Source: Tubiluchus corallicola
Taxonomy: Eukaryota; Priapulida; Priapulimorpha; Priapulimorphida; Tubiluchidae
NCBI GenBank assembly: GCA_030141605.1
Contig: JAQGDQ010000156.1
Location: 372,001 to 436,000, forward strand
Direction: 5' to 3'
DNA length: 64,000 nt
A model generated the notes under the pieces. That model made no database searches, had not been told where the DNA came from, and worked only from the letters and a program-made list of their open reading frames with translations. This document shows, one piece after another, positions 1 through 64,000 of this stretch; position 1 is the stretch's first letter; the number at the start of each line of letters is the position of its first letter. The position numbers and the translations under genes are program-made.

Positions 1-573
1 TTTAATTATTTTTTCACGTATAAAATAATAATTATCGTATTAATGTTACTCAGTATTGCTGTAAGAGATGAGAGTGCATTAAATTTAATGTGCCTAGGGT
101 ATGCTTACATTTGAATTCCAGACACAGATGTCACCGAACTAAGTTGATAACTGTATACACTCTAAGCTTGTCTTGCTAGTATGTAATTCTCTTATCTTTT
201 GTAAATACGTGACCATTAAAAGTGTCCCATAGGGAAATGAGGCGATGTCACCGCTTGTTGTCTAGATTACTAAGTTGAACCTAGGTAATGGTTTGGCTCG
301 TTGCGATCTCTCATTGCAGTTGATTTGATTAAGTTGAAATGGCTGAAATGCTTAGTAGTGTTAAGCGATCGTAATTTGTATGCAGTAAGTGGTTAACTAA
401 GTTCAATGGCTCCCCGATGACCGTGTAAGACAATGGAGGCTGACTTCTTATCTCCATTTCACCTTTCTGTATTACTCTTTCGGTCATCCCCGCTTCTCGT
501 CGGAAGAAGGAGGGACGCCAAAAAGGATTTCCAGACTCACAAGGTGGAACTGTGGTGAAGTTTTTGTCCGCAG

Positions 574-663
574 TGTTGAGAAGCACTTATAGCTCTTCTA
601 AAAAGTGTAGAAGCAAATCTAGTACCATGCTTGCACACTTGGCAGATCTGCTTGCTGTTCTAA
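574..663 (+). CDS. possible internal exon of a neighbouring gene (F-box-like)
   Basis: An acceptor (tttttgtccgcag) precedes 574 and a good donor (TCTAA|GTAAGA) follows 663. The open frame reads into MLAHLADLLAVLS. Joined across the 61-bp gap to the next segment it gives LADLLAVLSLVCKHWYQSC, which resembles the second half of an F-box (leucines, then SLVC-K-W). That family normally recruits substrates to SCF ubiquitin ligases. The first half of an F-box was not found upstream. This could be the tail of a plus-strand gene that starts before the window, or chance. The family call is an inference from about 20 residues. Confidence 0.3.
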
Positions 664-724
664 GTAAGACTCCTCCTGTACGCTTTCTAAATCTATTAAA
701 TAAACCCTTTTTATTATATTTTAG

Positions 725-795
725 GCTTGGTGTGCAAACATTGGTATCAATCCTGCACGAAATATAATCACTTACCACACATGTTTGCTGCCTAG
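725..795 (+). CDS. possible terminal exon of the same F-box-like gene
   Basis: The segment follows a strong acceptor (ttttattatattttag at 709-724). It completes the split serine codon and continues in frame to TAG at 793-795, encoding LVCKHWYQSC and about 13 more residues. The enclosed intron (664-724, 61 bp) has GTAAGA and TTTTAG ends. An AATAAA lies at 1083-1088. The sequence is too short for a firm identity. Confidence 0.3.
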
Positions 796-1469
796 TATGA
801 ATACGAGCACTATGATGTATAACACAAAAAAATCAACTGCATAATCATTATAATTTAAATTATGCCTGGGTGTTGTGGTCACTGCCTAACATACACTGAT
901 TAATTCTAAGATTCAAATGTAAAATCAATCTAAAAGCGAAAACTAAAAAACTCCCAGTGTCTTGCCTGTTTTAGCAGAATTAAGCTGTTTATGTAATCTT
1001 CTGCTGACAGTATTGTATAGATCGTATTTAATTATTGTTGTAGTTTTCATTATAACATAATTTTTCTTATTTTGCTCAATATAATAAATATGGCTTCTCT
1101 TGTTATTCTTTATTATCAAGTATGACAGTGTTTAGTTTCTTCTTCTTTGGTCAGCTCGTGCCATCGTCAGTTTTAGAGGATGCAAAAAATTTACCGTCAG
1201 GCGCTTGTCGCTGCTTGTTTTAAACTCATACATCATGTTTTTTGTTGCGACTGTGCTGCCGTCTCTTGTAATTAACGTCAATTATGTATCAGCGTCACAT
1301 GAAATTTGAAATGTATTTGCTTGTTAGATTTCATTATCTTTGTCTGCAGTTGCGTCACCTCATGATTCTGCTGTTTTTTAACATTTTTATCTTCTGTAAT
1401 AGGCTTCACTGGCAAATTGCTACAATTATGCTCGGGCTACTTACAGGGCCAAGTTTGCATACCAATAAA
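796..1469. other. intergenic, AT-rich, no gene seen
   Basis: There is an AATAAA at 1083-1088 that could serve the preceding exon pair. The rest is low-complexity AT-rich sequence without a supported gene. Confidence 0.5.
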
Positions 1470-2123
1470 TTGGAGTACTGGTTCGATAATAAAAATACCC
1501 TAACCTAAGTGCAAAATCACTAGCCAAAGTAAAGAGGACTACTGTTTCAAAATGAAAGTTCAACTAACCAGAGCAAAGTGGGCTACTGGTTCAATGTAAA
1601 AATTCACAAACCAGAGCAAAATGCACTACTGGTTCAAAGTAAAACACACTAACCAGAACAAAGTGCACTACTGGTTCAAAGCAAAACACACTAACCAGAG
1701 CAAAGTGCACTACTGGTTCAAAGCAAAAACACACTAACCAGAACAAAGTGCACTACTGGTTCAAAGTAAAAACACACTAACCAGAGCAAAGTGCACTACT
1801 GGTTCAAAGTAAAAACACACTAACCAGAGCAAAGTGCACTACTGGTTCAAAGTAAAAACACACTAACCAGAGCAAAGTGCACTACTGGTTCAAAGTAAAA
1901 ACACACTAACCAGAACAAAGTGCACTACTGGTTCAAAGTAAAAACACACTAACCAGAGCAAAGTGCACTACTGGTTCAAAGTAAAAACACACTAACCAGA
2001 ACAAAGTGCACTACTGGTTCAAAGTAAAAACACACTAACCAGAACAAAGTGCACTACTGGCTTAGTGTAAAAATTTCTCTAACAAGAACAAAAGTGGATT
2101 ACTGGTTCAAAGTGAAAACACAG
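1470..2123. repeat. 43-bp minisatellite, about 14-15 copies
   Basis: The unit carries CTGGTTCAAAG, an A-run, CACACTAACCAG and GTGCAC. The central copies (about 1627-2055) are nearly identical, while the outer copies at 1470-1600 and 2056-2123 are diverged or have indels. Each unit contains AACCAG and CTGGTT as inverted 6-mers around a GTGCAC palindrome, so each could form a small hairpin. No coding frame is preserved. Confidence 0.95.
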
Positions 2124-3306
2124 ATATACTGTGTGTGTGGGTTTACTAGCCATCTACATTTCTGGGTTCAGGTCACACTTGAGCTAACATTTCTAGCATT
2201 TCCAGTTTAAGCCTGCCCTAATCAACACAGATCAACTGTAACCTAATTAGCTGAAGGCTTCACTTAATACATTAATAGTTTTTCTCCTATACCACTCACG
2301 TTGTTGTTAGACGTGGATTTATCACAGCTTCCAGACGTCCTCACGTGTAATTAATCTCTCATTATCGGCCCAGCCTTTAATTACACCCCATCAATCTTTG
2401 AAAACTTCATTTTTGTGAATGGGGCTTTTCAGACTTCTTAGTTGGAATGTTGCGCAATGAGAAAACAGGAGGGATTCTTTGGCTGATAACTTCCAACAAT
2501 GGTTGCCAGGATTTCAGGAGGACGAGATTAATTTGACATGAAATTTTACCGAAGTTTAGCTCTCCAGCTCGGCTTTGTTCGCCTCTTGGATGTTTTATCT
2601 GTGCCCGCGTCAGCTCAGGATGGTTTTAAAAAGATTGATCTCTCTATACATTAGGGAAGAATAATCCATCGATACTTAATCCTAACTACGTGCTGAGATT
2701 TGGTATTGGATCTTCACTTAAGGTTTGCTTCAGCATCGGAAGTTTTTATCTTATCGGTGATTTACAGTCCATCTTGCGTATTTACTTCGAAACAGCTTCG
2801 TTCAGCATTTTTTGCATTAGTCTGTTTGTCTACTTGTTTGTCTTGGCTGTCTTCAGTCTTCTCTGGATTCACAGTCTGACTGTCACTTGCTGCACGGCCT
2901 GTTTTTTCCTTATGAAAGTTGAATCTGCGTGTATTTAAAGTTGTCTTCTATTTTTCCTATATCTTACGTCAGCTTAGTGTTTGTGATAATTGGCTACAGT
3001 TGAAATTCTACGATGTTGTTCAACTAATCAACTATCATTTTCTTCGCATGTTGTTTGCACTTTTTGTCACTAAAATGGAGTAAATGAAATTTAATTGCTA
3101 CTGACGTATAGGCTGCCATAAGATGTTGGAAATTAGCAAAAATTGGGTTAGACACGAATAACTTTGCCGATTTTGTCAGGTTGTCACAAAGTGCACTTGG
3201 TAAACAATGACTTGTGTGCGTTAATGGAAAGTAGACAAAATATGTTTTATAAATGCAAGCGGCTTTAAGATGGCAGGGGTTTTGGATGGCTATCTACCTT
3301 GCATTG
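2124..3306. other. intergenic, no gene seen
   Basis: This is AT-rich unique sequence. The open frame at 2690-2938 is hydrophobic and has no splice or family support, so it is not annotated. Confidence 0.5.
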
Positions 3307-3309
3307 TTA

Positions 3310-3601
3310 TGGTGCATTCAAACTACCGAGTTTTCTGTCACGAGTTTTCTCGCTGACAGCAAACTCGCAGGTGTGAACGCTTTGCGAGTTTTACTGTTGG
3401 CAGGTTATTGGAAACTCCGACAGTTACTGTGAGTTACTGTCTAGTGTGAATGCCTAGTTACTTTCGGCACTTCTCACAGTGAACAGAGAATGGGGTGTGA
3501 GCTCGCTCTTATTACTGGAGAATAACTTTCAGCAAGTTTCGTGTTTGGGAGTTACTTGGCGAGTTAACTTTATGAGAAAACTCGCTAGTCTGAACATGCT
3601 G
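3310..3601. mobile_element. PIF/Harbinger-like MITE, copy 1
   Basis: This 292-bp non-coding element has imperfect terminal inverted repeats: GGTGCATTCAAACTA on the left, TAGTCTGAACATGCTG on the right. Direct TTA triplets sit at 3307-3309 and 3602-3604. Inside are repeated GAGTTTTCTC, GAGTTAC and ACTCGC modules. The 3-bp TTA/TAA duplication is typical of PIF/Harbinger. It shares ends with the copies near 4.3, 22.9 and 43.0 kb. Confidence 0.75.
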
Positions 3602-3604
3602 TTA

Positions 3605-4292
3605 AGATGTAACGGTGGGTCACCCATCCATCCCCTAACTTGATATTTCAAACTTTTGTACAAAACCAGCAGCAAACGTGTGAAGTTTTCAGGTAATTTC
3701 TATGCATATGTCTAAGGAAATATTAAAATTTTCTTGCAAAAATTTTCGAATTGCCCAGTATCTGTCCACCAAGCACACAGTCGCATCCATATAAGAATTG
3801 CAGAGACTGTTAAATTGTGAAACGAAATAGAAGTACCAGGTAAGTTCAGGCCATTGATGGTACTTTTAAGGTCATTGGTGAACAAGGCCATTATGAAGAA
3901 AACAACTCATTTACACAAATAAAAGATACGCTTTATTTTACACTTGAGATAGATAATGTGGGTTAAAAAAAATTATTAACTCAGAAAAAAATCAGGTATA
4001 ATCTAACCTGTAAAAGTACAAACTAGTAAAGCATGTGAAAGCACAAATTAATAATATGAATAGCAAAAAGACCGATGTGCGGTATTTGCTGCTGCTGGGA
4101 AGCTGATGCAATCGAATTTTGATTCTTTGGCGGTTTGACTTGTAAGATTCATTGACCAAAATGTGACCTGACTGTTACAGTTTATGTGCACTGTTTTAGT
4201 CACGTACTCATGCACTTCATACTTTGCTTTTTTGAATGACACAGTGACACTGTAGATATGTATGTTCACAATACTATTAAGCTTTAGTATTA
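3605..4292. other. intergenic, no gene seen
   Basis: No supported gene. The minus-strand frame at 4048-4269 has no splice or family evidence. Confidence 0.5.
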
Positions 4293-4471
4293 CGGCACAT
4301 TCAGACTAGAGTTTTCTCTCGCAAGTTAATACAGACAAGTGTTACGGCACGTTCAAACCAGAGCGTTTTCTCTCGCAAGTTCTCCGTGAGAGTTCTCGCA
4401 ATGAATAATGCTTGTCTGCAATAACTTGCGAAAGAACTTGTGAGAGAAAACTTACTAGTCTGAACACGCCG
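4293..4471. mobile_element. PIF/Harbinger-like MITE, copy 2 (rearranged)
   Basis: The left end CGGCACATTCAGACTAG follows TTA at 4290-4292, and the right end CTAGTCTGAACACGCCG is its near-perfect inverse. A second left end begins near 4344 (CGGCACGTTCAAACC, after TTA), so the left terminus is duplicated or one copy inserted beside another. Confidence 0.75.
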
Positions 4472-4859
4472 TTTGACTAACACAAGTATGACGCTCCCAT
4501 AAATCCTATAACGTCTAGAAATCAAAATGTAAGACTCTGTTCTGTAATTATTATATCTTCCGCTTATGACGCATACTTCCGGCACAGTTTTATTAATTTC
4601 TAATTCATGTTGCATATATATATGTATATGTATGTGTGTGTGTCAGTCTATCGGGTATATGTTTATTGTAAATTTTTACTGCAACCATTTGCATTTCTGT
4701 TTTTTTCCTCAGTCATATGGGGATTAAATGACACGTCTATCTCAGTTGCCATTGAAGTTTAATGATCATGAACTGTGTCCTCTAACGTCCACTTTTCACT
4801 CGACTCTCATTTTGTCTCACTAATCACGTTTTCAGTGTTTGTCCTGGACTTGTGTCTGG

Positions 4860-4999
4860 CTTCATTGCGCCAGGTCACGTGGTGTAGAGTTGTCTTCTGG
4901 AATGTAGCTATCTAGCTTTGGTCATATCGACTCTCTGTCTGGCTTCTGATTGGTTGTTGGACTTTTCTTCTTTGCCTGACTGAAGCAAGGCGGGACGTA
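4860..4999 (+). promoter_or_regulatory. putative MAST promoter (E-box, inverted CCAAT box, GC box)
   Basis: CACGTG lies at 4876-4881, an inverted CCAAT box (CTGATTGGTTG) at 4946-4956 and GGCGGGAC at 4989-4996. They are in the spacing usual for a TATA-less animal promoter and precede a segment that ends in a splice donor. No TATA box was seen. This assignment is an inference; the region could also drive another transcript. Confidence 0.4.
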
Positions 5000-5099
5000 A
5001 GCTAGCGAGGTTGCAGTTTCACCCAAGTTTTAAAGTAATTTCTGCAGTTGATAGAAGAGAGTCTGGTTGATTTGGTGAACACGCGATTTTGATCTAAAG
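5000..5099 (+). other. putative 5' UTR exon of the MAST gene
   Basis: This is locally GC-richer sequence just after the promoter boxes. It ends at a donor (CTAAAG|GTAACAAG, exon end 5099). A matching acceptor, attattacacag, ends at 6801 just before the exon 1 ATG. Start and extent are guesses. Confidence 0.3.
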
Positions 5100-6801
5100 G
5101 TAACAAGTATAAAATTGTTGTTATGAGTAGGCGCAACGTTAAATTGGACGTGATAGTTCAAAATTATGCGTTTTAGGAGGAATAAAAAACTAAACAATTA
5201 ATTTTTGAAAATCTTTTAAAATTCTTATTCGCAATTATTGAATTTAGGTGAAATTTGTGATTTTGTGTGAAATTGAGCTTCATTTGGTAGTTAATAACGA
5301 TAGGTTCTGCAAATCTCACCTAACCAAAAACATTTTACACATGTTCACACTCCGCAAACACTCTCATTTATGGTTGTAGTGGTACTGGGATCTAGCTAAT
5401 TATCAAGAATAATTATCTAAGATAAGATACTGAATCAGCGGGTTGCAGTATGGCAGATGAAACTGCCCAGGAAGCATTTTGGTGCAAACCCATCCATTTA
5501 CTGTCAAGGCCTAATGTTGGTTAACTTTGATTACTAATCGTATGATGTGACAACTTGGCTATTCAATAAGAACTAAAATTCTTACATTAACATTAAGTGA
5601 AAATGATTCTTTGCGCTTTTATGATGAGTTTTTTAAGGCACTGTTTTTATTTTTTGCTAGAAAATCTTTAAAGTAATCTTTGTGGTTAGAATTATTTTCT
5701 GGAGTTTCGTGAAATTGCAGAAACTTATTGGTGTTTTGCTTTTGCTTTTCTTTGAACATATAAATTACAGTTTCTTTGGTTTTCTTTTTTGTTCAGGGAG
5801 GGTGATCGTATACTTACCATCTTTATGAAATTGAATTTTTTGCATGTTCACATGTACTTTTTACTAGAGAGTACATTTTTAACCGTTTACGTAGAAGCAT
5901 ATACATCAGTGTTGAAAATGTAGGCCATATTCAAAAATCAAAGTTAAAGTTTTTGTTGTTTAGCACATTGCTGCTTATTATTAATTAGGCTGTGGCTGCT
6001 ATAGAACATCTTTGACAATAAGTTCACAGTAATATGGTACCCTTGTTCTAACTGATAAACTGATATTGATGACATTACATTGACACAAAGTTACATTGAA
6101 TTTTATGACTAGAGAAAAGCAGCTACTACTTAAATTTATGAGCACAAACTGCTATTTGATTGTGACATACTGCTAGTGTGAGGTTCGCCTGCCCTTGGCA
6201 TTAATGCTAAAGGTGGAATTTTAAATCAGAAAATGAAGTATAAATCATAAGAAATGACTTAATGAACTTGTTTAATGTTGTAATGTGTTCAGCTGAAATT
6301 ATTTCTTTGAAGGAAAGTACATCTTGTTTGCATGTTATACTCTCTGAATCCCATAATATTCATGTTTAGCACTTTATTCAATTATTATTCACTACGTGGT
6401 ATAGCAATGTTTCTTTGCATTTAGTATTCTTATGTAGAAGTTTAAGAAAATGTTTTTAACAGTGTTATGAGTTGTAGTAGGTTACAAAAACACTTTGAAC
6501 AAAAACGGAGATGCATTTGCGGCATTACTTCTTTTTTATTGCCAGTGAACACAAAATAACAAAAACAAAACACCAGGGCTGTCATCCTGAGCAACCGACA
6601 TTACTGCCACTTCTATAACAACTAACTAACTAGGTTAAAATCAAGGTACAGAACACAGGTGAGAAGCCAACCAGTCACTTAAATTAGAATCAGCAGGCGG
6701 GGTCATAACTGCAGTCAACATATTTTGTGTCAACATATTCTATATATATATTAACAATTCAATTGCTCAGGAAGTCACATAAATATTTTATTATTACACA
6801 G
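5100..6801 (+). other. putative intron between UTR exon and exon 1
   Basis: Non-coding and AT-rich. It holds one copy of a dispersed SINE-like repeat (about 5371-5530). Confidence 0.3.
5371..5530 (+). repeat. dispersed SINE-like repeat, copy A
   Basis: It starts TGGTTGTAGTG, then a CTAGCTAAT-like block, a GGCAGATGAAAC block and an end with CCATCCATTTACTGTC and TTAACTTTGA. The same order of blocks occurs near 12242-12412 and 53671-53890. The family is not recognised by name. Confidence 0.6.
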
Positions 6802-6831
6802 GTACAAATGCAATGATGTGATGTTCGCCAC

Positions 6832-7172
6832 ATGACAAAGCCGGGAATTTCTGGCATGAATGGAAAAATGGCTCTCGGGACTTTCGGACGCCGACAGGCC
6901 GAGAGACCAGAAGAGACAGTCAAGTCTGTTGGATTTCCGAAATTTGATTTGTCCATGAAAGGCCGCTTTTCTAAAATGGACTGTCGCGAGGAGCCGTTTC
7001 ACTCTAAACTTTGCAGCTCATGTACAGCAAACAGCCCAGTTCTACCCCTAAAATGTCTCAGTCCGGTGCTGCATAACCGATGCTACAGCCCAGTGATTCC
7101 ACTCCGATGTTTCAGCCCGTTGGTATGCAAGAGGACCACCAGTACTCCTGAAAATCTCCGTACTTTATTGAG
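6832..7172 (+). CDS. MAST: MAST exon 1 (predicted N-terminal coding exon)
   Basis: The ATG at 6832 opens 113 full codons ending at donor TTGAG|GTATGC, phase 2. Upstream ATGs at 6808, 6813 and 6821 are each closed by a stop within a few codons, which is why 6832 was chosen. GC content is higher than the surroundings. Residues 67-95 hold three related units of the form C-[LYF]-SP-[VL] (CLSPV, CYSPV, CFSPL), possible proline-directed phosphosites. I see no similarity to vertebrate MAST N-termini. Its phase fits exon 2 and also exon 4 directly, so exons 2 and 3 could be skipped. Confidence 0.5.
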
Positions 7173-10100
7173 GTATGCTATTGTTCTTTAATATATCTTA
7201 GTTTTGCACGCTTTCTCTTTTTTGTAATTCTAGTACGCTTGACATCATAAAATTAGCACTAATAACAAAATAAGGTAGAAGAACAAGTGGCTTACAAAAA
7301 GTAAAAATGGAAAACTTTGGGTGTGCTTTGATATCTACCCTTTGTTTTCATTTCTCGGATTTATTAACAATGGACCTTACATGTCCATGCTAGGTCTCTA
7401 CATCCACGTTTTTTATATCGTCGTGACCTGGACACTGGCTATTTGTTTGTCGAAAAATTTTAATTTCATTCAAGATATGACTGATTTTTCGGCAGTTAAA
7501 TATCATTTCTGTAGTAAAAATTGTTTAAGCAGCGTAACAGCAGCAATGATACTGTTTCTGTTTCTAATTAGATGCAGATGCTTCTAGTAGTTAATAAATA
7601 AATTTCACAGGGCAAACTAAATGGTTAGAATATGAGAGGGAGAGGGGGTGAGTGAGAGAGAGAAAGAAAAAGAGTGGGAGAGAGAGATGTCAGAGAAAGA
7701 GGGAGAAAAAGGGCACAGAAATGGAGAAAGAGAAAGAGGGCAATGGAGTGAAAGCAAGAAGAGGGAGAAAAAGATAGAAAAAGAGAGGAGGGAGAGAAGT
7801 TTAGAAAAGGATTTGTAGTTGGGTGACATAAACACTGAGCATAGCGAACAAATCCAAAAGTCATTTTGCTAACTGTACTTAGTGGTCATTTAAGCTCATT
7901 TTTAGGAATCACAAATGGCAACGTATTATCATAAAAAAGACCAGGAGTTCATTTTCCACAGATTAAGCATTTTTGACTTTTGTTTATTGTTTTGGTGGAT
8001 GATGAGTCTGTAGCTTAGTTCTCAAGATTAGAATGTTTTTATCCGGGTGTTTCCCAAATCTGTTTGGGAACATGTCGTATTACTTCAAGCAAAGTCCTCT
8101 ACTAACTTTCTGCAAATGGACATTATAAGTTGTGGCGTAGAATTTAGGGACATCCCAATCTTGTTTATGTGAAAGGACATGTCAATGCATGCTATTCCTC
8201 CGGATTTTCCTGGTTGGCTTCTTGCTTTTTAAGGCCCTTTATGGTTACCTGATTTTTTTTGCAAAGCTCCAAATTTTCAGTTAACCTTGTGGTGAGGAGC
8301 AACGGGCCAGCCACTTGTTTTGCTGAGTGCTGAAAGGGTACAGATCAGGTACAATTCCTTCTTTATGCTCTGTCAGCATCATGAACCACTCTTCTTCTTC
8401 ATGTGCAGGTTACTCATGTGGCCCAAGTGTTCCATAATTAAGTCATAAATTGAGAATTGCTAACCAAAAAAACTAGCAAAACAAGTATATAAATATGATT
8501 AAAAATGCCAAATTTATTTACGTGAAAAGTTATATGTGTATTGTGTTCACATAGTGTGCTATTTTTGACCAATGGCTAGGCAGTATTTTTTATCCAAGAT
8601 CGAAGGTCAAAGCTCTGTTGCTCCATCTATTTATGTGTTTCCAATACAATAAAAAACAATAAAAACTGTTAGAAGATCTAAGTCTTGGGTGTAGAAATAA
8701 ACAGTACAAACCCGCAAACATGGGAATCATAGTGCCGTAGTTCGACAAAGCATTTTAAAGAAGATAAAAAGTGTGAAGACGTTCATCTCTTGATTCTACG
8801 TTAATTAAAATCTCTTAATTCTGCGAAGCAAACGAAGTTCGTCGAACTAAGAGACTGCTTAATTCCACGAAGAGATTACGCAATGTGCACACTTGCTTTG
8901 TTAAGTCGAGGATTTCTTTTTCTTCATCAGCATTCCGGCCGCGTGTATGCATGGATGTTTTAATTAACACTCACTAATGAAGCTCATCATGGCTAAATTA
9001 AATTATATTCTTCAAATTAAGTCACCGCATAAAATGCGGGAGTCCAAGCAAAAAAGATAATTTTATCTAAACAGCAAAGTTTCCATAAAGGATCTCAGTT
9101 ATTATAATTTAAAAAATGGTAAAATTTCATTTGGGGAGTCTTTAGACCTACTCTGTAGCTAAAATTTTTGACACGACACCTCGGTTTGCACATGAATGTT
9201 CCTTCACTTCCTACAATTTTAATAGTGTAGTTGCATGCGAATTTGTAAAAGTTATTCTTAAGTTCTTTAAATGTACAAAACTGCCAACTGGAAGGAAAAG
9301 TGGCGAGTTTTAACATGGTATATTAGCATGTTCATCTGCACTGTCAAACAAAACTCAATCAGCCGTTCATATACACCTATATATACTAATTTTAAAAACT
9401 TCATTATCAACAGTGTTTTCTCCTTAAAATAAAAGGTGACAACTGCTCCATCTGGTTTCTACTGATAGCCTAGTACGTGGGTGCACATACATATCAAAAT
9501 TTTTGTGATTGCCTCTAGATTGACTAGGGTAGGCTTAGAGTTGCTGATTCTATATATTAAGCAAATTCTGTCTGATTGCTCTGATCCACTGTAAATATTT
9601 GACCATAAATGCATAAAGCGTTGGACGTTTCTGGTGGAAAGAAATAGGATTTCTGGCAGTTATTGCCTATCGATATAAAGTGCAGCTCGTTTTCGCAGTT
9701 GCCTGTTTTCCAATGTAGATGGTGTTGTTTTTCACTAACTTCTGCATAAATATTTGCAATTTCTAAGCGGTACTAAAGTTAAGTTTTTATGCAAAATTTG
9801 ATGATTCCAAATTAATTAGTATAGAGCTAAGAATATTTAGTAAATTCATTATATTTGAAAACCTTTCTGGTTTCAAGGCATGTTTTTATGAGAAATCAGC
9901 CTTGAGTTTTATAGTTACATATATCAATATTTGTTCAGAATTTATGTAGGTTTTTATCCCACACGGCATTTCTCGTAATTATAAACCCTTCGTCTTTCAT
10001 CTTCGAATATATCTCAAAACCAAAAATTAACATTTCATGACAAGTTTCATCTTTCATCTTCACATACATCTTAGAACCAAAAATTAACATTTCTCAGCAT

Positions 10101-13100
10101 GTTTCATCTTTAATTATTATTATTTTGAACAATGAAAACAACAACTTATGGACATTTGCCACATAATTGCGAGCAAGAGGTTTTATACGTGGTGCTAGAG
10201 ACCCTTTCCTCTCATTCTGTACATTATATAAATCACTGCGGAAGCTTTCAATTCCTCGCATGTCGTCTTACTGAACGAGCTTCTGCATTACATCAGAACC
10301 GCATCAAACTCTGGCACCAGACAGACGGAAGGCAACATGACCAATTGAGCTTTATTGATTAGCCCATAACAGGCTATTATCATGTTATTACGCCGGGCAT
10401 GGGAATGCCAATTTTCACAGTAGACGATTTGACGAATTCGTTTTCGCCTGAGTTATTGTAAATGGATTTCTTTGTTATTAATTTTGTGAGAAGCGTGCGA
10501 GACCGGCGTCGGTGACTGCTTGCCAGTAGAGCATTGCAATGTATTCTTGACGATTTTTAAATGTACATTCTTCTTTGTTTTCAGCGAGAAGGAAGAGTTT
10601 TGCTGTTTTGGCAATATGGTGTCACAGTCGCGGTGTATTTTGATTTGGTGGATTTGAGGTATTAAACTGCCAGTAATTGCAGTTAAGAATTTCTGGACTA
10701 AGGAAACAGTTGAGATTTTCGCCTGTCTTTTGGCCCTTTTTAGTAATATATTGCAAATTAGAATTTCAAAAATAATTACTTTCGGCTGAGTATTAAGAAG
10801 TCCTGTGTGGACATGTGAATCAAGCATCAACTAGCTTTCTTTGAAATAAGTTGTTATGAACATCTCTTGAAATCCACCTGCTTCTTATAGTTGTACTATA
10901 GCAAAGACCAAGGACTTCAATCCTAAAGACACGTATCCTGCATCTTACGTGTCACTTTACAAAGGGAATCCCTTGGAAAGTGACAGGAATTTAGCAACAG
11001 ACAATTTCCACTAATGCGCAAATTATCCATTTGCGATTACAAATCAATTTCCGTTACACCCCTGATCCAATATCAATAAATGCCATGATTTTCATGTATC
11101 ACACACAACCTCGTGCCATTGCCTCGAAATCCCAATATCCATTTATACCATTTACTCACAAGTGGCCTGGCTTCTTTGCAGCAATCTTTTTTTTCTGAGT
11201 CCCCGCACGTCGTTTCCTTCGAGATTTATTCAGTTTGTGCGAATGTCATCAGTACTCGATTTTTTCCTGCTAACACGACTGATTACATCACTGATATGGA
11301 GATTAGCATTGATTGGCCGAACGCGATGAGTCACTGAATCGTAATGAGGAAGCCAGCGCTATCTTGTCTGATGCAGTTTAATAGGAATTCACATTTGCTA
11401 TAATGCGGTGTCTCAGCAGAATCGGACGTGGCAACTGTGCGCTTTTTTGAATAAGATTTCTCTTGGCTGTCACTTCAAAAGATAACTAGACATTAAGAAA
11501 CGATGATTATGATACTGTGGGATTGCCACATTTATCTTATTGTCTTCTCCTCTTAGTGCGGCAATACCAAAGCTCTCGTATGCTGTTTGCCACAGTACAA
11601 GCATTTATTTTTAAACGCACAGTAAAGAAAAATTGCAAAATGGCAAATCCAGATTGTCTTAGAGCCAGAAGTTTAAAAGCAGAGTTACAGGGTTAATTTC
11701 TGTAATCAGATTTCGTGACAGGATTTGGTAGCCCTTCTAAGTGCATAACAAGTTAAATGTGTATTTTTTTCTTTCATACATCTGACAACTTTTGTCGTGT
11801 GAGTTTCCGTTTTCCGTATAACAACTATAGCTTTTCCATTTTTATTAATAAGTATTCGACCCTTTCCATATTCTGCCTTTGCAAGACTGCCCAGTTTTTA
11901 CTGCACGTATTCATTTCAACATTTTATCACCTCTGAAGCCTGGAGAATCGTCGAAAAGCCAATTGTTATTGCCATTTCTTCCTGCTGTTGGGCATGTCCA
12001 ACCATTTCTCGTTCATGTTAGATGAATATATGGATTAAACCTGACAAATAACCTGATCGTTATACACGCATTTGGGGTGATTTATGTGCTGACAAATTTA
12101 ATCTCACTTGAATGATTAAGCCACCTTTGTGGTGGCGCCGGTGTTTTGTAGTTTGGCTACGTCTGTTTATTATGCGGCTTTTTCTTGTAAATAGCCAGCT
12201 GGGATCCAACATTTATTGTCAGGGTCTACTTAATGAAGATATTTGTGGCAAGACCAGAATCTAGCTAATGCCTTAAGCACTGTCTACACATCTGTATGCA
12301 CATCTTCCCTCAGTGAGATAAACAGCTACATTTCATGGCAGATAAGACTATCCAGAAACAGTTTTCTGGCAGTCATCCATCCATTTATTGACTAGGCTCA
12401 ACTTTGCTTATATAGATATTATTGCATATTCTCTGTACTGCAGCCTCACGGCCCAAATGCTCTTACATTTGTTTACATGACATCCTCTTTGGCTCCTCTT
12501 TTTAACTTTTTTCATTTTTTTTCGTTTGCAGTGTGTTGCTAGTTTGAAAATAATTGATACAGAATTACTCGAATGTAAACAATGTAATTTTACAATCTAC
12601 CTGCACCACCTTTGACAAGGTATAAGGTTTTGTCTTGTTGATCATGCAGCTGAACAGAAATGAGGAATATTTCTCCCTCTTTATCTCGGTTCGTTGATTT
12701 TCTTCTCTGGCGAACTTTACAGCTAATAATTATCTTATTTACCCCGTCTCGCCACCCGGCGAATTGCAATCTCTGGCCGTCAACATTCGAGGCGAGTGCA
12801 ATTTACACTAGATATTGAATCTTTGTTCATCCGTTGCTTGGGACAAGACACATGCATATAGACATTGCAAAGCAATCCGAGCAATGCAACAGTACTCCCA
12901 CAGCTCTTGAAAAGACTCCATTGCTTCCTAAATATTGACCTACGGTCATGAATCGAAATCAAGTAGGGGTTTTGGTTACAATAGCTGGCATTGCAGATCT
13001 GCCTACTGAATAATGTAAGACTGTATGATACTTTAAAAACATTTCTGTATTTTTGATTCATCCTTACAGAGTGCGAATTTTACGACTGTTTTGTTAATTC

Positions 13101-16100
13101 GGTGCCATTCTTAAAACTTCTATGTCTATTCAGCCATCAGTTAAATTAGAGTAGTAATTGTTTTAGACCTGTGTACTCTCTTTATAGAATTAGAGATATT
13201 TCTGCTAGATTTTATGTTCATAGCTGTCAATTTCAATAATCTCATTTCACAGTATAAAATATCAACGCTCATATCTGGTAATCTGCAACATAGCTGCAAT
13301 CAGAATTTTCACACATTTCAGTTAGTGCACAGATATATTAAAGAGACCAAAAGATTCCACCTTAGAAATTAGTCATTTTGATTTTCAGTATTTTATTAGT
13401 TAAATTAGAAATTAGTGAGCTTACAGAATGTAATGCATTTTTTTATAATGTAATGTCCTCCTGTGCTTTATTGTTTATTTATATCTGTACATACTTTGTA
13501 ATCTTCATTGTATGTGTAAGCCTGGGATACAAGTCAATTCATTTAGACTGGCCATCTCAGGCTTAATGATATTAGATAAATAATTGTTTATAAAAAATAA
13601 CGTGAATTATGCATGAAATGTTTTAAAGTTGTTGTACATAGACTAGACTAGACTAGACTAGACTATGTACGTTATTGTTGTTTGCAATTTTCTTCTTTTA
13701 CTTTTTTCTTCTTCCTCTTTTCCATCTTTTCTTTGTCTTGCACAACATTTACTGCTGTTTTTCTCATCGTTTTGTTGCCGTGTCAATGCCCTTTACGAAC
13801 AGACTGTGCTGCATGGTTCTTTGTCTGTCGTAACATGTTATATTAATAATAAACCGATGAAATTTCTAATTCTTCTTTTCGAGTGCGTGCAATGTCAATA
13901 GAAGGAGAACATTTGAACAGGGCAGTACTGGTTTTTCCCCAGGAGTTTGACAAAGCGAGAATGTCTCATGGTTTTTCTGCTTGTTTTTTTTGCTACAAAA
14001 AAATTTCCATTCTCACATACATTGGAAAATTCACAAACATTGCATTTATTATAATATGACGTTCGCGTACAATTGCTTTAAGTGGAAAACCTGAACCCAA
14101 CAGAGCTGTGCTCAACATTCACAAAGCAATTTTATGCAAATGCTTACAAGATTAAAAGAATTTTTCCAGAAAATGAGATTACGGCAAGTACGACGGCTGC
14201 ATTCTTTATGAGGGCGTATTTGTATAATCTCCCTGCGCAACTTTATTTGCGTGTAAACGAAAATTCGGCAAAAAATGTTTCTGTTTTAATGCGAATGGTA
14301 GTGTCTTCGCACTTTTTTCATAAATTAAAATTTGACAATTAAAAAGAATTGAAACCACTAATTTCCTCGAAAAATCTACATTTTAACAAACAAATTAGCA
14401 AGAACAATGGAAGAAAGTGAAATTTTCAAATTTGGAAATTTGGATCTGCCATTGTTGGTAAATAAACATTTAACTCTGGCCTACACCAGGACTTCTTAGT
14501 GGATTTTCAAAAATTACAAGTGACGGCTGATGAAGACTTTTATAAGCACTTCCATAAACCATATAAACCATTCCATCTTGTTGTGGAACACATTATGCTT
14601 CTAAGATAAGCTGCTTGTTCAGTTGCTACAGTAACCTGTTTTCTAGCATTACATACTGGTGTCATATGAAAAATTTAAAATTTAATATGTTGATTAACAT
14701 AATAAGCAAAATAAAGTACATACGACAACTGGTATATTATAAAAAAGAAATATAACTGTAGGAGTAGAGTGGGACCTTGAAGATATATCTTTTTATTTTA
14801 AAAATTTCTTCCACATAAAGGATATATACATTGTCTCTAGTCCCACTAGAAGGAAACTATATATTGCTATACTATGTATATAATACAAAATACGTCTACA
14901 GATGACTGGACATCTTAATAAGTATCATGGGCATCATTATACGTGTTTGCATAGAAAACAATGTGTGAACAGATATCATTGAGATATATAGTCTGTATGG
15001 AAAAGTGTCACATGGTTTTAGTTCACAAATAATATTTAATGATATATTTTACTTGCAACTTTTGAACAATCCAATGTGGGAAGTTTATGCAGAGTTTACA
15101 GAAATTTGTAATTTGTGTTAGCATAAGAATTTTTTGTAAATTTGAATTCTGTGTCATCTTTGTGGCTTTTGTTTCATTTGAAATGAAATTTGCAGTTGCA
15201 AATAGTTTTAATTTCTGCTGCATTTGTGACGACAATTACTCGTGCAACAAGAATTGTTACTAATTCAGAAAACTTGCCATGCCTGAGGGTTTTGCTGACT
15301 CAGTATACTTATTTGCATGTCAATTGGCTACCACATAAAATTTACTGCGGTCGTAAAATTTTACTATTAACACATTACTCGTTAAGTCGACTGCGGTAAA
15401 GCTTTGCTCGCCGAAGAAACGTCCTTTGACTGTAGACTTGGTCTTTTATACCCAGATGCATGATGAATTGAATAGCTAAATAGTGATGATGTGTACTTGC
15501 TTAGCTGCCTAAGATGAGCAACGCTTGCCCTGGTTAAGAAATGGATGAGTGATAGGCAGCAAATGCTTCTGTGCAGTTTCATCTGGCATAGTTTACAGCA
15601 TATGTAAATGTATTCAAAACACGTCTGCCGGTTCAGTATCACATTTTAGAAGATTACCCATAATCCAGAGTAGTTACCAGTCCTGCCTCAACTTCAACAT
15701 AATATTATTACTTGGGTTGCTGTTAACTGTTGTATAATGGCTTGTAGGGTGAAACAAATCAATGTACAATATGCATATTCAGTTCAAGATATTATTATCT
15801 TTTTTGAAAGCCATGTCTGGAATTGTTTTTTACCTATACGTAAATAAAACTGTGTCCGTTTAAGAAACACATTATTAAACATCAAGTTTGAGTGGAATCG
15901 AATTTGAGAATTTCAAAGTTGTATTGAATTGAATTTTAACATTTCGAATTCGATTCAAATCACATCGGAATCTTTGTGAGAATAGATATTTGGTCACTGC
16001 ATGGTGAGCACGAAGCTGAACATTCCTAATTTTTTAAAACACTTATAGCACACTGATACATACTTAATATTTGTCCGCAAAAATAACTTTGCATACAGCC

Positions 16101-19100
16101 TATTATGAGTTATTTTTTTCGGGTAATGTAGTATTTGACAGGTATATTATATTGCTTTGCCAATGTACATTGTATGCATTTGTGCAAATAAAACTGAATT
16201 GAATTGAATGAATTAAATTATAACTTGTGGCGTAATCTATCAGAGTTGTGCATCTCATTTATTAGGTGTAATAGTCTCTGTAGTTAGTGTGTTTGATGAA
16301 AATTCATACTTATAACATTTAAACATATGTGACTTTTAAACTTTTCGCTCCCACTAGGGGAGAACATATATCAGTTGTAAAACTGTCTGTTTCAAACCTA
16401 TATGTTACACCTTCAATAAATTATGTTTAAACCAAACTTATGTGAAATAGTAACAGTAAATTCATACATAACAATGCCGTATAAGTTACAATGGCATGTT
16501 TCCTCTGGAATTATGCTTCTCCTGTCTTGAAAGTATTTTGGGTAAAAGTAGGAAATGGGTAAATTGCATGAAGTGGGCACCCTTCATAATAAATATCTGT
16601 TTCTTTTCAGTGCTGGAACACCTGTTGGGAAGCACACCACTCAAGAACAATGCCGTGGTGACAGCTGCTGCCTTCTGTGTGTGCGACGCAGCATAAGTGA
16701 CAGTGGCTTGTGCTTGCCCTGGAATTACGCTTCTCCTCTTATGCACTTGAAGGTATTTTGGGTAAAAGTTGGAAATGGGGCATAAGCATCGATGACCTTT
16801 AACTTTACTTTGCTTTTAACATTGCTTTGTTTAAAATAGCCATTGCATATTTATAGTAATTCACTTGTTATTTTTCTGATTGTCATTTTACCTCTTTCTG
16901 CAGACATTTTTGAAAATGAAATCATTTGTGTGGAAACGGAAAGCTAACGAGAGGCGCCTTGCCAATCAGCGTGCTAGCATCCGTCATTGAGCCGCATGAT
17001 GGATGAATAACCGCGGAAAATAATTTGACAGAAAAACATTTTATATGTTAGTGAATTGATGCTTGTTTAGTGCGTGTGCAATCTAAACTATTGCCTTTAT
17101 TGTCAAGGAAAGAAGACAGTGATCACATGTTTTACTGAAAATGTAACGTCATTTTTAGGGGAGGATATGAAGCCAAACAAACATTTAGCATTTTAGATGA
17201 ACTCTTCTACAGGCTATTGTGATTACTTAATACAAATGTTGTTGTTGGCCGTAAATAAACAAAAAATGTTTTTGTATCCATTTGTTTATTTTAATTGGTT
17301 TTATTCTGCCCCAACACCTAACAACACACCATGCTTTGCAGCCGGGCTTCCCAAGTTCCAGCTTTTAGCTCAGCTGCAAGCAGTTACATCATTTGTTCAC
17401 TAATAATTGACTGTTCACTTGACAAGTAATTGTAGTAATTTTTGTTTTCAGTTTGTATAAATGTATGTAGTACATCTGATCATGTAATTGTAATGGTGTT
17501 TTTGTCTAATAAACGAAAAAAATGTATAATGATGTATAAATGAACTAGTAGATTGAATTTTTGAAACTTAACTTGATCGAAAGTGAAACCCGAATTTGAC
17601 CGAGATCGATTCTGAATTTGATCTAAAATTATAAGTCAAATGCCACTGCCTTGTACGTCACAACCACTTTTAACCGGGGCAACACTTGATTCAGTCCCAA
17701 CATCCCGCATTTCTGAATGTTAGTTTACTGACGCTAGAGGAATGATTTTTTTTTTGCTAATCAATATAGAGTAACTGGAAGGAATTTACAATTCCCCCAC
17801 ACAATTTAAATACCTTAACTCTAACCTTAACCCTAACTCTGACCCTAACCCTAAACTCTAAAACCCTAACCCTAAAATTAACCATGAACCTAACTCTAAC
17901 CCTAGCACTTCATGAACTAATTTCTTGGGGAATTGTAAATTTATTAATTAATTGTACTGTTATAATTATTATGTTAATGGCAAGATAAATATTATAAGGA
18001 AAATAGGCCTGCTTAAACTTGTGTGAGTTCCGTACTGATGGATTCTTTGTGAGTTCTGCCCTTGTGGATTTAGTTGACATTTTTAAGCGTATAAGTGAGG
18101 CAATATATTGAGGCTATCGATTGTAAATTTTATGTACCAGAGATGATTTTAGTAAACGTCCCACGGAGTATATATAATTCTCATTTCTATGTGATCTCCT
18201 TGAATTGCAAATCAATATTTAGGATCGAGCTTTAAGGAATATATCAGTTTATGCAAAGTGGACCGCGTTCATTTCTTCCGGAATCCATTCCTGAGAGCCA
18301 AAATTGAATATTTATTATTTGTATAATCGACTGATACGGTTGAAGCGGACATATTGAGCGGTTATCAGCATAACCAGACACTAGTAGCTAAACAGTTTAT
18401 TGACAGCAAACAAATTTTGCTTTAATGTCTGCACCGTTTTTATCAGTTGATTATTACAGCATGTAATTTCAGTGACTGTTTTTGTATTAATTGTGTGAAA
18501 GTTTTTCTTTAAGTGTATTGGACCATATTATTCTGTTCTTTCTCTCCAGCAAGCTTTACATATTTATATCAAAGGATTAATACATGAAACTCGTATACGT
18601 AAAAGGAGAAATACATAAAAGTCGGAATTTAAACTGACATGATATAAAATTATTGAAAAATTGTTAATTTTATGTCGTGTCAGTTCAAATTCTCATTTTT
18701 ATAAGATTTTGTTAGCTAAATTTTGCTTTTACAAGTTATACGTATTTTTTCCTGTGATATAAGTAGATAAGTTTGAAGAAACATGAATATACATAACCCA
18801 ATATCAAGCAATGCAAAAAGATAATCTAGTTTTTAATACGTAACTACAAAAATTCATAAAGTTTTTTGGATTATTTGACAATGGCAGTGTTGTTTCCTGA
18901 AGAAAAGACTAGATTTTCTAGAATTTTTTCAAGTGATTGCCTTAAAAGTTGCTTTGTTGAATTTAATGCAATAGTGTTAATAATATTAATGTGTTTGTTT
19001 CACTTTTTTTCTGCAGAAGGAACTCAGCTTTGGTTCAGCAAGAGGCAGGTATGGATTAAAAATAACATTTAGATATTTTTTCTTGTTGTTGTTGTTGGTT

Positions 19101-22100
19101 TAAACTGCATTTATTAGTACACTGAAAATTGAAAGAATACATACTTGAGAAGCTGAAATCATTTAACAGTACTAAGTAATTGGCTAACATGTGTATAAAA
19201 AACCTATATAAGAGCCTGTCTTACGTGAAGACAGTTTCAGTGTTAAAAATTGTTAAGAAACAACTTCATATATTGGTGGTAAAATAGGAAGTAAAACATG
19301 CAATGAAAAAATGGCGAAAATTAGTTAAGGACAGACGACAATACGGATATGATAGATGAGATAATGAAGTGGATGATTAATGATACCCAGATATCGGCAT
19401 ACAGTATAAGGGTCTACGGATTTATTAGGTTTGAATAGTGTTTTGTGCACAAAATGCTCTTAGCTGAAAACTTGGTTAATTGATGCCACCAGTTTATGCA
19501 CCCCAATTACGAATACATCTCGAAATGGAAGATTAATTGTGAACTGTTGAGCTTTAGTTCTTTTGTGAAAGTTTCCATTATAAAAGTAACTATTCTTTTA
19601 CGTAATTGCTTCAGAAATGGTTCACCTCATGCAGAACAACTGCTAAACATATCGCTAATGTTTTTGTCCAAGTCAGTCCGATTTCACTTTAACCTAAGAT
19701 AGACACGATCACCTTAAATTTAGATAGACTCGGTCATACAATTCGTACTGCCATCTGTTATTGGTTTCTTAACTGTCTACAAAGCTTATTCATTTAAATT
19801 TTATGATAAATATGGCATTGTTCATGCAATGCTAGTCTCAAAGTTCCTTTTTTCTGGCCCGTAACACAGATGAATAATACATGCACTTGGTTTAATAAAT
19901 CTTTCTGCCCATTCTACAATTCAGTTAACATTGTGGTTTTGTGTTTTTACATTCTTGGATACAGATTATGTACAGATTTTGTGCATTCTGTTGAGATGTC
20001 TTGTTGTGTTTCAGTCGAACACCAGCCAGGAAAAGTCTTGTCAACACATCGCCCACGCTACCCCGGTGTCATTCCCCTGTTCCCCACGGTAAGTTTTTCA
20101 TTTCTGCCATAGGGCATTTGTTGAAACAGTTAATGAGCATGCGTTATTTTCTCATCAGCATTCCACAATAGCATCTTTCTGGGTTTCATTTAAATTAAGC
20201 AGCTTTATTACTGGAGTTAACATGTTTCTTAACAACCAAGCTGTTGGCAATAAACTTTCTTAAATTTTTAAAATAATCACAAGATTAATAATTTAATATA
20301 ATAATTTCGTATAATTTAATATAATAATTTCGTATTAGCGAATAATTGTAAGAATAGGTTTTATTGTTGATTTAAGCAAAACTTGTTGTCTTAGTTTTTT
20401 GCACTGGTAACTTTTGGGCAGGCGTATCACTCATGGTATCAGCTTCTGCTCAGTGACCATAGTGACAGTTTCAACATTGGCTCTGATTTTTTTCTGTGCA
20501 TGTGCGCTATTTGTCAAGCATCCAATTTTTATTAATATTATGTTAGGGTTGTGTAGGATGAACCGGACAGTATACTAGGCATTGCAGACAATTTAGAATT
20601 TCATACATTCGTTCATAGATGGCTGCACAGTCTAGTTTGCAGGTATAGTGATTATCGCATAGCTGCTGGTCAATACTGGAAGATGTGAAGCAGCGTTGAT
20701 TTGTCGACATTTTCCTAACTTAACTTTCACTTTGCTGTCAGATTTGCTATATTTACTTTTTTAACCAGGACAGGAAAACCTTTTACTTGCATTAAGCTAA
20801 AAAAATTATCTTGAAATTTCTTATTGCCTAAATACTGCCTACTCCTTATTGAGTACAGAGCTTGTATTAACACTTACTTTGTACAAAACTTGTAAATTTA
20901 AACTGCTGTGATGATGTATGGACAGTAGCTTGTTTGAAACAAAATTAGATAAGATAGCGTAAAGTTTGGAAAATAATCAGAGCACTCGCAGTTCTCGCTT
21001 CACTAACTAAGCAGAAGTACATATTACTTTATCTTGCAAGTAAGATTAATATCTTTTTCCATGAATCAATTGTGCATCCTGCACTTGCAACGTGAGTTAA
21101 TGACATTGTACCAGTTGGCACAAACATTTTAATTACTAAGAATTTTTTTCCCAGTTTTGGTAAGTTTAATGGTAAGTAATATAACTTTGTATAGAAAGCT
21201 TTTTGGGACACACTTTAAAATTGCCTTTTATTCTGCTTTAAGTTAAAACATTAATTTCTAAACTATGTGGGTAGGGAGTTAAATGTCAAGCTTTTAAAGT
21301 CCACAACATAAGTTAGCATACTCTAAATGCTTCAAAATGGGAAATATGTAATTAAAAAACACTAGTGCACTTTTTTTTATATGACACGGCTTTAATGGAG
21401 TACGAACCTGGATTAGCTGCATAGTAAAGTTATCTGAAATTCTGGATGGTTTGGCAGACATAAAGATAATTCCCAGATTCATTTCACTTGATTATACAGT
21501 AAAGACCTTGAGAGCCTATTATCTTGTGCCATGCTGATGCAGCTGCTTAGTACCCTTGAAGAACTCCTTGAGAATTATATCAGTTTATTGCGAAGTCGTT
21601 TTACTATCCTCTTACTAGCCAGAAGGTTTAAAGTGCTTTGGAAGGGTCAAGACTAAGGTCTTTAGCGAGAGTTTAAAATCATTATTTTGCGGAAGTTTCC
21701 GGTAAAAGCATTAAGATGTCTCGAAACTGCACATGAATCACTCTATCAGGTCGTTACCTTAAAGCTCGTCTTCCCATATTTGTCACGTTTTGTCTGCGCT
21801 ACTGTAAGTTTATCTTGCTGTTCTTGTGACAGTGGTATTGATTTATTTTTATTTTCTCATGTTCTTTATGCAAGAAGTACTATTTTACGTTCGTCATGAT
21901 AAACGTAGAAAATCAAACTAAGTGCATTTTAATGCTGGTTGCATTTTAATCCCTTGCTTTTGTTGTTTTTATAAATGTCAAATTTGTGTTGCCAGACGAT
22001 TTATTGATTTGTTTTATTTATGTTATTACATTACATTTCTCAGCATGCTAATTGCTTTCAAAATGATAACAAAATTGCAATTTGTTTTTTGAAAAATGCA

Positions 22101-25100
22101 TACAGTAAATGTAAAAAAACAGCATATAATAGAAATGTAAGCTACTAAATTTTGATCTTGCTACTAAAAATGGCCGGTTGATGGAATTGCATAGATAGTA
22201 ACATAATTCCCCTTTTAAGACTAAGAATACAGAGGAACATTTATAAAAGGCAAAATGCAAGAACTTATTGTGCACCAAGGATTTATAAAGTAAACACGAA
22301 ACAGTAAGTTTAGAGAAACAGAAAAGGGAATACATGTACTACTTCTTTATGCTGTGGCCGAGTAGAAGCAATAAACACATAAAAGTAAGTCAAAAGTATG
22401 TTGAATTCATATATTTTTATTTTTCTATTAATGCCTGCATTTGAATCGATTAAAAACGCAGTTACTTGTCCATTATCCGGATTCTGTATAGCGAATAATG
22501 AAATAGACAGGGACATTCACACTAGATGCTGAAGAATCTAATCACTTGTTTCTTTCTCACGTTTCACCTAACGAGCATCCGCAATTTGACTCAAAACGTT
22601 GAGAATAATTGCTCTTTTGTACTCCTACCTGTCCATTAGGAAGCGCCAATTATCAAACGGGAGGTTTGCTTGTGCGACGCTTTGTTAAAGTGACACTAGG
22701 ATGTTGATGCCGGATATTCTTGTCGTTGTATCGATGGTCTAACAAGTCTTTCTTGATTGCTCTGCTTTTTTCTACTGGGGCATCAATTTTCCTTGCGTTT
22801 CGTACTACAATATTGATACTGAATTGTTGCAAAAGTTGCAACATTTTCCGTTGCTGCTTTCTGAGCATTTAGAGTAACAGCGCGTTCAGACTAATGAGTT
22901 TTCTAGCCATGTATAAATTTGACCAGTATCTAGCAGGCGTGTTCAGACTAGAAAGCAAAACTTGCTGTGAGTTACTCTCTGACAGTAAGCAAGAAATGTC
23001 TAGAGTAACTCATGCAGGCACACTAGACCGTCATTCCCAGGAAATCAACTTACAATAACTGTGGAGAGTTTGCAATAACTTGCTAACAGTAACTCGAAAT
23101 GCAGTTTACACTTGCAAGTTTGCTGTCAGTGAGAAAACTCGTGACAGAAAACTTGCTTGTCTGAACACTTTGTAAGGATCATAAAAAACAGAGTTGTTTT
23201 TTGTTTACAGGTCATCTGCATATAAAAATTACGTGCCTGTGATTATTAATTTTTTAAACTAGTTGAAACTTCTGATACAGTTGGACTCAACGCAAGCTGG
23301 TATCCAACAACTAGTCTGTGGGATGGGCCTATGGATGGTTGTAGTGTGACCAAAACCCAGCACATTATCGAGGCCACTGGAAGGGCCTGTGGATGGTTGT
23401 AGAGTGACCAAAACCCAGCACATTATCCAGGCCACTGGAAGGGCCTGTGGATGGTTGTAGTGTGACCAAAACCCAGCACATTATCCAGGCCACTAGAAGG
23501 GCCTGTGGATGGTTGTAGTGTGTCCAAAACCCAGCACATTATCGAGGCCACTGGAAGGGCCTGTGGATGGTTGTAGTGTGACCAAAACCCAGCACATTGT
23601 CCAGGCCTCTAGAAGGGCCTGTGGATGGTTGTAGTGTGACCAAAACCCAGCACATTATCCAGGCCACTGGAAGAGCCTGTGGATGGTTGTAGTGTGACCA
23701 AAACCCAGCACATTATCCAGGCCACTGGTAGGGCCTGTGGATGGTTGTAGTGCGACCAAAACCCAGCACATTATCGATGCCACTGGAAGGGCCTGTGGAT
23801 GGTTGTAGTGTGACCAAAACCCAGCACATTATCCAGGCCAATGGAAGGGCCTGTGGATGGTTGTAGTGTGACCAAAACCCAGCACATTATCCAGGCCACT
23901 GGAAGGGCCTGTGGATGGTTGTATTGTGACCAAAACCCAGCACATTATCCAGGCCACTGGAAGGGCCTGTGTATGGTTGTAGTGTGACCAAAACCCAGCA
24001 CATTATCCAGGCTCCCTTCTTAAAATAAACCGCTGAGCTGGCCCAGGTGTGTCAACGCACATTGCTGGTGATTAAGTCCTCCTTTTTTGGATGTAAATTT
24101 ATTGCCATACAATGATGAATCAGTTACACCGTGATTGCCAACAATAATAGTACCAGTCTCGATTTTTTGCCGATATTTTTAGCTCTTTGTTTTCCGAGCT
24201 TGCGTTTAAAAGCATCAGGCGTCCAATGAATATTTGATACTGAACTCGAGTAGCAGGCAGCTTTTAGGGTTTATTGCCAGGTTGAATGTAAAAACCGAAT
24301 GACGTATGTCGGACGTTCAGACGTTACTTCCGCTGTCTGTTTGTGTTATAAAACATTCGCCGTAGTTCAAGCAGAATGGCTTATTGAGAAATTTGTTTTC
24401 TTTGAGTTAAGCTTTGTATCTCAGGCCAATGTGGCATGAAGGGCACAGTGGTACTGAGGTTGGTCATGATTACAAAATGTGAATGATTCTGACTGCATTG
24501 ACGTTTACTATCAATAAACGGATTCATGTTTCCAAGGTCTCCCTGGCAAAGTTTTGCATGCATAGTGCATGAAGCTATGAATGCATGAAATTTTGGGTGT
24601 TTTTAACTGGTGCAGAGAACAAGTTGTAGCAATGTGTGTGTGTGTGTGTGTGTGTGTGCGTGCGTGCGTGTGCCTATGTGTCTGTGTATATATATTTTTT
24701 ATAATAATACTACATGTGTTAATTTTTTGGTTTTGATTGCTGTGTATGTATGCAGTAACGCAATCTAGGTGGTCACGTAGTGAACCTCCCGGCCGTGATT
24801 AAGCTACGCTGAAACTGGCCAGTAAAATGGCTATGAGTTCAATTCTCATTCACCTGTTCAGTATCGCATCTTAAACTTAAACAGTGTTCTTTGGTAATGA
24901 GGCAAACTCCTGGCTTGCCTCCAATATTAGGTAGGCCCTGTCGTAGAATGTTAAATTCTGGCACTAATTGGTATAGGTAAAAATTTTGCGTTTCTTTTTG
25001 TGTTACTCATTTACCGTACATCACAGTAAAAAAGATGCCAAAGTATGCTTCCCTTGCAACTTGCTTCATGTGCTTAGACATTACTAATGTATTTTACTTC

Positions 25101-28100
25101 TTTCATAAACCTACTTCAAGCTTTGAATTGAGCAGTCTTCTGCGTTTCATTACTTTTTACCTCCACCTTTACTTTTTACCTTCACATTTACTTTTTACCT
25201 TCACATTTACTTTTTACCTTCACCTTTTTTAAGTTGACGATTAATTCGCTCTTTAGCTGTAGTGTCAAGCAAGTTCTAAAGTCATTAACTGCATCAAATT
25301 AATTACCATGTACGTTAAATTATGCATGTACTGTACAGGTGCAACACTCTTCAGATGTTGTGCGTCGATTTTATTATCATGAATGTCACCAGCGATGTGT
25401 CAATAATTCATTAATCACCTGCTTATTTGCTGGGGCATTAAAAAAAGAACTACGTGCTTGCCAGTGTTTAGTTTACTGTAATGAGTCAGTTGTGCGTTTT
25501 CCCCAGAGTCACTGGGGTTAAAGGAAGAACCAACCCTCGAATAACGTTTATTACATTTTAATGTACAACGAAAAATATTGAAATCACAATACAAAATATG
25601 CACATAGAATGCTTTGCTTAAAATGTACAAGAAATTTAAATATTTCTTATCTCCCGCCAAACGAACGTTGTAACCAGCATATTTCAAAAGAAAAATGACG
25701 TAAGCTGGTGTATGCTGGGCAGTGAAGGTACGCGTTGCAAAATTTCTACCGTTTGGTTAGAAGTTCCGTTATTCTCATGTTGTGTTTAACCGTGTTTTTC
25801 TAGAAATTAGTCATTCGATCAATTATGATCAAACTTAAAGGGGTTACATTACTTTAATCTACGGGATTACACCTTAAAATGTGTAAGTAATTAACATTAA
25901 TTGTGTAAATAACTAATTTAGAGGTTTTTGTTGACTTTTAGATGTGCATGTAAACTTGCCAGCACGTAGTAGGCGCCGGGCTGGTTACTTAGTTTATAGA
26001 GTCCAATCTATAAGCTAAAAAAGATTCTGAAGCACCTGGCGGGATAAGTGTTTATATTGCACAGAAACTGGATGACGCCATTTTTCGTCTAAAATGAGCG
26101 CGCCCAAGCGTAAAGTAATAACGACTTTGAATTGATTTTACTAATTGCACGAGATGCTTATCACAATTTTACTGCTGAAATTTTCTAACATTTTTTTCCA
26201 ATTATTAAAATAAGCTCAACTTCCCAAGAGACTTGGCTTTTGCTTTAACGCTAATGCAGTGATTGGTCAATACACAATTACCACGTCAAAATCACATGTG
26301 AGAAGTAAAACTAGCGTGCAGTCCAGTCTGTCAGGCATCATTTCTTCAGTTCGCAAGCCCATCAGCCTGCAGATATGCGTATTAAAGTCGTACTTATAGG
26401 TTTCTTAATTTGCTTAGTAGTTTTTCGAGAATTAATGCCCTATCAACCAGTAAAGTGAGCAAACTGCCACTTCTGTTTTTGCTGTGTAGCGTTACAGCTG
26501 ATCTGCTTGTAAATCATCGTGACGTCATTGAAGAATTAACAAACAGAAGCGCAGCTGCAGCTGTTACATTTGAAACTCAAATGTCTCTTATGCAAACGTT
26601 AAGCATATATAAAGAATTAGTTTTCAGTGCTTCAGATTGAATCCCCCTAAGCACCCTTGAACTAATTAGCTTCTATTGCGTTTTTTTTTTCATTGTGCAG
26701 GAGCAAGTGACCAGTGCCCTGTCACAGCCAAGGTCAACTTATGCGGCTGCAAGTTTCATTCACCAACTACGCGCAGATGGTTTCTACTAATCCCCAAAAA
26801 TCTCCAACCCACGTGGAAGCCACACTATGCTACAAACTGACAACACTCATCCAGTCATCCCAGTTAGTGCTACATGCCTCCAGGCCAGCAAGATGGTTAA
26901 ATGATGCCTGAGACTTGCGATTGCACGCTGCTTTTATTTCTCACACGCGGTTTTGATGCGGTAATTGTGTGTTGACGTATCACCGCATTAACTTAACCCC
27001 GCTGGCTCTGTTTACTATGTTGATGAGGATTAAAACTAGCGTCTGATGACGTCATGCGCATTTTTGCAAAGGCGTTGATGTTTGGTGTGCATATCAGGTT
27101 TCTTACAGTGCTTTTCTGTACGATGTAAGCGTGCTTTTACAGCGCGTTGTTGGCAGCAACGTAGTAATGGAGTTGTGCTGCAAAAAGCGATAGAAATTTA
27201 GATGTGAAAACTAACCAGTTCATCGGAAGTTTGTGTGAATAAACTCAGTAAAGACTATCTGTGCAGTCATTTAGGTTCTGCGCGTATGAATCCAACAAGG
27301 ACAAAGATTTTCTTTTCGCTTATTTGGAAAAGCACTATTGCGTGGTAAAAGGAACCCATTTTCTCGCTGTGTCAATACTCTTATTTTTCCCAGAATTCAG
27401 TCAGCTGATTTAATGATTTGGTTTTCTGGCCATTAACTGAAGACCGCCTCTACGCTGTCTCGGGTAAAATGATTGTCTTAAGCGACATTTCAGCTTCTAT
27501 TCAATTTCTGGTCACGTTTCGATTATGTCTGATTTTTTTCTTTCTCACTCATCCTCCTACTACATGCAGCAAAAAGACATTGGATTTCGCTTTGCCACTG
27601 TGTATATGCTATTACCATAGCAACTATCAATATTTATTAGGGTGATGGCTGCTGTGCTGACTGTTGATATGCATAAGCTGATTTTGCGCTTGCTTAACAC
27701 GAAGCCCCAGCGTCCTGCTGGCTTATTGTAGCCCTAGTAACCTGTATGGTACATTTGCGTTTAAACGTGGGAGTTAATGGCTGCTGCGATTAACTGTAAT
27801 GTAGTAATTGAATTGAGTTAGGCATATGTGACGTTTTTCCAAGCCTATCTGACAATCATTTAAGCTTTTTATTTGGCTCATTGATTTGCTGTTAATCAGT
27901 TGAGACAGGTTGTTTTGATAGTGAAGCCTCAGTACTAGTTAAGTAACTATGTTTTTTTATGCTTCTGTCCCTTCTCACATTATCTCTTTTACCACTAAGA
28001 ATTTCGCCATTTTGCCAAATCAGGAAAGTCGTTCTACTGCTTCATAGGCAGTAGGGAAAACGATTTTATTGGTTTGGATTTTCAAGGCGGATTAAGTGCT

Positions 28101-31100
28101 GCAGACTAATCGGATTAAACAATTAATTGGGTATCTTGGTTATCTTATCCTGAGATTAGCTGATAACGCATAGCGTTAATCGTTCACCGCTCTCAAAGCT
28201 GTTTTTGGCTTGGCTTCGATACATTCGATTAACTTGGCTTCTTTCCATGGCCTTGACATTATACAGACTTGCTGGTTCATCGCTGTTGACTCACACTTCT
28301 TAAAATTCTTGCGCGAAAAGAAACTACCGCTGAACAATCTTGTTACGCCCTAGTGTCTCGCCATAGTTCGATCCGCTAGATAGAAAAATGGAAAACGTTG
28401 GCATTTGATAATTTCCTGTCTATGGGGGTTAGCAGTATCTTTACCAGGGGCGTATCAAGACTTTACCCCACCCAAGGCTGATAATTTTGTCCCGCCCATC
28501 CTTATTGTGAATTTATGGATGTTTATGTAATGAGAAGATCAAGTAATTACTTGTGATGTGTTAGAAACGCTATTAACCTAGTTTCTACGTGGTCATTATT
28601 AATTACATGTATTTGCATAGTGCCTATATTCAAGTAAGCTGCGCAACTGCTTTGTGCGTAATACCTTGCACCTGTTTGTTATGTAGCACTTGTATAAAAG
28701 CCTGCGCTCAGTAGCTGCCTGTGGTGTGTTATAAAATGCGCTTTTTACATGAATGTGAAAGTATACATATTTTCGGAGGAGAATAGACTAGCTATAGCCT
28801 AGTTAGCCTATTGGTTAATACGTCCCTAATCTTTATCAGTACCTAGTGTCTCCTTGTCCCTGTCCTGCTGTGGAATTTCTTCAGGTTTCCATTAATGCTG
28901 TCCATGCTGTAATGTTATCCATAACATATATGAATGTTTTTTTTATAATTTTTAAATGTTTGTCTTTTTCCTGCATGGATGTTTTATTGAAAATTATAGT
29001 CAGCCTTCGGTTTTTTTTCACTAACTGGTTTGTATATGTTTATCTTTCATGATTTTGATAGCGAGAAATGACTATGAATTTACATGAATTTTTCTCTATA
29101 TTAATACGGCACTACAGTAAAACGTTGTGGTATTTATGTAGAGAAATATTTTGGACACAGTGGTTTACTTTACTGTAGAGTCATGTTTAGCTTTTCTATC
29201 TAATGACTGACATACGTGACCTTGATAATCTCTGTTTTGTAGGAATTTTCCTTGCATAACTTGGCTTCTTTTTTCTTCTATGTTGTTTATGTTCTTTTTC
29301 ATCTTCTCTTACTTGTTTTTGTTTCGTGTTTCTTATTCTTCTGGCAATTCTGCGTGGAGTTAAGCCCACTTGCTACCGCATAAACCAATTTTATGCCGAG
29401 AATCCCAAAGTTAATCTGGTTTCTAAGGACGAGCCGCTTGTCATGAAATGAGTTTTCAATGGCTTCTGTGTTCTAAGCCAACGCAATTATCTTTGATAAT
29501 AGCTTCAGGGGGTTGGCTTCCTACGAGAACCCTGATTGATTGAATTTCATTTAATGTGCTTCGGGAACAGTCTGATGGACTTTCTAACCACCTGCAGATT
29601 GATATCCGGCTACGGTGAATGGCAGTGAATTCGTTCATCGGATGTTCTACTCAGCCTTCGTTTAACTCGTATTGTTTGACCATAAACAAAGTGAATCTAA
29701 TACATTTCCACATAGGAGCCCAATATTTTCGCTTTCTCCGTCGCTCTTTGCACGTGGCGCAGTAATGAAATGATGAGAAAATCTGAGGATTTTTCTGCTC
29801 TAAGTAAATTAGCATTAGTCTGAATCCGGTGTTTTAATAGGGTTTCGACGAAAATCTGCTTTTGTGAGCAATGACAATTTTCAGCGCTCGATATTTCAGT
29901 GTGGACAGACTGTACAATGTACATTGATTCTGTCTAATGAGTCTTCAATGCCAAATATATCACTGTAAATAGTATTGTTACGGCCCGAGTATTGTAGTTT
30001 GGTCTTGCTCGTATAGTGTTAACAGAGTCAGTAGAACTAGAGGCAGTTAATAATTGAAGGAACGCAGGATGATTTTTCATGTACTACCCCATTTTCAAGT
30101 CCGATAAAAAGTATACATTTTAACACAATTAATACTGCAAAAGCTTTTCCGATAATTAAATAATAGATTAAAATCTTAATTAATGGCGGGCAAGCGCAAC
30201 TATTGATGACATCACAAGCTAGCGTAATTTTCAATAGCAAAAATATTCCACAAGCGTGTTGCACATGCTTGCGAACGCGAAAATTGAAGTATTTCAAATT
30301 TAACGCTATGCTCACGCATGAGCTGTTGTCACAAACTGACACATCTGAACTGAGAGGTACAGCACCTCAATTTGTGCAATTCCTTTCCGAAATGCAGGCG
30401 CTAGTGCCCGTCTAACCAGCGAATGGTGAAATGCATGTAACAGCGAAGAACTAGTGGCGTGAACGAAATTGTGTTTGTGTGGTAATAATTCTTTCGCGCA
30501 AGTCATTTTTGAAAAAAATAGTATGTTTCCTTTCAATATTTTAAAGAGCAGATTGTTTTGACCTGCAGTTTAACACTGGGTCCAGTTTTGCTTTAACAAA
30601 AGTAGCAACGACAGGCATCAAAAGAACGGTTTCCTTGTTACAAACATTTAGGCTGCAGTATTCCAAAACTAAAGAAGTCCAGAGATATTCCTAGTCCAAA
30701 ATGAAGTACAATAATTATGAGTTACGTTTCCTGTATGCCAAATTACGTAGGCAGCTCAGATGTCTCTACTAGCCCCGTTTTTTTGACTCAGTGTCCCGTT
30801 TTTTGCCTCACCTCCTCTTTTTTGTAACAACTACAGTGCTTCACTAAATCAAAGAATTGAACACAAAACTGAAATTTACAAGATTGTAAAAAAATTCTGT
30901 AGCCCGATAGCAATAGACTTATGTACATTGACAACTGAATATTAACTGAATACTGTAAATAGCTTGAAACCATGTCTAACAAATTTTTTATTAGCTGTTA
31001 AAATTGCAGCCAAGAGTTTTGCAATTAAGCCTTCATTTGTGAGCATTCTGGTATGCAGGAAATGTATATAAAGCGAGTATGCTGGTATTCCGGAATACGT

Positions 31101-34100
31101 ATATAAAGATTTTGCAATAAGCCATTTGTGAGCATTCTGGTATGCAGGAAATGTATATAAAGATTTTTGCAATTAAGCCTTCATTTATGAGCATTCTGGT
31201 ATGCAGGAAATGTATATAAAGATTTTTGCAATTAAACCTTCATTTGTGAGCATTCTGGTATGCAGTATATGTATATAAAGATTTTTGCAAATAATCCTTT
31301 ATTTGTGAGCATTCTGGTATGCAGGAAATGTATACAGATTTTTGCAATAAACCCTTCATTTGTGAGCATTCTGGCATGCAGAGATTTTTGCAATTAAGCC
31401 TTCATTTGTGAGCATTCTGGTATCCAGAAAATGTATATAAAGATTTTTGCAATTAAGCCTTCATTTATGAGCATTCTGGTATGCAGGAAATGTATATAAA
31501 GATTTTTGCAATTAAACCTTTATTTGTGAGCATTCTAGTATGCAGGAAATGTATAAAGATTTTTGCAATAAACCCTTCATTTGTGAGCATTCTGGCATGC
31601 AGTATATGTATATAAAGATTTTTGCAATAAACCCTTTATTTGTGAGCATTCTGGTATGCAGAAAATGTATACATAAATATTGCATAGGAAATTCAACACT
31701 GTTGCCTATTCTACCAATAGAACAACTCACTGTTGTCTAATAAACTAACAGCGTAAAATTTATAATCTCATGCCGTGTGATTTACGATCGTTTACATAAT
31801 AACTATTCTGCGTAGCTGTTATTGTAGCATTCAAGGTGAATAATGTACCTGGCGCAGGTGTAATGCCTGTGCTAATGAAGATTTATTTTTGTTTCTCATA
31901 TTTATGTCTGTACGAAATGATTTTGAAAACCCGCTGTGACCAGCTATAATTCTGCACAGTAATATATGCCACATACACCTGCCTGGCGACTACTGTTCAT
32001 TCATCGTAAATGTTTTTACTCTTTGTAGCGCCAATTGCGTTTACGTGCATGGTTGCTTTACAGCAAATTGTGCAATTTTGTTATTTATTTTTGTTCGTTT
32101 CTTGCTCTGCGTTTGCTTTATCTGAGTTACTAAATTGATATTTATTTCGCAAAAATAAAGCTTAGAAAAGACGATATTTTGCAGAGCTAACTTCACGAAG
32201 TTCAGCATTACAGTACGTCGGACCGCACCTTTGGTTTTATCGTACTTTTAAACTATAGGAAACGAAGTATTTTTGTTACAGCATTTTATGTGCAATAAAA
32301 TAAGGTAAAGAATTCTGAAACCACAATTTGTTTATTGAGCGTAGACGATCGTTTCGATTGTAACAGTCATTGTCAATACTAAATCAAGCCAATAAACGAA
32401 TAATTAGTATATCTTGTTTACTAAAATACTAAAGCACAAAATGTCATTACAAATCAAAATAGTTGAATTTATATTGTCAAACACGACGTGAATATAACTA
32501 GATATGACTAAAATATGTTTAATTCTGAAAGTATTCTTAGTTTTTTACGTATCATTAAGAATCTGTAGTGACAGTACCTAACTACGTAAATTTACATTCG
32601 CCTATACTGTGTATAACCAATATCACTGTTATACTTGAAGTGTTCTCTAATTTTGTCAAGTTTGTAATGTTAATAGACACACATTCGTGTGGTCATCCAA
32701 CCGCTTGGTTTGGTTTCTCTTTGGTTTAAGCGATTCTTCATTGTCTAATGAGATTACTATTTGGGATAAAAGATGTTGTATTTCGACGAACTTTACAACA
32801 GTCTTTTGTTAATTTCGTACTTGGAGCCGTTTGATAGTATTTAGTTTTCTTCGTAAACAAGCTACTACAGCCAAGTATCATTTTGAAGAACTATTTTTGA
32901 AAGTGAAGCAAGGTAGGCGCTCTCTGGATTCATGTTTTAAGATTCCCTGCTGGAATATTCATCGCTTAACTCTCTCTCTCCATGCGTTTTTTCTCTTTTG
33001 TGCACAAATTCCCATTTTCTTCTACACTATTTATTCCACAGCTGAAAGCTTGGTTAGCTACGCCCGTGTTGGAAAATTCAGCTTAAGCCAAATAAAATTG
33101 CGTTTCGCTGCAATTTGGCGAGAGCGTGTTGAATTTTGAAAAGGCTGTAATTTGAATTTACGCAAACAGTTTTGTTGCTGTGGTGCAGCGTGTTCAAACG
33201 CACGAGCAACCTACAGTTTATGTGTGTTCACGTATATTACTCAGATGCAATTTATCCAACTCAAGCTACATGAATGTGCACATTAAAGCAAAACATCCAC
33301 ACATCACCACTTACCAGTATGGTTTTGTAATCACATGAAAAACGTATTTTATTCGCTGCAGCTTAATATGTAAAGATTTAAAATTGCATTATAAATACGT
33401 GGCAGTTTTAACTTTCAAAGCTTTACACTGCTCAGGCCTTTCATTGTTGCTCTAATGCGACTGTGCATTTAGCAAAGGCTGATTTTAATTTAGCTTTGGA
33501 CAGAATTCATCGCTCGCTCTTGATTTATCTGGAATTCTAAGGGGGTAAAATCTACAAAACAGAAGAAGGGAAAGTAAAACAGAACTGAACAACACAAATA
33601 GCAAATAAAGGAATCAATTCTGAAATGAACAAAACAGTAGCAAAATGAAGCCAAATAAAGCAGTCGAGTAACAGAAGAAAAGGCATTAAAACAGAACTAA
33701 ACAGCACAAATGGTAAATAAAGGAGTCAAATCTGAAGTGCACAAAACAGTACCTAAAAGTAGCAGTCAACGAAACAGAAGAAACTGAATTAAAACAGAAC
33801 TGAACAGCAAAAATAGCAAATACAGGAATCAAAATGTGAAGTGGACAAGCAGTACCTAAATGAAACAGTCAACGAAACAGAAGAAACGGAATTAAAACAG
33901 AACTAAGCAGCACAGATAGTAAATAAAGGAGTCAAATCGGAAGTGAACACGACAGTACTGAAATGAAGCACTCGTCAGAACTGAAGAAAGGATTTACAAC
34001 AACCAAACAACACAAACACCAAAGGAATCAAGCTTAAAATGAAGAAGACAATAACTAAATTCACTATAAACTCAGTAAATCCGTTGCAGTGTTGTATGAA

Positions 34101-37100
34101 CAAGATCGTCTTGGGTCAGACATTTCCATTTGAGAGAAATGTGATGTGTCAGTTTAATTACTGGCTTTTGTCCAGTCCGCTTGTTAAACAAACACCTATC
34201 AAGTGCAAATTATGTACATTAAACTACTTATATGAACGTTGCCAGGCGGATAAGAAAGTATGTTTTATAAATTTGTGGACTACTGGATAGCATAGATGAA
34301 AGATTTGCTGTTCAATAAATGTTCCAATGACAAAAGGCGATTCTCTTTACATAGTATTATGTATAGTTTTTGTGTGTATAAGGGTTACTTGTAAAATTTA
34401 TGAATGTCACAGCTTTGAAGCACAGGTTAAAACATTTAAACCACAATGAGCTATTAACTATAAGGACACGTGGAAACATAAATCACAGTGAACAGCTAGC
34501 TAGCCAATGAAGTCGTAGTCTAAGCAGGAATTTAAGCCGCCTCTCTATCTGAGACTCACATAGACACTGAAGCAGCAATTTAAGCCGTTTCTGTATCTGA
34601 GACGATACACAGGGGCATCAACATAGACACAGACAAATTATTTTTCTTCTCTCAAGCATAATGCAACAAATAAACAATTACAAATGGGAGTACATCATGT
34701 TAGTGATGGACATTAAAGAATAAGCTTTTTAGGCTTTAAATTCATCTTTAAATCTTTGGCTGTAATATTGGCTTGTAGCTACTTGTTTTTGCCGTGGTAC
34801 TTCTAAGCATTAGTGCAAATTGAATTGAATTAAATTGAACTCGGGTCTTTATTGTTGAACGTTCTTTCTTGTCCTTGAATACGAATTCATTTCTTGCTTA
34901 CCATTCTGTGCTGAAACGTGTTTGCCTTCTATTCTGGAGCTTGTTCACTTAGTGACGTGTTTATTCAATTCTGGAGGGTGTTTTGTTGCATTATTATTTC
35001 GGCTTTAACCACTTGAAATTCTGTTGTATTGAGCACTACAGAGCTGCCTGCCCTTCAGTTGTTAGCTCCTGCAAAGTTCCTACTTTCTTGCACTTTCCCA
35101 CAGTTGGAGCAATTTGTTGGTAATGTTTGCCATAAATTTTATTCTGTTCGCTTATTGGAGGCAGTCAGTGACATATGGCTTAATATTCAGCAATTGCTGT
35201 GGCACTTGCGGGTGACCGTAGCTGCTATTCGGAACTGCAGTGGCACTTGTGAGTGGTCGTAGTTGCGCCGTTTCAGATTTATAGGAGATACGCTGGAGCA
35301 TACCCCGGGGAGTAATTGTATGAATTGGCTTCGCTTGTGCGTCTCTGCGATGATGAGTGTTGACTGTCGCAATGGCTTCATTGTCAGCTCTTATAGAACT
35401 TAGAAACGTCTCGTGTCAAACAGAGCTACAGGCGAGGTGTTGCCAGCCATTTCTACGTACAACTCGGCACTTTATTATGTAATACACGGACGATATATTT
35501 AGCTAAACAGGCTGTAGTTTGAACGTGCTGGAGATAACCAAGCGTTCCTTCTCGTACGTCCGGAAAATCCGACGCGTGCTGTAAGCGTCGGACCAGAACA
35601 AACTCCGGTATGGAACGTTGAATTCACGATGTGTAACGATGAGTATAAACGAAGTTCGTTTGGGATTGACTTTGAGTATACCATGTCCACGTTCTCCAAG
35701 ATCGGGACGAGCATCTCCTGTCAGATCTCCTATACGTAAGTATTCAGCTATGGTTGCTGTTACTAACTTCACTAAATAATATCTTTCTGTATATTGTCTA
35801 TTTTACGCTGTAATGTTTTCTAGGTGTAGAAACAGCAGCGCGCCGAAACAGCTACTCATACATCCAGTTTTTTCCCTTCGATTCAAAGGTCATAACGCGT
35901 GTACTTCATTTTTTACTCAAGCACTTAAAAACTTTTGACCCGAATTTTCTGATCACGTTATGTTTCGTTTTTGTTAATTATTATGTCTTATTATTATGTA
36001 CATATGTACAGTACAGTCCAGTGTGTACAGTATGTATGTATGCTTTAGAATACCCTGCCACTATTGCCGACTATCAGTCGAGACGCAGTTGTGGCTGATT
36101 GGTATGCTAGTATGATGATTGGTGGACGCATTATGCAATTACATACATTATACCACGTATTATTTTAATGTTCGTTAATAAAGAATTTATCCATTTGTGT
36201 ACCTATTAGTGGTACAATTTCTGTAAAAACGTTTACATAACTGAAATATGCTTTTCACGTGATTAACTGTATCGTGATTAACTATAACTCTGGAATTATA
36301 ATTATTTGATATAGTAACCTTGCGTGAATGACATATTTTACAAGAATAAAAAAATTTATATGAAATAAATCTACTCGCTAATTTGTGAAAATTATTAAAC
36401 ATTTTACAAAAAACCTTGGCCATTTTTTGTTAGAGTTAGCTTAAAATGTGGTTGATTTATCTATTATATAACTTTTTCAGTACTTTCTTTCTCGTTTTCC
36501 TGTGATATATGTGTTGATCATTATTTCTGTTTTAATTCTGTTCATGATAGATTGAACGTATAACTAACAGCCATTCCAATCTCGTTACCGTGCATCATTC
36601 GCCAAATTTCCATCCATCTAAGTCCATTACGCAGATGAAGTGTCTGTTACTGGGAAGCCTGCAGATCCTTCAACTAGCCTTACAGTGGATTAATCAAAAT
36701 CTTCACTGCCAACATTCATCATGCAATATGACAAGTAAATCCACCGTATACAAGCAATTGAGAATGTTGCATCGTGCCTTCCTTTCTCAGCTCGTCTCAC
36801 TATTACATGGCTGCAGAAATAATTTATTAGCTTTTACAACGTGTTGACTTGTAAATAACTTTTGGCACAAGTGTTTAGTGCTTACAGCTAGAACTATTTT
36901 CAAAACTTGTTTTGGTAAATAAAATGAGTGTGCAATGTGGCCACTGAGAAAATATTCATTGCAATTTTTCTTACTTTACAAGTGCATACCAACCTTCCCT
37001 GAGGATTATTTTATTGACAAGATATGTTAAAGTATTCCCTGTTGAACAATCCATATGAAAAATCGAAATTTATTTTCAATCAACATCTCGTTTGGTACAT

Positions 37101-40100
37101 TTAATCTTTAACTAATTCACTGTCTCTGCATCCTCCTTACTGGACTAGTGCAGTCAACACTATATATATTAAAAACATTGATACACAATTTTTTGTCAAA
37201 TGCACACCATTAAAACACATGTTTGAAAATCAAAAACTTTGCATTCCTTGCTAGACAGTAAGGTAATTTATTAAGACTACTTACTCATCAACTTTGCTTA
37301 TAATTAGTCCACACATTTGAAGTAGCAGCACTAAATCTTACTAGAGATCATAAACATGAGGCCTAAATTCTGTATTATGTGATTTATGTAGTTGCTGATA
37401 TACTTCTTATGTCATTAGTCCAATTTACATTAATTTCTCTTCACAACTTCACATTTATGCATCTAACATGATAATTGTCTGTCTTCATTAAACTGTAGAA
37501 GAGGTAGAAGACCTGCACTATATCAACAAAAAGAAATGCAGCTGCACATAACACTTTTAGTTTTAGTTTTTATTATTATCACATTCAGTACAATATAGTG
37601 TTATTCAATACATGGAGACATCAAAAATGTTACTTCATTTTGTAATAAATTATTATGTTTCATACACTATCATTATCATAATGGAGTAATTGTACTGCAG
37701 TGGGACCAGTAGAGCCACAGTAGTCTGCTGTGGTATTGCAGTAGTCAACTAAACTACAGCCTAATATTCCTTGTCATTGCTTTTTGCTTTGGGATTTTTT
37801 TCTTGTGTCAATATACCGTTCTTGGTCAATTTTTGTTAAAAAACGCATCACATTTCCTACCACTGTGGAAGTGGCGCCTCCTATATCTGCTGTCCTGGCT
37901 TCAGTCCAGCTGTTTTATTCGTTCTTTAATGCCGATTGAAAATCAGCTTTTACTGCGACACACTGAGCCATTCCATTACGAATGGTTGTAAAAGCCGTGC
38001 GAGTTTCGCTGCATTTTTCTGATGATGTAATATAAAGTCAATAGAACTCTGTCCCTCGTGATTCACCAAGAATCATACTCTGTGTTGGTTGGTCATTGTG
38101 CGGCTGCTGCCTTGTTATTTTGAATTCAGCCGAAGGAATGGTGGACATGTGATGTGCATTTCTATTTTTTGGTTTCGTGTTTTTCTACAGCAGCTATGTA
38201 GGTGTCAGCACTCAAGCATTGTTACTATCAACTACTTGTTGACTTTGGAATGTGGCGTATTCTTGAAACAGTAATATTCTAGAATGTGCAGTTGTGAAAC
38301 CTACACTAAGATCTATTCTGTGAAAGTCAACAACGTAAATTTGGAAAAGCCTTCAGCACAGACCTACAGGGTATTTTTGAAATTAGAAGAGTGTAGCTAT
38401 ACCTGAAGAACAGCTTGGCTGAAGAGTTACAGGCACATTTCCAAACAAGATATTTTGGAGATGAGGCAAATCTTCTGTCCATTGGATATGTTAACGAAAA
38501 CTATTTGGATCGCGTTTTTTTTTGAAGAAAACTTTAGCCTTAAAATGCCCTTTGTTGCTACGACTGTTCTGATGAATTTGTTCCATGGTCATCGTTCATT
38601 GGGATGGTGATCTGCTACGAAAAACAAAAACTGCTGATATTGGTCAGGTATCTGGTGTATCTGTGTAACAATTGTTGCCTGCTTGGTTTGGACTTTGGTT
38701 AATCTACATTTGTGACCAACCTGTATTTGTGACCTACAGGCTAAATACATATGGACTATGAGCTAAATCAGTGCATAACTTGACATTTGGCTCAGAAGGT
38801 TATATTTGTTCCCTCTGACATCTGTCATTGGTGGGTATGGCTGCATGTGAAGTGAAGTGAAGTGTTACATGTTCTTGCTGTTAATTTCTTTCATTTTACT
38901 GACATGGAACAAATCTATCGAATATGTGATCTGGTTCTGCCACCTACCTGTCGACGGCGGAAACTCTCCTGCCGAAGAAGACGTATGTTTTTATTTCATT
39001 CCTTGACACACCTTGTGTAGGTGCTAGTATGCTATTTCTGTATTTTGTATTTTGAAATTTTGGCATATATTGCTTTCTTTTAACTTTTATTCCATTAGAA
39101 ACATAAGTTGTGAGCTAAAGTACGTCACGCTGACCTAAGTGGAGTAGCATCAGATGTCACTTAAACTCTAAAGTTGTTTGGACACGGATCTCTTGGACAT
39201 TTGAAGTCCATCCTGAAGGCTTCACATGCATTTTTTTTTGTCCACAGCTACCTGTGTACCCTGTAAGTTCAACATGTTAATGCTGTTCCCACATATACCT
39301 ACCGCTTTTTACCATTTATGCTGCATTGGTTTAAGCGAAATGGGTTGATGGACTCTACTGCATTATCTACTAATTGGAAGCTTTCAATGCAGAGTACACC
39401 CATTAAGAACATTTGTCATGGCTACATTAACAATTCTCACTGGGAATGCTGTAAAGATCTTATTATTATTAGCTGACTGTTGCCGTCATGAATTTATATT
39501 GTTTTATTTTGACTAATCTAATGGTAAACAACATTTTAACAAAACAAAAAGTGTTCTCCACAACAACAATACATATGAACACGTGACTAGCAATACCATA
39601 AGTCCTCTGTGAGCTGAAGCTTACGATTGTCTTTAAAGATTGCATTATAATTTCATGTTTTAATGTCTGTGGGAGCAATTTCCCAGCAAAATGTTTTAGA
39701 GGAAATAAAACATTTATGATTCGTCACTGTAAACAATAATAAAAACGGTTGCTTGAGAGTATTTCTTGCTGGGTATCTTTGATTTGACATTTCTGACAAA
39801 TGAAATGGATGTGATATTTCCTATTTCACGCATCTGTGCTCATCTGTCCATGGCGATAGCTACAAATTTTTGATTGTATTGTGAAACCTTATTGGAAAGC
39901 TCGGTTTTGCGTTTGACAGTTTAATAATCTACTAAGATTGTTTTGTTGATTAGATTTCCTGTCAGACAGTCGTTGTTGGCGCATGCGCACTCTGCATTGT
40001 ATAAAACGTGTCGACAGCTTGGTTGTTTATGAAACGTTAATCTTAAGGACTAATTAATTTTCATGCTCTGATACATCTTTATTGATCATGTTCTGTAAAT

Positions 40101-40865
40101 TAAATGCCAGACATGGAAATGTAAGTAATTACTGGCATTTAAGTCTTTCGCTCATTGATTAAATCAGCTCATTTTGGCTGAAAATTTCTATGGTTAACCA
40201 CAGTAATGTATCTTTGCTATGACACTGATCTGTTTTGTTTCATTTTGCAGGGAGCCCTTTGGACAGTCCACGTAACATTAGTCCTAGTCAGCATGCTCAT
40301 TTTGCTTTTAACCCAGTCAAACGGTAAGCAATGCTTGTTTAGTTTTCTATGCACATTTACTTAACTAGTAAGTTTTAATATACAACTTAGTATACTTCCA
40401 TACAACACACAAAAGATGGCTGCATGTATTTCTTTTGTTTTCTTAAACATAAAAGAGTTTTCAACGTCATATTTACATTTGAAGCCAACTCAGACCACGA
40501 TTGTATTTCAAGTTAACAAGGAAATTACTTAAATTCAGCTTTTTGTGGGCCCTGGTAACACATATTACTTTGCATGTACTGCTTATTATAATCATGGGAA
40601 TTAACGCGCATTGCTTTCCATTTCCTGTGCCGGCAGGTACGGATGTTTGCTTTGAAGGTTGTGTCAATACCAATTCCCTCAGCTGATTTCTCATTCTGCA
40701 TTTGTGAACGATGAATGAATGCCTGGGCATGATCTAAAATGATAAATTTGATAGTAGCAGTACCTGAGTATATTTGTCGAGCTTATCTGTATTTAGAATC
40801 CATCATGGATTGAATTGAATAATAGAGACATTTGAAAGTAACAGCGATTGATAGAGAGATAAATG

Positions 40866-40929
<64 letters not shown>

Positions 40930-43900
40930 TTATTTCTTGTTAAAACATACAATGAACTATACAAATGCCTCAGAGTTTCCAGCTAGTGAGTTCTCTGTCC
41001 ATTTTGTCACGGTTCACAGGTTCATTTCTTCTATGGCTTTGCAACTAATCCTGTCTTATTAAACACTAAAAATAGTCCTTTTGTTAGTGCCTTAATGTCT
41101 CCAAATCACGGAAAGGAAAATAGAAGAGAAATACTTAGCTTTCATTTTCTGTACATCGCCGTTACGTTTGCATTAATGAAGTATTGAACGTCACATCATA
41201 CAAGACTGATTAGCGTACCGCCGATGGCATGACTATAATAATTTCGTTCATCGCAAGCTATATTTTAATGAAAGCCGGATAACGATATTACGTTGAATTT
41301 TATTGCGTTGCTGTTTGAATGTTTTCAATATCAGCAAATTATACCGGAATTTTCCTGAGCGTAATTGTATGACAAGGTTGTCAATAAATCAAAATGCGGA
41401 TTGCATTTTCGGTATTGATCAGCGGGCAGTAGGAAAACTGGATCAAAACTTTTTCCGCTTGTACATTAACGCGAAACAAGTTATCTTGCAAAAACATTTT
41501 TTGGCTGTCATCCTCGTACAATTTTAATAATTGGTATTATTCTAATACATTTTATAGTAGTTAGAAAGAATTTGGCGTGTTAAGCTCCGAATTTTCTCCT
41601 TTCCTTCTTTCGACATTATTTTGGTTAAAATATCAACTATATAGTGAATTTATACCATAATTAACTCTAGAAGGACTGGGCTAATCAATTGACGCAATCT
41701 TTTTTTAGTTTGTGTACATGTCTGGACTCTCCAGATGATATGTTACTATTTTAGTTTAGTGCCAACTTCTTTTATGCAGAATTTCAGGGCTGAAATGTTA
41801 CTAACTCTGTTAAAAATAGGCTATTGCCCTTCAAGGACCAGCTCCATCAATTGATGCCAACACATATTGTGCCTTGTGAATTGTTACAATGTACTAACAT
41901 CACAATAGTAAATGCGAATGTAAATATGTGAACATACATCTGTGAATATAAATTAACAAACTCTTTAGACATACTGCTTGACTCAATACAGGTACTCGAA
42001 GCCCTGCGAAATCTGCCATTAGTTGAGTCCGTTGTACTTGTACTGTAGAAATTGTCTCCATTTTTTATGGATTCACATAATTTTCTGGTGTATCATTGAA
42101 TTTCAGTAAAATATGACTGATCACTACCAGGTTTATTTTTGTATAGGAATGAATATGATGATTGTGTAAATGGACGCAGCCAGTCCTTGTAGGTAGTACA
42201 CTTTTCCGGTCCTTCAAGTGTTAGCTATTGTGTTTAAATTCATTGCAGTTTGCTAAGAAGTATGGGTTGTGTGACAAACTCGAGCATCGAAAAACGTAAA
42301 ATTAAAATGCTTCTTTTATCCTCTAAGTGTTTGAGTGGTACTGGTTCATTAGAGTTACTTCATCCTTGTTTGGGGCTAGTTGTCTTCCAAAAGCAGTTTT
42401 TGCTGCTCTTCCAAAAGCAGTTTTTGGCTGTCGTCCCTGTACCATTATAATATAGCCGTGTATTATGATTTGTAAGATCTGTCTATCCGTGCATTTCAGT
42501 GCACACACTTTTTCTTTAATGATTGCAAAGACTTTGACGTAAAAATCAATCAGTCTTTGAAGGTTTGTAGAAGTACAGCTTTTGTGAGCCGCAGTTTCCT
42601 TCCATGGCTGTTTAATTACTTCCAGGGGGGAAACAGAAAGGAATAGAAGTTGATTATATGCCCCCTGGTGTTAGCCTTTGTGTTAAACTTTAGTCATCGC
42701 TTAGCAATGATTACCTTTATAAATGATGTACGTCATTATTGCAAATGATGTAGGATTTATGTTGAGTTTATGAAAATAACAATTTAGGTAATATATTATC
42801 TGGATATCTGGATCTCTACACTGTTTTTAATATTTCTCACAGTTTTAATTTTTTTATACTTATTTTCATACACTTTCAAATACTTGAAGATAGAATCTTG
42901 CTGTTCACTGACACAGTGAATGCTCGCTACAGTGCTTGTGGTATGAACTCCATAAATTGACCATGGATTATAATCAAGAGTGATCCTTTTAAGAGGACTG
43001 GCAGGGTGTCTGACGGTGAATTCAGAGTAGAGAGTTTTCTCGCCAAGTTAACTTACCGAGTAACTTGTAAGGGTGTTCACACTAGAGAGCAAATTTGCTG
43101 CTCGCTACTCTCCGACAGTAAGCAGGGGGTGACGGTCACTTCTGTATTCACAGCAAAAAGTGTCCAAAGTAATTTGCCGAAGCGTGCACACTAGTGAGTA
43201 AATCAAGTCGTAGCATCTGTTGAAGAGTTTGCAATTTCTGGCCGACTCACACAGCAGTTCATGCTTGGGAGTTTCATATGAGAGAGAAAACTCACAACAG
43301 AAAACTTGCTAGTCTTGAACGCATCGTTAGCCGCAGTCATATGTATCCTCTCTATGCGAAGCAGGCACACGTTACCACTCAGCTATGAACCACGACTTGT
43401 TATATTGTGTTGCACATAATTTTTCCAATAGAAAAAAATGAACATTTTTTGTTTTCAGGGTTGAAAGTCGGGTCGATGGGCGCAGATGGTCGGTGGCCTC
43501 TCTACCTTCCAGTGGTTATGGCACAAATACTCCGAACAGCTCAAATGTTTCGGTGAGTATTGAATTTATAGCGCAGTAATAAATTTGTTGAATTGTCGAT
43601 GAAATCACGGAGAGATAGTTTTGTTTTGTTTTTGTATTCTTAGCAAAGTCATCCATGTTGGAAAAAGGTAATGATTGAATTTTGTCAAATTTGAAAGGTA
43701 AAATTTGTAAGTCCAAAATTTTTTAAAAATTAACTTGATTTAACGTAATAGAAATTACATAACGTTTGGAAATGCAGCTTTTTCAATTATATTTTAACTT
43801 CTTGGTACACTCATCTTTACTAAACTATTCCATCTATTGAAGTCACAGTACTCCTCACACGAGAAGCTTCATCAACTCCCCTCTCGGCCGACACCGGAAG

Positions 43901-46900
43901 AGTTGCGGGAGCTCACTCAGCATTTCAGCAGCAATGAGAGTAACCCGCCGTACGATGTGGCCGAGGAGGGAGCGCAGAGGTCACCGCTTATGCGACCACG
44001 GTCTCGTAGCTTGAGGTAAGCTTTATTTTGTAGTGTATGCAATAGTAAGCATGTAACAGATGCTGATTTTATTAAGCTGTTCAGTAAAAGAGAATCATCA
44101 GTTATTTGAACTTATAGAAAAGGTTCGTTGTTCTTGGTTGCCCGAGCAACCGAAATAGGAAATGGAACAAATTTGTCAGAGGGCAACCAAATAATGAAAG
44201 AAAGACTGTCAAGATTCTTTTAAAGTCACCTGGTGCTAAATTTACTTTTTATTTTATGAAGGATAAAATGTTTACAGTAGTAGTAGTTGTGTATTTTTAA
44301 CACATACTGTTAGTGAAATTTCATTATAGTTACATTTGATTGTTTGATTTGCAAAGCATTTTATATTTTGTAAATTAACAGTGAACTATTGTCCTTGTGC
44401 GATTATATATATAATGCAAATTGAAATGCTATAATTTTGATAGCTTTATGAAAAACAGTTTCTGTTTTTTGAGCAACAATTTCTTTTAGTTTATTAACAT
44501 ATTTTCTGCTCACAAATTGTCATGTATGAAATACAACCACTGCTTAAATTTTGAAGTAAAAGTAATTTAGATTTTTCTTGATAGTTTTTTGGAAATAGTT
44601 GGCGTTCTAGTTGCCATTTAACTTGGTTTGGTGCATTTTGGCAAATCTTTAGGAAATTTTTTGTTTCTTTAATGCTGCGTTTAGTCTGTCCTGGCTTTGT
44701 ATCGCCACTCTTGAGTAAGCCTTTGGTTTTTCTCTTGTTTTTGTTGCGTTGTTTGCACGTTTTTTGTTGCTTGTTTTTGTTTGCGTTGTTTTGCACGTTT
44801 TTGTCGCTTGAAGCTGGAGCTGTGTCAGCAAGAACTTGTTTACATTGCTTTGTTCTGTTAGGAATGAGAACATTTTGACCTCATGTATTTCTTGTAGTTT
44901 TACGAATAGACTAGAATACATGTATGTTGAACTGATGGTTGTTTATCTTTCTTACAATTGCGTGTGTTGTATAAGAAGTTGCACACTAAATTTTTGTGAG
45001 TAAAACTTCTTTCACGAGCAGGTGTAAAACAAATTCTGTTTAAAAACTTCGTGTAAATGTCTGTGAATTCGTATTGGTTAGTACATGCTAGACCTTTTTT
45101 AGTCAAACTGTACAGTTACAAAGTTGTATAATGTAGTATAACGTATAGACATTATTGTAGCACTTCAGCTATGAAATGCCTTATTTTGTGTTCCATAAAG
45201 CAGTTACTGTTTATTTTACTGCATGCTGTGTACCTAAAACACGGTTGCTATGCATGAAAAATTGCTTGCCAGATGCCTTTCCTCGAAGCCTTTTACTTTG
45301 TATTACTTAGAGCCACTTTTGCTTATTTTGATTCTTTTACTTTGTCTGTTGTAAAACCCGGTCATTTCAATGTGGTTAAAAATTGTTTGTTTGTGTATCG
45401 TTATTCGTACCTGTTCACGTAGTTAGAGATACGGCTTACTGATTCTCTGGATACCCCAACAAAGCATTCGTTGCAAAGGATACCATATTCGTAGCAACAA
45501 TAAACTTTTCATAAGTAAAATAGAAAGCAAAATTTGGCTCAAGTTGACGCGTAAAAGAACAGTATGTCATATAATTTGTTCGAAATATATTGACTTGGTA
45601 AACGTCTGCAACTAGATTGTGCAGGATTTTCAAGTTTTAACGGGATGCAAAAATTTAGGCTTAAAGATGAAGTTATACCTTTGTTCCACAGCAACCGATT
45701 TGCTCAATATGACATTTTGAAAAGGTGTTACATTTTCTTGAATGTTCTACATTGCTTGTAGAATCTGTGTTTTTATGCAGCAAAAAGTAAGATTATTTCG
45801 TACCCCAAGCAGAGCTTTTTTCATAATGTATTTTCTCTACCAGATCCATATTTCAATCCCTGTTTCCTGTGTAAGTCAGTTATAATAGGACTTGTATGAT
45901 CTAACACTGTGAAATGTCTTTTTTACTTATATTTCTTATAAGTCCAACTTAATTTTCATTGCTGTTAAATGATTTTTTCATGTAATTTTTTGTTCCGTTT
46001 TTGAAGAAAGCGAAAATTGGCCACATGTTTTTTCGTATTTTAATCCACTCATTCACTTCTCCTTGTTTTCCTGCAGTGTCAACTAACTTCGTGAAATTTG
46101 TGTTCAAATCTATTATTGTGATACGAATGGAATTAACTTGCCTGACTTATGACTAAGACAGTGTGTTTAATGTTTTAGCTCTCCAATGAGGTCACCGGGC
46201 GTGGAGAGCGATATAATGATGGTGAACAGCGTGTACAAAGAGCGTTTTCCTAAGGTAATCTAAAAGGGCTACTAAAATCTCGTCCCAGGAGAAGATACAT
46301 AATATCTAGCAGTGTGGACGAAACAACACTGTTTTTGTTTTTGCAGTCTAAAATTTTCATCATTGCTAAAAATGATACAGCTGCTGTGCTTAAAGGAAAG
46401 TCCAAGCCTTCTGGAAAGTTAATCTTATTTAAACGTTTGCAAAAAATGATAGAGGATTTAGAAATAAAATGCAGTTAGCACCTCGTGTAATTCTTTAAAA
46501 AATTACTTTAAAATCCTGATCATTTCACGCTCGGGCACTTCCATTTTGAACGGTCATTCTTCCACCAATGACATCGTTCAACCGAAGAAGAGCAGTTCAC
46601 TGTTATTTTGCATCAAACGTATAACCAGTTTTTACGAAAAAATTAGGTAGCTAATTTTCTGACATTTTGGCCATAGAAATTTGAATTAGTTTAAATTGTG
46701 CGCATGCTTTAATACGGAAAACCACGATGCGCTTAGGAAAAATCATGAAGTCCACCAGTCATGCCTCCTACCACCGAGCCTGAAAATTTCTGTACATCGG
46801 TAGTATAAACCAACTTTCTGCTGTATATGCAGTTTTTGCCTATTTCTTTCTTATATGTTTTCTAAGTTTAAGTGATAACAATAAAATAAGCCCAACATTT

Positions 46901-49900
46901 GACATGCAGTGCAATATTCCTTTTCTTAAACTTTTTTAATGTTACGTACTTCTGCACAAAAAATTTTACAAAACCCTTGGCACCTGTTTTGTCTTTGATC
47001 CAGTCACGATGCAATGTTTCATCGAATATTTTTAGTTCTGTAGCTACATTACTTTACAAAGAAAAACTGTCCTGCAGTGTGGTTTTTACTTTATGCGCAG
47101 AAACCTGAAGTTTTTGCGTTTCTTTTTTCTTTATTGACCAAATTCTCAAATTAGCTGTTTGCTTTTGTAAGAACGTGGAGAAAAATCGATGTTATTGCGT
47201 TGTGCGCATGTTGTCGCGTTAGAGCCTCGGGCTCCCTGCGGTGCACAAAGAGAAAACCTTTGTAGCAACAGTCACACTAACATACACATTGACTTAGAAA
47301 AGGTTTGCTGGGAATCCAATTTTGCCGGTTAATGGACACGTCATTCGCACGGTGCGCCAAACCTGTTTGCTAGTTGGTAATCTCATTGATCAGATTAGGG
47401 GAAGCCAACGAAGCCACATCTTCCTCCACATCTGTCACTTACATGTGATGGAAACACAATTTGACGCCTACAACTTCCCCACATTAGTACATTTACTTTA
47501 ACATCTAGCAAAAAATCGAAACTCTCGATTGAGCATCGCATTTTTCAAGTTTTTTTTATTGCCGCAAATTAATTGCAGTTGACGTATGCGACAATGCGGT
47601 GCCGTGTAGGCATTTTCAAATTACAGTTTTCGTCAAAGTTTCTTGCAAATTTTTAACTTAATTTACTACATGAATCACACTACACATGCAACATTAAAAC
47701 ATGCACGTGTGTATGGAATGGCTTTTATGGCTTCAAAGCATTACTCACTAGGTATTTTATAGCAAAAATTGCTTATTAAAAACATGAACACATTGATGTC
47801 ACTTGTGTGAAATGAACACATTGATGTGACTTGTGGAAATGAACACATTGAAGTCACTTGTGTGAAATAAACACATTGATGTGACTTGTGTGAAATGAAC
47901 ACATCGATGTCACTTGTGGGAAATGAACACATTGATGTGACTTGTGTGAAATGAACACATTGAAGTCACTTGTGTGAAATAAACACATTGATGTCAGTTG
48001 TGTGAAATGAACACATCGATGTCACTTATGGGAAATAAACACATTGATGTCACTTGTGTGAAATGAACACATCGATGTCACTTGTGTGAAATGAACACAT
48101 CGATGTGACTTGTGTGAAATGAACACATCGATGTCGCTTGTGTGAGATGAACACATCGATGTCACTTGTGTAAAATAAACACATCGATGTCGCTTGTGTG
48201 AAATAAACACATTGATGTCGCTTGTGTGAAATGAACACATCGATGTCGCTTGTGTGAAATGAACACATCGATGTCGCTTGTGTGAAATGAACACATCGAT
48301 GTCGCTTGTGTGAAATGAACACATCGATGTCGCTTGTGTGAAATGAACACATCGATGTCGCTTGTGTAAAATGAACACATCGACGTCGCTTGTGTGAAAT
48401 GAACACATCGATGTCACTTGTGTAAAATGAACACATCGATGTCACTTGTGTGAAAGACTACAATAGTTTTACTTGTATATTAGAAGTTTGTTGGCTTTAG
48501 TGTCATTCGTTTGGATGACTTCTTGAGATAGTTCAGTTGTATGTTTAGAGTCGTCCCATAAAAAACTAGAAATGGTGTAAGAAGTTGTCTGAAGTACGTC
48601 TTTGTGAAATTTTTATTGCTTCCCTTTTATACGACAAATGTAAAGAAGCCAAATGTTGTGTTTTGTTGTTATATTTATGTCCCAATTGCAGATAGTAAAA
48701 ACTGATACAGCGAGTAATTGTCTGTCTGTTCATCTTAAACATCGTCTTTTTTGGTGTTCACTTAGGCCACACAGCAGATGGAGGAACGTTTGCAAGCCTT
48801 CATTGATAACAACAGGGACATCGAAACGCTGACCGACACGACCGCTCGCTTTGTCCATCATCAGGTGGTCGAATTGGCGCGTGACTGTCTGGTCAAGTCG
48901 CAGGAGAAACATATTACTAGTCGATATTTTTATGAGCTTGTTGAAAATCTGGAGAGGCTGCTTTGTGATGTAAGTCTCTTCTATTCCAATCAGTACTTTG
49001 TGGAAGCTGTAAGTTAAAGGAAGACATATCACAGCAATTAATGTAGCATTCAAGCATTTGTTTGATTCCTTGTTTTCCTTTGTATCACTTATTGCTAATC
49101 ATTCTTGTCTGGTCTTCTTTATGGTTGTTATGGTCTTCTTTAGCTTTGTTTTTCTGTTTAGGCAGTCTGTAACGTTTAACAGTTGACATGTTACTTATGC
49201 AGCGGTTTGAAATGGTTAATTCTTTTAATACCGTCATACTAGTTTTTTTGTATTAAAAAGTGATTGCTTTTGAAATAAGTTTTCTTCTGATTCATTATTG
49301 TGTAAGCAAATGTTCTTGAAATGCACAACATTAGAGTTTGTTGCTTTTACTTGTAAAATATTTTATTTCGTTTTGCACTTTCACAAAAGCTCAATCAATG
49401 TCTAAATAAACAGCTTTAAAACTTTATTGTTTTATTTTCTGTTTTCACATGGACCCAATCAAGGTCTGAATCAGTGACTTTAAAATTTTGCTGTTTTATT
49501 TTCTGTTTCACATGAGCCCAATTAAGGTCTGAATCAGTGGCTTTAAAATTTTCCCGTTTCATTTCCTGTTTTCACATGGACCCAATTAAACTCTGAATCG
49601 GTGGCTTTAAATTCATACTATTTCATTTCTGTTCCCACAGGCTCAATCAAGGTCTGAATCAGCGGCCGCTCACATTCATCAGCTCAGTAAGAAACTGCTC
49701 ATCATTGTCTCACGACCAGCACGACTCTTGGAGTGTTTGGTGAGTCATTTCAACTCTCTAATTCAGGTCTTCAGAGGGATGGTGATGGTAATGTTTGTGA
49801 GGTGTGTTTAATGACTGGCATCATACAAATTTGAATCTGTATGAAGTCTGAATCTAAATAAAGTAAAATTCCAAGTTAATAAATCAACATTGACTTCATT

Positions 49901-52900
49901 CTGGTGTGTCTTCAGTCTCAAAATAAGTTACGTAAACTACAGCTTGACATTTCCAAGCAACAAGTAAAGTTATGTTGATTTTAAAATCCTTTTTACCATT
50001 TTGTTTTCCAGGAGTTTGACCCAGAAGAGTTTTACCACTTGCTAGAAGCGGCTGAAGGGCAGGCGAAGTTTGAACAGGGCGTGGTAAAGCCCGATATACC
50101 CAAGTACATCATTACGAAACTCGGGCTGAATAGAGATCCGCTTGCAGGTGAGTGTGGTGACCTAACTATACAAATGAAACTGTTGAACTTAGTGGATTAT
50201 TAACTACCATTGGTGGCTGTTAAGAAGGGTTTCCAACCTCCTTAATTGAAACCGCCAGCCCATTCAATTGGTTTTGCAAACATGTATTTATATCATTTGT
50301 TTCTTTCCTTCTTTGTGTTTGACATGTTCCACTTTTTTATGTGCGTATCTCTAGAAGCGATTTTGCAATTTTTGTTTAAACAATGACTGTAAACACAGAA
50401 GAGAGTTAACACGTCTTCATTACTGCTTGTACACTTTTTTCCAATTTGAAGAAAGATGACATGAAATCAGGCTTATCTAGAACTTACATTGATAACAACT
50501 CATGTACAGTATGTAGCAAGTAAGAAGGAAAATTAATATTAATATTCTGTTTGAGACGAACTCTTAAATATGAATAGTATGCCATTGCATTTTTGTTATA
50601 TTTATTACATTTTTGCTAATAAGCCTTTTCACAGTTCCAGCTATTGATGATGATCGTGAAAAGGTCAAAGGTTAATTGTACTAGATAACATATTTGTGTA
50701 CACTTGGCAGAGCCTCATAGTCCAAGCTACTATAATAGTAAACTGATGCTACAGAAGGCTTTGTTTTACAGACACGTAACATGACAGTTGTAGCTAAGAC
50801 ATGTTGCTGTGGTACTCTTAACCTTTGACCTGCAGCAACTGCGAGTGAGCACCACAAAACTGTGAAAAGGTTTATTGGTTTCAGTTCAGTAACAATCATT
50901 TTGGACATGCAGTGTTTATGTTAGAATAATGTGAATGTTTTTGCTTCAATTTACAGTTGCTCAAACAAAAAAAACTTGCTTAATGCTCACAATCTCAATG
51001 AAAAATGAATATATCTTTTGTTCTTTCTGGTCCCTAGACTTAAACCTAGTCAGCCTACCGTTAATCCACTATTTGTTGTACTTCATCAAACTTAAAACAC
51101 TTAATTTAATATAAAAAGTATTTTGCTTTTAAATATTTGCACAGATGATTTACGTGTGAATTGTTTATGTTTCAGACATTGCGGCAGATTTGAAAGATGA
51201 TGACAGCGGTCGACCGGACACGCCGGACACGGATGAATCTGCCGGAGCCGAGGGAGGAAAACCGCCCACGCCCACTCTGAAAGAAGATGATTTCGAGTCT
51301 GTCAAGTTAATCAGTAATGGCGCATATGGGTGAGTTGGATGTTTAACAGTGTTATGCCTCTGGGAGTTAGAATGCCTTGCTGTGTGCAAACAAGCGTCTT
51401 GTACTTCATTTGCTGACAGATTCATAATTAAGTGCTCATTAGCACTTGGCAACTTGTTAATGAAGCAGTCCACGCCTTGATTAATAGTAGACTGTGTCTA
51501 TTCATTATCACATTTCACTTTGCAGTATATTGATTCCCTGTTACACTGACTACTAGCGTAAACACACAAGCGTAATACGCATAGCAACTTGTACCGTTAT
51601 GCTTGGATGTAATTTGCATTCAGCTGCTAATTCTTTTCAAGTTATACCAATGAGTCAAAATGAAGTCAGTGATTAAAATACATGCAATGGTGTGCTATTT
51701 ATAACAGTTATGTAGAATGTTCAATTTGATTCTTTGACGGAAAGGGCAAGTCACTTAGCATGTTGTGTTTATTTTGCTATTGTCACTGAAACTTACAAAA
51801 GAGCATAAAGTTAAATTACACTATCGCTGTATGAAAAACGCCACGTAGCCGCCATTCACTTAAAAATTATGATGTAACTGGTTGACTTTTCGGAAGCACA
51901 TCTTGACTTTCCGTAAGCATGCAGTGCTTAAACCAATTCAAACTTCTGCTTCTAACCTAATGTTCATACAAAAACATCATGGAATTAGCTATCTGCAAAA
52001 ATTTATTATACTTTTAATGAAAACTGACAGTGTGCTTCTTTTCTTCAATCGATTAACAGTGTCATTGGTAGAAGAGTTGGCGCTAAAAATTGGAGTGCCC
52101 AGGCATGAAATGATTTTTCTAATTACATGACATATTATTACACCTTTATTACTAAATATTTCAAACATTTTTCGCAAACACTGAAATATACCTGATTTCC
52201 CAGAAAGTTTGATTTTTCCTTTAAGTGTATTGTCAGTCAGTATATTTTATTTTTTAACTGTAATTCACTACGAGTTTTTCTCTTTTTCCTTTGACTTTCC
52301 TTGAATAGGGGCAGAAATTTCTTAACACTTTACCTAATTCTGAGACCTTTGTCAAGTAATTAAATGTGTTCTTTGAAACTACGTTTGACAAGTTTCGGTG
52401 TACACAGGTGCTTCAGACCGTTGCTGCTTGTATTGTATTACTAAAATTGTAATTGTGAGCATTAAGTGGTTAATTGTGTGTTGTTTAATTTGCACCACTT
52501 TAGCTGCTTCTCCCCATACAGTTTGGTTATACAATCTCCTGTTATTATTTCTTGTCCTCGCAGCCTTGTCCTCATAATCTTAATACTAATATAAAGTGTA
52601 AACTATTTATTCCTATACATCGTAAATAAATAATAATTTTAGAGCATAAAATAATGAATTTTATTAGAGGAGAGTAGGTCTTCTGTCAGTTTTTGCCAGT
52701 AAACTGATTTCTAATTAGTGCAGCAAAGTCCAATTACTGGTGCTTGTTGACAGATGCATTGGCAATTAATTACGCCGTACCTTGAGGACTTTCTATTAGT
52801 AGATAAATTTAAGTGTGACAGCTATACAGTCAGCGGCTCTAGTCCCTTTTAAGGTTACATTTAGCTAAACTTGATAACTTTTTCAAATATAAAAGGAGCA

Positions 52901-55900
52901 GTTTTTCTCTTTGCGTCTTCCCAACACTTAAAAATTTTGCATATTTTGATGTAAGTTTTTTATTGCGTTGAAATGTATAGTGTTGTAGTGTCATATGTAT
53001 GTACACTGACTGTAAATTTTAATTGATCAAAATTAAACTAAATTAAATTTGTTTCTTCTTGGCTGAACTATCTCATTTTGGTTTAATTGTCTAAAGTATT
53101 GACTGTAGTTATTTTCATATTTGACCAAAAATTACTGGTTTTAAAACGTGAATTTTATAACAGCAGGTGGCGTATGTTTTGTAAAGCAATTTTGCCACTA
53201 ATGACACAAGGGAAATACCCTACTTCATCTCTTGTCGCAAAGTATCTAATAGAGTGAAAGTTTTAACACTTGGAAAATTTTTGTCTTAATTTTGTAATTT
53301 AAGGTTCTTAATTGATATAGCATAGTTTTAGCAGATGGAGCTAATGTAGAACTGATGTAAAGAGTGTTGGTATTTGTAACTCACCATATTTTGTAATTGC
53401 AGTGCTGTGTGGCTAGTCAGACAGAAGAAAACAAGGCAGAGATATGCTCTGAAGAAAATAAACAAACAAAATCTTGTGCTGAGAAATCAAATTAATCAGG
53501 CTTATGTTGAAAGAGACATCATGACGTTCACTGATAATCCGTTTGTTGTGACCATGTTTGGCACTTACGAAACAAAGGTAAGAGCATTTCTAAATTTAAT
53601 GCAGTAGACTAGTTTGTTTTGCATCCTGCAGGCTGGAATCCGGTGCTTAGGACAGTATATACTTAATTCAGATAGTTGTGGTGGGACCAGGACGTAGCAC
53701 ATTATCAAAAATGGTCCTATAAGTTGAGATCCTGAATTGCCATAGGTGCTTTTGCCATTTTTGGATACGTTTACCGTCTCTCTGAGCAAGAGGTATATAC
53801 ACAAGTAGAGTAGCAGATGAAAGTACCCTAATATAGTTTTTTTGTCATCACCATCCACTTACTAATCTGCCCTACGTTGCTTAACTTTGAATCAAACATG
53901 CATGACAACCAGTTAGTTATTCTCTTTGCTAAGATGTCAGCTTAATGAGATTGAATAATGAGATTGCTTAATGAGCTTAATGATAAAGTGAATAGAAGAT
54001 GGTAAGCTGTTATTTCTGCATTACTGTTTCTTCCTTTTTAAATCAATTATAAATTCATTAAAGTTATAAATTCCTTTCTGAAAAGGTAGAAAATGGATTA
54101 ATTCTGTTATTAAAAATCTTGTTTTTACATTCTAGAAACACTTATGCATGGTAATGGAGTTCGTGGAAGGTGGCGATTGTGCGACTTTGCTGAAGAACAT
54201 GGGCCCGCTGCCCCTCGACATGGCTCGCATGTACTTTGCGGAGACGGTGCTGGCATTGGAGTATCTTCACAGCTACGGCATTGTTCATAGAGACTTGAAG
54301 CCAGATAATCTTCTTATCACTTCCGAAGGCCACATTAAACTAACAGACTTTGGTTTATCGAAGATGGGACTGATGAGCTTAACAACTAACATGTATGAGA
54401 TTTTTCTTGATAAGGACACGAAACAGTTTAACGACAAGCAAGTCTGCGGCACCCCGGAGTATATTGCACCGGAAGTTATTCTTCGACAAGGGTATGGAAA
54501 GCCGGTGGATTGGTGGGCCATGGGGATCATACTTTATGAGTTCCTGGTGGGCTGTGTTCCGTTCTTTGGTGAGACCCCCGAGGAATTGTTTGCTCATACA
54601 ATTAATAGTGATATTGAGTGGCCCGAAGACGAATACGCCCCACCGGAAGATGCTCAGGACTTGATAAGATGTTTGCTGCAGCAGAATCCCATTGACCGAC
54701 TGGGCACCGGGGGTGCACAGGAGGTCAGAGAGCATCGGTTCTTTGAAGAACTTGACTGGGAGAGTCTGCTGAGACGTAAAGCTTCTTTCGTACCACAACT
54801 GGATGACGAAGAGGACACAAGTTATTTTGACAGTGAGTAGCTTAATCTGTGTTACCTTATAGAAGGTTGCAGTTATTTAATTTGCGATTAAACAGTAGTG
54901 CAAATGAATTTACATAAACTTGGATATATACGACAATTTTTTATTACAACTTTTCAAATGGATTTGATTGCACCACCTTCTCATATTGATAAATGCCTAC
55001 AGTTTGTGAAATTCATTATTTTGCTTTCAGTGGCATAAAGCACAATCCTCATTCCACACCAAAAAATAATTATCGGCTTTATATGCAAAGCTAGAAGATA
55101 GAGGCTAGCAGTGATATTTAACTTTTTTCAGCTCGGGCTGATCGCTATTGCCATGATGGTGATTCTGAAAATGACGATGTGGACGACAACGTTGTCTTTG
55201 GCAGCTTTTCGTCATGTTCTCCGCGTTATTCACGGGTCTGTTCCCGCACTGATTCAGAGGGCGGTGGAGATGAGGTAGGTCTATCTTTGTAAAAACGGAT
55301 TTAGATGGCTTATACAATAGCGAAATTGTTATATGAATAATATCTGTGACTTTGCTGTTCTAACAAATTTCTACTTGCCCAATTTTTAAACAGGGTTTCC
55401 ACGGTCAGAGTAAATCCTTGAAAATTCTTGTAAATACAGGCTATCCTAGAAAGTGATGGAAAAGTCAGGGAAAAAATAATTTGGAAAAAAATCAGGGAAA
55501 ATGATAAACATGGAGCGAAAAGTCGAGGAAATTGGAAAGGGTTGCAAAAATAATCACCATGACCGATATTCTTGCAAACATATTTTCCAGCGATTCGTGT
55601 TCAAATAAAATTTTCTTATGGCAGGCTCCCAGTTTCGATTTCTGTTCCAAAAATGATGATTGGCCGACACATTATATTACCAGTACATGTATAAATGTCC
55701 ATACACAAAAATTTTTGAATAAACCTATTGGTAATGCAATTTCTGCTTATCTTCGTTATGGAAAATCAATATTTGGTCAGGGAAAGGTTATGGAAACTCT
55801 GTGAGAACCCAGTAATTGAATGCCGGTCATGAGTTTTGAGAAGAAAAGTAACCAAGTGACGAGCCAAATAACTTCCTTATGTGTTGATGCTTCATAAATA

Positions 55901-58900
55901 GATTCCATGACCAACAATTACAATTACATGCATGTATTTTTCACCTGTCTTTTCCCCATTTAACTGAAGTAGCTACATGTTGTACCTTGTGAAGTATTTG
56001 AGAACATTGTTTTTATAGACCTCTAAAGACTCCAGTTTGAACGATTCGAATGAATCGGGAACCGGGAAGCCAGTGTTGAAAAAAGTGAGCTCAAACACGT
56101 CCGAAGTCTCTGCTATATCCACTGATTCTGAGTCACGGAAAGGCAGCCAGTCTGAAGTATCTGAAGATGGCAGCACTAGTAGCGTGCCCAGTGTGCCGGT
56201 AGTTCGCACTACCGTGAAAGAAGTTTCTGAATCATCAGACAGGTGGGTGTTAGAAAATGCTGTTACTGTGGTCTTTTGTACCAATTCTCTTCCACAATGG
56301 TTTTGTATTACATTGCATTGGTAAAAATACACTGAACTGCAGGTTTAGAGTTCAAGTCTATTTATTTTAAGATGAATCGCTTTTCTGTTTCGACTGTTCC
56401 AACCATAACACTTAACCATAATCTTTTCCAATTGGCCAAACTTTGAAACATTTTAAAGCCTGCTTCACCAGAGACAGAGTGCATGAAAGATAAGAGTGTT
56501 TACAGAGTGACTGTCCAAAAGTTACTGCCTCTCTGTGTTAGCTTTTTCGTTACGTTTTTTAAGAGCAAAACGATTCACTGAATCAGGAAGCTTTTTTTAA
56601 CTAGGTGACATTCATGAGGTACCTCTTAGTACAAGCAATTACTAAGTCAATGTCCTAGTGACGATATTTTGTACAAAACAAGAAGCAGGAAATACTTCAA
56701 AACAACAGAAATCAATAATCCTATGACAATGTCATTTGATATTTATTTATTTAATATAATTGGGGCTGATTTGTGTTTGATTAGCTTGTTGTACTATTTA
56801 TACTCGTAGACTAGATTTTGTATGCACTGACTCAGTTTAAAGCAGTGTAAATTAAGTGTGGTTAAACTTCATCATTTCCACAAAAGTAACGTGTTAAGAT
56901 ATGATACCCTGTTTGATTTATAGTTGGTTGTACAATATTACTTGGGGAGAATATCAATGTTTAATTATTATTCATGGTTCCCACGGTCAGGGAAAATCGT
57001 AAAAAATCCTTGAAAATATCCTGGAAAGTCATGGAAAAGTTAGGCAAAAAGATAATTTGGTAAGAAGCCAGGGAAAATGGTGAAAATGGGACGAAAAGTC
57101 AGGGAAATTGGAAAGGATTGCTATAAACCTGATATTTTTTTCAAACATATTTTTCAGTGATTCATGTTCAAATAAAATTTTGCTATCGCAGGCTCCCAGT
57201 TTCAATTTCTGCTCCAAAAGTAATTATTGGGTTAAAAAAGTTTATTCAATGTGATTATTGTGATTTCATTAGCTTCTCTGCAACTGTGCTGAAGCATTAT
57301 ACAGTGTTCCCTCGCTACTTTGCGGTTCGTTTTTCGCGGACTCACTGTTTCGCAGGTTTTCTAAGAATATTATAAATCATAAAAAATTACCATTTACAGT
57401 AAACAGCGTATTTATTCGGCGGATGAATACACACCAAAAATGAAATGTAGTACTTACGCCCGCTTGAGATGCTACTTGCCGACGTGAAATTATACACAAC
57501 ACACAATTGGTTGATTGATATCCCAGTCGCTGATTGGCTCAGGCACCGTGGAATTTGTTTACTTGTTCTCTATTTGTGAAATTTTCGTTAGAGACTGAAT
57601 TTATTCAAGCCCTACGATGCCACCCAAACGTGTAAGTATTAAATAAGTATAGCGTCTCTACTTTGCGGAAATTCACTTATCGCGGGTGGGCCTGGAACGG
57701 AACACCCGCGATAAGTGAGGGAACACTGTTTATTTTGGTCAGGGAAAAGGGTCATGGAAATTTATTTCAAAATTCTGTGGGAACCCGTAGTATTCTATTT
57801 GCCAAACAGAATGTTCCAAATGTGTTGGCTTTCAGTGGAAATTATCAATGTTACTTATTCACCTTTTAGTGAAGTCAACAAAATAGTGTCTCACTCCACT
57901 CCCCAATCCGCAGTGGCCGACGAGCGACGGGAATCCAGCTCTTCACCGCAGCAGGTGACGCTCCGAGAGTCCCAGCAACAACAGCAACAGCAACAACAGC
58001 AGCAACAACAACAACAAGCCAATGGGAAAGATGCATTACCCAAGTTTTCCATCTCTGTGGAAGATGGCGGACGTGTGGAGCAGACCCTGCCACCAAAGGT
58101 AATTGCATCTTAATTTACTATTCAACTTACATAGTGGTTCTCTTACTTCAGCTCGGCTCTGTTCGTTCCGGGCTTCTTCTAGCAGTAAGAACTAGGTTTA
58201 TGTATATCACGTGAAATGTGTATTTAACTACAAGTGATTAAATGTAGTCAGGGGAGCTGCACTTGACTGTTAGTTCAGTGTAGAATAAAATTTAATTGTT
58301 TTAATAATCATATAAAGTACAAGTTTGTGCGTACCATTAAAATAGTTTTTTCATTTTCAGAAATTAGAATTTTTTTAGTACAAGAATTGTATTTTTAGGA
58401 GCTGTCACCTGTTGAAGAAAAAGAGAAAGAAAAAGAGGTCACAAAGGAGCCAGAGAGGAGCAGTTCGCCTGTGGTTAGAGGCGCTGTATTACGTAAGCCA
58501 AGATTAAAGGCTGCCATACCCAAGTCATCCTCGCATACAACATTGTCATTGGTTATACCAGATAGTAAGTACTTAGTTTAACCAATATTTTTATTTGATA
58601 AGAAACATTACCATCATAAGTACATTTATAATAAAAACAATGGACAAAAGCCTTTCAGAGAGTAGATACGTCATTTATAAGTTTAATAGGCACGATTACA
58701 AAAACTGTTATTTTTATTTATGCATTAAGCAAGAGCGAAATTGAAGTTTGTAACAGTAGTAAGACTTAACAAGTTAATCCTATTTTTGCCTTTTATACTC
58801 GCCTTTAATTTTTGAGAAAGTGTAGGTCTCTAGTATGTTTGTTGTTTCGTGTTTGTGTTTGTCTATCTGTCTTCTTCTGAGTGATTAGTAATTTTGTAAG

Positions 58901-61900
58901 AGCTTAGAACATACTTTTGTTGCTACATATGCACAAGCACTGTCAAGTCAGAGATTTTAACAAGCTTATGGTATTTTAGTTTGTCTAATGGTTTTGTTTT
59001 TCTCAGAGTTCAGTATACTTATTAACTTTATGTTGACGGATAATCAACTAATTTTTGCTTTACAGATGTGACACCACCAATTTGCTCACCAGGTGGCTCC
59101 AGTACCAGTTCTCGCGATGCCTCGCCAAGTCGTGAAATTCCGCTTGTCCAGCACTTACGACCGCCTATCATTATTAAAAAATCGGCCCGTGGTTTTGGTT
59201 TCACTCTGCAAGCAATTCGAGTGTACATGGGCGATTCTGATGTCTATACCATGCATCATTTGGTTTATGTAAGTTTTTGCTGTCGTATTTCTTTTTAGAT
59301 TAGAGAAATATTTCTATTGCCAAACTTATTACGTTTTGAAGTGAGCTATTTTGATAAGATTAAGATTTTATAGAATTGCTAATTATAATTTCGTATAATT
59401 TCAGGCGGTTGATCCAAATGGTCCAGCTTTTGAAGCGGGTCTGCGTCCCATGGATTTGGTCACTCATATTAATTCGGAATCTGTTCAGGGACTCATTCAT
59501 TCGCAGGTAAGCTTTCTCATTATATGATTATTGCAATCATTTAAGTACCAAAGGATTCTTTGTCTTAATGTTGCTGTTCTGATTGTGTTGGTTTCGGCTT
59601 TTCCAATTGCCTGGCTGGCTCTGAGAAAAGGCAGTGTGATATGCAATAAGAAATGCCATAAGTGCATTAAGCCCAGCTGACCTATGTTTGTTCCTGGTGC
59701 TTGACACTATATTCGGACAAACGGAGTCGATGATCAGAGAAGTAGATTATTCAACTTGACAGAAGTGAACACTGATTTACATTTGACAGAAAGATCATTT
59801 ATGATATGCATTCAAAATGCCCTGTTCTTTGAATCAAAAGTTCAAAGTTAAGATTAGAGAACGAATAAATAAATGAGTGAGAATGAGAATGAATGATTTA
59901 AATTTTTTAAAGTTGTAACTCAAAATGAGTGACAGAATTTGTTGCAGTCGTTGTCCTATAGTAGTAACAGGAGCCATACTCTTCAAGGGCATTGAAAAGG
60001 CAGTGGACAAAGTATGCAACCTTTATTTCACGTTTTGCACCAGCCATGAAATTTCTTATCAGTACTCGAACTTTTGTAGGTAGAGAAGGATTGGTATGTG
60101 TAAAAAAGAAAACATTAGTAGTTTTTGCTATTCTTTTTAAGGTGATTCGATTAATACTTTCTGGAGGACCAAGATTAAATGTCAGGGCAATACCTCTAGA
60201 CCAGACCTCTATCAAAACTGGAGCAAGAAAACGTAACCCAGGTCAAGGCAAAATGGCACGCAGTCGTGGTGGTTCTCGTCGCCGACATCACAAACGGAGC
60301 GAAACGGACAAACGAAGGCGGTCGTCATTATTTCGCAGGTACTTAACGTTTCGTTACAAAATTTACTTTAAATTTCTCCAACTCTTTGGGTATATTTGTC
60401 TCTAATCTTGCATAATATATTGTAGGTTGAGCAACAAGCGTGCAAGTGCTGAAGGGTTGTTGCCTGGTTCCCCAGTCATCACTCCAAGCAGGAGTTTTGG
60501 ATCATCACTCAACCGATCGCTGTCGTCTACAGAGAGCCTCTCCGGTTCCCCTACACGAGTGGGCAAATCTCCGCCGAGCAAAATACTGTCACCTCCCGAT
60601 TCCGCTCACTCTACAGGCACGTTATGAAAGTTAATACACTTATTTATTTATTATTTATTTGCTTGTTTATTTTTTTGCTCATTCATTTATTTATTCTTTA
60701 ACTTCTTGATTTGTAGATCCACATTTAAGCAAATTTCCATTTTTTTGTTTGTATGGAATTCATCGTAAAAATTGACATAGGATTAACTGATGTTCATTAC
60801 TACCAACTTCAATTAAATAGGAAATAATTCCGGATAAAATGGTAAAACAGTACGTACCGGTGTGAAAAAAGAAAATTAAAAGCAAAAAATTGTAGCTCGC
60901 CATCATCAATTAAAAATATAACAAGTTAGGAAAAGTAAAAACAACTGCATAGGAAGAAAAAAACAAGCACTGCACAGATAGTTCATTTCATCTGTTATTT
61001 TATAGCTGATTTTTTGCTTTTGAGACCCATTTCTCAAATGCTTCTCCTGAAATAAATAAATCAATTGGGAGGCTGTAAAGGGCATGCAATGTTTTATTCC
61101 TCTTAATGACGACAAGTTTTGGGTGATGTTTCATATTTTAAAAAATAATTCTATGTAGACTGTTAGTCTTAATAGATTAGTAAACTAATAAGTATTTATT
61201 TAATTTACAGGTAGCACATCATCTCAGAGCTCATCTCCTAGCTCCAGTGTTCCGAATTCTCCTGCAAACTCTACGCACTACAGTCAGCGACCTAGTTCAC
61301 TACACGGGCTCAAACACAAACTAGTTCAGACATTCCGATCTCCTCATCGACGAAAATCCGTCGGACATATTCCGCTGTCGCCGCTTGCCAGGACGCCGTC
61401 TCCGGGACCAGTTCCCACATCGCCAACCAGGTCACCCAGTCCGCTGGCTATGCCGCTAGCTGCAAATGTTGCTCACGTTCCGGGAAGCTCGTCTCACGCA
61501 CAACTTTTTCCTGCTCACATTGCTACGAATCCGGTGATTAAGCGGGCGTTAACACGGCCCAAGAGTCAGGACACACTGAACTCTGCATCGCCTCTCACAC
61601 GGGTGCGAAGGACCTCATCACCGGATCGTTTGCACCCTAGTTCCGCTATCACAATACCACCTGCAGTATCCATCACGGCACCGACTCCACCACCGCAGAA
61701 ACCTCCAGTTTTAAAAGAAGCATCTTGTGATCCTACTGAATCAAGCGAACTGCAAAAATCAGAGATCAAAGAAGGGCAGGCTGCTGCTGCCGCTCCTTCG
61801 ACCAAATCGGCAAAACATGCCGCATCGTCCACAGAGAAGAAAGAGAAATCTGAAAAGAAAACTAGTCCAAAGAGCGCCAAGCCTCCGAAGAGTGACTTCA

Positions 61901-62004
61901 AAGAGAAACGGAAGGAGATGGACCGCAGAAAAGAGGACAGTCTAAAGAGGAAGGATGACAAGAAAAAAGAAACAAGCGAACACAAGAAGGACATGAAAAA
62001 GTGA
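6832..62004 (+). CDS. MAST: MAST-family microtubule-associated Ser/Thr kinase (spliced, 23 exons)
   Basis: Joining exons 1-23 as listed gives 4713 nt (1570 residues plus stop) with every junction in phase. Order of parts: a lineage-specific N-terminus (1-161), the KELS/RKSL/SPTLPR segment (162-197), the DUF1908 pre-kinase region (about 198-515), the kinase domain (about 519-795) with glycine loop 525-533, Lys548, HRD 640-642, DFG 660-662 and APE 700-702, the TSYFDTR tail to 823, an acidic/Ser linker with a 15-Gln run (979-993), a PDZ domain (about 1108-1196) with GFGF at 1118-1121, then Ser/Pro-rich and Lys-rich tails. Known MAST kinases are AGC-type kinases linked to microtubules and to PTEN through their PDZ. 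All key catalytic residues are present, so it should be active. Animal paralogues MAST1-4 cannot be told apart here; this is probably the single invertebrate gene. The exon 1-2 part is less certain than the rest. Confidence 0.93.
7630..7800. repeat. GA-rich polypurine tract
   Basis: About 170 bases are almost wholly purine on the plus strand (GAGA, GGGAGA and GAAAG runs). The long minus-strand frames here (poly Ser/Leu/Phe) are by-products of the composition. Confidence 0.9.
12242..12412 (+). repeat. dispersed SINE-like repeat, copy B
   Basis: Same block order as copy A: TTGTGGCAAGACCAGAATC, CTAGCTAATG, GGCAGATAAGAC, TCCATCCATTTATTGAC, CTAGGCTCAACTTTGC. Confidence 0.55.
13641..13665. repeat. 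short TAGAC tandem repeat
   Basis: Five consecutive 5-bp units (tagac/gacta) at the foot of a short AT-rich stretch. Confidence 0.85.
16461..16790. repeat. local direct duplication spanning candidate exon 2
   Basis: CAATGCCGT, CTGGAATTATGCTTCTCC and TTGAAAGTATTTTGGGTAAA at 16473-16555 recur with mismatches at 16651-16783. The second copy supplies the 3' end and donor of candidate exon 2. The first copy lacks about 50 bp. Both keep a TTGAA(A/G)GTATTTT donor-like end. Confidence 0.8.
16611..16752 (+). CDS. MAST: MAST exon 2 (tentative)
   Basis: Acceptor tttcttttcag ends at 16610 and donor CTTGAAG|GTATTTT follows 16752. The 142-nt exon enters in phase 2 (completing AGT from exon 1) and leaves in phase 0, exactly as exon 3 needs. 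It encodes 47 residues ending YASPLMHLK. This can be set beside the SAPSLTAGL that precedes KELS in vertebrate MAST, but the match is weak. It is Cys-rich and overlaps a local duplication, so it may be a recent or non-coding segment. Confidence 0.33.
16904..16990 (+). CDS. unassigned candidate terminal exon in intron 2
   Basis: A strong acceptor (acctctttctgcag) precedes an open phase-0 stretch of 28 residues that is very basic ([15 protein letters not shown]) and ends at TGA 16988-16990. An AATAAA follows at about 17510. In phase it could follow candidate exon 2, giving a truncated non-kinase product, or belong to a small nested gene. The protein is not recognised. Confidence 0.2.
   Translation, partial: TFLKMKSFVWKRKANERRLANQRASIRH
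17783..17941. mobile_element. foldback element with telomere-like (CCCTAA)n core
   Basis: A perfect 15-bp inverted repeat (AATTTACAATTCCCC at 17783-17797, GGGGAATTGTAAATT at 17927-17941) encloses about 100 bp of degenerate CCCTAA/CTCTAA repeats (about 17811-17908). The ends suggest a small foldback or MITE-like element rather than a simple internal telomere scar. Confidence 0.75.
19017..19048 (+). CDS. MAST: MAST exon 3 (32-nt microexon)
   Basis: It lies between acceptor tttttttctgcag and donor GAGGCAG|GTATGG. It encodes [10 protein letters not shown] plus a split serine, matching the KELSLPRRGS segment that precedes the RKSL motif in vertebrate MAST proteins. Enters phase 0, leaves phase 2 into exon 4. 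Only the family match reveals it. Confidence 0.8.
19049..20014 (+). other. MAST intron 3
   Basis: 966 bp, AT-rich, nothing else seen. Confidence 0.75.
20015..20088 (+). CDS. MAST: MAST exon 4 (RKSL / SPTLPR segment)
   Basis: Acceptor gttgtgtttcag, donor CCACG|GTAAGT. It encodes [20 protein letters not shown] and four more residues, a clear MAST signature (vertebrate RKSL...SPTLPRPHSP). Serine 179 sits in RKSL, a basic-directed phosphorylation context. Phase 2 in, phase 1 out. Confidence 0.93.
22878..23172. mobile_element. PIF/Harbinger-like MITE, copy 3
   Basis: A 295-bp element flanked by TAA at 22875-22877 and 23173-23175. Ends are CAGCGCGTTCAGACTA and TTGTCTGAACACTTTG. Inside it shares GAGTTTTCT, GTTACTC and CTTGCTGT modules with the other copies. 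No coding capacity. Confidence 0.8.
23327..24012. repeat. 58-bp minisatellite, about 12 copies
   Basis: The unit contains GGATGGTTGTAGTGTGACC, AAAACCCAGCACATTATCC and AGGCCACTGGAAGGGCCTGT. Copies are very similar and exactly 58 bp apart (for example 23333, 23391, 23449). The first part of the unit matches the head of the dispersed repeat seen at 5371, 12242 and 53671. Confidence 0.95.
24634..24690. repeat. TG-rich microsatellite
   Basis: (TG)n passing into GCGTGCGTGCG and then TGTG and TATATA. Confidence 0.9.
24755..24875 (+). repeat. tRNA-derived SINE-like fragment (possible)
   Basis: Contains an A-box-like TGGTCACGTAG and, about 55 bp on, a B-box-like GAGTTCAATTCTC. A cloverleaf could not be drawn convincingly, so it is not called a tRNA gene. 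Confidence 0.3.
25152..25228. repeat. 19-bp tandem repeat, four copies
   Basis: TTTACTTTTTACCTTCACA recurs with starts of ACTTTTTACC at 25152, 25171, 25190 and 25209. Confidence 0.9.
26255..26374 (+). promoter_or_regulatory. putative promoter / 5' UTR of nested gene
   Basis: An inverted CCAAT box (GTGATTGGTCAA) at 26260-26270 lies about 110 bp upstream of the ATG at 26375, with a locally GC-richer leader between. This is an inference from one motif plus position. Confidence 0.3.
26375..26454 (+). CDS. nested gene candidate, exon 1 (signal anchor)
   Basis: The ATG at 26375 opens a frame reading [17 protein letters not shown] and then RELMPYQPV: a basic start and about 14 hydrophobic residues, as in a signal peptide or type II membrane anchor. 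The frame meets TGA unless the 35-bp segment 26455-26489 (GTGAGC...CTGTGTAG) is removed. That is very short for an animal intron; a frameshift is the alternative explanation. Protein not recognised. Confidence 0.35.
26490..26640 (+). CDS. nested gene candidate, exon 2
   Basis: After the putative 35-bp intron the frame continues [19 protein letters not shown] and a helical, Ala- and Gln-containing stretch ending SIYKEL, then VFSASD and TGA at 26638-26640. One N-x-T sequon is present at the junction. If spliced onward before VFSASD the donor would be poor (TTA|GTTTTC). About 76 residues if it ends here. Function unknown. Confidence 0.35.
26701..26790 (+). CDS. nested gene candidate, possible exon 3
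   Basis: A very strong acceptor (poly-T, then cattgtgcag) is followed by an open phase-0 frame [19 protein letters not shown] plus ten residues to TAA at 26788. It would extend the preceding helical segment to about 99 residues. An AATAAA lies at 27238-27243. The missing good donor upstream is the main weakness. Confidence 0.3.
   Translation, partial: EQVTSALSQPRSTYAAASFIHQLRADGFY
31000..31680. repeat. 59-bp minisatellite, about 11 copies
   Basis: The unit contains GATTTTTGCAATTAAGCC, TTCATTTGTGAGCATTCTGG and TATGCAGGAAATGTATATAA. Copies vary in length (some miss the TATATAAA part), giving spacings of about 46 to 89 bp around the usual 59. Confidence 0.93.
33555..34040. repeat. about 103-bp A-rich tandem repeat, 4-5 copies
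   Basis: TAAAACAGAACT recurs at 33575, 33687, 33790 and 33893, with a degenerate version near 33993. Each unit also has GCAAATAAAGGAATCAA and AACAAAACAGTACC blocks. Diverged, so older than the other arrays. Confidence 0.85.
35639..35735 (+). CDS. MAST: candidate alternative first exon of MAST (35.6 kb)
   Basis: The ATG at 35639 opens 32 codons: [16 protein letters not shown], then [16 protein letters not shown]. The segment ends in phase 1 at a consensus donor (TATAC|GTAAGT). Exon 5 starts in the matching phase, so the joined protein runs [13 protein letters not shown] and continues into MAST (1406 residues). The local sequence is GC-rich compared with the intron, and its SP/RS-rich residues suit MAST. 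Another frame is also open here and could compete; no cDNA is available. Confidence 0.45.
38904..38982 (+). CDS. MAST: candidate alternative first exon of MAST (38.9 kb)
   Basis: GACATGG gives a good start context at 38904. Twenty-six codons ([16 protein letters not shown], then [10 protein letters not shown]) lead to a donor C|GTATGT in phase 1, again compatible with exon 5. The joined product would be 1400 residues with a short, very basic N-terminus in place of the RKSL segment. Less supported than the 35.6-kb exon because it is short. Confidence 0.35.
40251..40323 (+). CDS. MAST: MAST exon 5 (start of DUF1908 region)
   Basis: Acceptor cattttgcag, donor AAACG|GTAAGC. It encodes [20 protein letters not shown] and NPVK, matching vertebrate [13 protein letters not shown]...HFSF. 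This is the common downstream exon for the candidate alternative starts. Confidence 0.95.
40869..40923. repeat. GA dinucleotide microsatellite
   Basis: About 27 uninterrupted GA units. The Arg-Glu alternating frame through it is an artefact. Confidence 0.97.
41661..42224. mobile_element. piggyBac-like non-autonomous element
   Basis: The left end TTAACTCTAGAAGGACTGG and the inverse of the right end CCGGTCCTTCAAGTGTTA match in about 15 of 18 positions. The left end begins with TTAA and the right ends TTAG (one change from TTAA). A second AAGGACTGG/CCAGTCCTT pair lies just inside the ends, as subterminal repeats do in this family. No transposase frame. Confidence 0.6.
43014..43326. mobile_element. 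PIF/Harbinger-like MITE, copy 4
   Basis: A 313-bp element with ends CGGTGAATTCAGAGTAGAG and CTTGAACGCATCG, followed by TTA (preceded by TGA, one change). It shares the GAGTTTTCTC and GAGAAAACTC modules. A tRNA-A-box-like stretch just downstream (inverse strand, about 43340-43395) is not part of it. Confidence 0.7.
43459..43552 (+). CDS. MAST: MAST exon 6 (DGRRWS motif)
   Basis: Acceptor ttgttttcag, donor TTTCG|GTGAGT. It encodes [20 protein letters not shown], near-identical to the vertebrate [20 protein letters not shown] block. Ser232 in RRWS is in a basic-directed phosphorylation context. Phase 1 in, phase 0 out. Confidence 0.96.
43849..44015 (+). CDS. MAST: MAST exon 7
   Basis: Encodes [19 protein letters not shown]...LTQHFSS...[12 protein letters not shown], matching the vertebrate SSQEKLHQLPFQPT...RPRSRSLS region. 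Acceptor choice: cacag at 43848 is preferred; an in-frame alternative (gaag at 43842) would add Ser-Gln. Donor TTGAG|GTAAGC, phase 2. Confidence 0.95.
44016..46178 (+). other. MAST intron 7
   Basis: 2.2 kb, T-rich. A GT-rich imperfect direct repeat (TTTGCACGTTTTTTGTTGCTTG-type) lies at about 44744-44812. The minus-strand Lys/Asn/Gln-rich frames here follow from composition. No other feature seen. Confidence 0.75.
46179..46254 (+). CDS. MAST: MAST exon 8
   Basis: Acceptor aatgttttag, donor CTAAG|GTAATC. It encodes [20 protein letters not shown] and ERFPK, matching SPGRSP...[17 protein letters not shown]. Phase 2 in, phase 0 out. Confidence 0.95.
46255..48765 (+). other. MAST intron 8
   Basis: 2.5 kb. 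Its last third is the 28-bp minisatellite (47786-48455); the rest is AT-rich with nothing supported. Confidence 0.8.
47786..48455. repeat. 28-bp minisatellite, about 24 copies
   Basis: The unit is TGTGAAATGAACACATCGAT plus GTCACTTG. Variants carry CATTGA or CATCGA and GTCACT, GTGACT or GTCGCT. The CG-rich variant is homogeneous at about 48120-48400, older variants lie to the left. Because 28 is not a multiple of 3 and the unit lacks stops on the minus strand, long repetitive minus-strand frames arise; they are not genes. Confidence 0.97.
48766..48969 (+). CDS. MAST: MAST exon 9 (DUF1908 helical core)
   Basis: Acceptor tgttcacttag, donor GTGAT|GTAAGT. Sixty-eight codons encode [12 protein letters not shown]...[16 protein letters not shown]...[17 protein letters not shown], matching the four-helix part of DUF1908 (SFIHHQVIEMARDCL...YFYELQENLEKLL). 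No indel against the family apart from the divergent loop near residues 345-352. Confidence 0.97.
48970..49640 (+). other. MAST intron 9
   Basis: 671 bp. Its 3' half is the array of exon-10-like repeats described separately. Confidence 0.9.
49360..49664 (+). repeat. 63-bp array copying the exon 10 acceptor region
   Basis: Copies of the first 22-24 nt of exon 10 (CTCAATCAAGGTCTGAATCA) begin at about 49389, 49453, 49516 and 49580, before the true one at 49641. Each is preceded by a TTTTATTTCTGTTTTCACA-like pyrimidine tract and followed by TGGCTTTAAAATTT. The terminal AG is changed to CATGGA in two copies but kept (AAAAG, CATGAG) in the copies at 49389 and 49516. Confidence 0.93.
49641..49739 (+). 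CDS. MAST: MAST exon 10
   Basis: Acceptor gttcccacag, donor GTTTG|GTGAGT. Thirty-three codons: [20 protein letters not shown], then [13 protein letters not shown]. The RSES and [10 protein letters not shown] parts are conserved in vertebrate MAST, so the exon start is ancestral and the intronic copies are derived. Confidence 0.97.
50012..50147 (+). CDS. MAST: MAST exon 11
   Basis: Acceptor tgttttccag, donor TTGCAG|GTGAGT. It encodes [20 protein letters not shown]...[18 protein letters not shown], close to the vertebrate block. Phase 0 in, phase 1 out. Confidence 0.97.
50148..51175 (+). other. MAST intron 11
   Basis: 1.0 kb, AT-rich. A short acceptor-flanked acidic stretch at about 50636-50664 was considered and rejected as an exon. 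Nothing else seen. Confidence 0.75.
51176..51329 (+). CDS. MAST: MAST exon 12 (acidic linker, start of kinase domain)
   Basis: Acceptor tatgtttcag, donor ATATGG|GTGAGT. An Asp/Pro-rich linker (PDTPDTDES) leads into [15 protein letters not shown], the kinase start and the first part of the glycine-rich loop. Phase 1 in, phase 2 out. Confidence 0.97.
51330..53402 (+). other. MAST intron 12
   Basis: 2.1 kb splitting the glycine-rich loop. AT-rich, no other feature supported. Confidence 0.8.
53403..53577 (+). CDS. MAST: MAST exon 13 (kinase N-lobe)
   Basis: Completes the loop (GAYGAVWLV), then [20 protein letters not shown] with the ATP-anchoring Lys548, the helix C part ([10 protein letters not shown]) and [14 protein letters not shown]. 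Acceptor ttgtaattgcag, donor ACAAAG|GTAAGA. Phase 2 in, phase 0 out. Confidence 0.98.
53578..54135 (+). other. MAST intron 13
   Basis: 558 bp; contains dispersed repeat copy C (53671-53890). Confidence 0.8.
53671..53890 (+). repeat. dispersed SINE-like repeat, copy C
   Basis: Head GTTGTGGTGGGACCAGGACG and TAGCACATTATC, end CATCCACTTACTAATCTGCC and TTAACTTTGAAT. Same block order as copies A and B; its head resembles the 58-bp minisatellite unit. Confidence 0.55.
54136..54832 (+). CDS. MAST: MAST exon 14 (kinase catalytic core)
   Basis: A single 697-nt exon from [20 protein letters not shown] to the start of TR in TSYFDTR. It holds [11 protein letters not shown] (HRD 640-642), [11 protein letters not shown] (DFG 660-662), [15 protein letters not shown] (APE 700-702) and [13 protein letters not shown]. 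The activation segment reads [16 protein letters not shown] where vertebrates have NLYEGHIEKDAREFLD, a divergent insert of the same length. The remaining C-lobe and AGC-type tail are complete. Donor GACA|GTGAGT, phase 1. Confidence 0.99.
55132..55274 (+). CDS. MAST: MAST exon 15
   Basis: Acceptor aacttttttcag, donor ATGAG|GTAGGT. It encodes [20 protein letters not shown], then [14 protein letters not shown] and an acidic end. The SSCSPR motif is a MAST hallmark just after the kinase. Confidence 0.95.
55275..56018 (+). other. MAST intron 15
   Basis: 744 bp; mostly the TIR element at 55393-55810. Confidence 0.8.
55393..55810. mobile_element. non-autonomous TIR element (TCAGGGAAA family), copy 1
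   Basis: Ends GGGTTTCCACGGTCAG and CTCTGTGAGAACCC are imperfect inverse copies. The interior is rich in GTCAGGGAAA, TCCTTGAAAA and GGAAAATGG motifs and contains TTCAAATAAAATTTT and GGCAGGCTCCCAGTTTC. A close relative sits in intron 16. The 90-residue open frame inside is not recognisable as transposase. Confidence 0.7.
56019..56242 (+). CDS. MAST: MAST exon 16 (Ser-rich linker)
   Basis: Acceptor tttttatag, donor GACAG|GTGGGT. Seventy-four codons, strongly Ser/Thr/Glu-rich ([34 protein letters not shown]). Low conservation, expected for the region between kinase and PDZ. Phase 0 in, phase 2 out. Confidence 0.85.
56976..57786. mobile_element. non-autonomous TIR element (TCAGGGAAA family), copy 2, interrupted
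   Basis: Starts GGTTCCCACGGTCAGGGAAA, ends TCTGTGGGAACCC. Its left half matches copy 1 through TTCAAATAAAATTTT and GCAGGCTCCCAGTTTC. The match resumes at 57733 with TTTTGGTCAGGGAAAAGG, on the far side of the inserted element. Confidence 0.75.
57301..57729. mobile_element. pogo/Tigger-like internally deleted element inside copy 2
   Basis: A 429-bp element with perfect 13-bp ends ACAGTGTTCCCTC / GAGGGAACACTGT, extended by related CTACTTTGCGG and CGCGGACTCA/CTTATCGCGGG motifs. TTAT lies on both sides (57297-57300, 57730-57733). Near 57616 ATGCCACCCAAACGT would start MPPKR, the usual start of pogo-type transposases, but the frame stops after a few codons. A CCAAT-like TGATTGGCTC lies upstream at about 57531. 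Confidence 0.7.
57870..58098 (+). CDS. MAST: MAST exon 17 (polyglutamine and LPKFSIS motif)
   Basis: Acceptor accttttag, donor CAAAG|GTAATT. It contains [15 protein letters not shown], 15 Gln (57973-58017, mixed CAG/CAA), then [18 protein letters not shown], which matches the short MPKFAFSSEDE motif between kinase and PDZ in vertebrate MAST3. Phase 2 in, phase 0 out. Confidence 0.92.
58399..58564 (+). CDS. MAST: MAST exon 18
   Basis: Acceptor gtatttttag, donor GATA|GTAAGT. A Glu/Lys-rich start ([14 protein letters not shown]) then [17 protein letters not shown], matching the conserved VIKSASATALSLLIP motif before the PDZ. Phase 0 in, phase 1 out. Confidence 0.93.
58565..59065 (+). other. MAST intron 18
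   Basis: 501 bp, AT-rich, nothing else seen. Confidence 0.85.
59066..59268 (+). CDS. MAST: MAST exon 19 (SSRDASPSR motif, PDZ start)
   Basis: Acceptor tgctttacag, donor [30 protein letters not shown] matches SSNPSSRDSSPSRD. Then [20 protein letters not shown] and [17 protein letters not shown] start the PDZ, with carboxylate loop GFGF where vertebrates have KYGF. Confidence 0.97.
59405..59506 (+). CDS. MAST: MAST exon 20 (PDZ middle)
   Basis: Acceptor taatttcag, donor [32 protein letters not shown], then [14 protein letters not shown], matching [30 protein letters not shown]. Confidence 0.97.
59507..60141 (+). other. MAST intron 20
   Basis: 635 bp, AT-rich, nothing else seen. Confidence 0.85.
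60142..60338 (+). CDS. MAST: MAST exon 21 (PDZ end, basic region)
   Basis: Acceptor ctattctttttaag, donor [31 protein letters not shown] finishes the [23 protein letters not shown] and [20 protein letters not shown] match the basic NTSIKVGPARK...KMARRSKR...KRSSLFR region. Phase 0 in, phase 2 out. Confidence 0.97.
60426..60616 (+). CDS. MAST: MAST exon 22
   Basis: Acceptor atattgtag. It encodes [20 protein letters not shown], then [20 protein letters not shown] and SPPDSAHST, matching [21 protein letters not shown]. The exon must end in phase 1 to join exon 23. The only fitting donor is CTACAG|GCACGT at 60616/60617, a GC donor. The nearest GT (60621) leaves phase 2 and would create a stop at the junction. 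Retention of the intron ends the protein after GTL. Confidence 0.9.
60617..61210 (+). other. MAST intron 22 (GC-AG)
   Basis: 594 bp with GC at 60617-60618 and TTTACAG at the 3' end. AT-rich, nothing else seen. Confidence 0.75.
61211..62004 (+). CDS. MAST: MAST exon 23 (terminal coding exon)
   Basis: Acceptor taatttacag. [60 protein letters not shown] follow the vertebrate MAST order ([43 protein letters not shown]). [10 protein letters not shown] resembles the RPKSAEP motif. The last about 80 residues are Lys/Glu-rich and end DMKK at TGA 62002-62004. The tail is much shorter than that of vertebrate MAST2 or MAST4. Confidence 0.96.
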
Positions 62005-62479
62005 TTCTAGAGTTTTATTTGTTCAACAGTTTTGTGGTCGTGTGATTGTGATCAATTCTTGCTTTTATCGTGTGCGAATGTGATTGTTGGTGTGTGTATA
62101 AAAATGCACGTAGGTGTTCAAGTAATAATATTAACAAACTTTATAAACGTGACATATTGGATGAGCATGCATCTATGGTAAATGAATGCTGTACAAGCCA
62201 CAAATGTTGGTCGCAAGTTCTTATATGAATCCTCAACAAAACAATTCTGCCATACTCGAACATGTGTCCATTAGAAGTAAGCTTATAAGTAAGTAGCAAT
62301 TTGCCTAGACTAACTCAGCACTCTATTTTGAATGATTTATCTGCATTATTCGAGTCACGCCTTCTGTTGTATAGTAAGACCAAAAAAGAATCATAATTAG
62401 TCAATTTATTGTACGCATAGAGTCTGCAGTTGATGTGTCTCGGTTGTAAATTGACGGCATTGCACGCTCTTGTATTATA

Positions 62480-62487
62480 TATGTATT

Positions 62488-62518
<31 letters not shown>
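62480..62518. repeat. TA-rich microsatellite in the 3' UTR
   Basis: TATATATATATA interrupted by single C and G bases. Confidence 0.9.
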
Positions 62519-63403
62519 GAAGCTTGTAAATAATGGTGCTTAAAGCAAGATTAATTAACATTTTGTATGTTTAAAGCAAAGCGAAACATTGTTTGTGCTG
62601 CGCTGACGTCATTAACGTAGCAGTAGTCTTTCCGTTGACGTGGCATAATCTGAATTTTTCCGGTAAGCTTTGCAGTGTATAAAAGTTTACTAATTTAGAG
62701 GTTAGCAGATGTCACCCTTATGCAGTGTTAGCTTCCTCTGTTGTGATATTGTACAAAGTTATTTGCTGTACATTTTCTTCACTTGTATAGACCTGTGCGA
62801 TGTATTAACCTGAGTCACTGAAAGGTTTTTTAAATTCGACTTCAAGGAGAAACTCGCAATGAAATGTTGGAGAAATACTGCATTTCTTGCAATTTGTTTT
62901 ACATGTAGGAAATTTATTTAATTCAGAGAACAAAGCGTAAATTCTTTTTATTGTGGAGATTTTCACTTGCTAAGCCGTAATTTTTTTTCGTTATTGTTTT
63001 TCGACAAACATTGTTGACAACATTTCCAAAATTGTTTGATTAGTTTTTAGTTAGAGTGCAGCTAAATTTGTAGCAAGATAACATTTAGTTCTTGTGTGCA
63101 AGACAGTCTTCTATAAGGCTCATGGTGTCGCATCAGATTCATTTATTTTTGTTATCTGCTGGTTTTGTATATACGAATGTTGTATATTTATTGATTTATT
63201 TTAGAGATACGTTGTTATTGTAGAGTATAATACACCACTTACCTGTTATGATTTGAAGAAAAGTTTAGTGTTAGTTCTGTTTGCAGGCATAGTGCGCATG
63301 CTTAACGAGATATTCAAGCCTACATGTTTTCATAAAGAGTAATTTTCTGTATATTTTCTCATAAACATCGTCAGGGATGTGAAATGGAACGGAAATAACA
63401 TGT

Positions 63404-63409
63404 AATAAA
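63404..63409 (+). terminator. AATAAA poly(A) signal of MAST
   Basis: First canonical hexamer after the stop codon, about 1.4 kb downstream. Confidence 0.6.
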
Positions 63410-63425
63410 TTTAAACAGTAATAAT

Positions 63426-64000
63426 AATTACTGTTTTAAGCAACTTTAAGTATCGATTACTTTCCCTATTGATCGATTATTGAGTGATTACTTTTTTAGC
63501 CTAAAGTTTGATTTTTACTGCCAGAAAAACAATCCTGTAAACAGTCGGTTTTAAAACTCTCCAGGATGAATCCTGCTGTATAATAAATGTTTACAGGTTG
63601 TCTTACTCTCCAAATAATGGATGAGTTATTTGTGGTAAAAATTTCTAGTATCACTGATGCTACTTCTACCTGAAAGGCAGTAAATATCACATTTCGTGTT
63701 TTGTATCTGAAGTAGCTACTGCTCATTTACAGTAGTAATTGTGATGTTTGCCTGTGCACTTTCTTGGATATTATCTGGTTCTTTATGAGAAAGTAAAGAG
63801 AATTTGGGGTATTGTTCTATAGATGGCGGCACTGTATTTGACTTCCTTCTTTGACCTGAGTTTCTGCAAAGGTATCTGTCGCATGGTCGACGTAATCTTT
63901 TGATGTAACTTTTTTCTTAACATGTTTCATTTCGAAAACTTAATAGGCAAATCTAATCTAAATGTCACCTATGTAAATATTTTTTGTTAAAACTAAACCT
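63426..64000. other. downstream intergenic, no gene seen
   Basis: AT-rich. A second AATAAA at 63582-63587 could mark a longer MAST transcript. The minus-strand frame at 63496-63726 is unsupported. Confidence 0.6.

Follow-up and report, generated by a model that had tools for sequence, protein, structure and literature searches.

A decayed minisatellite spanning the intron 9/exon 10 boundary of a protostome MAST kinase gene

The only MAST kinase gene found in this genome carries, upstream of exon 10, a short tandem array whose units repeat the end of intron 9 together with the start of exon 10. We regard this array, with considerable confidence, as a minisatellite born from that intron–exon boundary, most likely without function and removed with the intron. 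It belongs, as a decayed case, with the ‘mirage’ minisatellites of amphioxus and is not a new system. The presence of a boundary-spanning mirage in a protostome suggests that the process extends beyond lancelets.

Three MAST kinase exons lie on the forward strand at 48766–50147 of the window, that is, of the whole 64-kb stretch of DNA analysed here, and their product of 146 residues shows matches to DUF1908 (E 5e-67) and to the human MAST1 and MAST3 structures. In the gene as a whole, DUF1908 (PF08926, E 5e-67) is followed by an AGC-type kinase domain (PF00069, E 3e-49), the combination by which we identify a MAST gene. No further DUF1908 locus turned up in the 343.5-Mb genome, and a search of the same genome for a second MAST paralogue that could serve for comparison found none. 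The junction 48969/49641 was placed by protein conservation, which gives the following features (exons numbered as in a preliminary description of this DNA):

48766..48969, forward strand: exon 9, its last codon complete (phase 0) and followed by gtaagt; supported by DUF1908 and the human MAST1/MAST3 alignment
48970..49640, forward strand: intron 9, 671 nt, GT-AG, phase 0, its ends fixed by protein alignment
49641..49739, forward strand: exon 10, 99 nt; supported by DUF1908 and the human MAST1/MAST3 alignment

The array occupies 49350–49665 on the forward strand and consists of four intronic units at a pitch of 63–64 bp and a fifth in which the genuine acceptor is joined to the opening 25 nt of the exon. 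Each unit comprises some 38 nt of pyrimidine-rich intron end and then some 25 nt of exon start. The units are as follows, a slash marking the position homologous to the splice junction:

49350..49413, forward strand: unit 1, with a pyrimidine tract, the dead acceptor AAAA/G and the exon-like segment 49389–49413 (20/25 identities to exon 10); the most diverged from units 2–4
49414..49477, forward strand: unit 2, with the dead acceptor ATGG/A and the exon-like segment 49453–49477 (21/25)
49478..49540, forward strand: unit 3, with the dead acceptor ATGA/G and the exon-like segment 49516–49540 (22/25)
49541..49604, forward strand: unit 4, with the dead acceptor ATGG/A and the exon-like segment 49580–49604 (18/25); contains no AG and adjoins the unit of the real acceptor
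49605..49665, forward strand: unit 5, the genuine site, with a pyrimidine tract, CAG at 49638–49640 and the opening 25 nt of exon 10

Three lines of analysis bear out the array that had been described upstream of exon 10. TRF reports a 64-bp period at 49392–49666 (4.4 copies, score 312), and a repeat finder run independently of it recovers five copies in register at a pitch of 64, 63, 64 and 61. When the first 25 nt of exon 10 are compared with intron 9 the best matches begin at 49516 (22/25), 49453 (21/25), 49389 (20/25) and 49580 (18/25), while in 2000 dinucleotide shuffles the best match was 17 and the fourth-best never exceeded 14. The five starts given previously (49389, 49453, 49516, 49580 and 49641) are all exact. 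Identity among the units is uneven: units 2–4 are 83–89% identical to one another (unit 2 against unit 3, 89%), unit 5 is 69–75% identical to the others, and unit 1 is 56–69% identical to the rest, its nearest relative being unit 5 (69%). The copies thus differ among themselves by 11–44%, which rules out a duplication artefact of the assembly. The predicted RNA structure of the array is ordinary (z −0.92) and a search of the window against Rfam gave no matches.

Two opposite histories could place one array unit at the start of an exon, and the protein sequence distinguishes between them. Exon 10 encodes AQSRSES, the counterpart of AYERSES in human MAST1 and of AHERSDS in MAST3, so that the motif A-x-x-R-S-E/D-S is common to all three. 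Because the encoded residues are conserved in human MAST1 and MAST3, the comparison indicates that the coding sequence is much older than the array and that the exon is its source. The preliminary description had likewise proposed that the exon is the source and that the array grew into the intron, and had named the 63-bp repeat elsewhere in the genome of relatives, without exon 10, as the finding that would speak for the opposite; DNA searches of the present 343.5-Mb genome, which can miss simple repeats and withheld stretches, found no other copy of the unit, so that the proposal is supported on both counts. Prokaryote and viral collections likewise yielded no relatives. Recruitment of an already existing intronic minisatellite as the exon start would explain why that start is one unit of the array, yet with coding sequence that predates the array and no further copies of the unit found in the genome this reading is scarcely credible, and we reject it.

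Whether the intronic copies could still act as acceptors depends on what remains of their junctions. At the homologous position the genuine site reads CAG/G, whereas the four copies read AAA/G, TGG/A, TGA/G and TGG/A, so that the true AG has been lost in all four; retention of AG/GT signals, usual in mirages though not required of them, is not seen here. The AGs at 49388–49389 and 49515–49516, which had been taken for intact acceptors, are composed of the last intronic A and the first exon-like G; they fall one base late and lie in AAG and GAG contexts respectively, with a purine at −3. In an acceptor matrix built from the 18 other acceptors of the MAST gene, a small set scored by leave-one-out, they reach −7.9 bits (49389) and −4.0 bits (49516); the median is 6.3 among real acceptors and −2.5 among ordinary intronic AGs, of which 83% and 60%, respectively, equal or exceed these two values. 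The matrix is a blunt tool, in which the genuine acceptor itself reaches only 0.7 bits.

The array was previously read as decoy 3′ splice sites, and in its functional form this reading holds that the real acceptor faces competition from the copies, whose use brings on nonsense-mediated decay and so lowers or regulates MAST output. The early phase 0 stops noted downstream of the AGs at 49389 and 49516 do occur, and the observation extends to all seven AGs of the array, every one of which lies in units 1–3 and would lead to an in-frame stop within 0–9 codons; the use of any of them would therefore be costly. All copies retain their pyrimidine tracts, and an AAG acceptor appears to be used elsewhere in the MAST gene, at 60141. 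Against this, the true AG is gone in 4/4 copies, the displaced AGs, with A or G at −3, are matched or beaten by most ordinary intronic AGs, and splicing is normal in amphioxus mirages whose signals are better preserved (PMC3087553, PMC3902484). On these grounds we consider a functional role as poison acceptors improbable and the decoy claim weak; judged by their sequence, the copies look like acceptor fossils rather than competing acceptors.

Unit 4 deserves separate consideration, as it falls within an unusually long stretch that lacks AG:

49538..49638, forward strand: AG-free zone of 101 nt that takes in unit 4 and lies upstream of the genuine acceptor AG; the longest among 19 acceptors checked in the gene

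The last AG before the genuine one lies at 49536–49537, and at the other 18 acceptors checked the AG-free zones measure 4–85. In human exons AG-free zones of at least 100 are rare (about 0.6%) and can come from an AG-poor repeat, unlinked to splicing (PMC1431707). AGs newly arisen between branch point and acceptor frequently interfere with splicing (PMC7317903), so that selection keeping AGs out of unit 4 is plausible, and the pattern is suggestive of it; under a simple substitution model the chance of an AG-free unit 4 is 0.004–0.027, for a test chosen after seeing the data. However, the loss in unit 4 may be drift, because unit 1 has lost both of its homologous exon-like AGs too. With that loss and a post hoc test, a strong claim that AGs were purged was dropped. 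A more elaborate proposal, in which the array still changes copy number in this protostome, the unit nearest the exon is kept AG-free by selection and the farther copies, acting at a low level as poison acceptors, adjust MAST output from one individual to another, appears to us very unlikely. What the array does offer is a natural record of duplicated acceptors beside a conserved exon, in which pyrimidine tracts persist and AGs are lost, the loss being most complete in the copy situated where any AG would be in competition with the real site.

Mirage minisatellites have been described in amphioxus at Adh3, the globins BflGb6 and BflGb9, TnC and PGBD5 (PMC3087553, PMC3902484). Like these, the MAST array consists of tandem units of minisatellite size that span an intron–exon boundary, the genuine one included, and its intronic copies carry relics of splice signals. 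The correspondence extends to the distribution of divergence, as the amphioxus globin mirage has a homogenized centre and diverged edges (PMC3087553) and here the inner units 2–4 are homogenized while the edge units 1 and 5 are divergent. The MAST copies look older, at 56–89% identity compared with 81–100% in BflGb6, and have lost the true AG throughout, whereas many though not all of the amphioxus copies keep AG/GT (PMC3087553). The host also differs, a protostome here and a lancelet there, which is a difference of occurrence and not of structure.

Less close relatives are known. In potato RdRp a duplication across intron 1/exon 2 involved a similar block of branch site, pyrimidine tract, acceptor and exon start, but there a single duplication gave rise to a new spliced intron (PMC4974935), while the four copies of the MAST array are decayed and nothing there points to a new intron. 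The potato case and the boundary-duplication route proposed for the amphioxus globins lend some precedent to the idea that an intron is being gained in MAST, the exon-like part of one copy becoming a mini-exon with a junction AG as acceptor and AAG/GTCTGA (units 2 and 3) as donor. Yet GTCTGA is a poor donor, the acceptors in the copies are dead and the units are interrupted by phase 0 stops, which together make intron gain in progress extremely unlikely. Internal tandem repeats in human segmental duplications, minisatellites averaging 30 bp and 4 copies, also lie on exon–intron boundaries but differ in being recent, variable in copy number and often associated with alternative transcripts (PMC2812944). 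As cited in PMC4526556, the minisatellite of IFI6 (6-16) overlaps a splice junction as well, there on the donor side and with its repeat units used as several splice donors (Turri, 1995). Our search of the literature on duplicated acceptor sites found nothing closer than these systems.

We therefore return to an origin at the boundary itself. A single slippage or unequal-exchange event would have duplicated the intron 9/exon 10 boundary, and further exchanges would have amplified and homogenized the inner units 2–4, leaving the outer units 1 and 5 divergent. Splicing would have kept the exon-adjacent copy, the only one with the complete exon and its donor downstream; the other copies would have become intron and then drifted, and the copy lying between branch point and acceptor may have been kept free of AGs by selection. 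As unit 1 is closest to unit 5, the comparison suggests that the edges preserve the oldest state and that the centre was amplified later. Both the single-event origin and the age of the array are inferred from one genome. Most likely, then, the array is a by-product of slippage or unequal exchange that is spliced out whole.

Such an origin seems to call for no special mechanism because minisatellites are frequent in this window and, in a genome with numerous introns, some arrays should land on exon edges by chance. The 64-kb window holds about 11 distinct minisatellite arrays with periods of 15–130, and three array rows were recorded in 112.5 kb of kinase loci. By coordinates, no other array was seen to overlap a matched exon, either in those 112.5 kb or among the arrays of other MAST introns, with exon edges mapped in MAST only. 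The preceding MAST intron contains a minisatellite of 24 copies of 28 bp (47784–48455), and a degenerate, telomere-like ACCCTA array lies at 17812–17904 of the window.

The host can be placed among the protostomes, and not with the lancelets, because its genome contains two mir-71/mir-2 clusters (contigs G000:C2054 and C1024), mir-2 being a protostome family; a let-7 is also present. Searches with COX1, GFP and GH6, likewise aimed at placing the host, gave no hits. Weaker mir-2-like matches on C1915, taken with the two clusters, suggest duplicated mir-71/mir-2 loci. Elsewhere in the genome a kinase-domain stretch (profile 64–263, score 95.7 each, one TAG) occurs six times, on C1974, C2072, C2074, C2107, C1752 and C1831, and is probably carried by a repeat or is a recent multi-copy pseudogene.

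Several further features of the MAST gene were observed in the window. At 60610–61211 there is an apparent GC-AG intron, the reading H-S-T-G-S-T-S-S-Q requiring a splice from CTCTACAG/GCACGT to ttacag/GTAGCACATC, the donor of which would be GC, and at 60139–60142 the PDZ exon appears to use an AAG acceptor. A coding CAA/CAG run at 57973–58017 gives a glutamine tract in the MAST protein. Neighbouring MAST introns carry two copies, about 80% identical, of an interspersed repeat (55381–55663 and 56963–57230), and an element with ends near 57303 and 57730 is one that we take to be possibly Tigger/pogo-like.
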